A DNA stretch of 64,000 nt. Source: Bacteroidota bacterium. Lineage in GTDB: Bacteria; Bacteroidota; Ignavibacteria; Ignavibacteriales; Ignavibacteriaceae. Position numbers and translations under genes: made by a program. The stretch covers positions 1 to 64,000 of the forward strand of contig JAJYDC010000014.1 in the NCBI GenBank assembly GCA_021777835.1, in the 5' to 3' direction. How positions within the stretch are numbered: position 1 is the stretch's first letter; each line of letters begins with the position of its first letter. The notes beneath the pieces are model-generated. The model was given only the letters and a program-made list of their open reading frames with translations, was not told the origin of the DNA and did no database searches. Of the stretch, positions 1-64,000 are shown one piece after another.

Positions 1-96
1 ATTATGTTCGTTTAGCCTTCGCACAATGTTACTAGTGCTACCAATATAATATTTATTTGCTGTTTGGCTAAATAAAATATAAGTGTAAAAGCTCAT
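1..96 (-). CDS. GIY-YIG nuclease family protein, N-terminal part (cut by window edge)
   Basis: Reading the minus strand from an ATG at 96 gives 32 uninterrupted codons to the window edge. The peptide begins MSFYTYILFSQ, then KYYIGSTSNIVRRLNEHN. This is the start of a GIY-YIG domain: the first Tyr block (YTYIL), the YIG block (YYIGST) and the Arg/His block (VRRLNEHN). Family members are small (about 80-100 residues) stand-alone nuclease-fold proteins, often labelled UPF0213/YhbQ-like or UvrC-like; their cellular role is mostly unknown. The start codon lies one base after the 3' end of the tRNA-Pro, so the two are probably co-transcribed. The C-terminal part is outside the window, so completeness cannot be judged. 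Confidence 0.8.
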   Translation of the reverse strand, partial: MSFYTYILFSQTANKYYIGSTSNIVRRLNEHN

Positions 97-97
97 G

Positions 98-172
98 TCG
101 GGGTGCCCGGATTCGAACCGGGGACCTCTTCGTCCCGAACGAAGCGCGCTAACCGGGCTGCGCTACACCCCG
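98..172 (-). tRNA. tRNA-Pro (anticodon CGG)
   Basis: The minus strand folds as a full cloverleaf of 75 nt. The acceptor stem CGGGGTG pairs with CACCCCG, followed by discriminator A. The D arm is present (AGCGCAGCCCGGTTAGCGC). The anticodon arm is CTTCG-TTCGGGA-CGAAG with anticodon CGG. The T arm contains GGTTCGAATCC. The CCA end is not encoded: the next bases are CAT, which already contain the start codon of the neighbouring GIY-YIG gene. Confidence 0.95.
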
Positions 173-431
173 AATTTCAGTCTTTATTGAGTAATACTTT
201 ATGTTTTGGACAACAAAGATAAATTGTTTTAGATAGAATGCCAAGTAACCTTTATCTAAAATTATCTGACCATATTATTGTTAAAAATAATGATAAATTA
301 TTAAGTTTTTCAATATAAGGGGAGGGTTTTGGGAAATTATTTTGGGAAGACGATAAGGGGAAAAACTGAATTATTTTAAGCTTTACTTTTAGGTTTATTA
401 TTTCTAATTTTATTATAGAAATAATGATTAA

Positions 432-462
432 CCTTTAACTCTATCCCGAGAGATGGAAAAGG
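432..462 (+). promoter_or_regulatory. PyrR-binding RNA hairpin (anti-antiterminator) in the pyr leader
   Basis: The leader can fold into a two-part hairpin typical of PyrR binding sites. The upper stem CTATC (441-445) pairs with GATGG (452-456) around the hexaloop CCGAGA (446-451), which fits the known CNGNGA loop consensus. The lower stem CCTTT (432-436) pairs with AAAGG (458-462), with an asymmetric bulge AACT opposite A457. In Bacillus, PyrR with UMP binds such a hairpin and favours termination. Its position upstream of a terminator and of pyrR itself supports the same logic here. The rest of the gene-free stretch 173-431 shows nothing I can name apart from a weak -10-like TATTAT at 411-416. 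Confidence 0.75.
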
Positions 463-498
463 ATGAAGATGAAATTAAATAATAAAATTATAAGGTAA

Positions 499-534
499 CC
501 TCCAAGGAATATTTTTCCACGGAGGATTTTTTTT
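499..534 (+). terminator. pyr attenuator terminator overlapping the pyrR ribosome-binding site
   Basis: CCTCC (499-503) pairs with GGAGG (521-525). An inner stem GGAA (506-509) pairs with TTCC (515-518), and eight T residues follow (527-534). This is a classic intrinsic terminator only two bases before the pyrR ATG at 537. The GGAGG of its 3' arm is also the Shine-Dalgarno sequence of pyrR, so the hairpin could block both transcription and translation. A competing pairing of 454-460 (TGGAAAA) with 513-519 (TTTTCCA) would break both this hairpin and the PyrR-binding hairpin and is a candidate antiterminator. Confidence 0.75.
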
Positions 535-536
535 AT

Positions 537-1082
537 ATGGACATAAAATCAAAATTAGTTGACCAGAAGGGGCTTGAAAGAATCATCACAAGAATAGCCC
601 ATGAGATTCTAGAACGCAATAAGGGTTCTAAGAATCTTGTACTGATGGGAATGAGGACTCGTGGTGAATACCTCGCCAGAAGGCTGTTTGAGAAAATCAA
701 AGAAGTTGAAAAGATAGAACTGCCATTTGGTGTACTAGATGTTACTTTATATCGTGATGATTTCAGAGTCAGGCTGAAGCAGCCTGAAGTATCGGTTTCA
801 GATATTACTTTCAATATAAATGAAAAGGATATCATACTTGTTGATGATGTACTTTTTACCGGGAGAACAGTAAGGTCGGCACTAAACGCAATAATGGATA
901 TGGGCAGACCTAATACGATTCAGCTTTTTGTTTTAGTCGACCGAGGACATCGTGAGCTTCCGATTCGAGCTGACTATGTAGGGAAAAACATTCCGACTTC
1001 TATAAACGAAGAAGTGAAGGTTAAAGTGTCGGAGTTTGACGGTGAGGATGCAATTTATTTAATGGAAATGGAAAACAATTAA
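537..1082 (+). CDS. pyrR: PyrR, pyrimidine operon attenuation protein / uracil phosphoribosyltransferase
   Basis: The protein has 181 residues, the usual PyrR length. A type I phosphoribosyltransferase fold is indicated by the PRPP-binding motif ILVDDVLFTGRTVRSA (about residues 99-113). The N-terminal half contains the conserved LVLMGMRTRGEYLARRL block. PyrR binds leader RNA of pyr genes when UMP is high and has weak UPRTase activity. It heads the pyrR-pyrB-pyrC operon, with 17 bases to pyrB. It is preceded by a PyrR-type RNA hairpin and a terminator, which strongly supports autoregulation by attenuation. The start at 537 is set by GGAGG at 521-525. I am sure of the family; the RNA target is inferred from the leader. 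Confidence 0.95.
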   Translation: MDIKSKLVDQKGLERIITRIAHEILERNKGSKNLVLMGMRTRGEYLARRLFEKIKEVEKIELPFGVLDVTLYRDDFRVRLKQPEVSVSDITFNINEKDIILVDDVLFTGRTVRSALNAIMDMGRPNTIQLFVLVDRGHRELPIRADYVGKNIPTSINEEVKVKVSEFDGEDAIYLMEMENN

Positions 1083-1099
1083 ACATTTGAGAAATAATT

Positions 1100-2020
1100 A
1101 TGCCTTTATCTAGCAGACATTTGTTAGGCTTACAAGGGGTTCCTAAAGAGGATATTCAGTTAATTTTAGACACAGCATCAACGTTTAGAGAAGTTTTAGA
1201 AAGGCCTATAAAAAGGGTGCCGACGCTTCAAGGGAAAACGATTGTTAATCTTTTTTATGAAAACTCCACGAGGACGAGAATATCTTTTGAGCTAGCCGAG
1301 AAGAGATTATCGGCTGATTCGATAAACTTTGCTGTATCTGCAAGTAGCGTAAGCAAAGGAGAGTCGTTCAAAGATACAATAAAAAATATAGAAGCGATGA
1401 AAGTTGACATGGTTGTAGTAAGACATTCAGCAGCAGGAACGCCTTTATATTTAACAAACATATCCGATGCTAACATAATTAACGCAGGCGATGGAATACA
1501 TGAGCATCCAACTCAAGGGTTGCTTGATATGTATTCGATTAGAGAGAAATTAAGGAAAATTGAGGGTCTGAAGGTTTGTATAGTAGGGGATGTAGCGCAT
1601 AGCCGGGTGGCGCTGTCAAATATTTATGGGCTGAAGACAATGGGTGCAGACGTATCTGTTTGCGGTCCTTCGACTATGATCCCAAGGAACATAGAAGATC
1701 TTGGAGTGAAGGTGATTTATAATATTGATGAGGCTATACAAGAAAATGATGTGTTAAATGTTTTGCGGATTCAGCTTGAAAGAAAGGCTAGGGAATATTT
1801 TCCTTCAATAAGAGAGTACGCAAAATATTTTGGTATTACTGAGGAAAGATTGGAGAAGAATGGTAAGGACATATTAATACTTCATCCGGGACCAATCAAC
1901 CGAGGTGTTGAGATATCATCGGGTGTTGCTGATGGTTTACATCAAATTATTTTGAAACAAGTTACTAATGGAGTGGCGATAAGAATGGCCGTTCTATACT
2001 TGCTTGGAACTTTAAATTAG
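1100..2020 (+). CDS. pyrB: Aspartate carbamoyltransferase catalytic subunit
   Basis: The protein of 306 residues catalyses carbamoyl phosphate + aspartate to carbamoyl aspartate, the second step of UMP synthesis. The carbamoyl-phosphate loop STRTR is at about residues 55-59 (FYENSTRTRISFELAEKRL). The HPTQGLLD motif is near residue 135 and HPGPINRG near the C-terminus. Length matches the catalytic chain. No regulatory chain (pyrI) is present nearby, so this is probably a catalytic-only or PyrC-associated enzyme. It follows pyrR by 17 bases and precedes pyrC by 11 bases, in the same operon under the PyrR attenuator. Confidence 0.96.
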   Translation: MPLSSRHLLGLQGVPKEDIQLILDTASTFREVLERPIKRVPTLQGKTIVNLFYENSTRTRISFELAEKRLSADSINFAVSASSVSKGESFKDTIKNIEAMKVDMVVVRHSAAGTPLYLTNISDANIINAGDGIHEHPTQGLLDMYSIREKLRKIEGLKVCIVGDVAHSRVALSNIYGLKTMGADVSVCGPSTMIPRNIEDLGVKVIYNIDEAIQENDVLNVLRIQLERKAREYFPSIREYAKYFGITEERLEKNGKDILILHPGPINRGVEISSGVADGLHQIILKQVTNGVAIRMAVLYLLGTLN

Positions 2021-2031
2021 CGGAATAAGAA

Positions 2032-3324
2032 ATGAAAGTTATACTAAAAAATGTTTCACTTTTTCATCCTGCACAGAAGATAGATGAAAAGGGAATTGAT
2101 ATCCTTTTGACTGACGGTGTTATATCAAAAATTGGTAAAATAAAGGCTGAGGAAATATCCGGAGCTAAGATATTTGATCTTACGAACAAACACATTGTAC
2201 CAGGTTTTTTTGACATGCATGTACATTTAAGAGAGCCGGGGAGGGAAGATGAAGAAACGGTAATAACCGGCTGTAATGCTGCGGCGAACGGTGGTTTCAC
2301 AGGGATAGCCTGTATGCCTAATACGGAGCCAGCAATAGATTCAGCAGAGATAGTAACCTTTATTAAAGAGAAGTCAAAAGATCATTTAGTTGATGTAGAA
2401 GTAATAGGTGCAGCGACTTTGGATCGAAAAGGAGAATATATTTCTCCTATGGCAGAGCTTTATGAAGCTGGTGCGGTTGGCTTTTCAGATGACGGTGTTG
2501 CAATAAAGACTGCGGGAATTTTGAAACGAGCGTTTGAATACTCCAAGATGTACAATGTGCCTATAATTGAACACTGTGAAGATGAAACATTAGCAGGTGG
2601 AGCAATGAATGAAGGAATCAACTCGACTATGCTAGGCTTACCTCCAATTCCCTCTGTTGCTGAAGAATTAATTGTAATTAGAGATATAATGCTAGCAGAG
2701 TACACCGGGGGGAAAATTCACATTGCTCACATAAGTACAAAGAAATCAGTTGAAATGGTGCGCGAAGCTAAGAGAAAAGGAATTGCAGTAACTTCTGAGG
2801 TTACGCCTCACCATTTTACTTTGATTGACGACTCATTAAAATCTTACGATACAAATCTAAAAATGAATCCGCCTTTAAGAACAAGAGCGGATATAGATGA
2901 AATTCTACTTGGATTACAAGACGGAACGATTGATTGCATTTCAAGTGATCATGCACCGCATTCAGCAGAGGAGAAGGAGGCAGAATTTGAACATGCGCCT
3001 AATGGAATAACTGGATTGGAGACTCAAGTAGGATTAGCACTAACGGAGCTATATCACAAGAAGGTTATTACGCTTGAGCAGCTTATCGAGAAAATGGCGA
3101 TCAATCCAAGAAAGATATTAAACTTGCCGGTACCAAGTATTGAAGTTGGACAGATTGCGAATTTTACTATTCTAGATCTAAACGAAATATTTACTTTTGA
3201 CATTAGCAAATCAAAGAGCAAATCAAAGAATTCACCATTTGATAAAAGGCTACTAACAGGAAGAGCAATTGGAGTAATTAACAATTGTAAATTGTTTTAT
3301 CAGGATGAATTCTTAATCCTATAG
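2032..3324 (+). CDS. pyrC: Dihydroorotase, class I
   Basis: The protein of 430 residues catalyses the reversible cyclisation of carbamoyl aspartate to dihydroorotate. The metal-binding HxH motif sits in DMHVHLREPGREDEET (His63/His65). Further ligands lie in IIEHCED and HIAHIST, and the catalytic Asp306 in SSDHAPHS. This is the longer class I type (about 420-450 residues), which in many bacteria forms a complex with PyrB; the adjacent pyrB fits that. A short low-complexity insert (SKSKSKSKN) near residues 391-399 is unusual and is probably a surface loop. It is the last gene of the pyr operon. Confidence 0.96.
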   Translation: MKVILKNVSLFHPAQKIDEKGIDILLTDGVISKIGKIKAEEISGAKIFDLTNKHIVPGFFDMHVHLREPGREDEETVITGCNAAANGGFTGIACMPNTEPAIDSAEIVTFIKEKSKDHLVDVEVIGAATLDRKGEYISPMAELYEAGAVGFSDDGVAIKTAGILKRAFEYSKMYNVPIIEHCEDETLAGGAMNEGINSTMLGLPPIPSVAEELIVIRDIMLAEYTGGKIHIAHISTKKSVEMVREAKRKGIAVTSEVTPHHFTLIDDSLKSYDTNLKMNPPLRTRADIDEILLGLQDGTIDCISSDHAPHSAEEKEAEFEHAPNGITGLETQVGLALTELYHKKVITLEQLIEKMAINPRKILNLPVPSIEVGQIANFTILDLNEIFTFDISKSKSKSKNSPFDKRLLTGRAIGVINNCKLFYQDEFLIL

Positions 3325-3351
3325 GTGATTTTGGGAAGCAATTATGTACAA

Positions 3352-3389
3352 AATGTTTAGTAAAGTATACATACACTTTGCTAAACATT
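3352..3389 (+). terminator. Long hairpin after pyrC, probable operon terminator
   Basis: A 15-base arm (3352-3366, AATGTTTAGTAAAGT) pairs with 3375-3389 (ACTTTGCTAAACATT) with one G-T wobble and an 8-base loop. It lies 27 bases after the pyrC stop codon and before an unrelated lipoprotein gene. There is no clean T tract behind it, so it could instead be an RNA-stabilising hairpin. Confidence 0.5.
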
Positions 3390-3470
3390 AGTATTTAGTA
3401 AGAAATTGCTTATTTTATTTGGCATCTATTTTGAATTTTATGTGTAGAATAATATCGTAAAGGTGCCTTA

Positions 3471-4283
3471 ATGAAAAAGTTAATATTAGTTACAATTGCA
3501 TTCACATCTATTTTTATTCTCGCTTCTTGTAATAGAACTAATCCAGTAATGGTTGATAATCAACCGCCTTCAGCTCCTACGGGTGTCCAAGTCATTAACG
3601 GTGATAATACAGTGGAAATTAGCTGGAATAAAAACCCTGAAAGTGACGTTGCGGGATATAATGTGTATTATGCATTAAGCTACAATGGAAAGTATACCCT
3701 AATTGGCACAACTACGAATAATTATTATGATGATAATGGTGCAACAAACGGTATAACTGATTATTATGCGGTTACCGCATATGATTATAATGGAAATGAA
3801 AGTCAGCTAAGTGCTGATAACGTAAGCGCTACACCACGTCCGCAAGGATTAAACGAAGAAGTGTTCGATTATAGAAATTATCCAAGCAGTGGAGGGTTTT
3901 CATTTACAACGTATAGTGATGTAGCCTATAATGATACTACGGCGGATTTCTATTTCGAAAATTATAATGGGACCTTTTATATCGATGTATGGAGTGATAC
4001 AGATATTGAAGATATGGGACCCACAAACAGTATATATGATATTAGTTATGCGCCAACATCAGGCTGGTCTACTACCAAGGACGCGCCGGCGATAGTTGGA
4101 CATACTTATGTAATTTGGACTTGGGACAATCATTATGCAAAAATAAGAGTCAGCAGCATAACCAATGAGAGAATGGTATTTGATTGGGCATTTCAGACAG
4201 TTGCAAAGAATACTCAGCTTAAACAAGTTGCGATTCCCAAAGTTCGAAGGCCGTTAGACCTGTCCAAAATAAATAGACATTAA
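3471..4283 (+). CDS. Lipoprotein with fibronectin type III domain
   Basis: The protein has 270 residues. It starts with a lipoprotein signal peptide (MKKLILVTIAFTSIFILASC) with lipobox LASC and lipidated Cys20. A fibronectin type III-like domain follows at about residues 33-120 (PPSAPTGVQVINGDNTVEISWNK is split across the A-B strands; later AGYNVYYA and DYYAVTAYD). The C-terminal half is beta-rich with no recognised family. It is probably anchored to the outer or inner membrane. It stands alone between two operons, 187 bases after a terminator-like hairpin. Function is unknown; FN3 domains commonly mediate surface contacts or carbohydrate association. Confidence 0.8.
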   Translation: MKKLILVTIAFTSIFILASCNRTNPVMVDNQPPSAPTGVQVINGDNTVEISWNKNPESDVAGYNVYYALSYNGKYTLIGTTTNNYYDDNGATNGITDYYAVTAYDYNGNESQLSADNVSATPRPQGLNEEVFDYRNYPSSGGFSFTTYSDVAYNDTTADFYFENYNGTFYIDVWSDTDIEDMGPTNSIYDISYAPTSGWSTTKDAPAIVGHTYVIWTWDNHYAKIRVSSITNERMVFDWAFQTVAKNTQLKQVAIPKVRRPLDLSKINRH

Positions 4284-4378
4284 AAAATGGAAGGAGGAGA
4301 ATCATTCTCATATTCATTAAACTGAAGTCTATAAATGTAGATTTAATTAGTTTAATTACTTAAATTTGCTCAAAATAA

Positions 4379-4834
4379 ATGATAAGAAAAAGATTTAATA
4401 TATTATTAATATTTCTGTCGCTTGGGATACTTAGCACTCTTATGATAGCCAGGGATAATAATTTAAAGATTAATACAAATGGGATATATGCTCAAGATCC
4501 AAGTTTCATTTTTAGAGAAATTGAGAGTGGTATTTCGTCGGGAAATATAAGTATGATTTCAAAATATTTAAGTGCTCAAACATATCTGAATCTATCTAAC
4601 GGTATAAGCGGATATTACAGCTCAAACCAAGCTTATTACGTACTTGCAGAGTTTTTTAAATTATACAGAGTTGCTGATTTTAGTTTTGATAATATACATA
4701 CTGATGAAAACAATCCTTTTGCTACTGGCACGTATAATTATCTTTTTAGAGGTAAACATGAAACTTCGGAAGTATATATCTCTTTAAAGCATAACGGGAA
4801 AAGATGGAAAATTACACAGATAACTATTAACTGA
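4379..4834 (+). CDS. DUF4783 domain protein, exported
   Basis: The protein has 151 residues with an N-terminal hydrophobic segment (about residues 7-24) that looks like a signal peptide or membrane anchor. The rest matches the style of DUF4783, a small NTF2-like family of Bacteroidota: GISSGNISMISKYLS, then YYSSNQAYYVLAEFF, ending with KWRITQI-like KRWKITQITIN. Its stop codon overlaps the start of the histidine kinase gene (TGATG at 4832-4836), so the two are translationally coupled. This suggests a periplasmic partner of the kinase, which is an inference. The biochemical role of DUF4783 is not known. Confidence 0.75.
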   Translation: MIRKRFNILLIFLSLGILSTLMIARDNNLKINTNGIYAQDPSFIFREIESGISSGNISMISKYLSAQTYLNLSNGISGYYSSNQAYYVLAEFFKLYRVADFSFDNIHTDENNPFATGTYNYLFRGKHETSEVYISLKHNGKRWKITQITIN

Positions 4835-7800
4835 TGTTTCGAAAGCTTTTTCATAGAATTAAAGGCGATGGAATATATATTTCTATCGTCTTTTTTATTT
4901 TAATATTGATTTTCGCATCTGCATTAATTACGCCGATTCTTATAAAGAATCTAGAAGATAATTGGGGAGAGACATTATCTTATAAGATTCTTCAAATTCA
5001 AAATTCAGTAACATCTCTTTATAAAGAGAAGCAAAATAACCTTATAACAATTGCAGAAAAAGTTAAGTCAGAATTGCGCAGCACATTAAATCCGCAAAAC
5101 TCATCTTATGCATCTCTGATTAGACTTGTTAATATGGGACGTTATAAGAAATTTTCAGTTGAAGTACTTGCTCCAAATGGAAAACTGATTGCCTGGAATA
5201 ATCAGATTGCGGTTCCACAAATTGACGTATTACCTTTATCGTACCCTGCTGGTGAAGCTCATTTTTATTCTACTGAATTGATAACATTCTTAACAATCAC
5301 CGATACCATTAATGTGGACGGCGATCAATTTTACTTTGTAGTTAGTGCTCCATTTGAAAAGCATTATACTCTTCAAAATTCATATTATGAAGATATTAAT
5401 TTTACCAAAGAAATCTCGGCAAAATATTTAACACAATTTGATATTGCTTATAGTCCATTTGAAGAAAGAACTAATGATGGAAGAAAATATTCGTTTGATT
5501 TGACGAACAACAACGGCAATAAGATAGGAACGGTTACATTTTACAAGCCTGCTTTGGCTGTTGCTGAAAGTTCATTGTATGAAACAGTAAATAAAATTCA
5601 ATCCATGCTAATTTTGCTGGGTTTCTTGTTTATCGGGCTAGGATTTAGAAAGAGTTTTAGTAAGCTCAAATACAGATTGGTTAAATTAATGTTTCTGACT
5701 GCATATTTTGCGGTCTTCAGGTTATTACTTTTCTATGTAGGTATTCCAACTAGTTTTTTGGAAGGCAGTTTAGTAAACCCGTCATATTTTTCGTCCACTT
5801 TTGGCGGCGGTGTTGTAAAATCTCCGATCGAATTCTTAATAACGTCATTATTTTTTTTAGTAATAGTAATTATCGGCTACAGGTATTTTCAAGATTATCT
5901 CTCTGCGGGAAAGAGTAAACTATTAAAAACGAGAATATATTTTTGGACTGCGATCCTGCCTATTGCACTATTGTTTTTATGGATAATAAGGGGGTTAAGT
6001 GCTACAGTCAAAAGCGTAATATTTGACTCAACTTTAAGATATTTTAAGGAGCCGAATCTAATTCCAAATTTGCCTTCAATAGTAATGAACCTAAGCATAC
6101 TAATTTTTGGAATTGCAGTTGTAGTTTTTTTAAGTGCATTGATCCAGTATCTTCTAACACTTTTTAATGAAAAGGAAGTTAAAAGACAGAAACGAGTACT
6201 TCTTTTTCTTTTTATTATTTTTCAAATATTCGGTATAATCTTTTTGTATTTTGAAAACGAATCACTTATTACTCCGATTCTTAGTATAGTTTTTATTGCG
6301 CTAATTTTTGTTATTACTTATCAAATTTATTTTGTAAAAATTACTGAAGGTGCGCATTATTTATATATTGCTATCATAGCTTCTATACTAACAATAACGT
6401 TGATGAATTATTTTAATATTGAGTTAGAGAAGCAATCTCTAAAAACAACTGCGCTGGAAATTAATCGATCAAATGAAAACTATTTACGTTTTCTAATTAG
6501 AGAGACTTTAGCGAATTCATCAAAGAATATAAAAACGATTGAGAGTTTTAGTAATCGCAATACAAACTTTAGTGCTGAAGCGTTCAAGTTGTGGGCTGAA
6601 AGTTCTCTTCAAAACGAATCTATGAATTCTTCGGTAGGTATATATGACAAGAATCTAACACCTCTGGGAAATTTTTCTATTGGATTACACACTGAACCAA
6701 TTCCAGTAAAGCAATTCATTACTTATAATAATATAGCCCCGAAGCTGATAAAAATAAATCAATCCGGCGATTCGGTAAATAATTTTGTATTTGGAATCAT
6801 TCCAGTTATGGATAGAGGGATTAAATTGGGATACATATCTGCCTCTATTGGTTATGATTTAAATACTTTGTTTGTTAATAATATCCCCGATTTCTTAGAA
6901 TCAAAAAATAACAACTTAAATTCGGTATTGGACTTAGCTAATTTGAATATATTTATATTCGCAAATTCCAAATTGACACAAGTGTACGGGGACATCTATC
7001 CTTCATTAGATCAAATAAAGCCTATTGTTAATGCCGATTTTAATGGGGATAACGAAGTTTGGTTAAATACTTCATTAAATGACCAAAAATTTAACATTTT
7101 TGCGGTTAAAACAACTCAGAATGGTATTAACAAAATTACAGCAGTAGCAACTAGGGATAACAAAATATCATGGGATTTATTTAATTTTTTCAAAATATTT
7201 TTAATCCATAGTCTATTTATAGTAATTTTTTCATTATTAGTTTTTGTAATTAATATAAGAAAATTAAAATATACTTTCAGGACGCAACTGCTAATTGCTT
7301 TTTTGTTTGTCTCAATAGTGCCAGTTTTTCTTCTAGCAATATATAATCGTCAAATAATTGAAGGAAAACGGCGTTCAGCAATTCTAGACGAGTTGAATGA
7401 AAGAACATTTTATCTTGAAAACAATATCCGGGAAGAATTACGCGAGAGTAAGGATAACTCATATATAACAGCTTTTAAAAATGCAGCTAGAGACATGAAT
7501 ATGTCATTTGCGATTTATGATGGTAATAATCAATATTATAACTCAACCAATCAATTTTATAAGAGCGGGCTTTTTACGGATAGATTAAATCCGAAAGTAT
7601 ATTATGAACTAAATTACTTAAATTACCGGGAATATTTAACGCAAGAACGAATTGAGAATTATATTTATGATTCTTATTATAAAAAAATTGAACTTGGTAA
7701 TAGGTACTTTATTATTGGAGTAAACGATGCTTTTAACAAAGTACATTTATCCTTCTCAGTAGTTGATCTAGATGTCTTTATCTTTGGAGTTTTTTCGTTA

Positions 7801-8673
7801 GCCACGCTGCTTATGATTATTCTAAGTGCTTTTCTTGCAAACAGAATTTCAGCTCCAATTAGGAGGCTAACTAAAGCTACGAATTCGGTGGCTCACGGTG
7901 ATTTTAGTTTTCAATTGAATTCAAAAGAAAGAGGTGAAATCAAGGACCTTCTATCCGGATTTAATTCGATGACGCAGGAACTTAAGAAAAACCAATCGGA
8001 TCTTGCAGAACTTGAAAGGGAAAATGCATGGAAGGAAATGGCTAAGCAGGTCGCGCATGAAATTAAAAATCCATTAACGCCGATGAAATTAGCCATACAG
8101 CAATTGGTTGTTTCTTATAGGGATAAAAGCTCAAACTTTGATTCAATCTTTGAGAAAGTATCTTCTACAATAATGAATCAAATAGAGAATCTTAGTTTAA
8201 TAGCTTCTGAATTTTCAAGATTTGCAAGAATGCCGAATCTAAATTTAGAAAAGATTAATTTATTAAATGTTATAAATGATAGCGTTAATCTTTTTATTGA
8301 TGAAAACATTAAGATTATAATTTCAAACGATGTCAAAGAAGCAATTGTGGAAAGCGACAAAACGCAACTTAGAAGAATGTTAATCAACCTAATAAGGAAT
8401 TCAATTCAAGCAAGTGCGAAGAATATTGTTATTAAGGTAACTTCTACTGATAATGACTATGTTATACTAGTTAAAGATGATGGAAACGGAATTCCCAATT
8501 CAATTAAACATAAGATATTTGAACCCAATTTTTCAACAAAGAATAAAGGAATGGGTCTTGGGCTTAAATTGGCAAAAAGATTTCTCGAAAGTTCATCAGG
8601 TAGTATAAAACTTGTTAGTGGTATAGAGTTGGGAACTGAGTTCGAAATAACACTCCCTAAAAAAATGGCATAA
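4834..8673 (+). CDS. Large multi-pass sensor histidine kinase (NtrY-like C-terminal half)
   Basis: The protein has 1279 residues. It has an N-terminal membrane segment (about 15-38), a large extracytoplasmic region, and a block of roughly eight membrane segments (about 255-525). A second extracytoplasmic region follows, then more membrane segments near 795-845, a third extracytoplasmic region and a last segment just before residue 1000. A HAMP domain follows (about 1000-1055, RISAPIRRLTKATNSVAHGDF). The HisKA H-box AKQVAHEIKNPLTPMKLA carries His1075. The HATPase domain has the N-box LINLIRNSIQAS, G1 DDGNGIP and G2 GMGLGLKLAKR. The -NPLTPMKLAIQ- H-box is typical of NtrY-type kinases. No response regulator is encoded in the window. 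It is coupled to the upstream DUF4783 gene. Confidence 0.9.
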   Translation: MFRKLFHRIKGDGIYISIVFFILILIFASALITPILIKNLEDNWGETLSYKILQIQNSVTSLYKEKQNNLITIAEKVKSELRSTLNPQNSSYASLIRLVNMGRYKKFSVEVLAPNGKLIAWNNQIAVPQIDVLPLSYPAGEAHFYSTELITFLTITDTINVDGDQFYFVVSAPFEKHYTLQNSYYEDINFTKEISAKYLTQFDIAYSPFEERTNDGRKYSFDLTNNNGNKIGTVTFYKPALAVAESSLYETVNKIQSMLILLGFLFIGLGFRKSFSKLKYRLVKLMFLTAYFAVFRLLLFYVGIPTSFLEGSLVNPSYFSSTFGGGVVKSPIEFLITSLFFLVIVIIGYRYFQDYLSAGKSKLLKTRIYFWTAILPIALLFLWIIRGLSATVKSVIFDSTLRYFKEPNLIPNLPSIVMNLSILIFGIAVVVFLSALIQYLLTLFNEKEVKRQKRVLLFLFIIFQIFGIIFLYFENESLITPILSIVFIALIFVITYQIYFVKITEGAHYLYIAIIASILTITLMNYFNIELEKQSLKTTALEINRSNENYLRFLIRETLANSSKNIKTIESFSNRNTNFSAEAFKLWAESSLQNESMNSSVGIYDKNLTPLGNFSIGLHTEPIPVKQFITYNNIAPKLIKINQSGDSVNNFVFGIIPVMDRGIKLGYISASIGYDLNTLFVNNIPDFLESKNNNLNSVLDLANLNIFIFANSKLTQVYGDIYPSLDQIKPIVNADFNGDNEVWLNTSLNDQKFNIFAVKTTQNGINKITAVATRDNKISWDLFNFFKIFLIHSLFIVIFSLLVFVINIRKLKYTFRTQLLIAFLFVSIVPVFLLAIYNRQIIEGKRRSAILDELNERTFYLENNIREELRESKDNSYITAFKNAARDMNMSFAIYDGNNQYYNSTNQFYKSGLFTDRLNPKVYYELNYLNYREYLTQERIENYIYDSYYKKIELGNRYFIIGVNDAFNKVHLSFSVVDLDVFIFGVFSLATLLMIILSAFLANRISAPIRRLTKATNSVAHGDFSFQLNSKERGEIKDLLSGFNSMTQELKKNQSDLAELERENAWKEMAKQVAHEIKNPLTPMKLAIQQLVVSYRDKSSNFDSIFEKVSSTIMNQIENLSLIASEFSRFARMPNLNLEKINLLNVINDSVNLFIDENIKIIISNDVKEAIVESDKTQLRRMLINLIRNSIQASAKNIVIKVTSTDNDYVILVKDDGNGIPNSIKHKIFEPNFSTKNKGMGLGLKLAKRFLESSSGSIKLVSGIELGTEFEITLPKKMA

Positions 8674-8686
8674 GCAAATTGAATCT

Positions 8687-11600
8687 ATGAACCAGCTTAC
8701 AGATCATCAAAAAAAAGCACTAAATATTAAGAGCCATATTGCATTAACTGCAAATGCAGGTTCAGGCAAGACACTTGTTTTGGCAAACCGATATCTCAAA
8801 ATTGCGTTAGAACAAAATGTATCACTGCGAAATATTGCTGCAATTACTTTTACGGATAAAGCTGCCGGGGAGTTGTACACAAAAATAGCTAGCGAAATTG
8901 AAAAGAGGCTTTCTAATACTATTCAAATATTGGAAAAGGTAAAGCTAGAAGAAATAAGACAGCAACTAGTTTCGGCAAATATTTCAACTATCCATTCATT
9001 CTGCATCAATATACTAAGAGAATATCCGGTTGAAGCCAAACTTGATTCTAATTTTATTCCCGTCGATGATAAAACGTCGTCGGAACTTATTGAATTATCG
9101 ATTGAGGAAGCAATTAAAAATGCATTACATATACCAGGAGAAGCAGCTGATGTACAATATCTAATCAGGATATTTGCATCAAAAAAAAACTTTGCATTGC
9201 AAGTTGCATCACTTATTAAGCATCGCAAAAATGTCTTAACGGTGTTAAAAAATATTTATACGCACGACGACGAAGAAGTTGCTAAATTCTTTTATTCTTC
9301 ATTTATCGAATATTCCGAAAAATTATTTATTGAAAAAATTGAAGTTATCCTTAATCTTATTAAGACGTTAAATACTGCTGTATTCGAGGTAAATAATAAT
9401 AATGCTGTTGCTTTGTCAATACAAAATTTACTTAATGACATATCCACTCAAAATAAATTGTGGGATAATTTACTAGTACTAGTAAAAATTAGAGGCATAA
9501 TATGTACAAAGTCCGGCAGTATAAAAATCAATGGGTACCTGGGTAAACATTTAAAGGAGACACTAAATACAGAGGTTTTTAAACTAGAAGAGATATTTTC
9601 TGAACTCGAATTGATAGTATCAATTGAAGATCATGAAGAAAGGGAAAGGGACCTCGCTTATTTTGGTAAAACAATTCTAAGATTTTTCAATAAAACTATT
9701 GATATATATTCGAATAAGAAAAGGGAAAGCAGCTACCTGGATTATGAAGATATCCTTTTGTTTACTCAAGAAATTTTATTAGTCGATACTGTTAGAAAAG
9801 CCTTATCTGACAAGTTTAAATATATACTCATCGACGAATATCAAGACACTAATGAAATTCAGTACAATATCTTCTTACCATTATTAGAAGATCTTCGAAA
9901 GGGAAACTTATTTGTCGTTGGAGATGAAAAGCAAAGCATTTATATGTTTCGGGATGCTGAGCTAGAAATATTTAACAGGACCAAAAGAAATATAAAAGAA
10001 ATTGAAGGCGAGTCATCATTATTATCTCTACCGGATAGCTTTAGAATGGCTCCTGAATTATGCCTTTTCACAAATACTTTATTTAATAATTTATTTAGCA
10101 GCCCTAATAGACTATTTAACGAGGTTGAACACTCTGATTTGGTTTGTGCCAATGATAATGGCACAAAAGGTAATGTCGAAATATTATTACCTAAAATAAA
10201 TCCTGATGAAAGTCAAAATTCAAATCAGCAAATATATCCTGAAGCTGAAATAGTTACTCGAAAAATATTACAGATTGTAGAAAATAGTAATGAGCAGCTT
10301 AAAATTAACTGGGGGGATATAGCAGTTCTTTGCAGAAAAAGAAAATCCTTTGTAGAACTTGAAAAGTCTTTTATTAAGTACGGAGTACCATTCATAATAG
10401 TTGGAGGAAAAGACTTTTATAAAAGACAAACTATTTACGATATCTTCAATTATTTTGCTTTCCTTTTAGATGAAAGTAATGATGCTGCTTTGACAGGTCT
10501 TTTGCGATCTCCATTTATTTGTCTCTCAGATTCCCAAATCTTTGAGATCTCTCTTCAGAGCGGAAAAGCACTTTGGTCAAAAGTAATGAATTATTTATCG
10601 GAAAATCCGCAATTATATAAAGTATTGCAACCTCTTATTGAGATTAAAAATAATTCGAATAAGGCAGATTTTGTATCTCTTCTTAGAGAAATTCTAAACG
10701 GAACAAATTTCTTAACGATAGTAGCTTCGAGACCCGATGGCATGCAAGAGTTAGCGAATATTCAGAAAATCATTCAGCTGACTCTCAATTTCAATTTGCA
10801 AGGTTATAGAACTTTATATGACTATGTTAATTTTCTTAAAGAATCTATTGAACAATCTTTAGAGGAAGCGCAAGCCACAGTTACCGAAGACAATATGGCA
10901 GTTAAAATAATGACATTGCATCAAGCTAAAGGACTTGAGTTTCCTGTAGTGTTCTTATTCAATAGCGGGGATAGCACAAAAGCTGATACAGTAAAAAGTA
11001 AGTCAGTTACAATAAACAAGGATTTTGGACTACTGACTAAACTTCCATTAAAGGAAAACTATTTCGATGAATACGTCTCAGCACCGATCATTGGTGTAAA
11101 TGATTTAATTTCAAGTAAAAAAAATAATGCAGAGGTTAGGAGATTATTTTATGTCGGAGTAACAAGAGCTAAATATTATTTGATTATCTCTGCAACGCCA
11201 GTTAAGAATATGGAATTTAGTAAAGATTCATTTATGGGTCTCTTACATCAAGGATTGAATATAGACTTCAATAGCACAAACTATATTATAGAATCGAATC
11301 TAACTTATTTAATTTCTGACCAAAGTAAGTTCACTAATATTACTAAACTTCTTTCTCTAAATATTCCGATTATAAATGAAATAGAACTTATTAGCCAGCA
11401 ACGTCCTAATGTTACACCGGACTTCAAAATAAAGAAACTGTCATTGGACATCATTGACGATACACCTTCACAAGAAATAATATCAGCATCCAAATTTTCC
11501 GTATTCTCTCAATGTCAGCTAAAATATAACTTGACCTATAGCTTTGGTGTAAGTGAAATTGTCGAAAAAGTTCTTAGTATTAAACCATCTATGATAAAAA

Positions 11601-12292
11601 GAGATTATGAATTCGAAGTAAGAATTAGTGAGGAAGAGGACAATACTAAGAACAGTACTATTCTGTCAAAAACAAAAGGCAGAATAATTCACAAACTATT
11701 GGAAAGCGAAACGAAACCGTCAAATATTGAAGAGAATTTGGACTTAATATTAAATGAAGAATTAAAAATCGGCAATATATTGCTGAATAAAGTAACTGAA
11801 TTCAGAAATACAATTATTGGAACAATTGTTAAATATTTTGATTCTGTATCTTATAAACATATAAAATCATTTATAAATTATAAAAACGAATTTGAAATCT
11901 TTGTAGAGGAAGAAAATAATATACTATACGGAATTATTGATAAAATTATTTTTACAAAGGATAAAATAATTATTGTTGACTTTAAGACTGATAATATTAC
12001 AGAAAAGGAAATTGGCGAAAGGTCACAAATCTATATAAATCAAATGAATTTTTATTCCTATATTGTAAGTAAGTTATTTCCGAACTTTGCAAATATAGAA
12101 ATAAGACTTATATTTCTTGAACATCCTGATTTAATTATACAAAATGAAATTACTACATCTGATTTGAAAGAAACAAAAACTCAAATAAAAGAAATGATTA
12201 GTGTTTTACATACAGCTAATTTTGTAAAAAACACAAATCACTGCAGTAAATGTAAATATTCAATAAATTATTCTCACTGTATTATAAACTAA
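8687..12292 (+). CDS. AddA-like UvrD-family helicase with C-terminal PD-(D/E)XK nuclease
   Basis: The protein of 1201 residues is an SF1 DNA helicase-nuclease for double-strand break processing. Walker A is ANAGSGKT (residues 22-29), Walker B LIDEYQDT near 380-387, and helicase motif VI lies in RRLFYVGVTRAKYYL. The C-terminal nuclease shows GRIIHKLLE, GIIDKIIF and IIIVDFKTDN. Four cysteines frame the nuclease domain: Cys943 (SQCQLKY) and Cys1186, Cys1189 and Cys1198 (C-x2-C-x8-C). This arrangement is typical of the Fe-S nuclease of AddB/Cas4-type proteins, not of classical AddA. No addB gene is present in the window. It starts 13 bases after the kinase gene, so it may share its transcript. 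Other possible name: UvrD/RecB-like exonuclease. Confidence 0.88.
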   Translation: MNQLTDHQKKALNIKSHIALTANAGSGKTLVLANRYLKIALEQNVSLRNIAAITFTDKAAGELYTKIASEIEKRLSNTIQILEKVKLEEIRQQLVSANISTIHSFCINILREYPVEAKLDSNFIPVDDKTSSELIELSIEEAIKNALHIPGEAADVQYLIRIFASKKNFALQVASLIKHRKNVLTVLKNIYTHDDEEVAKFFYSSFIEYSEKLFIEKIEVILNLIKTLNTAVFEVNNNNAVALSIQNLLNDISTQNKLWDNLLVLVKIRGIICTKSGSIKINGYLGKHLKETLNTEVFKLEEIFSELELIVSIEDHEERERDLAYFGKTILRFFNKTIDIYSNKKRESSYLDYEDILLFTQEILLVDTVRKALSDKFKYILIDEYQDTNEIQYNIFLPLLEDLRKGNLFVVGDEKQSIYMFRDAELEIFNRTKRNIKEIEGESSLLSLPDSFRMAPELCLFTNTLFNNLFSSPNRLFNEVEHSDLVCANDNGTKGNVEILLPKINPDESQNSNQQIYPEAEIVTRKILQIVENSNEQLKINWGDIAVLCRKRKSFVELEKSFIKYGVPFIIVGGKDFYKRQTIYDIFNYFAFLLDESNDAALTGLLRSPFICLSDSQIFEISLQSGKALWSKVMNYLSENPQLYKVLQPLIEIKNNSNKADFVSLLREILNGTNFLTIVASRPDGMQELANIQKIIQLTLNFNLQGYRTLYDYVNFLKESIEQSLEEAQATVTEDNMAVKIMTLHQAKGLEFPVVFLFNSGDSTKADTVKSKSVTINKDFGLLTKLPLKENYFDEYVSAPIIGVNDLISSKKNNAEVRRLFYVGVTRAKYYLIISATPVKNMEFSKDSFMGLLHQGLNIDFNSTNYIIESNLTYLISDQSKFTNITKLLSLNIPIINEIELISQQRPNVTPDFKIKKLSLDIIDDTPSQEIISASKFSVFSQCQLKYNLTYSFGVSEIVEKVLSIKPSMIKRDYEFEVRISEEEDNTKNSTILSKTKGRIIHKLLESETKPSNIEENLDLILNEELKIGNILLNKVTEFRNTIIGTIVKYFDSVSYKHIKSFINYKNEFEIFVEEENNILYGIIDKIIFTKDKIIIVDFKTDNITEKEIGERSQIYINQMNFYSYIVSKLFPNFANIEIRLIFLEHPDLIIQNEITTSDLKETKTQIKEMISVLHTANFVKNTNHCSKCKYSINYSHCIIN

Positions 12293-12331
12293 CTAAAAAT
12301 ATTAAGCTTATTTCCAAAACGCGGATAAATT

Positions 12332-12796
12332 ATGTTTAAGAACGTTCAACAGCTCAGAAATCTTGAAACTATAGAGAGTGAATTAAAAAATAGCACCTCA
12401 GGTATTATTTCTTTTTATACCAGAGAAGAGAAAATCGTTCAGCTAGCCGTACCTTTTATATATCTAGATAAGAATATATTTATCATCCCTAGAAGCGAAG
12501 ATGAATTGTTCGATAAAATTCATATGGAGGTCAAGTCAAGCTTTACAGTTATAAAAAACATTAAACCCAAAAAGCGTGCTGAACTTGATTTCATACCTAC
12601 GTATGATTTTCTTTCAATTTCTATAACCGGTTTTCTTAAACGCGTTGAAGAACAGAAGATTATTGATGATCTATTTAAGAGTTACTCTAAAAAATATGTT
12701 AAAGAATACAATGACAATGATGAATTAACGGGATTAAGTAAGGTTTTCTTTATTGATACTGAAGAAATTCAGGCATTTGAAGAAGCCGGTGGATAG
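12332..12796 (+). CDS. Small protein resembling FMN-binding split-barrel (pyridoxamine phosphate oxidase-like) proteins
   Basis: The protein of 154 residues has no signal peptide or membrane segment. The N-terminal half alternates strands in a way that resembles the PNPOx-like split barrel: SGIISFYTREEKIVQLAVPFIYLDKNIFII, then SSFTVIKNIKP and a later FLSISITGFLKRVEE. That assignment is tentative, as no signature residue for FMN can be picked out with confidence. It lies between the AddA-like gene and the SpmA-SpmB fusion on the same strand, with 39 and 51 base gaps. Function is unknown. Confidence 0.45.
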   Translation: MFKNVQQLRNLETIESELKNSTSGIISFYTREEKIVQLAVPFIYLDKNIFIIPRSEDELFDKIHMEVKSSFTVIKNIKPKKRAELDFIPTYDFLSISITGFLKRVEEQKIIDDLFKSYSKKYVKEYNDNDELTGLSKVFFIDTEEIQAFEEAGG

Positions 12797-12847
12797 TTTA
12801 TTATTTACTTAAATAAATATTTATAATATAATTTTTCGGAAGTTTTA

Positions 12848-14479
12848 ATGCTAAATTATGTTTGGTTAGCCCTACTTTTTCTAGGCATTGGCACGGCAAT
12901 CACAACAGACATAATAAATCAGGATCAAAATAAATTTCAAAACGGCAATCCATTAGCCGTTACCATGGAATGCTCAGGCGGTTCTCAAATTCAAAGCGAC
13001 AAATCTTATCAAACAAATCTTAATATTAAAGCTTCAGATTTTTCGAGTTTCTATAAAGAAAACATAACTCAGGATGTTAATGTTAATGCGGTGGTTACTC
13101 CTCATCCAGGTACCGACAACGATGTAATAAATTTTAAAATTTCTAAAACCGATCCAAAAATATGGCAGGATATTGCAACTGCTTCCGGGAATAATGACGA
13201 TATATCCGGAAAAATAAAAATCGATTCAATAATCTCCCCTTCGATTGCAAAAGCACATATTGTCCTTGAGGACGTTTCATTCTTAAAATTGAAAGACGTT
13301 ACCTCGGCCGCCATAGACTATGCCGGAAGCGCAGTTAGCATCTCACTTGGTTTAATCGGCGTCATGGCTCTTTGGTTAGGTGTTATGAAAGTTGCAGAAG
13401 AAGCAGGGCTAATTTCCATTATTGCAAGGTGGTTGAAACCAGTAACTAAAAAACTATTTCCGGATGTGCCGCCGGACCATCCTGCAATGGGCTCTATGAT
13501 TATGAACATCTCTGCAAATATGTTGGGGCTTGGTAATGCGGCTACTCCATTTGGCTTAAAAGCAATGGAAGAATTGAATGAACTAAATCCCGAAAAGGGA
13601 GTTGCAACAAACGCTATGTGTACATTCCTTGCCATAAATACGGCCGGGATGACATTAATTCCAGCAACTGCTATAGCAATTCGTGCAGCTTCCGGCAGCT
13701 CTGAACCTGCAATTATTATTGGCACCTCTATATTTGCTTCCTTCTGTGCAACTATTGCCGGCATAACCGCTGCTAAAATTCTTGAGAAATTCCCTATTAA
13801 GAAAGGTGAGTTCTCCTCTTGGATAAATAATAAAATTAAATTCATTTCTGCATTAGCTGCAATAGCTCTAATTGCTGTACTGATTATTTATTCCGGAATA
13901 GGAAAGGGTATAATTTCGAAGCCAGGTTTGTTCTCTCCCAATGCTATAAGAAATATAATTCAGATATTTTCAACTCTAGCAATTCCATTATTAATAGTAA
14001 TATTTATAGGATACGGTGCAATTAAAAAAGTAAGAGTATATGAAAAGTTTGTTGAAGGTGCTAAAGAAGGATTTACAATAGCAGTAAAAATTATTCCATA
14101 TTTAGTTGCAATGCTAGTAGCAATAGGAATTTTTAGAGCCGGCGGAGCAATGCAACTACTAATAAATTTTCTTCACCCATTAACTAACCTAATCGGTCTT
14201 CCTGCTGAAGTAGTACCTATGGCATTAATGCGCCCTCTTTCGGGAAGCGGGTCTCTTGGAATAATGGCTGAAATTATATCAGTTCACGGTCCGGATTCAT
14301 TTATAGGCATATTAGTCTCTACACTGTATGGAAGCTCCGAAACCACATTCTACGTCCTGGCAGTATATTTTGGCGCAGTAAATATTAAGCGTATCCGGCA
14401 TGCTCTTTCAGCAGGACTAATTGCAGATATTGCCGGAGTTCTAGCAGCTTTATTTATTGTTAGACTCCTGTTTGGATAA
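12848..14479 (+). CDS. SpmA-SpmB fusion, nucleoside-recognition (Gate) domain membrane protein
   Basis: The protein has 543 residues. The first hydrophobic segment is residues 1-20. A hydrophilic region of about 130 residues follows (about 25-150). Then comes the SpmA-like part: SLGLIGVMALWLGVMKVAEEAGL, and MIMNISANMLGLGNAATPFGLKAM in the Gate motif. The second half is SpmB-like: ALMRPLSGSGSLGIMAEI and STLYGSSETTFYVLAVYFGAV. SpmA and SpmB are needed for spore maturation in Bacillus, but fused versions are common in non-sporulating Bacteroidota, where the cargo is unknown. The extra region between the first membrane segment and the Gate domain is not part of Bacillus SpmA. It is likely an inner-membrane transporter-like protein. 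Confidence 0.85.
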   Translation: MLNYVWLALLFLGIGTAITTDIINQDQNKFQNGNPLAVTMECSGGSQIQSDKSYQTNLNIKASDFSSFYKENITQDVNVNAVVTPHPGTDNDVINFKISKTDPKIWQDIATASGNNDDISGKIKIDSIISPSIAKAHIVLEDVSFLKLKDVTSAAIDYAGSAVSISLGLIGVMALWLGVMKVAEEAGLISIIARWLKPVTKKLFPDVPPDHPAMGSMIMNISANMLGLGNAATPFGLKAMEELNELNPEKGVATNAMCTFLAINTAGMTLIPATAIAIRAASGSSEPAIIIGTSIFASFCATIAGITAAKILEKFPIKKGEFSSWINNKIKFISALAAIALIAVLIIYSGIGKGIISKPGLFSPNAIRNIIQIFSTLAIPLLIVIFIGYGAIKKVRVYEKFVEGAKEGFTIAVKIIPYLVAMLVAIGIFRAGGAMQLLINFLHPLTNLIGLPAEVVPMALMRPLSGSGSLGIMAEIISVHGPDSFIGILVSTLYGSSETTFYVLAVYFGAVNIKRIRHALSAGLIADIAGVLAALFIVRLLFG

Positions 14480-14497
14480 ATCATATTAGGCAATGAC

Positions 14498-15451
14498 ATG
14501 AAAGTATTTATAACTCAAGAAATTCCTGAAATAGCTTCTACACTTTTAAAAGCTAAAGACTTTGACATATCTGTCTATTCAAAAAACAAACCAATATCGA
14601 AAAAAGAATTACTTAATAATGTTAAAAATGCCGATGCAGTAATCTCTCTCTTAACAGATAAATTTGATTCAGATATACTTGATCACATGCCGAATTGCAA
14701 AATAATAGCCAACTATGCTGTCGGTTTTAATAACATTGATATTAATTACGCCCGTCAGAAGGGAATTACGGTTACAAATACACCTGATGTTCTAACCGAT
14801 GCAACAGCCGACCTTGCTATAGCTTTAACACTTGCATGTGCAAGAAGGCTAGTCGACGGAATTGATATGGTACGCCAAAAGAGATTCAATGGATGGCTGC
14901 CTAAACTTTTACTTGGAGTTGAACTAAAAGATAAAGTCTTCGGAATTCTTGGTGCAGGAAGAATTGGAACTGCCACGGCAATTAGAGCTAAGTCTTTCGG
15001 GACAAAAATAATATATTATTCTAATTCAAAAAACGAAATATTGGAAAACAAAACGGATGCTAAGAAAGTATCTTTGGAATATTTATTAAAGAACTCCGAC
15101 ATTATATCAATACATCTTCCACTTAATCCCAAAACATTGCATCTTTTAGATAGTGAAAAACTAAAATTACTAAAGAAGATGGCAATAATTATCAATACGG
15201 CACGCGGAGATATTGTTGACGAAAAAGCATTGATCAATATCCTTAAAAAGAAAAAAATATTTGCAGCCGGATTTGATGTATACGAAAATGAACCAAACCT
15301 TAATCCTGAGCTTTACAAACTAAAGAACGTGGTTCTGCTTCCGCATTTAGGAAGCGCCACCATAGATGCCCGCAATAATATGGCAATACTTGCAGCTAAA
15401 AATGTCATCGCTATTCTATCCGGAAAAAAGCCAATCACTCCAGTAAATTAA
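14498..15451 (+). CDS. D-isomer-specific 2-hydroxyacid dehydrogenase (glyoxylate/hydroxypyruvate reductase type)
   Basis: The protein of 317 residues has the usual length. The NAD(P)-binding Rossmann motif is GILGAGRIGTATAIRAKSFG (about residues 149-168). The catalytic Arg lies in INTARGDIVDEKAL, the Glu in AGFDVYENEP and the His in LLPHLGSAT. The sequence around NADAVISLLTDKFD and the short loop after it are typical of D-glycerate dehydrogenase/glyoxylate reductase. It would interconvert glyoxylate or hydroxypyruvate with glycolate or D-glycerate using NAD(P)H. It follows the SpmA-SpmB gene by 18 bases. The exact substrate cannot be read from the sequence. Confidence 0.88.
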   Translation: MKVFITQEIPEIASTLLKAKDFDISVYSKNKPISKKELLNNVKNADAVISLLTDKFDSDILDHMPNCKIIANYAVGFNNIDINYARQKGITVTNTPDVLTDATADLAIALTLACARRLVDGIDMVRQKRFNGWLPKLLLGVELKDKVFGILGAGRIGTATAIRAKSFGTKIIYYSNSKNEILENKTDAKKVSLEYLLKNSDIISIHLPLNPKTLHLLDSEKLKLLKKMAIIINTARGDIVDEKALINILKKKKIFAAGFDVYENEPNLNPELYKLKNVVLLPHLGSATIDARNNMAILAAKNVIAILSGKKPITPVN

Positions 15452-15633
15452 TAATAAGAGCCTTAAGAAATTTTCTACTTTACTGACGTAGAATCAATAA
15501 TAGACTATATCGTTATTAACCAAATTGATTTTATTTTGATAGAAACATAAAGCGTATTTCTTTGAATTTGAGACGGAAATTAAATAAGTTAGGCATGTAA
15601 AGTAGCGATAACTACTAACGAAAGTAAAATTAT

Positions 15634-16755
15634 ATGAGAATAGGGATTCCCAAAGAAAACATCCAAGAAGAAAAACGGGTAGCGTTAGCGCCGGCAGGCG
15701 TTGACTCCCTTACCAGATCAGGACATACAATCTATTTTCAAAGCGGCGCCGGTGAAGGAAGCAACTTTAGTGATGAAGAATACCGTCAAGCGGGAGCTAC
15801 AATTGTATACAACAACGAAGAAGTTTATAGAAGAGCCGAACTTATTGCTAAAGTAACGCCTCTTGCTGATTCAGAACTAAATCTACTTCAGGATAATCAA
15901 ATCCTATTTTCTTTCCTACATTTGGCAGTGGGAAACAAAGCAACGATTGAAAGTCTTTTGCAAAAAAATATTACTGCAATCGGATATGAGCTTATTGAAA
16001 ATGAATTAGGACTTCCGGTACTACACTCAATGAGTGAAATTGCAGGACAGCTTTCAATTCAAATAGCCGAACGTTATCTTGAAAGTTATACAAAAGGGGG
16101 TCGTGGAATTTTATTAGGCGGTATAACAGGAGTTGCACCAGCCGCAGTCGTCATACTTGGTGCAGGTGTAGTAGGGACATCAGCTGCAAGGGCAGCGCTT
16201 GGAAGAGGTGCACAAGTAGTTGTATTAGATAAAGATCTAAATCGTCTAAGAAAAATTGATTCTATATTTCATCAACAATTAACGACAGTAATGGCAAATC
16301 CTTATACCATTTCACGCGGAGTTAAATTTGCGGATGTCCTTATCGGAGCAGTATTAATCAAAGGTGAAAAGACACCGCACATCGTTACCGAAGATATGGT
16401 CAAGAAAATGAAAAAGGGTGCTGTAATTATAGACGTCTCGATTGACCAGGGCGGATGTATAGAAACAAGTCATATAAAGACAATATCAGATCCAATATAT
16501 TATACGCATGAAGTAATCCATTATTGTGTTCCGAATATGCCTGCTCTTGTATCAAAAACCGCAAGTTATGGTTTGAACAATGCCTCCTTACCTTATATTC
16601 AAAATATTGCAGACAATGGATTATCTAACGCATTAGTGGGAGACTCGGGTTTGGCAAATGGAGTATGTACTTATAAGGGATATGTTTCAAACGAAGCAGT
16701 AGCTAATATCTTCAATTTTGAATACAGAAGACTCAGGATATTTTCTACTAATTAG
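15634..16755 (+). CDS. ald: Alanine dehydrogenase
   Basis: The protein of 373 residues catalyses the NAD-dependent interconversion of L-alanine and pyruvate plus ammonia. The N-terminus MRIGIPKE...EKRVALAPAGVDSL is the family hallmark, with the substrate-binding Arg and Lys. HSMSEIAGQLS and the Rossmann motif VVILGAGVVGTSAARAALGRGA (about residues 171-192) follow. Downstream come DVSIDQGGC and the C-terminal NMPALVSKTASYGLNNA. A 182-base gap precedes it (15452-15633), in which I see nothing definite. A distant relationship with transhydrogenase alpha chains exists, but the full alanine dehydrogenase pattern is present. Confidence 0.93.
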   Translation: MRIGIPKENIQEEKRVALAPAGVDSLTRSGHTIYFQSGAGEGSNFSDEEYRQAGATIVYNNEEVYRRAELIAKVTPLADSELNLLQDNQILFSFLHLAVGNKATIESLLQKNITAIGYELIENELGLPVLHSMSEIAGQLSIQIAERYLESYTKGGRGILLGGITGVAPAAVVILGAGVVGTSAARAALGRGAQVVVLDKDLNRLRKIDSIFHQQLTTVMANPYTISRGVKFADVLIGAVLIKGEKTPHIVTEDMVKKMKKGAVIIDVSIDQGGCIETSHIKTISDPIYYTHEVIHYCVPNMPALVSKTASYGLNNASLPYIQNIADNGLSNALVGDSGLANGVCTYKGYVSNEAVANIFNFEYRRLRIFSTN

Positions 16756-16793
16756 AAGTTCTATTTATCAATTTAAATAAGTAAGAGAATTAT

Positions 16794-18149
16794 ATGGTTT
16801 CAATTGAAGACTTCAAAACCACGAATTCTATCCCCTTTAATATCCTTAAAACATACACGCAGAAAATTGTATCAGCAGACGAGGCAGTTAAAGTTATTAA
16901 GTCCGGAGATAAGATCTTAGCTCATTCTAATTGCGCATTCCCTCATGTTCTAATAGATGCACTTGTTAGACGAAAAGATGAACTTGAAAACGTTGAAATA
17001 ATGCACGCACTAGCTGTCGGCAACGTATCATACCTTGCACCCGGACTTGAAAAGCATTTTAGGCACAATGCATTCTTTATAGGTGCCAATACACGAGCTG
17101 CTGTAAGAGAAGGACGAGCAGACTTCACACCTATCTTTTTATATGAGACACCATTACTTTTCTCAAAGGGAATAATCAAACTTGATGCTGCTTTTATACA
17201 CGTATCACCTCCCGATGAGCATGGCTTTTGCAGTTTTGGAGTAGAAGTAGGTCTAACAAAGACAGGCGCAGAAAAAGCCAAAGTTATAATTGCACAGGTT
17301 AATAAAAATATGCCTAGAACCTTAGGTGATAGTTTTATCCACATCAATAAAATCAATTACATTGTTGAAGTAGACGAACAAATCTCTGAACTTCCTCAAG
17401 GTGAAAGAGACACATCACCCGAAATGACTGAAATAAATAAAAAGATTGCGTTTAATATAGCGGGACTTATCGAAGATGGTTCGACCTTGCAAATGGGCAT
17501 AGGCGCAATACCAGACTTTGTACTTAAGTATTTATCCAATAGTAAAGCGCTTGGAATTCATTCGGAAATGTTCTCAGACGGTACGATTGAATTAGTAGAA
17601 AAGGGAATTATTACTAATGAAATGAAAACGTTACACCCCGGAAAAATCGTAGCCGGATTTGTTCTCGGCACTAAGAGGCTATACAAATTCATTAATAATA
17701 ACCCAATGATTGAATTTCATCCTCAAGAATATGTAAATGATCCATTTGTTATAGCAAAGAATAACAAGATGGTAGCAATCAACTCAGCAATTGAAGTTGA
17801 TATTACAGGGCAAGTATGCTCTGACTCAATAGGACCTAAGCTATTTAGCGGTTTCGGAGGTCAACTTGATTTTATAAGAGGCGCCTCGCGATCAGAAGGA
17901 GGTAAGCCAATAATTGCTTTGCCTTCAACAACAAAAGATTTCAAAATATCAAGAATAGTCCCTTATCTTAACCAAGGTGCAGGTGTAATAACAGGAAGGG
18001 GGGATGTGCATTATGTTGTTACCGAATATGGACATGCTCAATTATTCGGCAAGACCATTCGTGAAAGAGTTAAGTCACTAATAAATATTGCACACCCGGA
18101 TTTCCGTGACGGGCTGTTAGAGTATGCACATAAAAACAATTACATATAA
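16794..18149 (+). CDS. Acetyl-CoA hydrolase/transferase family protein (4-hydroxybutyrate CoA-transferase-like)
   Basis: The protein of 451 residues is a class I CoA-transferase. The catalytic Glu lies in GIHSEMFSDG (about residue 259). The glycine-rich CoA-binding region TLQMGIGAIPDFVL precedes it. The C-terminal domain has SGFGGQLDFIRGASRSEGGKPIIALPST and VHYVVTEYGHAQLFGKTIRER. Such enzymes move CoA between acetyl-CoA and carboxylates (4-hydroxybutyrate, butyrate, propionate, succinate) or act as hydrolases. It lies 38 bases after ald and could work in fermentative metabolism of amino acids, which is an inference. The acceptor is not readable from sequence. Confidence 0.9.
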   Translation: MVSIEDFKTTNSIPFNILKTYTQKIVSADEAVKVIKSGDKILAHSNCAFPHVLIDALVRRKDELENVEIMHALAVGNVSYLAPGLEKHFRHNAFFIGANTRAAVREGRADFTPIFLYETPLLFSKGIIKLDAAFIHVSPPDEHGFCSFGVEVGLTKTGAEKAKVIIAQVNKNMPRTLGDSFIHINKINYIVEVDEQISELPQGERDTSPEMTEINKKIAFNIAGLIEDGSTLQMGIGAIPDFVLKYLSNSKALGIHSEMFSDGTIELVEKGIITNEMKTLHPGKIVAGFVLGTKRLYKFINNNPMIEFHPQEYVNDPFVIAKNNKMVAINSAIEVDITGQVCSDSIGPKLFSGFGGQLDFIRGASRSEGGKPIIALPSTTKDFKISRIVPYLNQGAGVITGRGDVHYVVTEYGHAQLFGKTIRERVKSLINIAHPDFRDGLLEYAHKNNYI

Positions 18150-18174
18150 TACTTTATTCAGAAAATAAAATTAG

Positions 18175-18852
18175 ATGATAGCAGTCATTGGTGACATTCA
18201 TGGATGTTTCGTTACCCTGCAAAAGCTAATGCAGAGATTGAAACTTGATTATCCAGGAATCGATATCTATAGTGTTGGCGATTTAGTTGATAGAGGAAAT
18301 TTCAGTTACGAGGTGATAGACTACTTCATCTCTGAAAAAGTGAAGTTCACTGCAGGCAATCATGATCTAATGTTTTATTATTTTATGAAGCAACCGTCGA
18401 GCGAGATGGGAAATACATGGCTTTATAATGGTTATGAAAAAACAGTTGCCTCCTATAGTGATCATTATGAAAAGTTAACCGAGCACCTAGAATACATTAT
18501 TAATACACCACTTTATTTAGAAAAGGACGGCAGCGTTATTTCTCATGCAGGTATTTCAAAGTACTACAAGAAATTTCTTACAGACAATATTGCTTCATTG
18601 GAAAATGTCATTAGAAAGGATATAGAAAACCCACACGGGATAATATGGACTCGTGATGATTTATTAGATATAGGAAAGCTTCAAGTTGTAGGGCACACAA
18701 GAGTAAATGAAGTTACCTACAGAAAAGAAAACAATGTAGTTTATATTGATACAAGCGCCTATTCCGGAAATAAGCTAACAGCAGTCATTATTGAAGAAGG
18801 AAAAGTATCCCAATCGATTTCAATACACACGGATCCTAAAGATATAGAATAA
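18175..18852 (+). CDS. Metallophosphoesterase, PrpA/ApaH-like protein phosphatase family
   Basis: The protein of 225 residues has all the signature blocks of bacterial PPP-family phosphatases: GDIHG (residues 6-10), GDLVDRG (about 36-42), GNHD (about 61-64) and later VISHAGISKYY and VVGHTRVNE. The metal-ligand Asp, His, Asn and His residues are all present. Such enzymes hydrolyse phosphoserine/threonine or Ap4A; which one cannot be told. It is cytosolic with no signal peptide. It follows the CoA-transferase by 25 bases and is the last gene before a 464-base regulatory gap. Confidence 0.88.
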   Translation: MIAVIGDIHGCFVTLQKLMQRLKLDYPGIDIYSVGDLVDRGNFSYEVIDYFISEKVKFTAGNHDLMFYYFMKQPSSEMGNTWLYNGYEKTVASYSDHYEKLTEHLEYIINTPLYLEKDGSVISHAGISKYYKKFLTDNIASLENVIRKDIENPHGIIWTRDDLLDIGKLQVVGHTRVNEVTYRKENNVVYIDTSAYSGNKLTAVIIEEGKVSQSISIHTDPKDIE

Positions 18853-19133
18853 CTTCGTTGCAAATACAGACAACCATAGAATAGTACAATTAAAATAACA
18901 AAGTCATTTCGAAACAAAAGATTAAAATAGTTAAGACAAGCCAACCGAGGGGAGTTTGTATGTACAAGTATTTTATTCATATCAGAGAGAAGGCTCAAGA
19001 ATTCATCTAAATAACATAAAATAAGTTAATTATGGCATTAAACTTTTGGTGACTAAGGAAATTAGAATATCAAAAGTGCGAATAGCTTAAACGAATCCGG
19101 GTGAAAAATAATCTTAGCACTCCAAAATTTAAC

Positions 19134-19162
19134 TTGACATTCCCAGAAAAACTTCTTATGAT
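19134..19162 (+). promoter_or_regulatory. Sigma-70-type promoter of the ROK regulator
   Basis: TTGACA (19134-19139) and TATGAT (19157-19162) are separated by exactly 17 bases, a near-consensus housekeeping promoter. The expected start of transcription (about 19169) falls within the first operator copy (19169-19187), so a bound repressor would block initiation. The rest of the gap 18853-19316 holds a second TTGACA (19237-19242) just before the second operator, without an equally good -10 box, and nothing else I can name. Confidence 0.65.
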
Positions 19163-19168
19163 TGTTTA

Positions 19169-19187
19169 GTTTGTTTGGGCAACCAAC
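19169..19187 (+). promoter_or_regulatory. Operator copy 1, interrupted palindrome
   Basis: GTTTGTT-TGGGC-AACCAAC. The two arms are inverted repeats with one mismatch (GTTTGTT against GTTGGTT). An identical arm pair occurs at 19253-19271 and 20582-20600 and was not seen elsewhere in the window. It sits on the predicted transcription start, directly behind a TTGACA-N17-TATGAT promoter, as expected for a repressor site. Confidence 0.7.
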
Positions 19188-19252
19188 AAATTATGTTACT
19201 GAAGAATGAATTTTAAGAAGTTATAAATAAGTAATCTTGACAGTCAGATTTA

Positions 19253-19271
19253 GTTTGTTCTAACAACCAAC
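19253..19271 (+). promoter_or_regulatory. Operator copy 2, interrupted palindrome
   Basis: GTTTGTT-CTAAC-AACCAAC. It lies 84 bases (about eight helical turns) after copy 1, and 45 bases before the ROK regulator start codon. The flanking bases AG before and AA after are shared with copy 1. The in-phase spacing would allow two bound dimers to interact. Confidence 0.7.
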
Positions 19272-19316
19272 AATTAACAAGGTCATTATTAAAATAGTTT
19301 TACTACTTAGGCTCAT

Positions 19317-20525
19317 ATGAATTCAGACAGTACTAATATCATTACCGGCAATTCTAAAATTCTCAGAGGAATAAACAGGGCAATGATATTAAATATAATA
19401 AGGGAAAAGCAGCCAATCTCAAGAAGCAACATTGCAAAGCTGACGGGGCTAAACAAAAGCACAGTCTCCAGCATTATTAATGAAATCCTATCCGAAGATT
19501 TAATATTTGAACAAGCAAGCGAAGATCAAAACGTAGGTCGAAATCCCATAAACTTATATTTGAAGTTAAACAAGTATCATGTAGGTGCAATTAACATAGA
19601 CTCTTCAATAACTCGTTTTGCAGTTGCTGATATAGATGGAAGCATAAAGGGGCAATCATCAATCGACACAGATTCTAAAAACCCTGAAATGTTTGTTAAA
19701 AAATGTATAAAAGAACTTCTGAAATTAAGCTCTGATCTAAACATTTCTGAACTTGAAGGATTAGGAGTAAACATTGCAGGTATTGTAGATTCCAAAAACT
19801 TGATAGTAAACTTCGCACCGAACTTAGGATGGGAAGATTTTAATATCGGAGACGCAATACGTAAAGTTTTACCGAATATCAAAAACATATCTGTAGGCAA
19901 CGATGCAAAGTCCTCGGCTCTTGCAGAATTGTGGTTCGGGAACCACGAATTAAACTTATCTAATTTTGTTTTTCTTTCTATAGGCCCAGGAATAGGTGCG
20001 GGAATTGTAGTTGAGGACAAATTAATGAACGGGGAATACCAGGCATCCGGTGAATTTGGTCATATGATAATCTTTGAGCAAGGGGATCTTTGCACTTGCG
20101 GGAACAAAGGTTGTTGGGAGGCATATGCATCCGATAGAGCAATTGTAAGCCAATACTTAGCCAAAAGACCAGGTAAGCTAGATCATAATGTTGATTTCAT
20201 GGCACAAGATATTATAGATATGGCTAAGAGAAATGATGAATTAGCTATAGAAGTACTAAAGCAAACAGGATATTATCTAGGACTCGGCATAGCAAATATT
20301 ATAAAAGCAATAGACCCGCATGCTATAATCATCGGCGGAAAAATCACACAAGTATGGGACATAATTTATCCGGAGATACTTACGGTAGTGACTCAGCGCG
20401 CTTACTTTGGCAGAAAAAAAATAATTAAAATCTTACCTACTTCACTTAAAGTTCTTCCACGCTTGTTAGGCGCCGCCACACTTGCTATTGAAGAAATTTT
20501 CGATGGATTTAAAATTACAGCTTAA
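19317..20525 (+). CDS. ROK-family transcriptional repressor (NagC/Mlc-like)
   Basis: The protein has 402 residues. An N-terminal winged helix-turn-helix lies at about residues 20-66 (MILNIIREKQPISRSNIAKL, then TGLNKSTVSSIINEIL). A ROK sugar-binding domain follows, with GIGAGIVVEDKLMNGEYQASGEFGHMII, the zinc motif CTCGNKGC from about residue 259, and a typical C-terminal DPHAIIIGGK. NagC-type proteins repress amino-sugar genes and release DNA when the sugar or its phosphate binds. Two copies of GTTTGTT-N5-AACCAAC lie in front of this gene and one in front of the next, pointing to autoregulation and control of the chitin locus. The effector is probably GlcNAc or GlcNAc-6-P, by context only. Confidence 0.9.
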   Translation: MNSDSTNIITGNSKILRGINRAMILNIIREKQPISRSNIAKLTGLNKSTVSSIINEILSEDLIFEQASEDQNVGRNPINLYLKLNKYHVGAINIDSSITRFAVADIDGSIKGQSSIDTDSKNPEMFVKKCIKELLKLSSDLNISELEGLGVNIAGIVDSKNLIVNFAPNLGWEDFNIGDAIRKVLPNIKNISVGNDAKSSALAELWFGNHELNLSNFVFLSIGPGIGAGIVVEDKLMNGEYQASGEFGHMIIFEQGDLCTCGNKGCWEAYASDRAIVSQYLAKRPGKLDHNVDFMAQDIIDMAKRNDELAIEVLKQTGYYLGLGIANIIKAIDPHAIIIGGKITQVWDIIYPEILTVVTQRAYFGRKKIIKILPTSLKVLPRLLGAATLAIEEIFDGFKITA

Positions 20526-20581
20526 TTAAGGAAAAAATAGTTAGAAACTGAACTCATAAGATACAAGGACAAGATATATTA

Positions 20582-20600
20582 GTTTGTTGGCTCAACCAAC
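20582..20600 (+). promoter_or_regulatory. Operator copy 3, in front of the ROK kinase
   Basis: GTTTGTT-GGCTC-AACCAAC. It starts one base after a TATATT (20575-20580) that could be a -10 box, repeating the geometry seen at copy 1. It lies 53 bases before the start codon of the ROK kinase at 20654, in the 128-base gap behind the repressor gene. In this copy the centre GTTGG-CTCAA-CCAAC is a perfect palindrome. Confidence 0.7.
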
Positions 20601-20653
20601 TATATGTAAAATAATAACAATTTAATACAAAATATAAATATTCATGAATTATA

Positions 20654-21649
20654 ATGATAGATAAAAAGACGGACAGTGAAAAAGTCGTAATTGGAGTAGA
20701 CATTGGAGGTACAAATACTGCAATTGGGATAGTTAATTATAAAAATGAACTTCTACTTGAAAATTCTTTTTTAACAAAAGCAGACGAAGGTATAGATGCT
20801 TTTATAAGAAGACTAACTAAAAAGATTAAAGAAGCGTTTGGAAGATATGAAGCTACACATGTTCTTGAAGGGATAGGAGTAGCTGCTCCCAGTGCAAACT
20901 ATTTAAACGGCATTATTGAATCTCCTGCAAACTTAAAGTGGGGAGACGTCAATTTTATAGAAATGATGAAAAAGAATTTTGATGTTCCGATAGCTTTAAT
21001 TAATGATGCAAATGCTGCGGCGCTTGGAGAGCAGAAATTCGGCAGTGCAAAAGGTATGAATAATTTCATAGTACTTACATTGGGTACAGGTCTCGGAACA
21101 GGAATCGTAGTTAACGGGCATCTTCTATATGGTGAAAATGGATTTGCCGGTGAAATCGGACATACAATAATTGAAAAAGACGGAAGGCAGTGCAATTGCG
21201 GCAGACGAGGATGTCTTGAAACTTATGTTTCAGCAACAGGCATTAAAAGAACAGTTTTTAATTTCTTAAGTAAATATAATGATCAGAGTGAATTAAGGCG
21301 TTTAAACTTTGAGAATGTAACTGGTAAGCAGATAAGTGAATTTGCACTTCAAAATGATCAAATAGCACTTAAAGCTTTTAACTATACCGGCGAAATTTTA
21401 GGCAGAGCATTAGCAAATATTGTAACTTATTTTGATCCGCAAGCAATAATATTATCAGGCGGTTTAGTTGATTCAGATGAACTACTTCTTAACCCCACAT
21501 TAAAATATTTTGATGAATTTTTATTAAATGTTTACAAAGGAAAGGTTCAAATCCTGAAATCAAATTTACAAAATGGTGAAGCGGCTGTATTAGGAGCATG
21601 CAGTTTTGCCAGAGAAGAAATATTTGAAAATATTCTAAATATAATTTGA
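20654..21649 (+). CDS. ROK-family sugar kinase (glucokinase or N-acetylglucosamine kinase)
   Basis: The protein of 331 residues has no DNA-binding domain. The ATP-binding motif is VIGVDIGGTNTAIGIV (about residues 12-27). Further blocks are NDANAAALGEQ with the catalytic Asp, LTLGTGLGTGIVVNG and GEIGHTII, and the zinc motif CNCGRRGC from about residue 180. It would phosphorylate glucose or GlcNAc at O6 in the cytoplasm. Its own promoter region carries an operator copy identical in layout to those of the repressor gene. In the chitin locus GlcNAc is the likely substrate, but glucokinase cannot be excluded. Confidence 0.87.
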   Translation: MIDKKTDSEKVVIGVDIGGTNTAIGIVNYKNELLLENSFLTKADEGIDAFIRRLTKKIKEAFGRYEATHVLEGIGVAAPSANYLNGIIESPANLKWGDVNFIEMMKKNFDVPIALINDANAAALGEQKFGSAKGMNNFIVLTLGTGLGTGIVVNGHLLYGENGFAGEIGHTIIEKDGRQCNCGRRGCLETYVSATGIKRTVFNFLSKYNDQSELRRLNFENVTGKQISEFALQNDQIALKAFNYTGEILGRALANIVTYFDPQAIILSGGLVDSDELLLNPTLKYFDEFLLNVYKGKVQILKSNLQNGEAAVLGACSFAREEIFENILNII

Positions 21650-21721
21650 AAGTTCTAACAATTAAGAATGGAAATAATAAAAAAGAGATTAATCAGTTAC
21701 CAACTATTTAAGGAGAAAAGT

Positions 21722-24664
21722 ATGAGCAGATTTACTTCTGTCATAGGTGTTCTAGTTTTAACTATTATCTTGCTAAGCACTTCGGTTCAAGCTGCAAGCA
21801 CATCCATAGAGGGATACGTAAAAGACGCTACAACAGGAGATGCTCTCTTTGGAGCTAACGTAATGCTTGTAGGAACAAGTATGGGTGCAGCCGCAGATAT
21901 GAACGGCAAATACGTTATCTTAAATGTTGTGCCGGGTAAATATAAAATTCGAGCAACCTATATCGGTTACAGGTCGCTGACAAAAGAAGTGACAATAAAA
22001 GATGGTGAACAACTCAAAATAGATTTCAAATTGGAAGCAGTAGCAGTGGAAGGTCAGGCAGTTATAGTTACTGCGCAAGCATCGGGGCAGACACAAGCAA
22101 TCAATCAACAACTTACTTCCGATAATATTGTAAATGTTGTTTCAGCCGCAAAAATTCAAGAATTGCCTGATGCGAATGCTGCGGAATCATTAGGTAGGCT
22201 TCCAGGAGTATCGGTATTAAGAAGTGGCGGAGAAGCTGATCAAGTTGTTATCCGAGGGCTTGCTCCAAAATTTAATCAGATCTTGATTAATGGAATTCAA
22301 CTGACTTCCTCAAATCCAAATGATCAAAGTGTGGACCTAAGCATGATATCATCAAACATGCTTGAAGGAATGGAAGTTAAAAAAACAGTAACACCGGACA
22401 TGGATGCGAATGTTATTGGAGGAGTCGTGAACCTTGAATTAAGAGAGGCACAAGTTAAAGTTCCAGGGGTTCCTCAATTTGGGCTTCTTGCACAAGGGGG
22501 CTACAATGGTCTTTCAAATGCTGCGAACAAGCTTAATAATTACAAGTATGTTGTAAGCGGAGAAGATAGATTCTTTAATGATAATTTAGGAATTTTCGCG
22601 CAAGTAGATGTAGAAAGAAAAAACCTTACTTCAAACCAAATGGGTGCTAGCTATTCGAATGACGGGAGTCAGATTCCTTTATACATTACTAATGGACTTA
22701 ACTTAGACAACATACCTAGAGATAGACAACGCTATGATGGAGCTGTAGTTATTGACTATAGACTTCCAGAAGGAACAATAAAATTTTCAAATTTTCTTAG
22801 TACCGGTACAACGGATGTTCAAGATCGCGGGGAATATTATGGAATTGCCGGTGCAGCGGGGAGCAATGTTCACAATTACTCATTAGCTTACTCAAATAGT
22901 ACTTTAAGTGTTATTACGAATGCTTTACACCTGAAGTATCAGCTGCCTATATTTCACGTGAATGCGATCATTTCACATACATATACAGAAACAAAGGACC
23001 CGCACGATTGGACTGTCACTTTTCAACAAGGTTCGGCTGGACTAGGAGGACTTATTGGCCAACCGAATATAAATCCTTTAGATATTCCAAAGGCAGCAAA
23101 TAACGATACAAGTGCAACATTTCTCAATAACCTTTTTAATACCGGTAGTTTTTCCGGAGCCCGTGCTCTTACAGCTTCGCTTGATTTAAAGGCGAATGCA
23201 AATATTTCAGATGAAATTACCTCTGTCATTAAATTTGGCGGGTCGTATCGATATCAGACTAGAATATATAACTATAATACTACAGGTGGGCAGGGCTTAA
23301 GTCTGTTGAGTGCGAAATATGTAGACAATATGATTGCTAATCATTTCCCGTCAACAGTAAAATATAATAACACGACGCAATTGCCAATTTTACCATTTAT
23401 AGATCCTAATTATTCATACGGCAAATTTCTTGGAGGAAGTTACCCAATGATTTATCCTCTGAATTTTGCAATGCTATCTGAGTTAACGAGCTTCTTGCAG
23501 AGAAATGCTGGATTGATTGCAGCAAACGATGCTGTCTCTTATTTTAACGATCAATTCGGATCTGCAACATACAATTATACAGGTAATGAAAAGCAGAGCG
23601 CCGGATATGTAATGGCAACAATTAATATCGGTCCGCAAATCACAATAATTCCCGGAATACGTTACCAGAATCTTCAGACTACTTACACCGGAACTCGTGG
23701 TATAGAAAATACCTCTTCAGCCCTAGGCGGACCTTACAATCATTATGATACAACAGTTACAGTAAACCACGGTTTCTGGCTACCAGATGTAGCTTTGCGT
23801 TACAAACCTCTTTCCTGGTTTGACATTCGTTTATCATATACAAACACACTCTCATATCCAGACTATAATGCTATTATACCAAGAATAGATGTAGCAAGTG
23901 GTTTCATAGCATGGAATAATTTCAAACTTGTACCTTCGCGTTCAACCAATTATGATGTAAGTTTTTCTTTTTATAATAATACTATAGGACTTCTTACAGT
24001 TGGTGGATTTCTAAAGCAAATTGATAATCTTATCTATCCATATACATTCTACACCCCAGGCTCGAACGCGTTACAGTTTTTTCCTCCGGGAATATCATCG
24101 GTTTCGCCAAGTGGAACTTATCAGGTTTCGACCTATGTTAATAATCCCAATAGAGCTAAAGACTATGGTTTTGAACTTGACTGGCAAACTCATTTCTGGT
24201 ATTTGCCGCATCCATTAGATGGATTAGTGCTAGATGTAAATTTCACACGTGTATTTTCAAGCGAAGATTATCCATTTGTAAATGCTGAGAAGATTGGTCG
24301 TCAGGTGGTATATGTTGACACAGAATATAATGCAAGACTACTATACCAACCCGATAATATTGCAAACTTATCACTTGGTTATGATTACCAAGGATTTTCA
24401 GTTAGAATCTCAATGATCTATCAGGATAATATCTTTTCAGGTCCTAATTTCTGGCCACAATTGCGATCATCAACATCAGCATATACCAGGTGGGATTTGT
24501 CAGCTAAGCAGGACCTTCCATGGTATGGATTGCAGGTTTATGGTGACTTAAGCAACATAAATAGCGAGAACGATGTACAAGTAATTCAAGCGCCAACTGG
24601 GGTGCCGCAATCTCAACAAGATTACGGAATGACTGCAGATTTTGGTATTCGAGTAAAATTATGA
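21722..24664 (+). CDS. TonB-dependent receptor with carboxypeptidase-regulatory-like N-terminal domain
   Basis: From the start at 21722 the protein has 980 residues. An upstream in-frame ATG at 21668 exists, but AAGGAG lies just before 21722 and the resulting N-terminus is a clean signal peptide (MSRFTSVIGVLVLTIILLST ending near VQA). A carboxypeptidase-regulatory domain follows (about residues 28-115, SIEGYVKDATTGDALFGANV), then the plug (LGRLPGVSVLRSG, VVIRGLAPKFNQILINGIQL) and a beta-barrel ending in DFGIRVKL. It is an outer-membrane energy-coupled importer. Context suggests chito-oligosaccharides. No SusD partner gene is adjacent, unlike Bacteroides polysaccharide loci. Confidence 0.9.
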   Translation: MSRFTSVIGVLVLTIILLSTSVQAASTSIEGYVKDATTGDALFGANVMLVGTSMGAAADMNGKYVILNVVPGKYKIRATYIGYRSLTKEVTIKDGEQLKIDFKLEAVAVEGQAVIVTAQASGQTQAINQQLTSDNIVNVVSAAKIQELPDANAAESLGRLPGVSVLRSGGEADQVVIRGLAPKFNQILINGIQLTSSNPNDQSVDLSMISSNMLEGMEVKKTVTPDMDANVIGGVVNLELREAQVKVPGVPQFGLLAQGGYNGLSNAANKLNNYKYVVSGEDRFFNDNLGIFAQVDVERKNLTSNQMGASYSNDGSQIPLYITNGLNLDNIPRDRQRYDGAVVIDYRLPEGTIKFSNFLSTGTTDVQDRGEYYGIAGAAGSNVHNYSLAYSNSTLSVITNALHLKYQLPIFHVNAIISHTYTETKDPHDWTVTFQQGSAGLGGLIGQPNINPLDIPKAANNDTSATFLNNLFNTGSFSGARALTASLDLKANANISDEITSVIKFGGSYRYQTRIYNYNTTGGQGLSLLSAKYVDNMIANHFPSTVKYNNTTQLPILPFIDPNYSYGKFLGGSYPMIYPLNFAMLSELTSFLQRNAGLIAANDAVSYFNDQFGSATYNYTGNEKQSAGYVMATINIGPQITIIPGIRYQNLQTTYTGTRGIENTSSALGGPYNHYDTTVTVNHGFWLPDVALRYKPLSWFDIRLSYTNTLSYPDYNAIIPRIDVASGFIAWNNFKLVPSRSTNYDVSFSFYNNTIGLLTVGGFLKQIDNLIYPYTFYTPGSNALQFFPPGISSVSPSGTYQVSTYVNNPNRAKDYGFELDWQTHFWYLPHPLDGLVLDVNFTRVFSSEDYPFVNAEKIGRQVVYVDTEYNARLLYQPDNIANLSLGYDYQGFSVRISMIYQDNIFSGPNFWPQLRSSTSAYTRWDLSAKQDLPWYGLQVYGDLSNINSENDVQVIQAPTGVPQSQQDYGMTADFGIRVKL

Positions 24665-24857
24665 TGAAATTCTTGTTTAAATACTGTTTTAGAAATATAT
24701 AAAACATAATTGTTAAAGCGTTATAAAGAGAATAGAAGGAGGTGACAAAATATTCTCGTAGTGGTTCGTTTGGTTAAAGATAGAACTATTTACTTTTATA
24801 ATTCTATCGAAATTAAAATAATTTACTTATTAACTCCTAACTGAAAGGAACTTTTTT

Positions 24858-26603
24858 ATGAAAGCTTTATTCACAACAACAATTCTGCTTGTGATGATGA
24901 TGTTCATGTTAATTCCGATGGAATCGTTTGCGCAAAGCGGAACATTAGTTGTTTATGCAAGCGGTCAAACTCTTGATAAAATCATCAATAGTGATGTAAC
25001 AGGCGGTATACAAAATCATAGTGTTTATCAACTAGTTTCGACTGATACTACATATTTGCTTGATGCTACAATAACATCACAATCAAGCATTTCAATTGTC
25101 GGTGTACCAAATGCAACAACCGGTAAACTTCCTTGTATTCAAGCCGATGTACTACAGGACCTATCGATACCTGGTATATTCTTCACATTCACCGGTCAAG
25201 GAACAAATGTGGAATTGAAGAATCTTTATTTGCTTGGTATTACACCTAATAACTCAAATAACACTGGTTCAGGTCAAGGTGTTCAAGTATCTGCTGACAG
25301 TATTAGCCTTACAGTAGACAATTGCGTATTTGACGAAATTTCACAATTTGAAATCGGATATAGTTCTAATTGGAATAAATTCTTCATAACAAATTGTAAA
25401 TTTAGGAATGGAATAGATGTAGCAACCGCATATTATGTACCAGAACTTTTAAGAAGTGAAAATTATTTAGGTGCTTGGAGTACGGATTCTATTGTTATTA
25501 AGTACAACACAATGTTAGGTGTAGCAATGGGTCCGGTTGTAACAACAGGAATAACAAAATATTTTGATTTTTCACACAACGATGTAATTCTAACATCCAA
25601 GGGTCCCTTCTGGTCAGAGCAAGTTGTCAATGCTAAGCTAGATAACAATATCTTCTACAACGTTTATGCTGTAGGAGAGACTCACACAGAATATGCTGGT
25701 GGATGGGACGAAATCGCGCCGCCAAGAATTCCAGCTATCTTCAGTTTTGCACCTCTTGATTCAACAAAAGCAGCGCTTTTACTAGGTCATGCTAGAAACG
25801 GTTCATCAGATTCATTAGCAGCAGAAGCTATGAGAAGTGTAGAAGTTAAGAACAACGCATATTACTGGTCTTCAGGTCTTACTTCATTTTGGACTACATG
25901 GAATGACACAGCAACAACGGCATATGATTCAATATATACTCCTGTATTTATGAATAATGAAACTATGGCGATGTTTAACAATAAAACTGTATGGCCAAAT
26001 TTTGTTGAAAGCGGCAATCAGAATGTTGATCCGACATTCGGTTCAACAATTGATAAAGTTTTAAGCCCGGGAGCAGACACATCATACGGAGTAGGTCTTT
26101 TAGCGTGGGTAAGTGCTGTTAGAAGCGGACTAGGCACTACTGAAAGTTATTCTTATCAAAAAACTTTGGTTGGATCAGCATTGAACTGGACGCCTACATG
26201 GCCGCTTCCAGAAAGTGCAGATTTGAAATATTCAAATTCAGCAGTAAAAACTATGAGCACAGACGGATTACCAGAAGGCGATCCTTATTGGTTTAACGGT
26301 ATTACAGCAGTTCCCAAAACAGTTGCACAAGTACCTAATCAATTTGCTCTTTATGAAGCCTATCCTAATCCATTTAATCCAACGACAACCATCAAATTCA
26401 GTTTGTCGCAAGCAGGCAACGTTAGTTTAAAAATTTACAACGTAATGGGACAATTGGTAAAAACATTAGTTAACAATACTTATAAAAACAAAGGTGATTA
26501 CAATTATCAAGTTAATATGGATAACCTGTCAAGCGGTATATATTTCTATACACTTATTCAGGGTAATCAACAATTAACAAAGAAAATGGTCCTCATGAAG
26601 TAA
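24858..26603 (+). CDS. Secreted beta-helix protein with type IX secretion sorting domain
   Basis: The protein of 581 residues starts with a signal peptide (cleavage near SFAQS, residues 23-27). The central region repeats short strand units of the right-handed parallel beta-helix kind (VELKNLYLLGI, LTVDNCVFDEI, FFITNCKFRNG, FDFSHNDVIL, AKLDNNIFYNV). The C-terminal 80 residues are a Por sorting domain: FALYEAYPNPFNPTTTIKFS, then VSLKIYNVMGQLVKTLV and SSGIYFYTLIQG. It should cross the outer membrane through the type IX system. No catalytic motif is visible. The location between the TonB receptor and a chitinase suggests a polysaccharide-binding or -cleaving role, by inference only. A terminator follows directly. 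Confidence 0.82.
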   Translation: MKALFTTTILLVMMMFMLIPMESFAQSGTLVVYASGQTLDKIINSDVTGGIQNHSVYQLVSTDTTYLLDATITSQSSISIVGVPNATTGKLPCIQADVLQDLSIPGIFFTFTGQGTNVELKNLYLLGITPNNSNNTGSGQGVQVSADSISLTVDNCVFDEISQFEIGYSSNWNKFFITNCKFRNGIDVATAYYVPELLRSENYLGAWSTDSIVIKYNTMLGVAMGPVVTTGITKYFDFSHNDVILTSKGPFWSEQVVNAKLDNNIFYNVYAVGETHTEYAGGWDEIAPPRIPAIFSFAPLDSTKAALLLGHARNGSSDSLAAEAMRSVEVKNNAYYWSSGLTSFWTTWNDTATTAYDSIYTPVFMNNETMAMFNNKTVWPNFVESGNQNVDPTFGSTIDKVLSPGADTSYGVGLLAWVSAVRSGLGTTESYSYQKTLVGSALNWTPTWPLPESADLKYSNSAVKTMSTDGLPEGDPYWFNGITAVPKTVAQVPNQFALYEAYPNPFNPTTTIKFSLSQAGNVSLKIYNVMGQLVKTLVNNTYKNKGDYNYQVNMDNLSSGIYFYTLIQGNQQLTKKMVLMK

Positions 26604-26631
26604 TAGTTAGTTAGTTAGCTCCTTAGTCCAA

Positions 26632-26670
26632 ACCGGGATTGTTTGAACAGCAGTCCCGGTGATTTTTTTT
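26632..26670 (+). terminator. Intrinsic terminator after the beta-helix protein gene
   Basis: ACCGGGA (26632-26638) pairs with TCCCGGT (26654-26660), and GA plus eight T residues follow (26663-26670). It lies 28 bases after the stop codon of the beta-helix gene and 30 bases before the chosen chitinase start. It would separate or attenuate the two parts of the chitin locus. Confidence 0.8.
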
Positions 26671-26700
26671 CGTCTCTATTTTTATGGAAACCCTATTGAA

Positions 26701-28101
26701 ATGATTTGTTTACCATTCATAAAATATATTTCACAGAAAATTTCCATTGCATCTTTCCTTATTATTTTATTTTCTACATTTGTTATAAATCTAAACCTGT
26801 TTCCCCAGGAGGTTGCAGGCTATTACACAAGCTGGACTAACATTCCGCCTGCCAATAGTATTGATTTCAAAAATCTTACAATGATTATACATGCGTTCGC
26901 CTCTCCAAACCCGGATGGAACTGTGGGAATATCTGATGGAATTCCAAATTTAGCCCTGATAGAGGCTGTTCATGCAGCAAAAAAGAAAATATTAATATCT
27001 TTTGGAGGCGCCGGGGACACTTTAGGTTTTTATTATATTGCCTCTGATACAGCAATAATGACTAAATTTATTAATAACGCATTCAATTTTATTAGAACCA
27101 ATAATTATGATGGAATTGATATTGACTGGGAATTCCCTAATAAAAGCCAGAGTGCACCACTTACGGCTCTTATTAAAGGATTACGTCAAAAATTTAATAC
27201 TGTGGATTCTTCATTAATTATTACAATGGCAATTCCAGCTTCAGGTTATAACTCACAATATTTTCAATTTTCAAATTTAGTCAATTATGTCAATTGGTTT
27301 TCAATAATGGCATATGATTATTATGGCTCATGGTCTAATACATCCGGACCTAATGCACCTCTTTATCAATCTCCGTTTGATCCTAATCAAGTTGGAGCAG
27401 GGTATACTTCGATAACAAATATGATTAGAAGAGGAATAGCTATCCCGAAAAACAAATTACTCTTTGGAATGCCCTTTTATGGGAAGGAATTTAATGCCTC
27501 TGGGCTTTATAAAAAAAAAACTGGAAATGTGGTTGACCTAAATTATTCCCAAATTAACGATTCATTATACTCCGGCAATTGGAAATATTATTGGGATAAT
27601 GTTAGCGATGTTCCTTATTTGATTAATAAAGACGCAACCCGATTCATTACTTATGACGATACCAATTCAATAAAAATAAAAACCGAATTAGTTAAAAGCC
27701 TAGGGTTAGGGGGAGTTATGATTTGGGCTCTTGGATTAGACTATGTGCCTAGATATCATGATATTCTTCTACAAACAATAGGTAGTACTTTATTTAATAA
27801 TAATCTTTCGTCAGTTAGTAATATGGTTCAAAAAGATTATTCTTTTTATTTATCTAATAATTACCCAAATCCATTTAATCCTTCTACAAAAATTGAATTT
27901 TCTATTCCTAATAATGGTTTTGTCTCTTTGAAGGTTTATAATATTTTAGGGCAGGTGATCTCTACTCTTGTTAACAGTAAAGTGTCTATGGGTTATCATC
28001 AAGTTGAATTTAATAGTGATCGTCTTAGTTCCGGAATTTATTTTTATGTGTTGACTTTTAATGGCTTTAACCAAATTAAAAAGATGATGCTTCTTAAATA
28101 G
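26701..28101 (+). CDS. Secreted GH18 chitinase with type IX sorting domain
   Basis: From the ATG at 26701 the protein has 466 residues. An upstream in-frame GTG at 26659 lies inside the terminator hairpin and is not credible. A signal sequence covers about residues 1-35. The GH18 barrel shows ILISFGGAGD (second strand motif), then the catalytic DGIDIDWE with acid Glu144, WFSIMAYDYYGSW and GVMIWALGLDY. The C-terminal tail is a Por sorting domain (SNNYPNPFNPSTKIEFSIP, SSGIYFYVLTF). It would be exported to the cell surface or medium and cleave chitin internally, probably yielding chitobiose. It is followed by an MFS permease gene 18 bases later. Confidence 0.93.
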   Translation: MICLPFIKYISQKISIASFLIILFSTFVINLNLFPQEVAGYYTSWTNIPPANSIDFKNLTMIIHAFASPNPDGTVGISDGIPNLALIEAVHAAKKKILISFGGAGDTLGFYYIASDTAIMTKFINNAFNFIRTNNYDGIDIDWEFPNKSQSAPLTALIKGLRQKFNTVDSSLIITMAIPASGYNSQYFQFSNLVNYVNWFSIMAYDYYGSWSNTSGPNAPLYQSPFDPNQVGAGYTSITNMIRRGIAIPKNKLLFGMPFYGKEFNASGLYKKKTGNVVDLNYSQINDSLYSGNWKYYWDNVSDVPYLINKDATRFITYDDTNSIKIKTELVKSLGLGGVMIWALGLDYVPRYHDILLQTIGSTLFNNNLSSVSNMVQKDYSFYLSNNYPNPFNPSTKIEFSIPNNGFVSLKVYNILGQVISTLVNSKVSMGYHQVEFNSDRLSSGIYFYVLTFNGFNQIKKMMLLK

Positions 28102-28119
28102 TTTCAATAAGGAAATTGA

Positions 28120-29391
28120 ATGGCTGAAAAAAAGATCAATCCGGCATTTTGGGTACCCACTCTTTACACTGCTGAAGGGCTACCCTTTGTTGTAGTTAAC
28201 GTCGTCTCTGTACTGATGTACAAAAGTCTCGGTATATCCGATGCTAAGATTGCTTTTTTTACAAGCCTTGTGACAATTCCCTGGGCTTTGAAACCCTTAT
28301 GGGGACCGATACTGGAAATGTTTAGGACAAAGAAAGATTTTGTACTTGCGACACAGTTCCTAGGCGGTATAAGCTTTGGGTTACTTGTGCTTGCTTTGCA
28401 GCTTCCATCTTATTTTGAATGGACAATTATTTTCTTTGGTATTATTGCACTTAATTCAGCTATACATGATACAGCTGCCGACGGTGTGTATATTAATGTC
28501 TTAGATTCTGTAGAACAGGCGAAATATGTAGGCTGGCAGGGAGCATTCTACAATGTCGGCAAAATATTATCTCAAGGAGCTTTTGTTTTGGTAGCAGGAA
28601 TTCTCGAGAAAAGCATTGGCGTTAAGCCTGCCTGGACAATTGTTATGGGTTCTTTCGGAGCCATACTAATTTTAATGAGTATATATCATCTAAAATTTTT
28701 ACCATCCGGGGGAAAATCACAAAATGTGGGAAGCTTCAAAGAAGCCTCATCAAAGTTTTTAGATGTCGTAAAAACCTTTTTCCAGAAAAAATATATTCTT
28801 TGGGGAATTGCATTTCTAATCTTTTATAGATTTGCCGAAGGTCAAGCGGTAAAAATTGTACCTTTATTTATGAGGGCAGCTCGTGTTCACGGAGGCCTTG
28901 GTTTGTCAACTGAAGAAATCGGCATACTATATGGAATATTTCCCCCTCTAGCCTTTGTAGTAGGTTCTATTCTTGCCGGGTATTATACTGCAAATAAAGG
29001 GCTAAGGAAATCTTTGATAATATTATGTGCATTTTTCAACATTCCTTTTGCTGTGTACACATATCTTGCAATTTTCCAACCGACAAGTTTTATTTTAATC
29101 AGTGTATCAGTAGTATTTGAATATTTTGGATACGGTTTTGGATTTATAGGACTTACTTTGTATATGATGCAGCAAATCGCACCGGGAAAGTATAAAATGG
29201 CGCATTATGCATTTGCTACTTCTCTAATGCAGTTTGGTTTTATGCTGCCATCAATGTTAAGTGGATTTATAAGCGATTTCTTAGGATATAAGCATTTTTT
29301 TATTTGGGTTATGATTGCAACCATTCCATCTTTCTTAATTTCATGGCTGGTTCCTTTTAGAGAAATTGAGGAAGAAAAAATATCAGCTTAA
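28120..29391 (+). CDS. MFS permease (AmpG-like), candidate chitobiose importer
   Basis: The protein of 423 residues has about 12 predicted membrane segments. The N-terminal part (LYTAEGLPFVVVNVVSVLMY, then WALKPLWGPILEMF) resembles AmpG-type and related sugar MFS proteins. HDTAADGVYINVL in the fourth helix region is typical of that branch. It sits between the secreted chitinase and the chitobiose phosphorylase genes (32-base gap), which makes N,N'-diacetylchitobiose the likely cargo. This is a context inference: AmpG proteins carry GlcNAc-anhydromuropeptides, a chemically related group. Confidence 0.85.
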   Translation: MAEKKINPAFWVPTLYTAEGLPFVVVNVVSVLMYKSLGISDAKIAFFTSLVTIPWALKPLWGPILEMFRTKKDFVLATQFLGGISFGLLVLALQLPSYFEWTIIFFGIIALNSAIHDTAADGVYINVLDSVEQAKYVGWQGAFYNVGKILSQGAFVLVAGILEKSIGVKPAWTIVMGSFGAILILMSIYHLKFLPSGGKSQNVGSFKEASSKFLDVVKTFFQKKYILWGIAFLIFYRFAEGQAVKIVPLFMRAARVHGGLGLSTEEIGILYGIFPPLAFVVGSILAGYYTANKGLRKSLIILCAFFNIPFAVYTYLAIFQPTSFILISVSVVFEYFGYGFGFIGLTLYMMQQIAPGKYKMAHYAFATSLMQFGFMLPSMLSGFISDFLGYKHFFIWVMIATIPSFLISWLVPFREIEEEKISA

Positions 29392-29423
29392 AAATAAATT
29401 TGAAGCAAAATAGGAGTTAAATA

Positions 29424-31823
29424 ATGCGTTACGGTTATTTTGATGATGATAATAAAGAATACGTAATTGATAGACCGGATGTTCCGGTTTCATGGACAAA
29501 TTATCTTGGAGTGAAAGATCTTTGTACTGTGATTTCACATAATGCAGGAGGCTATTCTTTCTATAAATCTACTGAACATCAGCGAGTTACGAGATTTCGC
29601 CAAAATGGAATTCCACTTGATAGGCCCGGTCATTATGTATATATAAGAGATGATGAGACAGGTGAATACTGGTCTTTATCTTGGCAGCCCGTAGGTAAAG
29701 ACTTTTCCAAAGCCAAATATTTTTGCCGGCACGGCTTGTCTTATTCAAAGTTTCAATGTGATTACAAAGATATTGAAGCGGAACAACTTTTATTTATTCC
29801 TATTGAAGATGATGTAGAATTATGGGATGTGAAAATTAAAAATAAAGGCGGTAAGCCGCGCAAGCTTAGCGTTTTTACTTATCTTGAGTTTTCATTTCAT
29901 CATGTTGAAATAGACAATCAAAACCTTCAAATGAGTTTATATGCCAGCGGTTCAAATTATAGTGACGGAATTATCGAATATGATTTTTTCTATGAACCAT
30001 GGACATTTCATTTTTTTGCCTCAAGTTTTAATCCTGACAGTTATGACTGCGTTCGTGATTCATTCATTGGAAATTATAGAACCGAATCAAACCCATATGC
30101 AGTTGAGCAGGGGCGATGTAGTGATAGCACTGAATTGGGAGGAAATCATTGCGGATCGCTTCACAAGAGAATTAATCTTCAACCTGGTGAAGAAACAAGA
30201 TTGATATTTATGCTTGGAGTTGGTTCACGTAACGAAAAGGGTAAACAGATAAAGCAAAAATATTCTGATTTTAGAAATGTGGATTCTGCTTTTACCGATC
30301 TAAAGAAATACTGGGAAAAGAAGACTTCAATTTTTGAATGCAAGACTCCTCATACGGGTTTAAATTCAATGATAAATATTTGGACACTATATCAGGCAGA
30401 AACTTGTGTAGTATGGTCGCGTTTTGGATCATTTGTAGAAGTAGGAGGAAGAGTTGGGATCGGATATAGGGATACATCTCAGGATGTTATGGGAGTTGTT
30501 CACAGTAACCCTGAAAAAACTAAGTATCGTATAATCCAGTTACTCAAAGGACATACGAGCATGGGATATGGATTACATTTATTTGACCCGGCAGTATTTG
30601 AGCCGGTAGAAAATAAACTTCCCGGTGTGAAATTGCCAACAGTTGTGCCAACTCCAAGTGCAGCAGATATTGTTCATGGTATGGAAGATGTTTGTTCTGA
30701 CGACGCACTTTGGCTTGTAGCATCAATTTGTGAATGGGTAGTTGAGAACGGTGAAATGGAATTTTTTGATCAAGTAATACCTTATGCAAACGAGGGCGAA
30801 GGAACCGTATATGAACATTTGACAAAGATTTTAGATTTCTCTGCAAGATATGTTGGTAAAGACGGAGTTTGTCTTGGATTGCGGGCGGACTGGAATGACT
30901 GCCTGAATCTTGGCGGCGGTGAAAGTGCGATGGTTTCCTTTATGCATCATTGGGCTATAAATATTTTTATTGAATCAGCTAAGAAATTAGGTAGACAAAA
31001 TGATGTTGTTAAATATTCGGAGATGGCACTTAAAGTTAGGCAAGCTTGTGAAAATGAACTCTGGGACGGAGAATGGTACATTAGAGGGTTTACAAAAAAG
31101 GGAATTAAAATCGGGACGAATGAAAGCGAAGAAGGCAAAATATTCTTAAACTCACAAAGCTGGGCTGTGTATTCAGGTGTTGCTTCAAATGAGAGAGCAG
31201 AGAAATGCATGGAAGCAGTTGATAAACATTTATATTCAAAATACGGCCTTCACTTAGTATTGCCTGCCTATTCAAAACCCGACGATGATATTGGTTATAT
31301 AACACGCGTGTATAAAGGTATAAAAGAAAACGCCGCAATTTTTAGTCACCCAAATCCATGGGCTGTAATTGCAGAATGTAAATTAGGACACGGTAATCGT
31401 GCAATGAAATTTTATGATTCTATATTGCCTTACAATCAAAATGATATGATTGAAATAAGGCAAGCGGAACCATATTCATATTGCCAGTTTATTATGGGGA
31501 AGGATCACACGGCTCACGGCAGAGCTAGACATCCATGGCTCACTGGCACGGCGGCCTGGTTTTACACTGCAGTAACTAAATATATTCTTGGAATTCGCCC
31601 AACTTATAATGGATTGGAAATTGATCCGTGCATACCTTCGGATTGGGAAGGATTTGAAGTTATAAGGAAATGGCGCGGAGCTACTTATAATATAAAAGTT
31701 AATAATCCTAATTCTATTGAGAAGGGAATTAAATCTATTAAGTTAAATGGAAGGAATATTGACGGTATTATACCTATACAAAGTGCCGGATCATTTAATC
31801 AAGTTGACGTTATTATGGGGTAA
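29424..31823 (+). CDS. chbP: GH94 N,N'-diacetylchitobiose phosphorylase
   Basis: The protein of 799 residues matches the length and layout of Vibrio ChbP along its whole sequence as I remember that family: start MRYGYFDDDNKEYVIDRPDV, then ISHNAGGYSFYKS, LSYSKFQCDY and AETCVVWSRFGSF. The catalytic acid is Asp492 in LRADWNDCLNLGGGES. The end has AEPYSYCQFIMGKDHTAHGR and HPWLTGTAAWFY. It cleaves (GlcNAc)2 with phosphate to GlcNAc-1-phosphate plus GlcNAc in the cytoplasm, saving one ATP. No signal peptide is present, as expected. A GlcNAc-phosphate mutase needed for the product is not in the window. Confidence 0.95.
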   Translation: MRYGYFDDDNKEYVIDRPDVPVSWTNYLGVKDLCTVISHNAGGYSFYKSTEHQRVTRFRQNGIPLDRPGHYVYIRDDETGEYWSLSWQPVGKDFSKAKYFCRHGLSYSKFQCDYKDIEAEQLLFIPIEDDVELWDVKIKNKGGKPRKLSVFTYLEFSFHHVEIDNQNLQMSLYASGSNYSDGIIEYDFFYEPWTFHFFASSFNPDSYDCVRDSFIGNYRTESNPYAVEQGRCSDSTELGGNHCGSLHKRINLQPGEETRLIFMLGVGSRNEKGKQIKQKYSDFRNVDSAFTDLKKYWEKKTSIFECKTPHTGLNSMINIWTLYQAETCVVWSRFGSFVEVGGRVGIGYRDTSQDVMGVVHSNPEKTKYRIIQLLKGHTSMGYGLHLFDPAVFEPVENKLPGVKLPTVVPTPSAADIVHGMEDVCSDDALWLVASICEWVVENGEMEFFDQVIPYANEGEGTVYEHLTKILDFSARYVGKDGVCLGLRADWNDCLNLGGGESAMVSFMHHWAINIFIESAKKLGRQNDVVKYSEMALKVRQACENELWDGEWYIRGFTKKGIKIGTNESEEGKIFLNSQSWAVYSGVASNERAEKCMEAVDKHLYSKYGLHLVLPAYSKPDDDIGYITRVYKGIKENAAIFSHPNPWAVIAECKLGHGNRAMKFYDSILPYNQNDMIEIRQAEPYSYCQFIMGKDHTAHGRARHPWLTGTAAWFYTAVTKYILGIRPTYNGLEIDPCIPSDWEGFEVIRKWRGATYNIKVNNPNSIEKGIKSIKLNGRNIDGIIPIQSAGSFNQVDVIMG

Positions 31824-31948
31824 CAGTTCCTTGATACAATAATCTAAATAATACCTTTTAATTAAGTAAAATATTGTAGCGTTGAAATAATAGAAGATTC
31901 CGATTATTGTAGTACTTTTAATTAGAAATTTTATATAGAAGAGGCATT

Positions 31949-33535
31949 ATGTTAAGTAAGCTTGTAACAATTGTTTTAATCATATTTTGTTTAGTGCAAG
32001 CAGCTCTCTTTGCTCAAAAGAAAGAGATAGTTGCATATTTCCCGGGAGGTGGCTTTGGCAATCATGCATATCTTGTAAAGAACATAAAAACTTCGGGTTC
32101 TGCAGACAAAATTACTGTACTAATATATGCATTTGGTATTCCCGCTCCTGATTCATCAGGGAATATAGTTGCAAAGATTAATCCTTATGCTGATTATGTG
32201 CAGCCATATACTTCATCAATGAGCATTGATGGTATTGCTGATGATTCAACCCAGTCTCTGCGCGGTCAATTTAATCAATTAAGAAAATTAAAATCGGAAT
32301 ATCCAAATTTAAAAATCCTCCTGTCATTTGGCGGCTGGGGCGGGGGCACGTATTTCTCTGACGCAGTGATTACTAATGAGACAAGAGAAATATTTGTTAA
32401 TGACTGTATAAATAAATTTATTTATGGGAATCTGCCTTTAATTAATGGTGCAGGTGGAATAGGTTCAGCCGCGGGTATTTTTGACGGATTTGATATTGAC
32501 TGGGAATTCCCTGTTAGCGGAGGTCCAGAGGGTACACACAATAATATAGACGATAAAGGAAATCTGACGAAATTGTTTGCTTTATTCAGGGAAAAATTAA
32601 ATGCAATAAATCCTAAGTTGATTTTAACTGCCGCTGTTGCTGCTGATAAACCAAATTTAAATAATTATGATATTAAAAATGAGGAGAAATATCTTAACTG
32701 GTTTAATCTAATGACATATGATTTTCATGGAAGCTGGAATAATGCAACCGCGCACCATACAAACTTGCTCTCCTCTAGTCAAGACACAACAGATAACGGA
32801 GCCGAACATTCGTTTGATAAATCAGTAAAATATTTTATTGATTCTTTAGGTGTTGACAGCAGGAAAATTATTCCCGGTGCCGCCTTTTACGGAAAATGTT
32901 GGTTTGATGTTGATTCAGTAAACGGAGGCTTATATCAGCCCGGGAAAGACTCCGCAGGTGCGTTCAGCGATGGATTTGGTAATTATATTCACTTAAGGCA
33001 TGCTGAGTCGATGGGATATAAATACTATTGGGATACTTTGGCAATGGCACCATGGCTATATGATTCACATAAAAAAATATTCTGGACATTTGATGATACA
33101 AAATCTATTGCTCTAAAGACCCGGTATGTAGACGCATACAATCTGGGTGGACTTATGTTTTGGGAAATTAGTCAAGATGATTCTGCTGGAACTCTAGTAA
33201 GTACAATTTTTAACAAAAACATGCCAGATATAAGAATTAATAAAAATATTAGCATGAAAAGTTATCCATCAATAAAAATAACTGAGCCAATAAATATGAG
33301 CAAAGTAATAGCCGGCTCTAACCTAATTATAAATACTAGTGAGTCTGATAAGAATGGCTCAATAATGAAAGTTGAATATTTCGGTGACGGAGTTTCTCTC
33401 GGATACGATACAAAGGCTCCTTTTGATTGGGTATGGTTTAATATTTCAAAAGGCAAGCATTATTTAAAGGTAGTGGCTACAGATAATAATGGAAGAAAAG
33501 CCTACTCGAAAGTAGTCAAATTTAATGTTAGATAA
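31949..33535 (+). CDS. GH18 chitinase with C-terminal Ig-like domain
   Basis: The protein of 528 residues has a signal peptide (MLSKLVTIVLIIFCLVQAAL, cleaved near LFAQ). The GH18 barrel has KILLSFGGWGGG, the catalytic DGFDIDWE with Glu186, LMTYDFHGSW and GLMFWEISQD. A C-terminal bacterial Ig-like domain lies at about residues 440-528 (IKITEPINMSKVIAGSNLII, KGKHYLKVVATDNNG). Unlike the first chitinase it has no Por sorting tail, so it is probably periplasmic or outer-membrane associated. The end overlaps the ORF of the next gene. A 125-base gap precedes it. Confidence 0.92.
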   Translation: MLSKLVTIVLIIFCLVQAALFAQKKEIVAYFPGGGFGNHAYLVKNIKTSGSADKITVLIYAFGIPAPDSSGNIVAKINPYADYVQPYTSSMSIDGIADDSTQSLRGQFNQLRKLKSEYPNLKILLSFGGWGGGTYFSDAVITNETREIFVNDCINKFIYGNLPLINGAGGIGSAAGIFDGFDIDWEFPVSGGPEGTHNNIDDKGNLTKLFALFREKLNAINPKLILTAAVAADKPNLNNYDIKNEEKYLNWFNLMTYDFHGSWNNATAHHTNLLSSSQDTTDNGAEHSFDKSVKYFIDSLGVDSRKIIPGAAFYGKCWFDVDSVNGGLYQPGKDSAGAFSDGFGNYIHLRHAESMGYKYYWDTLAMAPWLYDSHKKIFWTFDDTKSIALKTRYVDAYNLGGLMFWEISQDDSAGTLVSTIFNKNMPDIRINKNISMKSYPSIKITEPINMSKVIAGSNLIINTSESDKNGSIMKVEYFGDGVSLGYDTKAPFDWVWFNISKGKHYLKVVATDNNGRKAYSKVVKFNVR

Positions 33536-33554
33536 GAATGATAGTTTAGGTTGC

Positions 33555-36188
33555 ATGAAATTGAGCAAAGGATATAAAATAACTATTCGCATAATTTTCT
33601 TATTCATTTTATTTTTGTTAGCCATAACAACAAAAATTTACTCTCAAAAAAATACATATAGAAGTACTATTAGACTTAATAAAGATTGGCTTATTTCGTC
33701 TTCTGAGAATATTAAAGCTAATGGTTCAATAATTTCTTCCTCAAAATATTCGACTACCGGGTGGTATCCGGCTTCCATTCCTTCAACCGTGCTTGGTACA
33801 TTAATTAGTGACCACTTCTATCAAGATCCATTGGTTGGAGATAACTTAAAGAAAATTCCCACTGCTCAATTTAAAATTCCCTGGTGGTACAGAACTAAAT
33901 TTAAGCTGCAGAAAGCAGATAACTCAAAAAATATTGAACTAGAATTTAACGGAATAATTTATCGTGCAAATATTTGGCTGAATGGGAAAATGATTGCCGG
34001 TGCAGATAGCACCAAAGGAGTGTACCGTAGATTTAGTTTTAATATTTCAAAGGATATTTTATTTGGTAAAGAGAATAATCTCGCGGTTGAAGTTTTTCCT
34101 CCAGTACCCGGAGAACCATCTGTTGGATTTGTTGATTGGAACCCAAGTGCACCGGATAATAACATGGGTATTTGGCGAGAAGTAAAGATAAAGATTACAG
34201 GTGACGCTTCTATAAATTGTCCGTTTATTCAAAGTAAAATAGATTTAAAAACATTAAAGAGAGCGAATCTTACAATATCAGCAGAAATATCAAACAATGC
34301 TAATAAAATGATTTCGGGAGTATTAACCGGAGAAATAGCAAAAATAAAATTCTCTAAAGAAGTTACTTTAGAGCCTTATCAAAAGAAACTAATTACTTTT
34401 ACTCCTGAGGATTTTTCGCAGCTTAGAATAAATAACCCGCGCCTTTGGTGGACATATAATCTCGGAAAGCCTGAATTATATAAACTATCAATGAAATTTG
34501 AGATTGATGGTAAATTATCTGATGAGACTGAGACAAGCTTTGGAATTCGTGAGGTATCAGATTATATAAATAGGGAAGGTTATCGCGGATATAAGTTAAA
34601 TGGAAAAAAGATTCTAATTTTAGGCGGAGGTTGGGCAGACAATCTTTTTTTGAAAAGCAGTTATAAAAACCTCAAAGCTCAAATTGATTATGTCAAACAG
34701 ATGGGACTAAATACAATCAGACTTGAAGGTATTTGGGGAGAGAACGACGATCTTTATAATCTCTGTGATGAAAATGGAATTCTAATAATGGCTGGCTGGA
34801 GCTGTCAGTGGGAATGGGAAGATTATTTGGGCAAGCCGGTTGATAAATTCGGAGGAATAAAATCACCTGAAGAGATAGCTTTGATTGCACAATCCTGGCA
34901 GGACCAAATAAAATGGCTTAGAAATCATCCAAGTATATTTTTGTGGTTATATGGAAGTGATTTAATACCCAGACCGGAGCTAGAACAGAAATACCAATCC
35001 ATATTGCGAAAGAATGATCCAACCAGACCGTTTCTAGCTTCTGCTGCCGAACATACAAGTACAATAACCGGAAAAACAGAAGTAAAAATGAGAGGGCCTT
35101 ACGATTATGTTCCTCCGGTTTATTGGTGGATTGATAAAAAACATGGCGGAGCTTTCGGTTTTAATACTGAAGTCGGTCCGGGGGCAGAAGTACCTCCACT
35201 TGAAAGTATTGAAAAGATGTTACCCAAGGATCATCTATGGCCTATAGATAGTGTATGGGATTTTCATTGCGGAAAAAATACATTCGGTAATTTAAATAAT
35301 TATAATGAAGCAATGGATAAGAGTTTAGGCTCCCCAAACAGTTTAGAAGAATATTGTACTAAAGCACAATTTATGAATTATGAGAACACACGTGCAATGT
35401 TTGAAGCTAATGAAGCCAATAAGTATAATGCGACAGGAGTAATTCATTGGATGTTAAACGCTGCATGGCCGAAGCTTTGGTGGCAGTTATATGATTATTA
35501 CTTAATGCCAGGCGGAGCATTTTATGGAACAAAAAAAGCATGTGAGCCAATTCATATAATGTATAGCTATAGCGATAACAAAATAATTGTAGTCAACAAT
35601 ACAATTCAATCAAAGGAAAACTTGACTGCAAAAGTCAACCTTCTAAACTTTGATTTATCAGTTAAATACTCTAAAGAAGTATCTTTTAATTTACTGCCTG
35701 ATGGATCGTATCAAGTACTGCAATTGCCGGAGATTAAACATTTAAGCGAAACATATTTCCTTGATCTAAGACTCTATAATGGTAAAAAAGAATTAAGCTC
35801 AAATTTCTATTGTTTATCAACTAAACCTGATGAACTTGATGAAGACAAATCAACCTGGTTTATAACTCCTACAAAAGAATATTCGAATTTGATCGAACTT
35901 AAGAAGCTAAAAAAGGTTCATTTATCTGTTAGCTCAAAATTTATAACCTTAAATAAAAAAGAAGAAGTTGAAACAGAGCTAATCAACAACTCTAGCAATT
36001 TAGCACTTCAAGTTGTTCTGTCTATCACTAAAGGTAAGTATGGTACATCGGTATTGCCAATTTTCTGGGAAGATAATTATATCTCATTGCTCCCGGGAGA
36101 AAAAAGAATAATTAAAGGATACTTCTATAAAGAAGATTTGGAAGGCAATAAACCGAACTTAAAAGTTACCGGTTGGAATGTAAATTAA
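33555..36188 (+). CDS. GH2 exo-beta-D-glucosaminidase (CsxA-like)
   Basis: From the ATG at 33555 the protein has 877 residues. This start gives a proper signal peptide (MKLSKGYKITIRIIFLFILF, then KIYSQ); an upstream ATG at 33525 overlaps the chitinase gene and adds ten polar residues. The GH2 layout is a jelly-roll, Ig-like domains and a TIM barrel. In the CsxA subfamily the acid is an Asp in the GSD motif, here LYGSDLIP with Asp469, and the nucleophile is in FNSE/FNTE, here Glu539. MRGPYDYVPPVYWW is also typical. It removes glucosamine from the non-reducing end of chitosan oligomers in the periplasm. A beta-mannosidase label is possible from automatic tools, but these motifs favour glucosaminidase. 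Confidence 0.88.
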   Translation: MKLSKGYKITIRIIFLFILFLLAITTKIYSQKNTYRSTIRLNKDWLISSSENIKANGSIISSSKYSTTGWYPASIPSTVLGTLISDHFYQDPLVGDNLKKIPTAQFKIPWWYRTKFKLQKADNSKNIELEFNGIIYRANIWLNGKMIAGADSTKGVYRRFSFNISKDILFGKENNLAVEVFPPVPGEPSVGFVDWNPSAPDNNMGIWREVKIKITGDASINCPFIQSKIDLKTLKRANLTISAEISNNANKMISGVLTGEIAKIKFSKEVTLEPYQKKLITFTPEDFSQLRINNPRLWWTYNLGKPELYKLSMKFEIDGKLSDETETSFGIREVSDYINREGYRGYKLNGKKILILGGGWADNLFLKSSYKNLKAQIDYVKQMGLNTIRLEGIWGENDDLYNLCDENGILIMAGWSCQWEWEDYLGKPVDKFGGIKSPEEIALIAQSWQDQIKWLRNHPSIFLWLYGSDLIPRPELEQKYQSILRKNDPTRPFLASAAEHTSTITGKTEVKMRGPYDYVPPVYWWIDKKHGGAFGFNTEVGPGAEVPPLESIEKMLPKDHLWPIDSVWDFHCGKNTFGNLNNYNEAMDKSLGSPNSLEEYCTKAQFMNYENTRAMFEANEANKYNATGVIHWMLNAAWPKLWWQLYDYYLMPGGAFYGTKKACEPIHIMYSYSDNKIIVVNNTIQSKENLTAKVNLLNFDLSVKYSKEVSFNLLPDGSYQVLQLPEIKHLSETYFLDLRLYNGKKELSSNFYCLSTKPDELDEDKSTWFITPTKEYSNLIELKKLKKVHLSVSSKFITLNKKEEVETELINNSSNLALQVVLSITKGKYGTSVLPIFWEDNYISLLPGEKRIIKGYFYKEDLEGNKPNLKVTGWNVN

Positions 36189-36233
36189 GCTATGACAATT
36201 TGGTATGAAGAATTCTGCAGCAACGTCATAGCT
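36188..36233 (+). terminator. Inverted repeat behind the GH2 gene
   Basis: AGCTATGAC (36188-36196) and GTCATAGCT (36225-36233) are perfect inverted copies of 9 bases with a 28-base loop, starting at the last base of the GH2 stop codon. No T tract follows. It may be a terminator or a transcript-stabilising hairpin between GH2 and the downstream permease gene. Confidence 0.4.
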
Positions 36234-36332
36234 GTAAATATTATTTAAAATAGAGTTTTCTTATTCTATCTCTACAGTATTCCTTTATTTACAATTTTTA
36301 TTATAAATTCTAACGATTAATGGAAAAGAAAT

Positions 36333-37610
36333 ATGAAAAGAAGAAATTATATTGTCGGTTTAATATTTTTAACTTTTTTTGTCATATCATTTATCACAAA
36401 CATATTAGGCGCGCTGAATCCTAATGTAATACAAAGCTTTAATTTAAGTTTAACTCTTTCAGCTTTTCTTCCTTTTTCATTTTTTATTGCTTATGGAGTA
36501 ATGTCTATACCCGCAGGAATGCTAGTTGAAAAGTATAAAGAGAGAAAAATAATGGTAGCCGCATTTGCAGTGGCATTCTCCGGAGCTTTAATATTTTCAA
36601 TGTTTCCACATTATTTAGTATTTCTTATTTCACTTTTTCTCATGGGAACCGGGATGGCAATGCTACAGGTAGCTATCAACCCGTTATTAAGAGTCGCTGG
36701 CGGTGAAGAGCATTTTGCTTTCAATTCGGTTTTAGCGCAACTAATATTTGGCGGAGCCTCATTTATTGCCCCTTTATTCTTGACGTATTTAATAAATAGC
36801 TTACAGAATGAAGCTGGATCAAACATAGTTAAATCTATTTTCTCAAATCTTATTCCTGAAAGTCTCTCATGGACTTCATTATATTGGGTATTTTCGATAA
36901 TGTTTTTAATAATGGTTATAATAATTTCATTTTCAAAATTCCCGGTTGTTGAAAGAAAAGAGGATGAGATAGCAGGAAACTGGGGAGTGCATAAGGGATT
37001 ATTCAAGCAGAAGACAGTGATACTATACTTTATAGGAATTTTTGCTTATGTAGGAACGGAACAAGGCGTCTCTTATTGGTTATCAAAGTTCTTATATACA
37101 TATCACGGTTATGATCCTCTTACTTATGGAGCAACTACAGTAGGTTGGTTTTGGGGAATGCTGTCGATAGGTTGTTTAGTTGGACTAGTCTTACTTAAGT
37201 TATTTGACAGCAAGAGAATCTTATTAGTTGCAGTAATCTCAGCTTCAGTATTTCTGTCAATAGCTTTGTTTGGGCCTGGGTATATTGCGCTGTATGCATT
37301 CCCAATGGTCGGTTTTTCTTTGTCCGTTATGTGGTCAATTGTCTTTTCATTAGCTCTAAATTCAGCAGCAAGTCACCATGGCTCGTTCTCCGGGATTCTT
37401 TGCACGGCGATAATCGGCGGAGCAGTTATTCAATTAATTATAGGCTGGCTAGGTGATATGTTCGGCTTAAGGACAGGAATGTTTTTCATCTATTTAACAT
37501 TAGCATACTTATTCAGCATCGGCATTTGGGCAAAGCCAATTATTTCTAACGAAACGATAAATCTGAAAAAGAAATTAAAGAAGCAAAATGTCCGGGCTGA
37601 AAATGTATAG
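36333..37610 (+). CDS. Sugar MFS permease, FucP/NagP-like
   Basis: The protein of 425 residues has about 12 membrane segments. The N-terminal pattern SFITNILGALNPNVIQSFNL and SFFIAYGVMSIPAGMLVEKY matches the FucP/GlcP/NagP branch of proton-coupled sugar permeases. GMAMLQVAINPLLRVAGG is the family's conserved fourth-fifth helix motif. NagP is the GlcNAc permease of many chitin-degrading bacteria, and here the gene lies beside a ROK kinase and a GH20 hexosaminidase. GlcNAc is the likely cargo, with glucosamine as an alternative given the GH2 enzyme upstream. It is 39 bases ahead of the ROK kinase gene. Confidence 0.87.
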   Translation: MKRRNYIVGLIFLTFFVISFITNILGALNPNVIQSFNLSLTLSAFLPFSFFIAYGVMSIPAGMLVEKYKERKIMVAAFAVAFSGALIFSMFPHYLVFLISLFLMGTGMAMLQVAINPLLRVAGGEEHFAFNSVLAQLIFGGASFIAPLFLTYLINSLQNEAGSNIVKSIFSNLIPESLSWTSLYWVFSIMFLIMVIIISFSKFPVVERKEDEIAGNWGVHKGLFKQKTVILYFIGIFAYVGTEQGVSYWLSKFLYTYHGYDPLTYGATTVGWFWGMLSIGCLVGLVLLKLFDSKRILLVAVISASVFLSIALFGPGYIALYAFPMVGFSLSVMWSIVFSLALNSAASHHGSFSGILCTAIIGGAVIQLIIGWLGDMFGLRTGMFFIYLTLAYLFSIGIWAKPIISNETINLKKKLKKQNVRAENV

Positions 37611-37649
37611 TGCCTATAAGAACAAATTTAATAATTAAGGAATATTATA

Positions 37650-38501
37650 ATGGGAATCTTAGGTATCGATTTAGGAGGTACCAACATTCGTGTAGGCTTG
37701 GTTGAGAATAATTCATTAATAAGAGTTGAATCATTCCCGGTAAGTAAAAGTGATAATAAGTCAGAAGTTTTGCACGATATATATAATTTGATAGATTTAT
37801 ATTCTCACGAAGAAATATTAGGGATTGGAGTTGGAGTTCCCAGTGTAGTTGATGTTGAAAAGGGAATTGTTTATGATGTGCAAAACATTCCATCCTGGAA
37901 AGAAGTGCACTTAAAGGATTTGTTAAGTAAGAGATATAACATCCCGATTTATATAAACAATGATGCAAATTGTTTTGCTATAGGAGAAAAATATTTCGGT
38001 CATGCGAAAAATTATAATAATATAGTAGGATTAATTATTGGTACAGGATTGGGGGCAGGAATAATAATAAACGGCAAACTTTATGCAGGCAAGAATTGCG
38101 GTGCAGGTGAATTCGGAATGATCCCTTTTAAAAATTATAATTATGAATATTACTGCAGCGGACAATTTTTTCAAAATGAATATAAAACAACCGGTGAAGA
38201 ATTATTTATCAAAGCCGAAAAGGGTGAAAGAGAAGCGCTTGATGTGTTCTCAAAGTTCGGCTCAAATCTTGGTGAAGTAATTAAAACCATATTATACTCA
38301 ATCGATCCAGAGATAATTATTTTAGGCGGTTCGGTTAGCAAATCATATAAATTATATAGAGACGAAATGTTCAAATCAATAAATACTTTCTCATATTCAA
38401 AGTCGATCATTAATCTTAAAATTGAAGTCTCAGCTATCGAAAATGTGGCAATACTTGGTGCTGCGGCGCTTTATTATGATAATAATAAATTTATCGAATA
38501 G
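37650..38501 (+). CDS. ROK-family sugar kinase lacking the zinc motif
   Basis: The protein of 283 residues is shorter than usual ROK kinases (about 300-330). The ATP motif GILGIDLGGTNIRVGLV is at residues 2-18 and the catalytic Asp is in NNDANCFAIGE. LIIGTGLGAGIIINGKLYAG and the C-terminal DPEIIILGGS are present. The standard GEIGH...CxCGxxGC zinc site is missing: here the sequence reads GEFGMIPFKNYNYEYYCSGQ, with Met for the zinc His and one Cys only. It probably phosphorylates GlcNAc or glucose. It sits between the NagP-like permease and GH20, which favours GlcNAc. Subfamily members without zinc exist, so it is not necessarily inactive. Confidence 0.82.
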   Translation: MGILGIDLGGTNIRVGLVENNSLIRVESFPVSKSDNKSEVLHDIYNLIDLYSHEEILGIGVGVPSVVDVEKGIVYDVQNIPSWKEVHLKDLLSKRYNIPIYINNDANCFAIGEKYFGHAKNYNNIVGLIIGTGLGAGIIINGKLYAGKNCGAGEFGMIPFKNYNYEYYCSGQFFQNEYKTTGEELFIKAEKGEREALDVFSKFGSNLGEVIKTILYSIDPEIIILGGSVSKSYKLYRDEMFKSINTFSYSKSIINLKIEVSAIENVAILGAAALYYDNNKFIE

Positions 38502-38522
38502 TTTATATATAAGGAATTTCAA

Positions 38523-40577
38523 ATGAAACTTTTAAAATCCTTTGTTACTATTGTAATTGCAGCTCTACTATTAGCGGAATACAGCTATGCGCAAGGAATT
38601 GAGAACAAGTTAAATCTTATGCCAATGCCAGTTAAAGTGGAATTAACCGGCGGAGAATTCAGACTTAATCAAAACTTTAAGGTTGAAATAAAAGGGAACC
38701 CTGCCGAAAGATTATACGGTGCAACAAGTCGAATGCTGAGAAGACTTTCTCAGAGAACCGGACTCTTTTTTACTCAGGATTATTTGCACAAAGACTCTAC
38801 CTGTCAAAATCCTGACTTTATCATTGATGCTAAACGTCCTGGAAAGGTAAGGCTTTATGAAGATGAGTCATATGAACTAAAAGTCACAGAATCTCATGTT
38901 TTGTTAAAGGCAGCAACTGATATCGGAGCGTTAAGAGGCATAGAGACTTTCTTACAATTATTAGAAGCAGATAGTTCTGGTTATTATTTTCCCACAGTAA
39001 ATATAGAGGATTATCCAAGATTCCCTTGGCGAGGGTTGATGATTGATGCCTGCAGGCATTTTATGCCCGTTGATGTTATAAAAAGAAACATTGACGGAAT
39101 GGCGGCAGTTAAGTTGAATGTATTTCACTGGCACTTAAGTGATGATCAGGGATTTAGGGTAGAATGTAAATCGTTCCCTAATCTTACTAAGATGGGATCG
39201 GATGGTTTGTATTATACTCAAAGACAAATCAAAGAAATCATTAAATACGCTAACGACAGAGGAATTAGGGTAGTCCCTGAATTTGATCTGCCGGGGCATT
39301 CGACAAGCTGGTTTGTTGGTTATCCAGAATATGCCTCAGCTCCGGGACCTTATTCTATCGAAAGAAATTTCGGTACATTTAATCCAACATTTAATCCCAC
39401 AATTGAAAAGACTTATAAGTTTCTAGATGAATTCTTTGGAGAGATGTCTAAGCTTTTTCCAGATGATTACATGCATATCGGCGGGGATGAAAATAACGGA
39501 AAACAATGGAGTGCCAACCGTGAGATACAGTCGTTCATGAAAAAAAATAATATCTCGGATAATAATTCGCTGCAAAGTTATTTTAATAAAAGACTGCTTA
39601 CCATACTTACAAAGTATCACAAAAAAATGATAGGCTGGGACGAGATACTTCAACCCGATATGCCGAAAAGTATTGTCATTCAATCCTGGCGCGGAGAAAA
39701 ATCAATAAAAGAAGCAGCATCCAAAGGCTATCAAGTAATACGTTCTAATGGATATTATATCGATCTCAATCAACCTGCAAGTTATCATTACTTAATCGAT
39801 CCTTCTCCGGACAGTCTTAAACTGAGTAACTCTGAGAGAAAAAATATAATCGGGGGCGAAGCAACTATGTGGTCTGAGTTCGTCTCTCCTGAAAACATAG
39901 ACTCCAGGATATGGCCTCGTACAGCAGCGATTGCTGAAAGGCTATGGTCTCCAAAAAATATTGTGAATGTTAGAGATATGTACAGAAGGTTAAATGAAAT
40001 TAGTTTAGAGTTAGAAGACATCGGTTTAACTCAAATCAAGAATCAGTCAATGATGATTCGAAGACTGAGTAATGGATATGATATAACTGCTCTGACTAAT
40101 TTTGTAAATGTCATCGAGCCGGTGCAGGGGTATAGACGAATAGTTCAAGTACCAGATTTCAAATCCTACTATCCCATGACTAAGGTTGTTGATGCTGCCG
40201 TGCCGGATGCAAAGACTGCCAGAAATTTTCGATATCTGGTTGATGACTTCCTTGCAGGGAATATTCAAGATGAAAACAGAATTAAAAAGATATACAATGA
40301 TCTTGAATTATGGAAAAATAATGATGCAAAGCTTCAAGAAGTAGTTAAGAAATCTCCTGTCTTAAATGAAATAGAGCCTCTTTCAATAGAACTGGCAAAT
40401 ATTTCAATAATAGGCATTCAAGCATTAGATGCTATCAAGAATAAAACAAAAGTCGAAACTAATTGGGTTAAAGAGAGTTTAGAAAAAATTAAAGAAGCAA
40501 AACAATCAAAAGCTCAAGTTGAACTGAGAGTAGTTACACCTATTGAAAAATTAATAAGACGTGCAGGTAATATATGA
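38523..40577 (+). CDS. GH20 beta-N-acetylhexosaminidase
   Basis: The protein of 684 residues has a signal peptide (ending near YAQG, residues 22-25). A GH20b N-terminal domain lies at about residues 30-150. The GH20 barrel starts with PRFPWRGLMIDACRHFMPVD. The barrel shows LNVFHWHLSDDQGFRVE and the catalytic pair Asp322-Glu323 in HIGGDENNGKQW. ATMWSEFVSPENIDSRIWPR is the late GH20 motif. It releases GlcNAc from chitobiose and longer oligomers in the periplasm. About 150 further residues after the barrel are helical and unassigned. It follows the ROK kinase by 21 bases and precedes a sodium symporter gene. Confidence 0.93.
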   Translation: MKLLKSFVTIVIAALLLAEYSYAQGIENKLNLMPMPVKVELTGGEFRLNQNFKVEIKGNPAERLYGATSRMLRRLSQRTGLFFTQDYLHKDSTCQNPDFIIDAKRPGKVRLYEDESYELKVTESHVLLKAATDIGALRGIETFLQLLEADSSGYYFPTVNIEDYPRFPWRGLMIDACRHFMPVDVIKRNIDGMAAVKLNVFHWHLSDDQGFRVECKSFPNLTKMGSDGLYYTQRQIKEIIKYANDRGIRVVPEFDLPGHSTSWFVGYPEYASAPGPYSIERNFGTFNPTFNPTIEKTYKFLDEFFGEMSKLFPDDYMHIGGDENNGKQWSANREIQSFMKKNNISDNNSLQSYFNKRLLTILTKYHKKMIGWDEILQPDMPKSIVIQSWRGEKSIKEAASKGYQVIRSNGYYIDLNQPASYHYLIDPSPDSLKLSNSERKNIIGGEATMWSEFVSPENIDSRIWPRTAAIAERLWSPKNIVNVRDMYRRLNEISLELEDIGLTQIKNQSMMIRRLSNGYDITALTNFVNVIEPVQGYRRIVQVPDFKSYYPMTKVVDAAVPDAKTARNFRYLVDDFLAGNIQDENRIKKIYNDLELWKNNDAKLQEVVKKSPVLNEIEPLSIELANISIIGIQALDAIKNKTKVETNWVKESLEKIKEAKQSKAQVELRVVTPIEKLIRRAGNI

Positions 40578-40649
40578 GACGATTACAAATTTATTGGTAT
40601 GTAAGAATAGACGAATATTTGAAACAACTAAATTAACGGAGACTTATCG

Positions 40650-42428
40650 ATGCAGTTAAACTACATAGATTTCATAGTAATAGCGCTGTACTTTTTATTT
40701 AATCTTGGAGTTGGCTTCTATTTAAGAAAACGTGCTACAAGAAGCGTAAGTGACTTCTTTATATCCGGCAGAAATGTAAGCTGGTGGCTTGCTGGCACGT
40801 CAATGGTCGCCACAACTTTTGCTGCAGATACTCCCCTAGTAGTATCCGGACTTGTTGCAAGAAATGGAATTGCGGGTAATTGGATATGGTGGAGTATGGC
40901 ATTTAGCGGAATACTTACTGTATTTTTCTACGCTAAATTATGGCGAAGAGCCGGCGTTCTTACAGATGTTGAATTTGCTGAAATCAGATATAGCGGGAAA
41001 CCTGCCGCTTTCCTACGGGTCTTCCGGGCTGCATATCTTGGAATACCTATAAATTTAATTATAATGGGCTGGGTTAACCTTGCAATAGTAAAAATCATGA
41101 TGCTTGTTTTAGGCATAAATAAAATTGAAGCTCTTGCGATTGCAATTGGTATAATGTTTATCACTGCATCAATATCGACTTTATCAGGACTGTGGGGTGT
41201 ATTATGGACTGACCTTTTCCAGTTTGTGCTAAAAATGGGTATGGTAATTTTACTTGCGGTCTTTGCTGTAAATGCAACAGGAGGAATGAGCTCTTTACTG
41301 ACTCAACTGCATGCTATTGATAAATCACGAGATTCTACCAGCTCAATACTTGCTATGGTGCCGAATCTTAATTCTACATGGATGCCAATGATAACATTCT
41401 TTGTCTTCATTGCTGTTAATTGGTGGGCTTCATGGTATCCCGGCGCTGAGCCCGGAGGCGGGGGTTATGTGGCTCAAAGAATATTTAGTGCTAAAAATGA
41501 AAAGCATTCTCTTCTTGCTACGCTTTGGTTCAATATAGCACACTATGCACTTCGTCCATGGCCATGGATTTTGGTTGCATTGGTTGCTGTAGTCAGATTG
41601 CAGCATGATCCAAAATTCTTAGCAGATCCCGAGATAGGATATATTCAGATAATGATATCAGATCTACCTGCTTATCTCCGTGGTTTGATGATTGCGGCAT
41701 TTGCAGCAGCTTATATGTCTACAATCGGAACACAGCTTAATTGGGGAGCAAGTTATATCGTCAATGATGTTTATAAAAGATATGTAAAATCAAAATCTGA
41801 AAAACATTACGTAAATTTCTCTCAAGTAGTAACAATGATATTAATGGTACTTTCTGCTGTTGTAACTTTCTATATGGACTCAATTGCAAGTGCCTGGCAA
41901 TTCTTAATGGCTATCGGAGCCGGTACTGGGCTAGTTTATATTCTTCGATGGTTCTGGTGGCGAATAAATGCCTGGAGTGAAATATCAGCAATGATAGCTG
42001 CGTTTACAATTTCACTAACACTTCAATTAGGATTTCATTTTGATGAAAACGACCCGAGACAATTTGCATACTTATTATTAATAACAGTGGCATTCACGAC
42101 TGCAATTTGGGTAACCGTGACCTTTTTAACAAGCGCTGAGCCGGATGAAAAGCTTTTATCGTTTTACAGAAGGGTTAGACCAAATGCAAGATTCTGGAAA
42201 CCAATAGCCAAGAAGGCTACTGATATAGCTCCTGTAAAGGACGGAATTCTTAATTTGATTAACTGGATCTCCGGCGTAGCAATGATTTATGCTTTCTTAT
42301 TCGGTCTTGGACAAATTATACTTGGAAGTATGATTTTGGGAATTATTTTCTTAATTGCCGGATTTATTTTCGGCGGAGTAATCTATTATCAAATGAATAA
42401 AAGAGGATGGGAAATTCTTGGTAATTAA
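40650..42428 (+). CDS. Sodium:solute symporter (SSS family)
   Basis: The protein of 592 residues has about 13-14 membrane segments. N-terminal signs of the SSS family are YFLFNLGVGFYLRKRATRSVSDFFISGRNVSWWLAGTSMVA (split into three blocks) and FAADTPLVVSGLVARNGIAG. The FAAAYMSTIGTQLNWGASYIVNDVYKRYV block carries the conserved Na2-site serine/threonine. The gene lies 72 bases after GH20 and 32 bases before nagA, so an amino sugar (GlcNAc or GlcN) is the likely cargo. This is context only; the family also carries glucose, galactose and sialic acid. Confidence 0.88.
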   Translation: MQLNYIDFIVIALYFLFNLGVGFYLRKRATRSVSDFFISGRNVSWWLAGTSMVATTFAADTPLVVSGLVARNGIAGNWIWWSMAFSGILTVFFYAKLWRRAGVLTDVEFAEIRYSGKPAAFLRVFRAAYLGIPINLIIMGWVNLAIVKIMMLVLGINKIEALAIAIGIMFITASISTLSGLWGVLWTDLFQFVLKMGMVILLAVFAVNATGGMSSLLTQLHAIDKSRDSTSSILAMVPNLNSTWMPMITFFVFIAVNWWASWYPGAEPGGGGYVAQRIFSAKNEKHSLLATLWFNIAHYALRPWPWILVALVAVVRLQHDPKFLADPEIGYIQIMISDLPAYLRGLMIAAFAAAYMSTIGTQLNWGASYIVNDVYKRYVKSKSEKHYVNFSQVVTMILMVLSAVVTFYMDSIASAWQFLMAIGAGTGLVYILRWFWWRINAWSEISAMIAAFTISLTLQLGFHFDENDPRQFAYLLLITVAFTTAIWVTVTFLTSAEPDEKLLSFYRRVRPNARFWKPIAKKATDIAPVKDGILNLINWISGVAMIYAFLFGLGQIILGSMILGIIFLIAGFIFGGVIYYQMNKRGWEILGN

Positions 42429-42460
42429 TTTATATTAACATAACAATTAAGGATTGAAAA

Positions 42461-43630
42461 ATGAAGATAGCATTAACCGGGGGAAGAATAATCACCCCGT
42501 TTAGAATATTAAAAGACGGAGTATTAATAATAGAAGACGGAAAGATATCAGAGTTAGGGAAGGCAAATGAAACCAAGATACCGAAAGGCTGTAAAGTATA
42601 TGATGTAAAAGGTAAGCGAATATGCCCGGGATTTGTAGATTTACTAACCCACGGTGGGGCAGGTTATGGTTTTGCAGATGATTCTGATGTAAGTATAGGT
42701 CATATTAGTAAATACCTCTTAGAACACGGATCAACAACAGTTTTAGCTTCGTTATTTGCAAAACCTGAGAAGCTAATGCTTAAGGATTTGAGAAGACTAG
42801 CCGAGTACATTGAGCAGCACCCGGAATCGAATATCCGTGGTATTCATATGGAAGGACCCTACTTAAATAAGCAGCTGAAAGGGGCAATGAATGAAGGCTA
42901 TCTATGGCAGGCGTCAGTAGAATCCTGGAATAAGATATGGAAAGCATCGAAAGGTCATATAAAGATAATGACAATAGCACCCGAACTTCCCGGAGCAGTA
43001 GGAGTAATGCAGGCAGCTGCAAAAGAAGGCGTAGTGCTTTCAATCGGTCATTCAACTGCGAGTTATGATGAAGTTGAGAATGCAATCGACAATGGTGCTG
43101 CGCATGTTACGCATATATTTAATGCAATGGAACCGTTTCATCACCGACATCCAGGAGTAATATTAGGAGCGCTGCTTCATAATGAACTTAAAATAGAGCT
43201 GATAGCAGACACGCTTCATGTGCATCCTGCCGTAATGGAACTGCTGCTAAAGCTAAAGGGAGCAAGTGGAATAATATTAGTATCTGATTCAATACGCGCA
43301 GGCGGAATGCATGAAGGCGAATATGAGTTTGCCGATCAGAAAATATATATGAAGGCAAAAAGGGCATTTCTTGCAGACGGAACTCTAGCAGGTAGTACTC
43401 TGACTCTGAATATAGCAGTAAAGAATATGGTGGAGACTGCAGGAGCAAAGATTACCGAAGCTCTAAGAATGGCATCTTTAAATGGAGTCAAAGTGCTGAA
43501 CCTAGATCACAAGAAAGGTATCCTTGCAGTAGGCAAAGATGCGGATATAGTAGTACTTGATGACAACTATGATGTTAATATGACTATTCTTGGCGGTAAA
43601 GTAGCATACCAAAGAGGGATAAAATCCTGA
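42461..43630 (+). CDS. nagA: N-acetylglucosamine-6-phosphate deacetylase
   Basis: The protein of 389 residues converts GlcNAc-6-P to GlcN-6-P and acetate. The metal Glu is in GIHMEGPYLN; the two metal His are in SIGHSTASYDE and AAHVTHIFNAMEPFHHRHPG; the catalytic Asp is in LVSDSIRAGG. The first motif is DLLTHGGAG, in which the first His of the Bacillus-type HxH pair is replaced by Leu. A single-metal mechanism like that of Escherichia coli NagA, which has Gln and Asn at these positions, is therefore likely. It is the penultimate gene of the chitin locus, followed by nagB after 134 bases. Confidence 0.95.
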   Translation: MKIALTGGRIITPFRILKDGVLIIEDGKISELGKANETKIPKGCKVYDVKGKRICPGFVDLLTHGGAGYGFADDSDVSIGHISKYLLEHGSTTVLASLFAKPEKLMLKDLRRLAEYIEQHPESNIRGIHMEGPYLNKQLKGAMNEGYLWQASVESWNKIWKASKGHIKIMTIAPELPGAVGVMQAAAKEGVVLSIGHSTASYDEVENAIDNGAAHVTHIFNAMEPFHHRHPGVILGALLHNELKIELIADTLHVHPAVMELLLKLKGASGIILVSDSIRAGGMHEGEYEFADQKIYMKAKRAFLADGTLAGSTLTLNIAVKNMVETAGAKITEALRMASLNGVKVLNLDHKKGILAVGKDADIVVLDDNYDVNMTILGGKVAYQRGIKS

Positions 43631-43764
43631 GGAAGAAACGGAGTAACAGTAGACGGAATAAGGAAGGTGAAAGAATTATGCATAACATTACTATTCCCAG
43701 AATTTATAACTCCAATTATCTGATAAGATATTGAACTTAAATAATTAGAAAAACTGAGGTATAT

Positions 43765-44577
43765 ATGAGACTAATAATAGAACCTACTTATGAATTAGTA
43801 TCAAAGTGGGCAGCAAACTATGTGGCATCAGCCATTATTGAATTTAAGCCTACGGCAAAGAAACGCTTTGTCCTTGGACTTCCCACTGGTTCTTCCCCCA
43901 TGGGAATGTATAAAGAATTAATTAAGTTAAATAAACGAAAGATTGTTTCCTTTAAGTATGTAACTACATTTAACATGGATGAATATGTAGGACTGCCGGA
44001 AGATCATCCGGAGAGCTATCACTCATTTATGTGGAACAATTTTTTTAATCATGTTGATATAGACAAAAAATTCGTGCATATACTAAACGGCAATGCAAAA
44101 GATTTAGAGAAAGAATGCAAAGATTATGAAAAGAAAATTCATAATGCCGGCGGGATAAGATTATTTGTCGGCGGTATAGGTCCTGACGGTCATATAGCAT
44201 TTAACGAACCCGGATCTTCGCTTGGCTCTCTTACAAGGGTTAAGACCTTAACAATGGATACGATAATAGCCAACTCAAGATTCTTTGACAACGATATACA
44301 AAAAGTACCGAAGACGGCATTAACAGTGGGTGTGAAAACAGTACTAGACTCCGAGGAAGTGCTAATAATAATTAGCGGACTTGCAAAATCTCGAGCACTT
44401 GCAAAAGTAGTTGAAGAAGGAGTAAATCATATGTGGACAGTGAGCGCATTTCAATTGCATCCCAAGGGATTAATAGTCTGCGATGAACAATCCACTTATG
44501 AATTAAAAGTAGGCACTGTGAAATATTTTAAAGATATTGAATCTGCAAATCTAGATCCGACATCATTGATTCAATAA
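43765..44577 (+). CDS. nagB: Glucosamine-6-phosphate deaminase
   Basis: The protein of 270 residues converts GlcN-6-P to fructose-6-phosphate and ammonia, feeding glycolysis. It has the expected length. Catalytic motifs are intact: [10 protein letters not shown] (general base Asp) and [17 protein letters not shown] (Asp, His and Glu of the ring-opening relay). The start [10 protein letters not shown] and C-terminal end match the family. It closes the chitin/GlcNAc locus. A GAGGT block lies just before the start. Confidence 0.96.
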
Positions 44578-44606
44578 AGATTATAAAATTACTTAATAAT
44601 ATTACC

Positions 44607-44637
44607 AGGCAACTTAATGAGTAATTCCTCCTTGCCT
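44607..44637 (+). terminator. Weak hairpin behind nagB
   Basis: AGGCAA (44607-44612) pairs with TTGCCT (44632-44637) about 30 bases after the nagB stop. There is no T tract. A second hairpin-like element lies at 44819-44860 (AAAAGGA with TCCTTTT, the loop containing the perfect palindrome CAAAATATTTTG at 44832-44843). The remainder of the 471-base gap 44578-45048 is very AT-rich and shows no gene. Confidence 0.35.
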
Positions 44638-45048
44638 ATGCCTTGCTGACTTATTACTTATAGTAATATATAGTTGATGACTTATTTCTTGCTTACTTAA
44701 TCGACTATAATTCAATAATCTAAATCACAATAGGCAGTGTGATATACTTAATATTTGCTAAATGTATAATCATTACTCATGAATGCTAATGCCACAGTTA
44801 AAAATACAAGTCATATTTAAAAGGAAATCCGCAAAATATTTTGAAAACGTTCCTCCTTTTATCTAAGTCCCATTTGCTTGCCCTATAATCTAAAAGAGAC
44901 AACTTATTTGATAATTTCCTGATTATTATAACAAAATTGTTTTTGCCTTAACATTCACTTTGAATAATTTTTATTAAATTATACATTGTAATATTCTTAT
45001 TTGATAAAAAGGTGTTAAGTAAAAATCTTCAAATATTAGAAATTATCA

Positions 45049-46047
45049 ATGTTAATTGACTACAAAAGAAATATTCCTAAATACCTTTACAGGATTGCCT
45101 TTATTATTTTGGCATTTGCATTCAATTCCTGCAATGCCCCAAGGAATAATCCACTAGATGCTTCCAATCCAAATTATTCTTTTGTATCAATAAGAGGAAC
45201 GGTTCAAACCTTTAGCCTTCCTTACACAGGCATCTCAGGAGCTTCAATTTACTGGCAGCCAGGAAATGTAGTAATAAACACAGATGCCAGCGGAAATTTC
45301 CAGATTAATAATATCAAACCCGTGGACGGAGAACTAGTATTTCAAAAAGCAGGCTTTCTTTCAGATACTATAAACGTAATATGGAACAACGCAAAAAATT
45401 TGAACTATCAAATCAATCTTACAAGAATTCCTATGCTTGATAGCATTTCAATATATACAGTAGTGATAAATCAGTATAGTCCTCCCGGACAAAGCTACGA
45501 GCTTACAATAAATGCGAATATTGCTGATAAGGATAATGATATTGATTCAGTTTATGTGCAAAGTAATGATTTGAATTTCAAGAAAGCTCTAGGATACGAT
45601 GCCTCAAGCAAATTCTATCAAACAACCTTATCAACGCAGGATATGAATATAAGTGATATTGAGCAAACCATAGGTTTGAACTTTAATATTATTGTTAAGG
45701 ATATCTTCGGAAGGCAATTCCTAGTGGGCAATGAAAAGGTAACTCGTGTAATCAAAAGCGGAGTGGTAATTCAATTTCCAGCTAACGATACTTTAATAAC
45801 ACCAACACCGAAGTTAACATGGCAAAGGTTTACTACTGGTTATCCATTTACATATATGATTCAAATATATACTAATGATTTCGCTAATTCGCAGCTTGTT
45901 TATCAGCAAAATAGTATTTCATCTGACTCTATTTCTTGCCAAATTACGACACCGCTTCCGGCAAAAAATTATTACTGGGTTATTTGGGTTATTGATCAGT
46001 TCCAAAATAGATCAAGATCGTTACCTGCTACATTTAGCGTACAATGA
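45049..46047 (+). CDS. Lipoprotein with carboxypeptidase-regulatory-like domain
   Basis: The protein of 332 residues starts with a lipoprotein signal (residues about 1-28, lipobox-like FNSC with Cys28, followed by NAPRNNPLD). A carboxypeptidase-regulatory-like beta-sandwich follows (SIRGTVQTFSLPYTGISGAS, then TDASGNFQINNIKP). The C-terminal part resembles an Ig/FN3-type fold (IQFPANDTLITPTPKLTWQR, KNYYWVIWVIDQFQNRS). It is probably an envelope-anchored structural or binding protein; no enzyme motif is seen. It is 19 bases ahead of the sigma-54 regulator gene, probably in the same transcript. Confidence 0.75.
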   Translation: MLIDYKRNIPKYLYRIAFIILAFAFNSCNAPRNNPLDASNPNYSFVSIRGTVQTFSLPYTGISGASIYWQPGNVVINTDASGNFQINNIKPVDGELVFQKAGFLSDTINVIWNNAKNLNYQINLTRIPMLDSISIYTVVINQYSPPGQSYELTINANIADKDNDIDSVYVQSNDLNFKKALGYDASSKFYQTTLSTQDMNISDIEQTIGLNFNIIVKDIFGRQFLVGNEKVTRVIKSGVVIQFPANDTLITPTPKLTWQRFTTGYPFTYMIQIYTNDFANSQLVYQQNSISSDSISCQITTPLPAKNYYWVIWVIDQFQNRSRSLPATFSVQ

Positions 46048-46066
46048 AACTAATTGAAAGTAAAAT

Positions 46067-47551
46067 ATGATCTCTTACGACACAGAGAGAATTAAACTCA
46101 TAGACAAAGACCAGTTTGAAACACTTTACCAAATAAGTAAATCGCTTAATTCCGCAAATTATCAAGATAGCTTAATAGGAGAAACGCTCGACCTTATTAT
46201 AAGAGTTATTAAAGCTGAAAGAGGACTCTTTGTTAAATATAATGAAGCCGAAGATAGTTTTTCTATTATCGCGGCACGAAATGTACAACAGGAAAATGTG
46301 CAAAATCTATCTGAGTTTTCTTCAGGCATACTTCAGAAAGTGATTGAAAAGAAACAACCTTGCTTATATCATGATGTGCAAAGCAACCCTGATATTTCTC
46401 AATTCAAAAGTATTCAAATTCATAATATTAAGTCTATACTCGGCGTTCCCATATTTAGTAATGATAAAGTTTGGGGAGTAATATTAGTCGATAGCCAGAT
46501 GCAAAGAAAAGAGTTCTCCGATTCCAACCTTGTCTTCCTTGATTTCTTTTCTAACATGGTTTCGCTTGCACTAGATAAGATAAAGAAACTTGAAGAATTG
46601 CAGGATGAAAATTCAATATTAAAGAATCAAATTCAATCATTTGTACAAATCCCTGAGTTGATTGGCAACAGCCCTGCTATGCAAAAGATGACCTCTCTAA
46701 TTCATAAAGTTGCATCAACTGACGCTACAGTCTTACTACTAGGCGAAAGCGGTACTGGAAAGGAAATAGTTGCAAGAGCCATTCATAATTTAAGCGGAAG
46801 AAAAGATAAACCATACCTAGGACAATTTTGCGGATCTATACCTGATACATTACTCGAAAGTGAATTATTCGGATATAAAAGAGGCGCATTTACAGGAGCA
46901 GCCACCGATAAAAAAGGTTTATTTGAAGTAGCAAGCAGCGGAACCTTTTTCCTAGATGAGATTGCCGATATCTCAATTGCACTTCAAGCAAAACTTCTCC
47001 GTGTTCTGCAGAATAAGGAGATTATTAGACTTGGCGACACTCAAGTAATTAAGGTCGATGTCAGAGTAATAGCAGCTACCAATAAAGACCTTAAGCAACT
47101 TTCAAAAGAAGAGAAATTTAGAGAAGATCTCTTTTATCGCCTTAATGTTTTTCCTATTAAAATACCGCCTTTAAGAGAAAGACGAGGAGATATTCCATTA
47201 TTGGTTGATCATTTTCTAAAGAAATACTCAAGTAAGAAAGTACTTATAGATCCCAAAGCAATGAAACTGCTAGAATCATTTGAATGGCCTGGTAATGTGC
47301 GCCAGCTTGAGAATGTACTGCAGAGGGCATTAATATTATGTGACGATGATAGGCTTACATCCGAGCATGTTATTATTGAAGAAGATACTGATGACTTAAA
47401 TTTTAACGGTACTCTTGAAGAATTCGAAAAGACAATCTTAAAGAAAAGGCTTGATGAATATCAAGGCAACCGTACACTTGCAGCAAAGTCATTAGGTGTA
47501 TCAGTAAGATGGGTACAGCTAAAAATAAAGGAAATGGGCGGTGATATATAA
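46067..47551 (+). CDS. Sigma-54-dependent activator with GAF sensor domain
   Basis: The protein of 494 residues has a GAF domain (about 15-175), a AAA+ domain (about 195-425) and a Fis-type helix-turn-helix (about 450-492, [20 protein letters not shown]). Walker A is GESGTGKE from residue 226, and the sigma-54 contact loop GAFTGA is near residue 273. [12 protein letters not shown] is Walker B. No receiver domain is present, so it responds to a small molecule or protein bound by the GAF domain, not to a histidine kinase. The next gene, starting three bases later, is a Ser/Thr kinase, a likely functional partner. No clear -24/-12 promoter was found in the window, so its targets are probably elsewhere. 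Confidence 0.92.
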
Positions 47552-47554
47552 TCG

Positions 47555-49111
47555 ATGGAGAAGGTAGCTTCCGAAATATTGTTTGAAAAGTTTGAAGTCA
47601 TAAACCTACTTAAAAAAGATGATAACACCGGCGTTTATCTTGCCAATCATATTTATCTCGGTAAGAAGATTATTCTTAAAACACTTGATACGGATAATCT
47701 TCCGGATAAAACCATTCTAGAAAGATTCAAACGCGAGGCTAAAATACTAGCTATGCTAGACCACCCAAACCTTATAAAGGTTTTGGACTTCGGCATGTAC
47801 AATAACTTCTTCTACATTTCGTTTGAGTACTTTGAAAGCCGTAATCTCCGTGAGGTAATTAATAAAAACAATCTTTCCTTAGATGAAAAAATTGATTTGA
47901 TGGTACAACTTCTTAAAGCTCTTAACGTAGCACATCAAAACAACATTATTCACCGCGATATTAAACCAGAAAATTTACTTCTCAATTCTAAAAATGAATT
48001 GAAGATTGCAGACTTTGGCTTAGCTCTAATTATAAATGAAAACACATTAACGCATTCTTCTTCGATTGTTGGAACACCCGGTTATATGGCGCCGGAGCAA
48101 ATAAGAGGTGAGAAGACCTCGCAGACTGATCTATTTGCAGCGGGCATCGTTGGATATGAATTATTCATGGGATTCAACCCATTTTTAGGGAAAGATATAA
48201 GCGAAACTCTTAATAATATATTAGTTGGTGATGAGAGTAAAATATTCGCATCAATGCAAAATTTGCCGGTTAATGTGCAGCAAGCTTTAACAGGTCTGCT
48301 TAAACAGGAACTACGGGAACGATCAAAATCTGCCTTAGAAACACTTAAATGCTTCGGTGTTGAGGATGAAATATATAAGCCGGTTTTGCACAATAAACAG
48401 AAAATAAGTACTAAAGTAACGTTAGTATTGATTTCGGTCCTATTGCTCATTATTTTAACAATATTTGGATTGCAATTAATTCTTCATAAGCCAATGCCCA
48501 AAAAAGTAATAAATGCAGAAATTCCGCAGAAAAGCCTAGCTATAGACAATTCCATGAGTCAAGCGAGCAAAACAGCAATTGGTGAATCAAAGAACGCATC
48601 AAAGGATATTAACAAGCCATTAGATAAGAAAAGTGAAAAAATTCCACTTCAGATACAATCAGGAACGAGCAATTCTGCTGCTCATTTTGGAAGGCTTTCT
48701 ATTGAGTGTTTTCCCTGGGCAGAAGTCTACATTGATGGTAATAAAATAGATCAAACACCCGTAGTAGATTACAAGCTTTCGGAGGGCATGCATCAATTAA
48801 CTTTTGTTCATCCTGATTTTCCATCATATTCCCGTGATATTAAAATTATTCCAAATGATTTGACAACAATTAAAATAAATTTTCCGGAAATGGTTGGATA
48901 CTTAAAATGTGAAATATATCCCTGGGGTAAGATTATAATCAACGGTGTTTATAAAGGAACAACTCCGCTTCAAAAACCTATTGCGCTTTTCCCCGGAAGA
49001 TATCAGGTTGCAGCAGTAAACCCCGGTTTTAGTCCGTTAGTAAAAAACATCAATATTATCGCAAAACAGACGTATGATATCAAGATGAATTTTGAGTCCA
49101 ACGGGAAATGA
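47555..49111 (+). CDS. Membrane Ser/Thr protein kinase with PEGA domains
   Basis: The protein of 518 residues has a eukaryotic-like kinase domain at about residues 12-270. The catalytic loop is HRDIKPENLLL (near 134-144), the DFG motif is in KIADFGLAL, and GTPGYMAPEQIRG is the activation segment. One membrane segment lies at about 288-310. The extracytoplasmic part carries two PEGA domains (LSIECFPWAEVYIDGNKIDQ, LKCEIYPWGKIIINGVYKGT), which usually bind cell envelope components. The domain order (kinase in, PEGA out) fits an envelope-sensing kinase. It is tightly linked to the upstream GAF/sigma-54 gene, which may be its target; that is inference. Confidence 0.92.
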   Translation: MEKVASEILFEKFEVINLLKKDDNTGVYLANHIYLGKKIILKTLDTDNLPDKTILERFKREAKILAMLDHPNLIKVLDFGMYNNFFYISFEYFESRNLREVINKNNLSLDEKIDLMVQLLKALNVAHQNNIIHRDIKPENLLLNSKNELKIADFGLALIINENTLTHSSSIVGTPGYMAPEQIRGEKTSQTDLFAAGIVGYELFMGFNPFLGKDISETLNNILVGDESKIFASMQNLPVNVQQALTGLLKQELRERSKSALETLKCFGVEDEIYKPVLHNKQKISTKVTLVLISVLLLIILTIFGLQLILHKPMPKKVINAEIPQKSLAIDNSMSQASKTAIGESKNASKDINKPLDKKSEKIPLQIQSGTSNSAAHFGRLSIECFPWAEVYIDGNKIDQTPVVDYKLSEGMHQLTFVHPDFPSYSRDIKIIPNDLTTIKINFPEMVGYLKCEIYPWGKIIINGVYKGTTPLQKPIALFPGRYQVAAVNPGFSPLVKNINIIAKQTYDIKMNFESNGK

Positions 49112-49167
49112 TATGAATGGCATTATTATTGTAGTATTATATGATTGAACGGTTTATTTAATTAATA

Positions 49168-50415
49168 ATGAAAAAAATATTCTACATATTAATATTGGTT
49201 TCTACATTTGCTTTTTCGCAGCAATCATGGCAGGTTGTTGGTAATATGCCTAATCCTGTTTATGGCGGCCAGGCTGTTGTCAAAGATTCCATGATTTATA
49301 TACTAGGCGGCATTTCTGAATCAAGCCCCGACCCTGTAAATTATATTCAAGAATACAATCCCCGAGATAGAACTTGGAAAGAAGCAGGAAAAATGAGCGT
49401 CGCACGCGATTACTTTGTTGCAGGTCTTTACAATAATAACATTATTTATTTTGGCGGCACTTCTACTTCGATGATGAACGATTCGATGGAAATGTGGGAC
49501 GGGAACTCTTCCCCTTCATTTTTGGGCAATAATCAAGACTTTAATAGGTCTTATTCTACCGGTGTTGTTTCTGGTAATAATATTTACGTATTCGGAGGTT
49601 TTCCTTCAGGAATGAATTTGCATTACATGTTTGAATATAATATCCCATCTTCAAAGATTATCTCTTCGTATGATTCTAATTTTACTACAGATTTTCCTAC
49701 ATGGCAGATGTCAGCTATGCTTGGGAGTGAAATATATGTTTTCGGAGGAGTCGGCATTGGCAGTTTTGGCACGCTTCAAAATACAATTATTAAATATGAT
49801 ACAGCTAATAAAAGCATTACAGTATTGTCATCCCATCTTGAGAATCCTCGCGCTCATGGAGTAGCAGTTACTGTAGGTAATAAAATATATATTATAGGAG
49901 GTATTGATGAGCGTCAACCTCTTACTTCTGTTTATATTTTTAACCCGAACAACGGTAATTCCGAAGATATTGGAGATGGGCCAGATCTTAATTACGCTCG
50001 CAAAGATTTAATGGCTGTAAATTATTATGGTTCGATTTATGTTTTCGGAGGCTTAGATGGGAGTAACCAGCCTGTTGCTTCTGTTGAGAAACTAGATATT
50101 ATTACGGGTGTTCCCAATAATCATTCTCAAATTGTGAAAGGATTTAAATTAGATAATAATTATCCTAATCCTTTTAATCCATCTACTCAAATATCATTCT
50201 CCGTCGGGAAAGAAAGTAATGTTTCAATTGATATATATTCAATACTTGGCCAGCATATTAAAAATCTTACTTCGAAAAATTATTCAACCGGAAATTATCA
50301 AATTACGTGGGATGGAACAGATAATTACGGCAGGCAGGTGGCTGCGGGTATATATATTTATAGATTAACTTCAGACTATTTTACCGACTCCAAAAAGATG
50401 GTCTTGATGAAATAA
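49168..50415 (+). CDS. Secreted kelch-repeat protein with type IX sorting domain
   Basis: The protein of 415 residues has a signal peptide (ending near FAFSQQS). It carries five to six kelch repeats (YGGQAVVKDSMIYILGGIS, NNIIYFGGTS, GNNIYVFGGFP, GSEIYVFGGVG, GNKIYIIGGID, GSIYVFGGLD), predicted to form a beta-propeller. A Por sorting domain follows (LDNNYPNPFNPSTQISFSVG, then AAGIYIYRLTS). It should be exported through the type IX system and anchored on the surface or released. Its stop codon overlaps the start of the next gene (TAATG). Ligand unknown. Confidence 0.88.
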   Translation: MKKIFYILILVSTFAFSQQSWQVVGNMPNPVYGGQAVVKDSMIYILGGISESSPDPVNYIQEYNPRDRTWKEAGKMSVARDYFVAGLYNNNIIYFGGTSTSMMNDSMEMWDGNSSPSFLGNNQDFNRSYSTGVVSGNNIYVFGGFPSGMNLHYMFEYNIPSSKIISSYDSNFTTDFPTWQMSAMLGSEIYVFGGVGIGSFGTLQNTIIKYDTANKSITVLSSHLENPRAHGVAVTVGNKIYIIGGIDERQPLTSVYIFNPNNGNSEDIGDGPDLNYARKDLMAVNYYGSIYVFGGLDGSNQPVASVEKLDIITGVPNNHSQIVKGFKLDNNYPNPFNPSTQISFSVGKESNVSIDIYSILGQHIKNLTSKNYSTGNYQITWDGTDNYGRQVAAGIYIYRLTSDYFTDSKKMVLMK

Positions 50416-51254
50416 TGAACAAAGTAGCTACTACTATTATTTTATGCGTCTCGTTTATGCAGCTTCTCTTAGCCCAACAGAATTCGGGTCCTATTTCCGT
50501 TCTAAAGAGTAAATTTGAATCGTTCGATTATAACGAGGCAATTTCTTATGCAGATAGTTTGCTCACTCATAAGAGTATTTTCAGCAGTGAGGAGCAAGTT
50601 CAAATATATCTTGTAAAAGGAGTTTCACAATTTTCATTATTAAATTATAACGGTGCTGAAGATAGCTTTAATAATATCCTGAAAATTAATCCCAATTACA
50701 TACTTGATTCAGCAAGTGTTTCTCCTAAAATTATTTCATTTTTTAATAACTTGAAGTCTGACTTTGAAAAGAATCTTGCCATAAAAAATGAAACCGTAAG
50801 TATAAAAACCGATACAGTATACTTACCCAAAATTATTAATAAGGTAGAACCGACGAATAATCTAAAACAAGCCATTCTACATTCGGTTATTTTTCCCGGA
50901 TTGGGTCATTTTTATATTAATGAAAATACAAAAGGATGGATATTGACCTCGCTTAGCGCAATAACACTTGCATCATCAATTTATTTCATAATTGATAGTA
51001 ATAAAAAAGAGAAAAATTATCTAAATGAGACCAATCCAGGTTTAATACAACAGAAATATAATTTGTATAATTCATCATATAAAATTAAAAACATTTCTAT
51101 TATTTCTTTTGTTGTTGTGTGGCTTTACAGCCAAATAGATATTTTGTTTTTTCCGCATCATTTTGACTCAAATGATAAGTCCCTCTCTTTTAGCCCTAAC
51201 CTAAATTTCCAATATGCAAATAATCTTCAGTTTAATTTTCATCTCGAATTTTGA
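50415..51254 (+). CDS. DUF5683-like membrane protein with signal peptide
   Basis: The protein of 279 residues has a signal peptide (cleavage near LLAQQ, about residue 20). A helical TPR-like stretch covers about residues 25-110 (YNEAISYADSLLTHKS, LLNYNGAEDSFNNILKINPN). A DUF5683-like region follows from about residue 150 (LKQAILHSVIFPGLGHFYIN, then GWILTSLSAITLASSIYFII) with two or three membrane segments. The family is common in Bacteroidota and has no known function. It overlaps the kelch gene by one base, so the two are translationally coupled. Confidence 0.72.
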   Translation: MNKVATTIILCVSFMQLLLAQQNSGPISVLKSKFESFDYNEAISYADSLLTHKSIFSSEEQVQIYLVKGVSQFSLLNYNGAEDSFNNILKINPNYILDSASVSPKIISFFNNLKSDFEKNLAIKNETVSIKTDTVYLPKIINKVEPTNNLKQAILHSVIFPGLGHFYINENTKGWILTSLSAITLASSIYFIIDSNKKEKNYLNETNPGLIQQKYNLYNSSYKIKNISIISFVVVWLYSQIDILFFPHHFDSNDKSLSFSPNLNFQYANNLQFNFHLEF

Positions 51255-51362
51255 TTATTACTATTATGTTCAGATAAAATTGAATTGAAGCATTGCTGTC
51301 CCGGTACAGCATTATGCCTTCATTCATTAAGTAATACAATGACCTAACTTGGTTTCAAAAAA

Positions 51363-54300
51363 TTACAATTCAGTTAATTGTATTTTATCTACATCTTCAT
51401 AAGTAATCACTATCAAATCTTCATCATTAGGGTTAAGTATCTTGGAAATTCTTTCTTCCTGATTTGAAATTACTTTGAACAAAATATTGTTCACAGTTCT
51501 TGCGTTTCCAAAGTTCTTATCCCTTTTGTCAAAAAGTTTCGTAAGTATTTCTAATAGTAGTTGCCATGCTCCCTCATCAAGCTTATAACCGTTCTTTTCA
51601 CTAATGTCCAAACCAATCTCCAAAAGCTGACGCGGTGTATAATCTTCAAAAAGAAATGTATTTGTGAAGCGGGAACGCATTCCCGGGTTAGATTCTAAAA
51701 ATTTTTTCATTTCTACAGTGTAACCTGCTACGATAACAATAAACTTCCCCTGGTAGTCTTCCATCCTTTTTAAAAGAGTATCGATTGCCTCTTGTCCAAA
51801 ATCAGAGTTTCCTCTTGCAAGAGAGTAAGCTTCATCAATAAATAAAGTTCCGCCCAACGCTTTTTTAATTACCTCGTCTGTTTTAGCATTTGTCTGTCCC
51901 TGGTATCCGGCGACTAAACTTGAACGGTCGACTTCCACTAAATGTCCCTTTTCAAGTATCCCCATTTCTTTATATATTTTGCTTAACAAACGCGCAATTG
52001 TAGTTTTCCCTGTTCCGGGATTTCCCATAAAAACTGTGTGCAAATTTTTAGGAATGACTTTTAACCCCCGCTGCTTTCTGAGTTTTGCAACTTTCAAGCT
52101 GCTTACAAGCTTATTAACCGAATCTTTTACTGATTCTAACCCTATCAAATTATTTAACTCGTTTAAATACTTAATTAGAAGCTCCGGATCTCCCTCAACC
52201 TTCACAGCTTCTTTCTCCTTCCTTTGTGAAATTAGATCCCGGATATCTTCGAGTAAAATATACTTTAATACTTCTTCGTGCCGTTCTTCAGCGATAATGT
52301 CAGCTACTCTAAGTAATTGATTCTTCAATGCACTTTCAACAAGATCGCGAACAAGCCTGCCGTTTCCGAATGTTTTATTTCTATTCCTGTATATTATATT
52401 GAAATATTTTTTCAATGGTTCTTTAGCTTCCTCGTCAAGATAATGATCCTTGCTCTCTAATAGTTTCTGCGTAATTTGGATTAGTTCATCCGGTGAATAA
52501 TCCTCAAAAGTAAACTTCTTTGTAAAACGTGATTGAAGTCCGGGATTGCTATTTAAAAAGTCATTCATTTCCTCGGTATATCCAGCGGCAATAACGATAA
52601 ACTTACCTCGGTCATCTTCCATTCTTTTCAATAAAGTATCGATTGCTTCCTTGCCAAAGTCGGAGCTGCTGTCACCTTTTTTAATCAAAGAATAAGCCTC
52701 ATCAATAAACAATGTTCCGCCGATAGCCTTGTCAATAGCTTCCTTTGTCTTTTCAGCCGTTTGGCCAACAAAACTTGCAACTAATCCTTGTCTGTCAATT
52801 TCTACGAGGTGACCTTTGGGTAAAATTCCTAATGCAGAATAAATTTCACTGAATAACCTTGCTACAGTTGTTTTACCAGTTCCCGGATTCCCTAAAAATA
52901 CTAAATGCGAGGAAAATTTATCTTGAATATTTTCTCCCTGTTCGGTATAAAATCTTGCCAACTTTATAATTTCATTAATTTCCTTCTTAACACTATCAAG
53001 TCCTGTTAAATTATTCAGCTTATTCATCGCAAGTGCTAAAGCTTCTTCATCGATACCGATCTTTACTTCCTTAGAAAGAGAGCTACCTAAAATGGCAAGA
53101 ATATCTTCGGGACAAATAGTAATCATTGTCTCTTTAGTTCGCTCCGGATAATCGATTTTTAATACTCGCTTACTAAGATGTAGTTTTGCTTCGTTAAAAT
53201 AATTCCTAGCAAGTCGTGCATTACCAAAGGTTTTATCTCTCTTTCTATAAAGATTAGTGAATTCCTTTTTTAGTAGTTCAATCGCTTCTGGTTTGATAGT
53301 GTATTCTTCACGTGAAGCAATAAGATTAAAAATTTCTAACAATTCATCGGGGGAATAATCTTCGAAATTAAATGTGTGCGTGAAACGAGATTTTAATCCA
53401 GGGTTTGAATTGATAAAAGAATTCATCTCCTCCGGGTAACCAGCTATAATAACAACAAACTCATTGTTGGAATCTTCCATCCTTTTTAATAGAACATCTG
53501 TAGCTTCCTGACCAAAATCCTGCATATTACCAGCTTTTTTCAGTGTATAAGCCTCATCAATAAACAGCAGTCCCCCAATGGCTTCGCTAATGACCTTCTG
53601 TGTTTTCTGAGCTGTCTCTCCGATATATTGTCCTACAAGTCCTGCTCGATCGACTTCAATTACATGACCGTTTTTCAGCAGTCCCATTGCCTGAAAAATT
53701 TTTCCGAGTAATCGTGCAATTGTTGTTTTACCTGTACCGGGGTTTCCAAGAAATACGGAGTGCATAGAAAAATTCTCTTGCGTCTTTAATCCCAGTTTTT
53801 TCCTTTCGTTGATGTACTTTAGATAATCAACAAAATCCCGCATAGATTGTTTTACACCTTGAAGTCCCACAAACGAGTCAAGATTATCTAAAAGTTCTTC
53901 AATCGATTTTGTCTCTTGAGGTTTTAAAGACGAAGCCTCCACCTCTGCAGGCTGATTTATTGACGGCTTTTCCGCTTCTTCAAATTGATTCAAACCAACT
54001 TCCGTCTGTTCAAAATTAAATATATCCGAATCACCGATTAAAAACCATCTTGTACATATAAGGACATTATCAATAAAAATTTCGACTCTGCCCTGACCCA
54101 TATTCCAGAAGCCTGGGGTATCGGCGCCCCAGCTTTGAACAAACTCGACAATTTTCCAGTCTTTTTCAATTTCCATATTGAAGTTATATCTACCAACTTC
54201 TATATTATTTAATATCCAAATTGCGGTTCCTTCAAACTCCATTTTTCTGTTCTTGTGAAATGGGTTATCTATTACAACTTCAACTCCGATATATCTTATA

Positions 54301-55241
54301 GTCTCCTGACAAAATTGTAGATGGTAGGTTCTTCTACCAGAGCGAAGGTTTTCCATCAAATCATAAGTCTTTGCGTGATAGACATGGAAGTATTTATTTT
54401 CAAATGCAATAAAATCAGTGCGTTTATCTTGAATTTGAATCAAAGGCTCACCTTGGCTGGCAATTTGTTCAATCGGATAAAATTTAATAATTTGTTGGTA
54501 AATGTTTATGAAGCGGTTATCATCCTTAAATTCTCCCTTTATTACTTCAGCTTTTTCTAAGGCAAGACGTGTTTGAAAAATACCAAGTAAAGATTCAAGT
54601 TCAAGCAGATGAGCTTCATAATGATCTTTAATAAGAGCGGGAGTGTCTAAAGTATTTTTTGCAGCCCATAGTGAAAACCAAAATTCCTTTTGCTTGCAAG
54701 CCTCTTCGCCTTCCGGCAGCATTGAACTTTTTTTATTAAACATTCCATTAAGGAAACTTGCATCATATCCTAAAGCTTTTCTAAACCAATCTCTAACTTG
54801 TAAGAATTTTGGGTTTAAGGCTTTATCAATAGAAATCGCCTTTTCAATCTCTTCCATCCCTTCAAAAAATCTTCCAAGACCACCAAGAGCTCTCGCTTTA
54901 TTTAAGTGTGCCCAGGTTAGTAAGTCAGGTTTTTTTGTAATGGCCCAGTCAAGGTCGGTTATAGCGCCTTCATATATACCCATTCGCATTAAAAGGAATC
55001 CCCGGTATAAACGGGAGTTTACATCGTTTTCTGAAACTTGCACCGCTAAGTTTGCAAGTTCCAAAGCCTGTGCGGGATATCCGTTTTCAAGCATTGCCCA
55101 TGCAAGGCATGAAGCCGCATTGTAGTCATATTGTCTTTCATCGTAAACTGTTTTAGCTGCTACAAGCGCCATGCGGTAACGTCCTTGCCGCAAATGATCG
55201 TACGCAGTTTGGAGCAATTCGTCTAATTCATCGGATGTCAA
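51363..55241 (-). CDS. TPR protein with three tandem CbxX/CfqX-type AAA+ domains
   Basis: The protein has 1292 residues. N-terminal TPR-like repeats cover about residues 1-165. A beta-rich middle domain follows (about 210-430), then three AAA+ modules of the SpoVK/CbxX/CfqX family with Walker A GNPGTGKTT near residues 497, 781 and 1070. Each module keeps the FIDEAY Walker B and the ARLxxNxF/GNAR or GNGR sensor region. The start codon is TTG, supported by AGGAGA ten bases upstream (55251-55256). CbxX in other bacteria remodels Rubisco; SpoVK acts in sporulation; larger fusions are of unknown role. It is encoded alone on the minus strand, with no clear partner. Confidence 0.9.
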   Translation of the reverse strand: MTSDELDELLQTAYDHLRQGRYRMALVAAKTVYDERQYDYNAASCLAWAMLENGYPAQALELANLAVQVSENDVNSRLYRGFLLMRMGIYEGAITDLDWAITKKPDLLTWAHLNKARALGGLGRFFEGMEEIEKAISIDKALNPKFLQVRDWFRKALGYDASFLNGMFNKKSSMLPEGEEACKQKEFWFSLWAAKNTLDTPALIKDHYEAHLLELESLLGIFQTRLALEKAEVIKGEFKDDNRFINIYQQIIKFYPIEQIASQGEPLIQIQDKRTDFIAFENKYFHVYHAKTYDLMENLRSGRRTYHLQFCQETIRYIGVEVVIDNPFHKNRKMEFEGTAIWILNNIEVGRYNFNMEIEKDWKIVEFVQSWGADTPGFWNMGQGRVEIFIDNVLICTRWFLIGDSDIFNFEQTEVGLNQFEEAEKPSINQPAEVEASSLKPQETKSIEELLDNLDSFVGLQGVKQSMRDFVDYLKYINERKKLGLKTQENFSMHSVFLGNPGTGKTTIARLLGKIFQAMGLLKNGHVIEVDRAGLVGQYIGETAQKTQKVISEAIGGLLFIDEAYTLKKAGNMQDFGQEATDVLLKRMEDSNNEFVVIIAGYPEEMNSFINSNPGLKSRFTHTFNFEDYSPDELLEIFNLIASREEYTIKPEAIELLKKEFTNLYRKRDKTFGNARLARNYFNEAKLHLSKRVLKIDYPERTKETMITICPEDILAILGSSLSKEVKIGIDEEALALAMNKLNNLTGLDSVKKEINEIIKLARFYTEQGENIQDKFSSHLVFLGNPGTGKTTVARLFSEIYSALGILPKGHLVEIDRQGLVASFVGQTAEKTKEAIDKAIGGTLFIDEAYSLIKKGDSSSDFGKEAIDTLLKRMEDDRGKFIVIAAGYTEEMNDFLNSNPGLQSRFTKKFTFEDYSPDELIQITQKLLESKDHYLDEEAKEPLKKYFNIIYRNRNKTFGNGRLVRDLVESALKNQLLRVADIIAEERHEEVLKYILLEDIRDLISQRKEKEAVKVEGDPELLIKYLNELNNLIGLESVKDSVNKLVSSLKVAKLRKQRGLKVIPKNLHTVFMGNPGTGKTTIARLLSKIYKEMGILEKGHLVEVDRSSLVAGYQGQTNAKTDEVIKKALGGTLFIDEAYSLARGNSDFGQEAIDTLLKRMEDYQGKFIVIVAGYTVEMKKFLESNPGMRSRFTNTFLFEDYTPRQLLEIGLDISEKNGYKLDEGAWQLLLEILTKLFDKRDKNFGNARTVNNILFKVISNQEERISKILNPNDEDLIVITYEDVDKIQLTEL

Positions 55242-55548
55242 TTAAGAATATCTCCTGGTTGAATTTCTCTAAAATCTCTTAGATACACATGTAATATAGT
55301 AAAATATCTGAAAGTTTTTAAAGTATATAAGAGATTACTTTAGGCGACTGTGGACGTCAAACAAGAAGATTCAATTTCTTTTATAAAATTCAAGTAATAC
55401 CAGCCTATTCTAATATTCAAAATGAATATCATTACACGAGATAAGCTGTGCGGCTTCAATTATATAATTTATCAAAAGTGGTAAGTGCAAAATATGAAAA
55501 TTACCAGGAGTTTCTTTATTTAAATTGTCGTTAATAGGTGAGATAATT

Positions 55549-55596
55549 TATTTAACCAAGGCTTGTCATTGTCTAATGATGGGCCTTGGTTAAATA
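55549..55596 (-). terminator. Long hairpin terminating the sulfur operon
   Basis: A perfect 14-base stem pairs 55549-55562 with 55583-55596 (arms around TTTAACCAAGGC and GCCTTGGTTAAA). A small inner hairpin TCATT-GTCT-AATGA lies in the loop. It sits 25 bases downstream of the stop codon of the rhodanese-like gene, the last gene of the minus-strand operon. The T tract is poor, so it may also act in RNA stability. The remaining part of the gap 55242-55548 shows no gene. Confidence 0.6.
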
Positions 55597-55620
55597 TAGG
55601 TCTACTTTTCTTCGATTCTT

Positions 55621-56220
55621 CTAACAGCCTTCTTTAATAGCCGCTTGTTTGCTGCCTTTTGGTTTTTCCAACAATTGATTTGCGGAAATTTTCTCGCCTG
55701 ATAGTTTGCCTCTTAATTCCATAAGAGTATTAATATCTTTATCGCTCAGTTGAGAGGTTATTGTTATTCCAAGTGGATCTATTAAATATTCTTTTACTGC
55801 CGGAAATCCGCCTTTAATTGCAAATGCCCTGGCATCCTTTACCTGTCTTAAAAGAGCAACTGCTTCCTGGGCATCCTTCGTATTATTGCCATATACAAGT
55901 ATAAGATCATCAGGATTCCAACCTGAGTTCTGAAGTTGTGCAATGTCCTGGTTAATTGCAGGCTTTAAATGTTCCTTTGTAAATTCCTTTGCATCTCTTA
56001 CATCAATCCAGAAACAATTGGTATTATTATATGAATAATATTTTGCCGCTTCAACCGGAGAAATAGTAAAAATTCCTGTTTCATTATAATGCTGCTGTTT
56101 TAGCTGAGCATCAACAACAAACGGATTGTTAATAAAGGATGAAGTTGGGAAGAGGGCTAAAAGTAAAGCGATAAATAAACCCAAGCCAACTAACGAATAT
56201 TTTTTATTTAATTTAATCAT
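55621..56220 (-). CDS. Exported rhodanese-like protein without catalytic Cys, with C-terminal AIKEGC tail
   Basis: The protein of 199 residues has an N-terminal membrane/signal segment (about residues 8-28). A rhodanese-like domain follows (about 45-155): CFWIDVRDAKEFTKEHLKPA, DLILVYGNN, and AIKGGFPAVKEYL. The active-site loop normally has a Cys after the LVY strand; here it reads LVYGNNTKD, so classical sulfurtransferase activity is unlikely. The extreme C-terminus is KQAAIKEGC, identical in its last six residues to the tail of the molybdoenzyme of the same operon. The C-terminal Cys could carry sulfur, as SoxY does with its GGCGG tail; that is a hypothesis. It overlaps the preceding transporter gene by eight bases. 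Confidence 0.82.
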   Translation of the reverse strand: MIKLNKKYSLVGLGLFIALLLALFPTSSFINNPFVVDAQLKQQHYNETGIFTISPVEAAKYYSYNNTNCFWIDVRDAKEFTKEHLKPAINQDIAQLQNSGWNPDDLILVYGNNTKDAQEAVALLRQVKDARAFAIKGGFPAVKEYLIDPLGITITSQLSDKDINTLMELRGKLSGEKISANQLLEKPKGSKQAAIKEGC

Positions 56221-56812
56221 TTTTACCCCAGAATTTATACTGCAATTTCCGCATTCCTAAACTGCCGAAAACAGCGAGTAGAGCAACTAAAAGAATTGCT
56301 AATCCAACATTTATATTAAAAAGTTGATCGATACGCCAGACACCATTAGCTCCTGAATTATAAAATTTATCCCACCAAGGATATAAATCGCCGAACAATA
56401 AACTTCCCAATAAGAATCCTCCGACAAAAACCATCGCATCGATTTTTCCCGTTACCATTGCAGCTATTGATGTTCCGGGGCAGAAACCTCCCATTGCCAT
56501 ACCTACACCGAAGATTAAACCTCCAACTACCATCGGTAATAAATATGAAGGAAGGAAATAGAATTTGCCAAGGTCAATTAAGCCGAGAAGAGACAAACCC
56601 CAAAGACCTATTGAAGCTGTAGTTATAGCAGTGAACATTACTACTGGAACATCAACATCTTTCATATAAAATGCTCCGGCTATTTTCTTTGAGCTTGTGA
56701 ATCCTGAACGCTGTAATGCATAGCCGAATAGCATACCTATCAATACTGCAAAGAGAGTGTTGACACCATCAGAAATAATACCATTTTTTACCAGTGGTCC
56801 TATCATATCCAT
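56213..56812 (-). CDS. YeeE/YedE (DUF395) family sulfur transporter, second half
   Basis: From the ATG at 56812 the protein has 199 residues. Longer in-frame starts up to 56983 exist, but they lie inside the upstream gene and give a basic, non-membrane N-terminus, whereas AGGAG sits just before 56812. About five to six membrane segments are present. The conserved Cys lies in VGMAMGGFCPGTSIAAM, a hallmark of the family, whose full-length member TsuA takes up thiosulfate. LLGSLLFGDLYPW follows. It overlaps the first half by ten bases. The two together would make a complete transporter, feeding reduced sulfur compounds or sulfur atoms. Confidence 0.88.
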   Translation of the reverse strand: MDMIGPLVKNGIISDGVNTLFAVLIGMLFGYALQRSGFTSSKKIAGAFYMKDVDVPVVMFTAITTASIGLWGLSLLGLIDLGKFYFLPSYLLPMVVGGLIFGVGMAMGGFCPGTSIAAMVTGKIDAMVFVGGFLLGSLLFGDLYPWWDKFYNSGANGVWRIDQLFNINVGLAILLVALLAVFGSLGMRKLQYKFWGKND

Positions 56813-57312
56813 TGTCTCCTTATAAAATATGCAACCGCGAATCCGCCTGCAAAAATTGAGAACATAAATGCCCATGCGCCAACAGAAAGCTCTGCGCCTC
56901 CGACTAGTGCCTGTCCGCTTGTACAGCCTCTTGCCATCCTTGCAGCATAACCTACCAATATTCCACCTGCAAGGGCATACCACAATCGTCCCTTATTAGA
57001 GATATTTGGCCCTTTTAATACTTCAAGTTTCATATCCTTTGAAACCATTCCGGCTATAAAGCTTCCTATCATTACTCCGATAATCAAGTAAACTAAGTAA
57101 TCATCAAGAGGGTTTGCGCCATTAGCAAAATATTTTGAAAAATATTGACTGGATTGAGTTATAGAAGGCGACAAGATATTTTGTATTGTTGCAGCAAATG
57201 CTGTAAGTGCGCCAGATGCGCCTAAGCCTCTACCAGCAACATAAAATGTAAGAATGATACTTATTCCTATAACTACGCCTCCGAATACGGGATCCCATAA
57301 TTTTTTTTTCAT
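56803..57312 (-). CDS. YeeE/YedE (DUF395) family sulfur transporter, first half
   Basis: The protein of 169 residues has about four to five membrane segments. The conserved Cys motif is in GYAARMARGCTSGQALVGGAEL. The N-terminus MKKKLWDPVFGGVVIGISII and the length match the half-size YeeE/YedE type (PmpA/PmpB-like), where two genes code for what is one polypeptide in TsuA. The start overlaps the stop of the cytochrome b gene (ATGA at 57309-57312) and the stop overlaps the second half, so translation is coupled throughout. Substrate is probably thiosulfate or another reduced sulfur compound. Confidence 0.88.
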   Translation of the reverse strand: MKKKLWDPVFGGVVIGISIILTFYVAGRGLGASGALTAFAATIQNILSPSITQSSQYFSKYFANGANPLDDYLVYLIIGVMIGSFIAGMVSKDMKLEVLKGPNISNKGRLWYALAGGILVGYAARMARGCTSGQALVGGAELSVGAWAFMFSIFAGGFAVAYFIRRQWI

Positions 57313-58208
57313 AATTCATCTCCGTTCATGTCGTATACCTTAGAATTAACTTGATGATTTGCTATGTTTTTGCAGTCATGTAATGCAGGCAAGTCGATAC
57401 CGTCCTTCTTTAGTTCTTCTGCAAAGAAAGCATGCTCTTCGTTCTTAATTTCAGTCCACCATTTATAATGATGTAAATATGCATACAATTCGTTTACCTT
57501 TCCTGTAATCATGGAAAAGAACGCAGGGCGTTCTTCAGGGAACAGAGCAGCCATATAAACATGGACAAATACACCAGCAAAGACAGACATAGTAGCTACA
57601 AAATGAAGCATCATTGACCACTGTATTATTGTTGTTGATCCTATATGGAATGCCATAATAGGGCCTGTTATCATTAATGTTAAAGTACTGAAAGCTACTA
57701 CAACGGCATAAGCTTTTTGCCCAGCATTGTATGTTCCTTGCGGAGGCATTTCGTAGTGGTTTAGCTTGCCTGCAAGGTTTTTAGCTTTTGCGGGGAACCA
57801 GCGAATATCATCTTTATCGATTGTTAAATCATGTTTAACAAAATCAAGCAGATAATTCTTATAACCGAATATACCATATAACAATAGTGTAGTAACCCAA
57901 AATACTCCGACAGCAATATGAAAATGGAGCATTGCTCCTCTAGTTCCGAAAATTCCATCCATCATGTTTATGTACCATGCGGGTGCAAATTGTAGATAAC
58001 TAGCAGAAAGCAAAGCTGTGCCGGTAAAGATCAAAAGAAACCATGAGATGGCATTTACCCAGTGCAATGTTACGCCGCCCACTCCATGTTTCTTCATAAC
58101 TCTCGTTGCAAGGATTCTCTTTTCATCAAATGATAAATGTCTTGGGCCTTTTAGTAAGTCATGATCTAACACAATATCATCATTTAGTTTAATATTTTTA
58201 TTTTCCAT
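57309..58208 (-). CDS. Cytochrome b subunit of the molybdoenzyme complex (PhsC/FdnI-like)
   Basis: The protein of 299 residues has about four to five membrane segments with histidines placed for two b-type hemes: LHWVNAISWFLLIFTG, LHFHIAVGVFWVTTLL and MMLHFVATMSVFAGVFVHVY. This pattern is the formate dehydrogenase gamma / thiosulfate reductase cytochrome b family, not the NrfD type found in many polysulfide reductases. It would pass electrons between the quinone pool and the iron-sulfur subunit. The start is set by AAGGAG before 58208. It follows the iron-sulfur subunit by three bases. Confidence 0.9.
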   Translation of the reverse strand: MENKNIKLNDDIVLDHDLLKGPRHLSFDEKRILATRVMKKHGVGGVTLHWVNAISWFLLIFTGTALLSASYLQFAPAWYINMMDGIFGTRGAMLHFHIAVGVFWVTTLLLYGIFGYKNYLLDFVKHDLTIDKDDIRWFPAKAKNLAGKLNHYEMPPQGTYNAGQKAYAVVVAFSTLTLMITGPIMAFHIGSTTIIQWSMMLHFVATMSVFAGVFVHVYMAALFPEERPAFFSMITGKVNELYAYLHHYKWWTEIKNEEHAFFAEELKKDGIDLPALHDCKNIANHQVNSKVYDMNGDEL

Positions 58209-58211
58209 CTT

Positions 58212-58940
58212 TTACTCCTTAATATCACTTTCGCCTTTAAATAACTGCGTCGAAAATGCTGCAAGCTGTCCTAAGAAAGAACCGCCGATTGCGAGCCAGA
58301 ATAGAGGACGCAAGACCTTTGTCCACATTTTTTGCGGAGTCGGCATGTTTGGAACTTTTGGAGGAAACGCAGCCTGAACTACAGGAAAATGATTATGGCT
58401 ATCAAGGTAATAAATGTTTGGTCCAACATTTACTTTTGACGATACATTAGGCTGTGCGCCATTTGCAATTAGCTGGGATACTTTAGAATTGGGGTCATCT
58501 ATATCTCCAAATATTCTTGCGCTTGCAATGCAGGTTGCAACGCAAGCAGGCTCTACTCCTTGTTCCACTCTATCAATGCAAAAGTCACACTTATCTACTT
58601 TTTCTTTAACAGGATCAATATATCTTGCGCCATAAGGGCATGCTTCAATGCAAAGACCGCATCCTATGCACAAATCCTTATCGACAACAACGACACCATC
58701 TTTTCTTTTATATGTTGCGCCTGTAGGACAAGCTTTAACGCAGGGCGCATCGTCGCAGTGGTTACAAAGGCCAACATAACTTACTTTTTTAATGTCAGGG
58801 TAAACGCCTTCGGGACGTAAATCGTGTACCCAGTTGCGGTAATAGGGGACAGGTACATCATAGTGAGAGCGGCAAGCCACTTCACATGCATGGCAAGCAA
58901 TGCATCTATCCATATCAATTACCATTGCATATTTACTCAT
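58212..58940 (-). CDS. Four-cluster ferredoxin-type electron transfer subunit (PhsB/PsrB-like)
   Basis: The protein of 242 residues has four groups of cysteines for [4Fe-4S] clusters: CIACHACEVAC, CNHCDDAPCVKACPTGA, CIGCGLCIEACPYGA and CDFCIDRVEQGVEPACVATC. A C-terminal membrane segment (about residues 214-236, FWLAIGGSFLGQLAAF) anchors it. It links the molybdoenzyme to the cytochrome b. It has no Tat signal of its own, as usual for these subunits, which travel with the catalytic chain. The spacing is nine bases after the catalytic subunit gene. Confidence 0.92.
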   Translation of the reverse strand: MSKYAMVIDMDRCIACHACEVACRSHYDVPVPYYRNWVHDLRPEGVYPDIKKVSYVGLCNHCDDAPCVKACPTGATYKRKDGVVVVDKDLCIGCGLCIEACPYGARYIDPVKEKVDKCDFCIDRVEQGVEPACVATCIASARIFGDIDDPNSKVSQLIANGAQPNVSSKVNVGPNIYYLDSHNHFPVVQAAFPPKVPNMPTPQKMWTKVLRPLFWLAIGGSFLGQLAAFSTQLFKGESDIKE

Positions 58941-58949
58941 AATTAACTC

Positions 58950-61298
58950 CTAACATCCTTCTTTAATTGCCGATGCTTTTTTCTTTGGTTGAATATTAAA
59001 TGTTTTGTTTTGATCTTCCTCTTGTTTAACGCCGGATATTTTTTTGGCAGAAACTCCTGTCATGCTGACTTCAACTGTAGGAGACAGAGGTTGTTCGTCT
59101 TTTATTAACCTGACAAAATTAACCCTTAATCCTGTACCTCCGCTTATAGGGTCAACAGTATATTTAGAAATAAGATTGTTATCAGAAATATTGCGTTTGG
59201 TGTAATCAAGTAAACCTCTGTCATTTCCTCCAAATCCATGAGGAAGAAAGACTGCATCATGTCTCATACCGGGAGTCATAAGTATTTTGATTTTATCTGA
59301 TCTTATTCCATCCTGATTTTCTACTATAACTTCTTCGTCGTTCTTTAAGCCCATACTTTTGCCGATAATTTCATTTATCCAAAGGTGAGGCTCAGAAATT
59401 AAAGTATTTAACCATGGATTACTTTCGGTTTTGCCATGCGAATGAACGGGCATTAAGCCGTAAACTAATCTAAAATATCCTTTCCCGGGGTCATTTACAG
59501 GCTCATATACGGGAATAGGATCAAAACCAAGGTCTTTCAATTCTTTTGAATAAAGATGAACTTTCTTATCGGATGTTTTGAATTGATAAGATTCTCCGGG
59601 CTCTAAGAATGGTTTAGCGGGGAAAGTTATAACTCCGTCTCTTTTAAGTTTTGTAAATGATATACCGGAATCTTTCAATTGATATTTAATAACATCTTCG
59701 TAGTCATTGTATGGATAGTAAGCTGATAGTCCTAACCTTTTGCCTAATTCCTTGGCAATCCACCAGCCGGGTTTTGTATTATGTACTCTTTTTATAACCG
59801 GCTGTCGTAGAGATACATATTGTTTGTACCATCCTGTTACTGTCATTAGTGTATCGTAGCGTTCCAGATAAGTGTCTTCTGGTAAAATTACGTCTGCATA
59901 CCATGTAGGTTCTGTTGGTCTTACATCAACAACAACATAGAAATCTAGATTGTCTATGGCTTTTCTTGTATCTCTTTTAGCGGGGATACTGTTAAAAATA
60001 TTCTGTCCGAATACCATCCATGATTTGATTGGATAAGGTTTTTGACTAAGAGTAGCTTTTACTAATTCTTGAGTTAATCCTTCCTCAGTGCTTGCAAGAG
60101 GGAAACGGTAGCCAGCGCCGTCAACTCTTTGTCTTTTTGGTATTGGAGCAGCAGGAATATCCAGAGCGTTATAACTTGCCGGGAATTCAGATTTTAAGAA
60201 GTATCCTCCTTTCTGTCCCCAGATACCAAGGATAGCAGAGAGAATTGCTACAGCTCTCGCACGTTGTACATCGTTACCATACCATGCAACATGGCGTCCG
60301 GGATGAACTAATACAGCCGGCTTTGCGTCCATCATAGCTTTAGCTGTTTCTCTAATTACATTAGCCGGAATCTCTGTTATCTTTTCTGCCCATTCGGGTG
60401 TAAACTCTTTTACGTGATCTGTTAATTCAGAAAAACCTGTTGTGGAATTTCTAACGAAGGTTTCGTCATAACCTTTTTTATTTATTATTTCATTTATCCA
60501 AGCCAGGACTAGAGCAGTATCGGTACCAGGTTTTATTGGAAGCCACCATTTAGCTTTACTTGCTGCAGTAGAAAAACGCGGGTCTACAGCGATTACTTTT
60601 GCGCCGTTTGCCAATCCATCAGTAAAATCTATAATTTGTCCTGTGTGTATATTCTCACCAAGAGCACTGCCTATAAGAGTTATAACTTTTGCATTAGCAA
60701 GATCAAGTCTTTCGGGTGATCCCATATTTTCGCCGTAGGTTAGCTCATAGCCAACATCTCTTGAGCCTTTGCATTGAGCAAATGAAGGAGCCGCGCTATT
60801 AGGAGAACCCAAGAAGCTATACAAGTCAGTTGCAAAGTAACCGGATGCACCATGAGCGAAAAGCCCATTTGCTTCAACACCGTACTTTTTAGTTACAGCT
60901 AATAATTTCTCTGCTGTATAATCGAGAGCTTCATTCCAGCTAACTTCTCTCCATTTCCCGCTGCCTCTTTCACCGACTCGAATCATTGGTCCTTTTAGGC
61001 GGTCTTTTTCATAAACAAGCGCTACACCTGCGTTACCACGAGCGCATATTTTGCCACGGTTATTTGGATGAAGCGGGTTACCCTCTATATTAACTAATTT
61101 ACCATCTTCAACTGTAGCTATTATTCCGCATCTCCAAAAGCATTGTTCGCATACACTTGGTATACGCTCAATTCTTTTTGGCTCTGTTCTTACTGCTGCT
61201 TTAGTCTTGGAAGTTGAAGTTGATAAACCAACTGCTGCCCCTGTTCCGACAGTTCCGCTAATTTTTAGGAAAGACCGCCGAGAGATTTTCTTCTCCAA
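58950..61298 (-). CDS. Tat-exported molybdopterin oxidoreductase (PhsA/PsrA-like) with C-terminal AIKEGC tail
   Basis: The protein of 782 residues is a catalytic subunit of the complex iron-sulfur molybdoenzyme family. The Tat signal is KKISRRSFLKI (residues 3-13). The first cluster site is CEQCFWRC...GKICARG. A likely Mo-ligand Cys lies in SFAQCKGSRDVG. Later blocks PTEPTWYADVILPEDTYLER and LFLPHGFGG-like VFLPHGFGGN are typical of the thiosulfate/polysulfide reductase branch. After the MopB C-terminal domain a Lys-rich tail ends with KKASAIKEGC. The start is TTG, supported by GGAGG seven bases upstream and an in-frame stop just before it. Substrate (thiosulfate, polysulfide, tetrathionate) cannot be decided. 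Confidence 0.9.
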   Translation of the reverse strand: MEKKISRRSFLKISGTVGTGAAVGLSTSTSKTKAAVRTEPKRIERIPSVCEQCFWRCGIIATVEDGKLVNIEGNPLHPNNRGKICARGNAGVALVYEKDRLKGPMIRVGERGSGKWREVSWNEALDYTAEKLLAVTKKYGVEANGLFAHGASGYFATDLYSFLGSPNSAAPSFAQCKGSRDVGYELTYGENMGSPERLDLANAKVITLIGSALGENIHTGQIIDFTDGLANGAKVIAVDPRFSTAASKAKWWLPIKPGTDTALVLAWINEIINKKGYDETFVRNSTTGFSELTDHVKEFTPEWAEKITEIPANVIRETAKAMMDAKPAVLVHPGRHVAWYGNDVQRARAVAILSAILGIWGQKGGYFLKSEFPASYNALDIPAAPIPKRQRVDGAGYRFPLASTEEGLTQELVKATLSQKPYPIKSWMVFGQNIFNSIPAKRDTRKAIDNLDFYVVVDVRPTEPTWYADVILPEDTYLERYDTLMTVTGWYKQYVSLRQPVIKRVHNTKPGWWIAKELGKRLGLSAYYPYNDYEDVIKYQLKDSGISFTKLKRDGVITFPAKPFLEPGESYQFKTSDKKVHLYSKELKDLGFDPIPVYEPVNDPGKGYFRLVYGLMPVHSHGKTESNPWLNTLISEPHLWINEIIGKSMGLKNDEEVIVENQDGIRSDKIKILMTPGMRHDAVFLPHGFGGNDRGLLDYTKRNISDNNLISKYTVDPISGGTGLRVNFVRLIKDEQPLSPTVEVSMTGVSAKKISGVKQEEDQNKTFNIQPKKKASAIKEGC

Positions 61299-61363
61299 GC
61301 ATTACCTCCGATTCTTTATGAATGTCTAAATTTTCAAATTATCTAAATAAGTGAACTTCAAAT

Positions 61364-61385
61364 TTTGATATTTATAAATATCAAA
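61364..61385 (-). promoter_or_regulatory. Perfect 22-base palindrome upstream of the molybdoenzyme operon
   Basis: Positions 61364-61385 read the same on both strands (half-site TTTGATATTTA). It lies 66-87 bases upstream of the TTG start of the molybdoenzyme gene. A second, overlapping short palindrome TCAAA-T-TTTGA occupies 61358-61368, and another TCAAA lies at 61335-61339. The TTGAT...ATCAA ends recall FNR/CRP-family half-sites, but the 10-base spacing is not the FNR spacing of four. It is a good candidate operator. Apart from a GC-richer island at about 61675-61745, the gap 61386-61928 holds nothing I recognise. Confidence 0.5.
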
Positions 61386-61928
61386 TTCTTTGCCATTTAA
61401 TTAGGTAAAAATTTATTTGTTAAACACAATCGAATAAATTTGCTTTTTCATTTAGAAGAAAAAAAACATCATTGTTTCTTTTTGGTGGGAAATTGAACGC
61501 AATATTTTTATATCAACAAAGATCACTATTAGCAAATGATATAGCGAAAATTTCAAAAGCAGGTGCCAAGTAATTTACCATGAAAGTGAGATCTAAAGTA
61601 TTAAAATGTGTGATAGGTTTTACCTGATTGAAGAAGTATCCGCCATATTCTCATACTATTAAATTAAGGGATATAAATGTGAATCGGGTGGGTGTTATAG
61701 GTTTGCCAGGAGCTTGTCATAGCGGAGGCAGAATTACTCGAAAAATAGGTGAAAAAGACTTTAAATATGACAAAATGGCGGATAGTTAAATGCAGAAAAA
61801 TGTTTTGTGTTAGAGTATTTAGTATATCGGTTCAAACAGGGATTTCGTTTGGAGTAATGCAGTGTTGGAATAATGGAAGGAAATATTCTATTTCACAATT
61901 CAAATTCTCAAGAGTTGCGTGTTATCAA

Positions 61929-62576
61929 TTAATAAGAAGAAATGATTTTTAATTTATCTATCCTTTTTTTTAATACTTCATAATCATCTCTTTTGTTCAT
62001 ATTAAAAAAAGTATCTTTTTGGTAAAAGGGGAGAGATTCAGCATCGATTATTTCTGCGCCAGCGATATCAATTAATCCTAAGACTTTGCAGCCTCTCTTT
62101 TTTTGTTCTGCGTCTCTGCCTTCTTCATTTAGTTGATTTGATAATATTTTTTCAGCTAAAGATAGTATTGATTTATTATAAACTCCGCACAACTGCTGAA
62201 TAAATCCGTCCGCTTTTGCAATAGTAATCTGTTTATCTGTTTTATATTCGATAAGATATTTTATCATTTGTTCGGTCATTAAAGGAATATCGCAAGAAAT
62301 AACGAAATTTTTTTCGGTCGAAGAATAGGTTAAGCCGGAATGAATTCCTGCTAACGGACCCATTTGCGTGTATATATCCTTGTAAATATCCAAACCAAGG
62401 AAATCATATTCGTCCGGAGTATTTGCAATTAAAATTACTTCGGAAAAAATATTTTTCATTAAATCACTTACATACTCAATAATTGTCTTACTTCCGATTT
62501 TCATGAGAGATTTATTCTCGCCCATTCTTGTGCTTTTTCCGCCGGATAAAATTATTCCGCTTATATCATTATACAT
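61929..62576 (-). CDS. mobA: Molybdenum cofactor guanylyltransferase
   Basis: The protein of 215 residues transfers GMP to molybdopterin to make the bis-MGD cofactor used by enzymes of the DMSO reductase family, such as the one encoded just downstream. The nucleotide-binding N-terminus is SGIILSGGKSTRMGENKSLM (residues 6-25), followed by GPLAGIHSGL and VISCDIPLM with the metal-binding Asp. The length is slightly above the Escherichia coli protein (194). It overlaps the end of moeA by 16 bases. The 630-base gap to the molybdoenzyme operon suggests separate transcription. Confidence 0.92.
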   Translation of the reverse strand: MYNDISGIILSGGKSTRMGENKSLMKIGSKTIIEYVSDLMKNIFSEVILIANTPDEYDFLGLDIYKDIYTQMGPLAGIHSGLTYSSTEKNFVISCDIPLMTEQMIKYLIEYKTDKQITIAKADGFIQQLCGVYNKSILSLAEKILSNQLNEEGRDAEQKKRGCKVLGLIDIAGAEIIDAESLPFYQKDTFFNMNKRDDYEVLKKRIDKLKIISSY

Positions 62577-63769
62577 TCTACTGTTTCTCCAATGCGCGGA
62601 TTCATTCTATTTTCTTCGACAATTATAAGACAATTTGATTTTCCCATTTCAGCAAGATTGCCGGAAGATTGATTGCCTACTTTTTTAACATAATACTTGC
62701 CTTCATCACTATAGCTATAAAGGCCTCTCATAAAATGTCTTTTAGAATCTTCTTTCTTTAGGTCATCTTGCAGGGTAGCTGAAAATTTATTATTTATTTT
62801 CAGTTTAAATAAATTGAGGATATTTTGCTCTACAAATAAGAAGAAATTAACCAGACTTGAAACAGGATTTCCGGGCAAACCGAAAATCATGGTTTTGCCT
62901 TCATTAAAGGAATAAGTTCCGAAAAGCAATGGTTTACCGGGTTTTATCTTCACCTGCCAGAATTTAGTTTCCACTCCAAGACCTTCATAAACATCCTTTA
63001 CAAAATCAAATTTACCGAATGAAACTCCGCCCGTAGTTATTAAAATATCGAGTTCGCTTTCGAGAGCCCATTTAAGTCTATCGTGGATTAGCTGTTTATC
63101 ATCTTTAGCAATTCCAAAATTTACCGAATGCATATTAATATTGCGGATAGCAGCAATAATAGAATACAAATTTGAACATCTAATCTTATCGCCGGTTGGT
63201 GTTTCGTGAATATCTACAAGCTCATCACCCGTAGCAAGAACTCCAATTTTTAATCTCTTATATACTTTTAGGGTAGATCTTCCGCAAGAGGCTGCAACTG
63301 CAATATGGTGAGGTTTTAATAGAGTATCCTTAAGAATTGCTAATTTACCTTTTAATAAATCTTCTCCCAACTTTCTGGTGTTAATCCCTTTTGCAAATCG
63401 TGCGTCTTTTTTCAGGTAGACTATATTATTTTGTTGTTCAACATCTTCTAAAGGGACAACCGTATCGCATCCGGAAGGCAATTTACTACCTGTCATGATG
63501 CTGACAGTTGAATGTTCATCCAAGTCGTAATCGTTAAATTTTCCAGCTGGTATTTCACCGGCAATCTTCCATGTTTTTATATCGCTGTTAAATTTAATAG
63601 CAAAACCATCCATAGCAGAATTATTAAAAGGAGGCAGGTTTATATCAGAAAAGACATCTTCTGCTAAAACGCGGTTCACCGAATTTAATAAATCAATTTG
63701 CTCAGTCTTCAGGTTTAATTTGTTAAACTCAGTTTGAATAATATCCTGTGCTTCAATATAACTAATCAT
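62561..63769 (-). CDS. moeA: Molybdopterin molybdenumtransferase
   Basis: The protein of 402 residues inserts molybdate into adenylylated molybdopterin. Family motifs are intact: NNSAMDGFAIK, SIMTGSKLPSGCDTVVPLED, GVLATGDELVD, ITTGGVSFGKFDFVKD and GLPGNPVSSLVNFFLF. Length fits MoeA. It overlaps mobA by 16 bases and precedes it, forming a two-gene cofactor operon beside the molybdoenzyme genes. Other cofactor genes (moaA, moaC, mogA) are not in the window but may lie beyond its right edge. Confidence 0.95.
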   Translation of the reverse strand: MISYIEAQDIIQTEFNKLNLKTEQIDLLNSVNRVLAEDVFSDINLPPFNNSAMDGFAIKFNSDIKTWKIAGEIPAGKFNDYDLDEHSTVSIMTGSKLPSGCDTVVPLEDVEQQNNIVYLKKDARFAKGINTRKLGEDLLKGKLAILKDTLLKPHHIAVAASCGRSTLKVYKRLKIGVLATGDELVDIHETPTGDKIRCSNLYSIIAAIRNINMHSVNFGIAKDDKQLIHDRLKWALESELDILITTGGVSFGKFDFVKDVYEGLGVETKFWQVKIKPGKPLLFGTYSFNEGKTMIFGLPGNPVSSLVNFFLFVEQNILNLFKLKINNKFSATLQDDLKKEDSKRHFMRGLYSYSDEGKYYVKKVGNQSSGNLAEMGKSNCLIIVEENRMNPRIGETVECIMI

Positions 63770-63861
63770 AGCGCTGCAACCCGCAATTTTGAATTATGAA
63801 TGTTGAATTTTGAATGAAACGCGTTGAAATTTATCATAAGAATATCCTGACATAAAAAACA

Positions 63862-63877
63862 ATCCGCTGTTGCGGAT
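63862..63877 (-). terminator. Intrinsic terminator for a minus-strand gene right of the window
   Basis: ATCCGC (63862-63867) pairs with GCGGAT (63872-63877) around a four-base loop. On the minus strand it is followed by TGTTTTTT, a good T tract. It would end a transcript coming from beyond the right edge, upstream of moeA. Confidence 0.7.
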
Positions 63878-63952
63878 AAACGGCAATACTTTAGCATTTT
63901 GCTAACGATTGATTTATTAATATAATAATTATTTCTTTAGAAAATACAAAGT

Positions 63953-64000
63953 CTAGAAAGTAGTTATCGGATCATCAACGAAAATTTGTCCTCCCGAAAT
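63953..64000 (-). CDS. Possible C-terminal end of a gene cut by the window edge
   Basis: On the minus strand the frame from 64000 down to a TAG at 63953-63955 reads ISGGQIFVDDPITTF. It is followed after about 75 bases by a minus-strand terminator. The placement of the terminator supports a real gene end here, but 15 residues are too few to identify the protein. Confidence 0.35.
   Translation of the reverse strand: MSGGQIFVDDPITTF

Follow-up and report, generated by a model that had tools for sequence, protein, structure and literature searches.

A shared C-terminus in one operon

Why should a molybdoenzyme and a rhodanese-like protein encoded in the same operon end in the same six residues, A-I-K-E-G-C, with cysteine as the very last? 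The operon lies on the minus strand of the window, the 64,000-nucleotide stretch of Ignavibacteriaceae DNA analyzed here, and also encodes a YeeE-type transporter in two halves (Table 1). The import of sulfur into the cytoplasm is called poorly understood, and its presentation to YeeE/SoxT-type transporters speculative, in the available text of a recent study (PMC11582611).

Table 1. Genes and tail codons of the operon, in window coordinates
Feature	Position	Strand	Matches and remarks
Rhodanese-domain protein, 199 aa	55621..56220	-	ORF; PF00581, 33.8 bits (cut-off 22.2)
A-I-K-E-G-C-stop tail codons, rhodanese-like protein	55621..55641	-	ends in EKPKGSKQAAIKEGC, then stop
YeeE-type half transporter 2, with GGFCPGTS	56213..56812	-	PF04143, 63 bits (cut-off 27)
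YeeE-type half transporter 1, with ARGCTSGQ	56803..57312	-	PF04143, 89.3 bits
b561-type cytochrome, membrane subunit	57309..58208	-	PF01292, 66.9 bits
Ferredoxin-type Fe-S electron-transfer subunit	58212..58940	-	PF13247, 88.4 bits, and other Fer4 models
PhsA/PsrA-type molybdoenzyme, twin-arginine signal	58950..61298	-	PF00384/PF04879/PF01568
A-I-K-E-G-C-stop tail codons, molybdoenzyme	58950..58970	-	ends in NIQPKKKASAIKEGC, then stop

The molybdoenzyme is an Fe4S4 molybdopterin oxidoreductase close to PsrA (2vpw_A, E = 7.5e-191), and it scores below the cut-off of the NCBIfam PhsA equivalog (520.7 bits against 694). Its alignment to 2vpw_A stops at residue 742 of 782, leaving a C-terminal extension of approximately 40 residues that ends in the tail. 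A b561-type cytochrome takes the place of an NrfD-type membrane subunit. Both YeeE halves match PF04143 and carry one Cys motif each, as expected of a split YeeE/PmpAB transporter, with NCBIfam YedE/FdhT matches below cut-off; the start of half 2 at 56812, an ATG with AGGAG upstream, was chosen by eye. The rhodanese-like protein has an N-terminal hydrophobic stretch, recognized by eye, and a rhodanese domain in which the catalytic-loop position aligns with Gly rather than the active-site Cys (LVYGNN). This hydrophobic stretch and the twin-arginine signal of the molybdoenzyme (PF10518, 22.1 bits, slightly below the 22.7 cut-off) suggest that both proteins are exported. AlphaFold2 models of the rhodanese-like protein (5 alignment rows, pLDDT 48) and of the PhsA-like enzyme (6 rows, pLDDT 41) were of low confidence.

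The common end that the earlier note reported is present at both C-termini, and its judgment that chance was an unlikely cause is upheld by the genome-wide counts. A DNA pattern for A-I-K-E-G-C-stop occurs in exactly 2 places in the 3.64-Mb genome, both of them here, with none in the reversed control, and only 2 of 376 other genes of at least 150 aa in 40 related neighborhoods are Cys-final, one of these being the PhsA of a sister genome. Chance or composition is thereby rejected. The looser pattern [KRQ]-E-G-C-stop occurs in 5 places (6 in the reversed control): 1 reads TGG, 2 are short frames (5 and 8 codons), and 2 are the operon genes, so that no other frame longer than 8 codons ends in [KRQ]EGC and a tail widely shared among the organism's proteins can be dismissed. 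A repeated DNA element is rejected as well; the tail codons of the two genes differ, as do those of different genomes, and the likeness therefore resides at the protein level. A pattern for KKKEGC-stop occurs in 11 places in 390 genomes of the phylum, with 1 in the reversed control, and 9 of the 11 belong to the tailed proteins described here. The tenth falls within an NrfD-like gene, out of frame, and was set aside. The last is an orphan tail end of 27 codons, in a genome without a YeeE2 match.

The rhodanese tail and its linkage to YeeE

In an alignment of the window protein with 16 relatives (15 to 75% identity), the final Gly and Cys are 2 of 6 invariant residues, while the catalytic loop varies; all 17 proteins match PF00581 (E ≤ 0.001). 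Some relatives end in GGCG, GGCS, GGCT, GGCA, or GGGCG. The association with the transporter also holds when read from the other side: with the neighboring YeeE half as query, 296 phylum genomes gave 53 strong matches. In 52 of these, a protein whose last or penultimate residue is Cys lies next to the YeeE half or is fused to it; the 53rd has a broken frame. None of 4 weaker matches stands beside a Cys-tailed protein. Such constancy makes a point mutation of the terminal Cys a test of sulfur presentation.

Among 107 distinct rhodanese ORFs, the tail Cys was present in 73 of 77 linked to YeeE versus 1 of 30 unlinked. This table counts only once any proteins that agree in all of their last 90 residues, and it covers the hits that were read, namely the best-ranked ones and those from the window's phylum and from Pseudomonadota. 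The 4 untailed YeeE-linked ORFs comprise one with a broken frame (L051), a 483-aa Burkholderiales protein whose contig ends inside YeeE2 (L021), and 2 other rhodaneses that stand beside tailed ones (L095_6 and L134_14). Gly precedes Cys in the YeeE-linked tailed ends except in FQC (L095) and GGLCS (L086/L093). Fusions of a YeeE half with a tailed rhodanese also occur naturally, and in one genome (G262) a tailed YeeE fusion lacks a rhodanese match. In Chloroflexota, where 24 genomes gave matches, loci of 12 were read, and 1 locus broken by stops (L193) was dropped, 7 of 7 YeeE-linked proteins are tailed with GGGCG and 4 intact other loci are untailed. In Pseudomonadota, 1 of 2 YeeE-linked proteins is tailed; in the 20 of 32 genomes with matches read as L166 to L185, the sole YeeE-linked locus (L166) is tailed and 0 of 19 others are. 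The pairing of a YeeE-type channel with a Cys-tailed, catalytically dead rhodanese extends over at least three bacterial phyla. No plasmid relatives of the window rhodanese were matched.

The catalytic position lacks Cys in 71 of 73 YeeE-linked tailed rhodaneses, the exceptions being L040 and L044, a loss that was partly selected for in this sample since the search profile was built from tailed proteins with the tail columns omitted and the catalytic loop kept. These modules show a rhodanese domain that is retained although its catalytic residue has gone.

A putative sulfur-presenting subunit

The earlier note had proposed that the tail is a swinging sulfur carrier or a docking signal, and for the rhodanese-like protein this idea stands in part: the tail is conserved, tracks YeeE, has SoxY-like variants, and accompanies loss of the catalytic Cys. 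By a modest measure we favor the reading that this protein is a membrane-anchored periplasmic subunit that presents sulfur to the split YeeE/YedE transporter. The dead domain would probably be a docking scaffold, and the flexible, usually Lys/Arg-rich linker ending in Gly-Cys would form a SoxY-like arm. The Cys at its tip would carry sulfane sulfur as a persulfide or S-thiosulfonate, and probably hands it on. Its donor, an enzyme of the periplasm, would be PsrABC/PhsABC, an octaheme-type cytochrome, or an exported rhodanese, and the sulfur would be delivered at the entrance of the YeeE pair, with the YeeD cysteine at the cytoplasmic exit as the counterpart.

Candidate donors are found in the surrounding genes. 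In 26 loci from other genera the module lies downstream of PsrABC, the NrfD-like ORFs there being recognized by eye only; a multiheme cytochrome near tailed modules matches 1sp3 at 5.1e-130, and a tandem rhodanese is also among the neighbors. These same genes could be read differently, with the Cys arm feeding PsrA or the octaheme enzyme and YeeE serving a separate step. Sud of Wolinella, which has a rhodanese fold and supplies Psr with polysulfide sulfur in the periplasm, is the model for this alternative. Besides the 26 PsrABC loci, the alternative has in its favor the one unlinked tailed ORF of the table (L059), which has Fe-S and NrfD-like (PsrBC-like) genes upstream and a contig end downstream. 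Its genome (G330, approximately 99% complete) encodes 2 tailed rhodanese proteins directly after these genes, the second having scored too low for the table, and has no YeeE2 match at E ≤ 1e-5 genome-wide. The tail can therefore occur without this YeeE, which need not be its sole partner, and this case has made us hold the YeeE-presenting reading slightly less firmly. Yet Sud has its own reactive Cys in the rhodanese loop, fusion to a YeeE half is frequent among the tailed domains, and in RMGC-type neighborhoods and the fused type the tail stays with YeeE with no PhsA seen within the stretches read. We regard a Sud-like role as unlikely.

The tail could instead act as a docking or plug peptide, reaching into the vestibule of YeeE, bonding there by a disulfide to a channel Cys, and holding or gating the complex while carrying no sulfur. 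Such a role would account for the linkage to YeeE, for the Cys motif in both halves in the window, and for one tail on two different proteins, which suggests a single recognizer. This is distinctly improbable given that YeeE-rhodanese fusions keep the tail despite their covalent tether and that the G330 proteins have it without YeeE2.

Returning to the sulfur-presenting reading, its broader form is a tentative one, to which we give somewhat less than an even chance: the tailed proteins would be periplasmic sulfur carriers of an unnamed, widespread class, their reactive Cys having moved from the rhodanese loop to an arm feeding a split YeeE, and one genus would have copied this arm onto a respiratory enzyme. 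If so, the tail would supply a "zeroth" cysteine at the YeeE entrance, and import would amount to group translocation, with sulfur passing into the cytoplasm from respiratory enzymes of the periplasm.

The molybdoenzyme tail is a genus-level addition

For the molybdoenzyme, the earlier proposal of a shared sulfur or docking device does not extend beyond one genus. All 6 PhsA-bearing genomes in the window's genus have the tail, as [KR]EGC, against 0 of 27 PsrA/PhsA proteins from other genomes, and a general tail of PsrA is accordingly rejected. An operon that is kept without the tail, which the earlier note had named as evidence against its idea, is thus what we see for PhsA elsewhere and not for the rhodanese-like protein. 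Having gained the tail in this genus, the molybdoenzyme may load the same site directly, or dock there.

Alternatively, the PhsA tail could have arisen by DNA copying within the operon and be functionless there. Its confinement to one genus and the agreement of 19 of 21 tail bases in the window fit this account; its persistence in all 6 genomes, down to 82 to 85% protein identity, does not, and the K/R position agrees between the PhsA and rhodanese tails in every one of them (4 K/K and 2 R/R), which in related genomes is a hint only. We consider a functionless copy very unlikely.

Comparison with known sulfur carriers

DsrC/TusE provide a precedent for a functional Cys on the C-terminal arm of a sulfur-trafficking protein, and differ from the tailed rhodanese in being cytoplasmic and of unrelated fold, with two arm cysteines in DsrC. 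SoxY, a periplasmic sulfur carrier (PMC6067878, as available in part), ends in GGCGG, and the placement of its Cys, close to the chain end and preceded by glycines, resembles that in the GGCG, GGGCG, and GGCS variants. The tailed proteins differ from SoxY in having a rhodanese domain (PF00581 is the only match of the 17 aligned members, with no SoxY domain), in a Cys that is usually last, and in their linkage to YeeE. The usual tail is also basic and Cys-final, whereas SoxY has two residues after its Cys, which speaks against a SoxY-like reading.

In YeeE-YeeD (TsuA-TsuB) thiosulfate uptake, the YeeD Cys has been proposed to act at the cytoplasmic exit as a fourth cysteine (PMC11073785, available text). 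In both systems a YeeE-family transporter is accompanied by a cysteine on another protein; here, however, that cysteine belongs to an anchored protein that is probably periplasmic, and the transporter consists of two halves. PmpA/PmpB are likewise described as two transporter halves with conserved Cys, and Hyphomicrobium SoxT1A has a DsbA-like periplasmic thioredoxin with a C-terminal CxxC that is considered to help release sulfur (PMC11582611). This partner is a thioredoxin rather than a rhodanese, SoxT is full length, and the available part of that text mentions no conserved Gly-Cys terminus. In Desulfurivibrio dismutans, periplasmic polysulfide or sulfur transferases are proposed to supply YeeE/YedE with sulfur, and a Psr operon includes an exported three-domain rhodanese, with no C-terminal Cys arm or dead rhodanese mentioned in the available text (PMC12142623). 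In the literature text searched, we found no description of the Cys-tailed dead rhodanese of YeeE modules.

Selenium-linked members of YeeE/YedE, reflected in the sub-cut-off YedE/FdhT matches, raise the idea that selenium or a metal, and not sulfur, is bound by the tail, or that the tail senses redox state in the periplasm for the transporter. Its repeated pairing with Psr-type enzymes, the 1sp3-related cytochrome, and rhodaneses makes this highly improbable. Lipidation or another covalent membrane attachment at the terminal Cys is suggested by the polybasic stretch before it, as in the lipidated tails of eukaryotic small GTPases, but is extremely improbable in a rhodanese that already has an N-terminal hydrophobic stretch, with YeeE-fused forms that retain the tail and variants in which another residue follows Cys. 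YeeE halves followed by a protein ending in GC or GGCx provide a signature by which further modules of this type can be sought in genomes.

The paired AIKEGC ends and their operon

The PhsA-like molybdoenzyme and the rhodanese-like protein of the window both terminate in AIKEGC, as the earlier note had claimed, and a whole-genome pattern search places the exact coding pattern (AIKEGC plus stop) at only 2 sites, both in this operon. Relaxing the pattern to [KRQ]EGC-stop brings in only one TGG and two short frames, 5 and 8 codons long. The six genes share a strand, and no gap or overlap between them exceeds about ten bases; PhsA comes first, followed by the Fe-S subunit, the b561-type cytochrome, the two YeeE-type halves and the rhodanese-like protein. 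A MobA-like gene is present in two further neighbourhoods as well (L102 and L120). The only TusA-family (PF01206) match of the window's own genome, L186, showed no CPxP motif by eye.

Coordinates of the operon genes and of related features elsewhere
Feature	Location	Coordinates	Strand	Remarks
Rhodanese-like protein	window	55621-56220	minus	C-terminus AIKEGC
b561-type cytochrome	window	57309-58208	minus	window genus; NrfD-like subunit at that place in other PsrA operons
PhsA-like molybdoenzyme	window	58950-61298	minus	C-terminus AIKEGC
MobA-like gene	window	61929-62576	minus	upstream of PhsA; presumably molybdenum cofactor
MoeA-like gene	window	62561-63769	minus	upstream of PhsA; presumably molybdenum cofactor
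Two tailed rhodanese-like proteins in tandem	L059 (G330)	7-1374	minus	directly after Fe-S and NrfD-like genes; contig then ends
Tandem pair of tailed rhodanese-like proteins	L134 (G179)	2628-3924	minus	after YeeE halves; both end KPEGGC
Second module copy	L095 (G292)	198-3639	plus	562-aa multi-domain rhodanese, two YeeE halves, tailed protein ending RFQC
27-codon frame	L102 (G045)	about 1438-1521	plus	ends AKKKKEGC; no rhodanese domain joined
TusA-family match	L186	G000:C84:23729-23932		

Linkage of the rhodanese tail to YeeE

The tail, a Cys that is last or last but one on a flexible linker, is widely retained in the rhodanese-like protein. Five sister genomes keep [IV][KR]EGC at 68-90% rhodanese identity, and seven homologues from other genera (22-27% identity), all located after YeeE halves or fused to them, end in KKKEGC, KKREGC or LGGC. 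The final Gly and Cys are among six invariant columns in an alignment of 17 proteins, and the Pfam rhodanese model is the sole Pfam match in 17/17. A rhodanese profile built without the tail columns and run over the collected loci gave 107 distinct ORFs, of which 77 lie within 3 kb of a YeeE ORF in the same orientation. The earlier note had asked whether such tails cluster with PhsA, YeeE or rhodanese genes; in this count the tail Cys is present in 73 of the 77 linked ORFs (last in 64, followed by one residue in 9) versus 1 of the 30 unlinked. The Fisher test of tail against YeeE (p about 1e-20) is descriptive of this contrast only, because the sequences are related. The catalytic-loop residue is Gly, Ser, Ala, Val or Asp in 71 of the 73 tailed YeeE-linked proteins and Cys in 26 of the 29 unlinked, untailed ORFs.

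So as not to start from the rhodanese, we searched 296 genomes of the phylum with YeeE2, the second half transporter of the window, which returned 57 matches in 51 genomes, 53 of them with E below 1e-30. In a recount of the loci read, a Cys-ended or Cys-plus-one-ended protein is present at 52 of these 53, including a YeeE fusion in G262 that ends SGGC and for which neither the profile nor Pfam gives a rhodanese match; at the single exception, in G013, the rhodanese frame is broken. No Cys-tailed protein accompanies the 4 weaker matches (E between 1e-12 and 1e-17), of which two adjoin genes resembling arsenic-resistance genes by eye, one adjoins an untailed metallo-beta-lactamase/rhodanese protein and one is a full-length YeeE. 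At L232 and L234 (G222 and G028), the YeeE halves adjoin what by eye are arsenate reductase-like and arsenite exporter-like genes, and a tailed rhodanese was not found there. The short frame of L102 looks like a remnant of a lost tailed protein; its genome gave no YeeE2 match.

The PhsA tail

Of the two tails that the earlier note had reported, that of the rhodanese-like protein is widespread in the phylum and that of PhsA is limited to the genus. Six of the 13 genus genomes have a PhsA, and these are also the six with the rhodanese; their PhsA ends in [KR]EGC in 6/6. The Cys end is absent from PsrA/PhsA of 27 other genomes (L112-L131, L133, L134, L136, L137, L140, L021, L231). The window PhsA extends 40 residues beyond the end of its alignment with 2vpw_A. 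The Lys or Arg before Glu is identical in PhsA and rhodanese within each genus genome (four K/K, two R/R); coming from six related genomes, this agreement is no more than a hint.

Upstream enzymes and a possible role for the tail

At 26 loci of other genera, and likewise in the window's genus, the module of YeeE halves and tailed rhodanese comes after genes for PsrA/PhsA and for Fe-S and membrane subunits; in L116 the frame of PsrA is broken. Where a YeeE half and the rhodanese are joined in one protein, a multiheme cytochrome (PF11783) lies upstream in the three neighbourhoods scanned (L141, L145, L149), with a b561-type cytochrome also upstream in L141 and L145; seven further neighbourhoods of this fused type were compared by eye only. 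The only solved match of the L141 multiheme cytochrome is 1sp3 (E 5.1e-130), which we take to be the Shewanella octaheme tetrathionate reductase. For the RMGC type, the gene ahead of the module encodes a tandem rhodanese (L139 scanned, three others by eye).

The chief rival reading of the tailed protein is a Sud-like carrier that would serve the PsrABC/PhsABC-type enzyme (Psr) rather than YeeE. A counter-example to the YeeE link is the G330 genome, about 99% complete, which has the tailed pair of L059 and no YeeE2 match at E<=1e-5, so the tail may function with Psr alone too, or the transporter of G330 may be too divergent. Four features together point to the tail of the rhodanese-like protein as a putative sulfur-presenting arm: a rhodanese domain without the reactive Cys, a low-complexity linker that carries a conserved terminal Cys, a split YeeE as near-constant partner, and upstream enzymes of the Psr and 1sp3 kinds. 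The tail Cys would be an entrance-side counterpart of the cytoplasmic YeeD cysteine, which PMC11073785 proposes as a fourth cysteine that receives the substrate. How sulfur is presented to YeeE/SoxT-type transporters is treated as an open question in the portion consulted of PMC11582611, and the sulfur-binding function of the SoxY GGCGG cysteine is established according to excerpts of PMC6067878. The excerpts of two accounts of YeeE/YedE clusters (PMC13047784, PMC12998232) mention no such tail, and a full-text literature search, at the level of titles and abstract openings and with supplements and most subscription journals outside its scope, found no description of a Cys-tailed rhodanese/YeeE module.

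Other phyla

In Chloroflexota (151 genomes; loci read from 12 of the 24 with matches), 7/7 YeeE-rhodanese fusions end ...SGGGCG, and the two examined in full have Ser in the catalytic loop; of the 5 remaining loci, 4 are intact and untailed and 1 is broken. The YeeE-linked rhodanese protein of L021, a Burkholderiales contig that terminates inside YeeE2, is untailed. Among 349 Pseudomonadota genomes, 20 of the 32 with matches were read, and the only YeeE-linked rhodanese in these 20 ends ...SGGCA.
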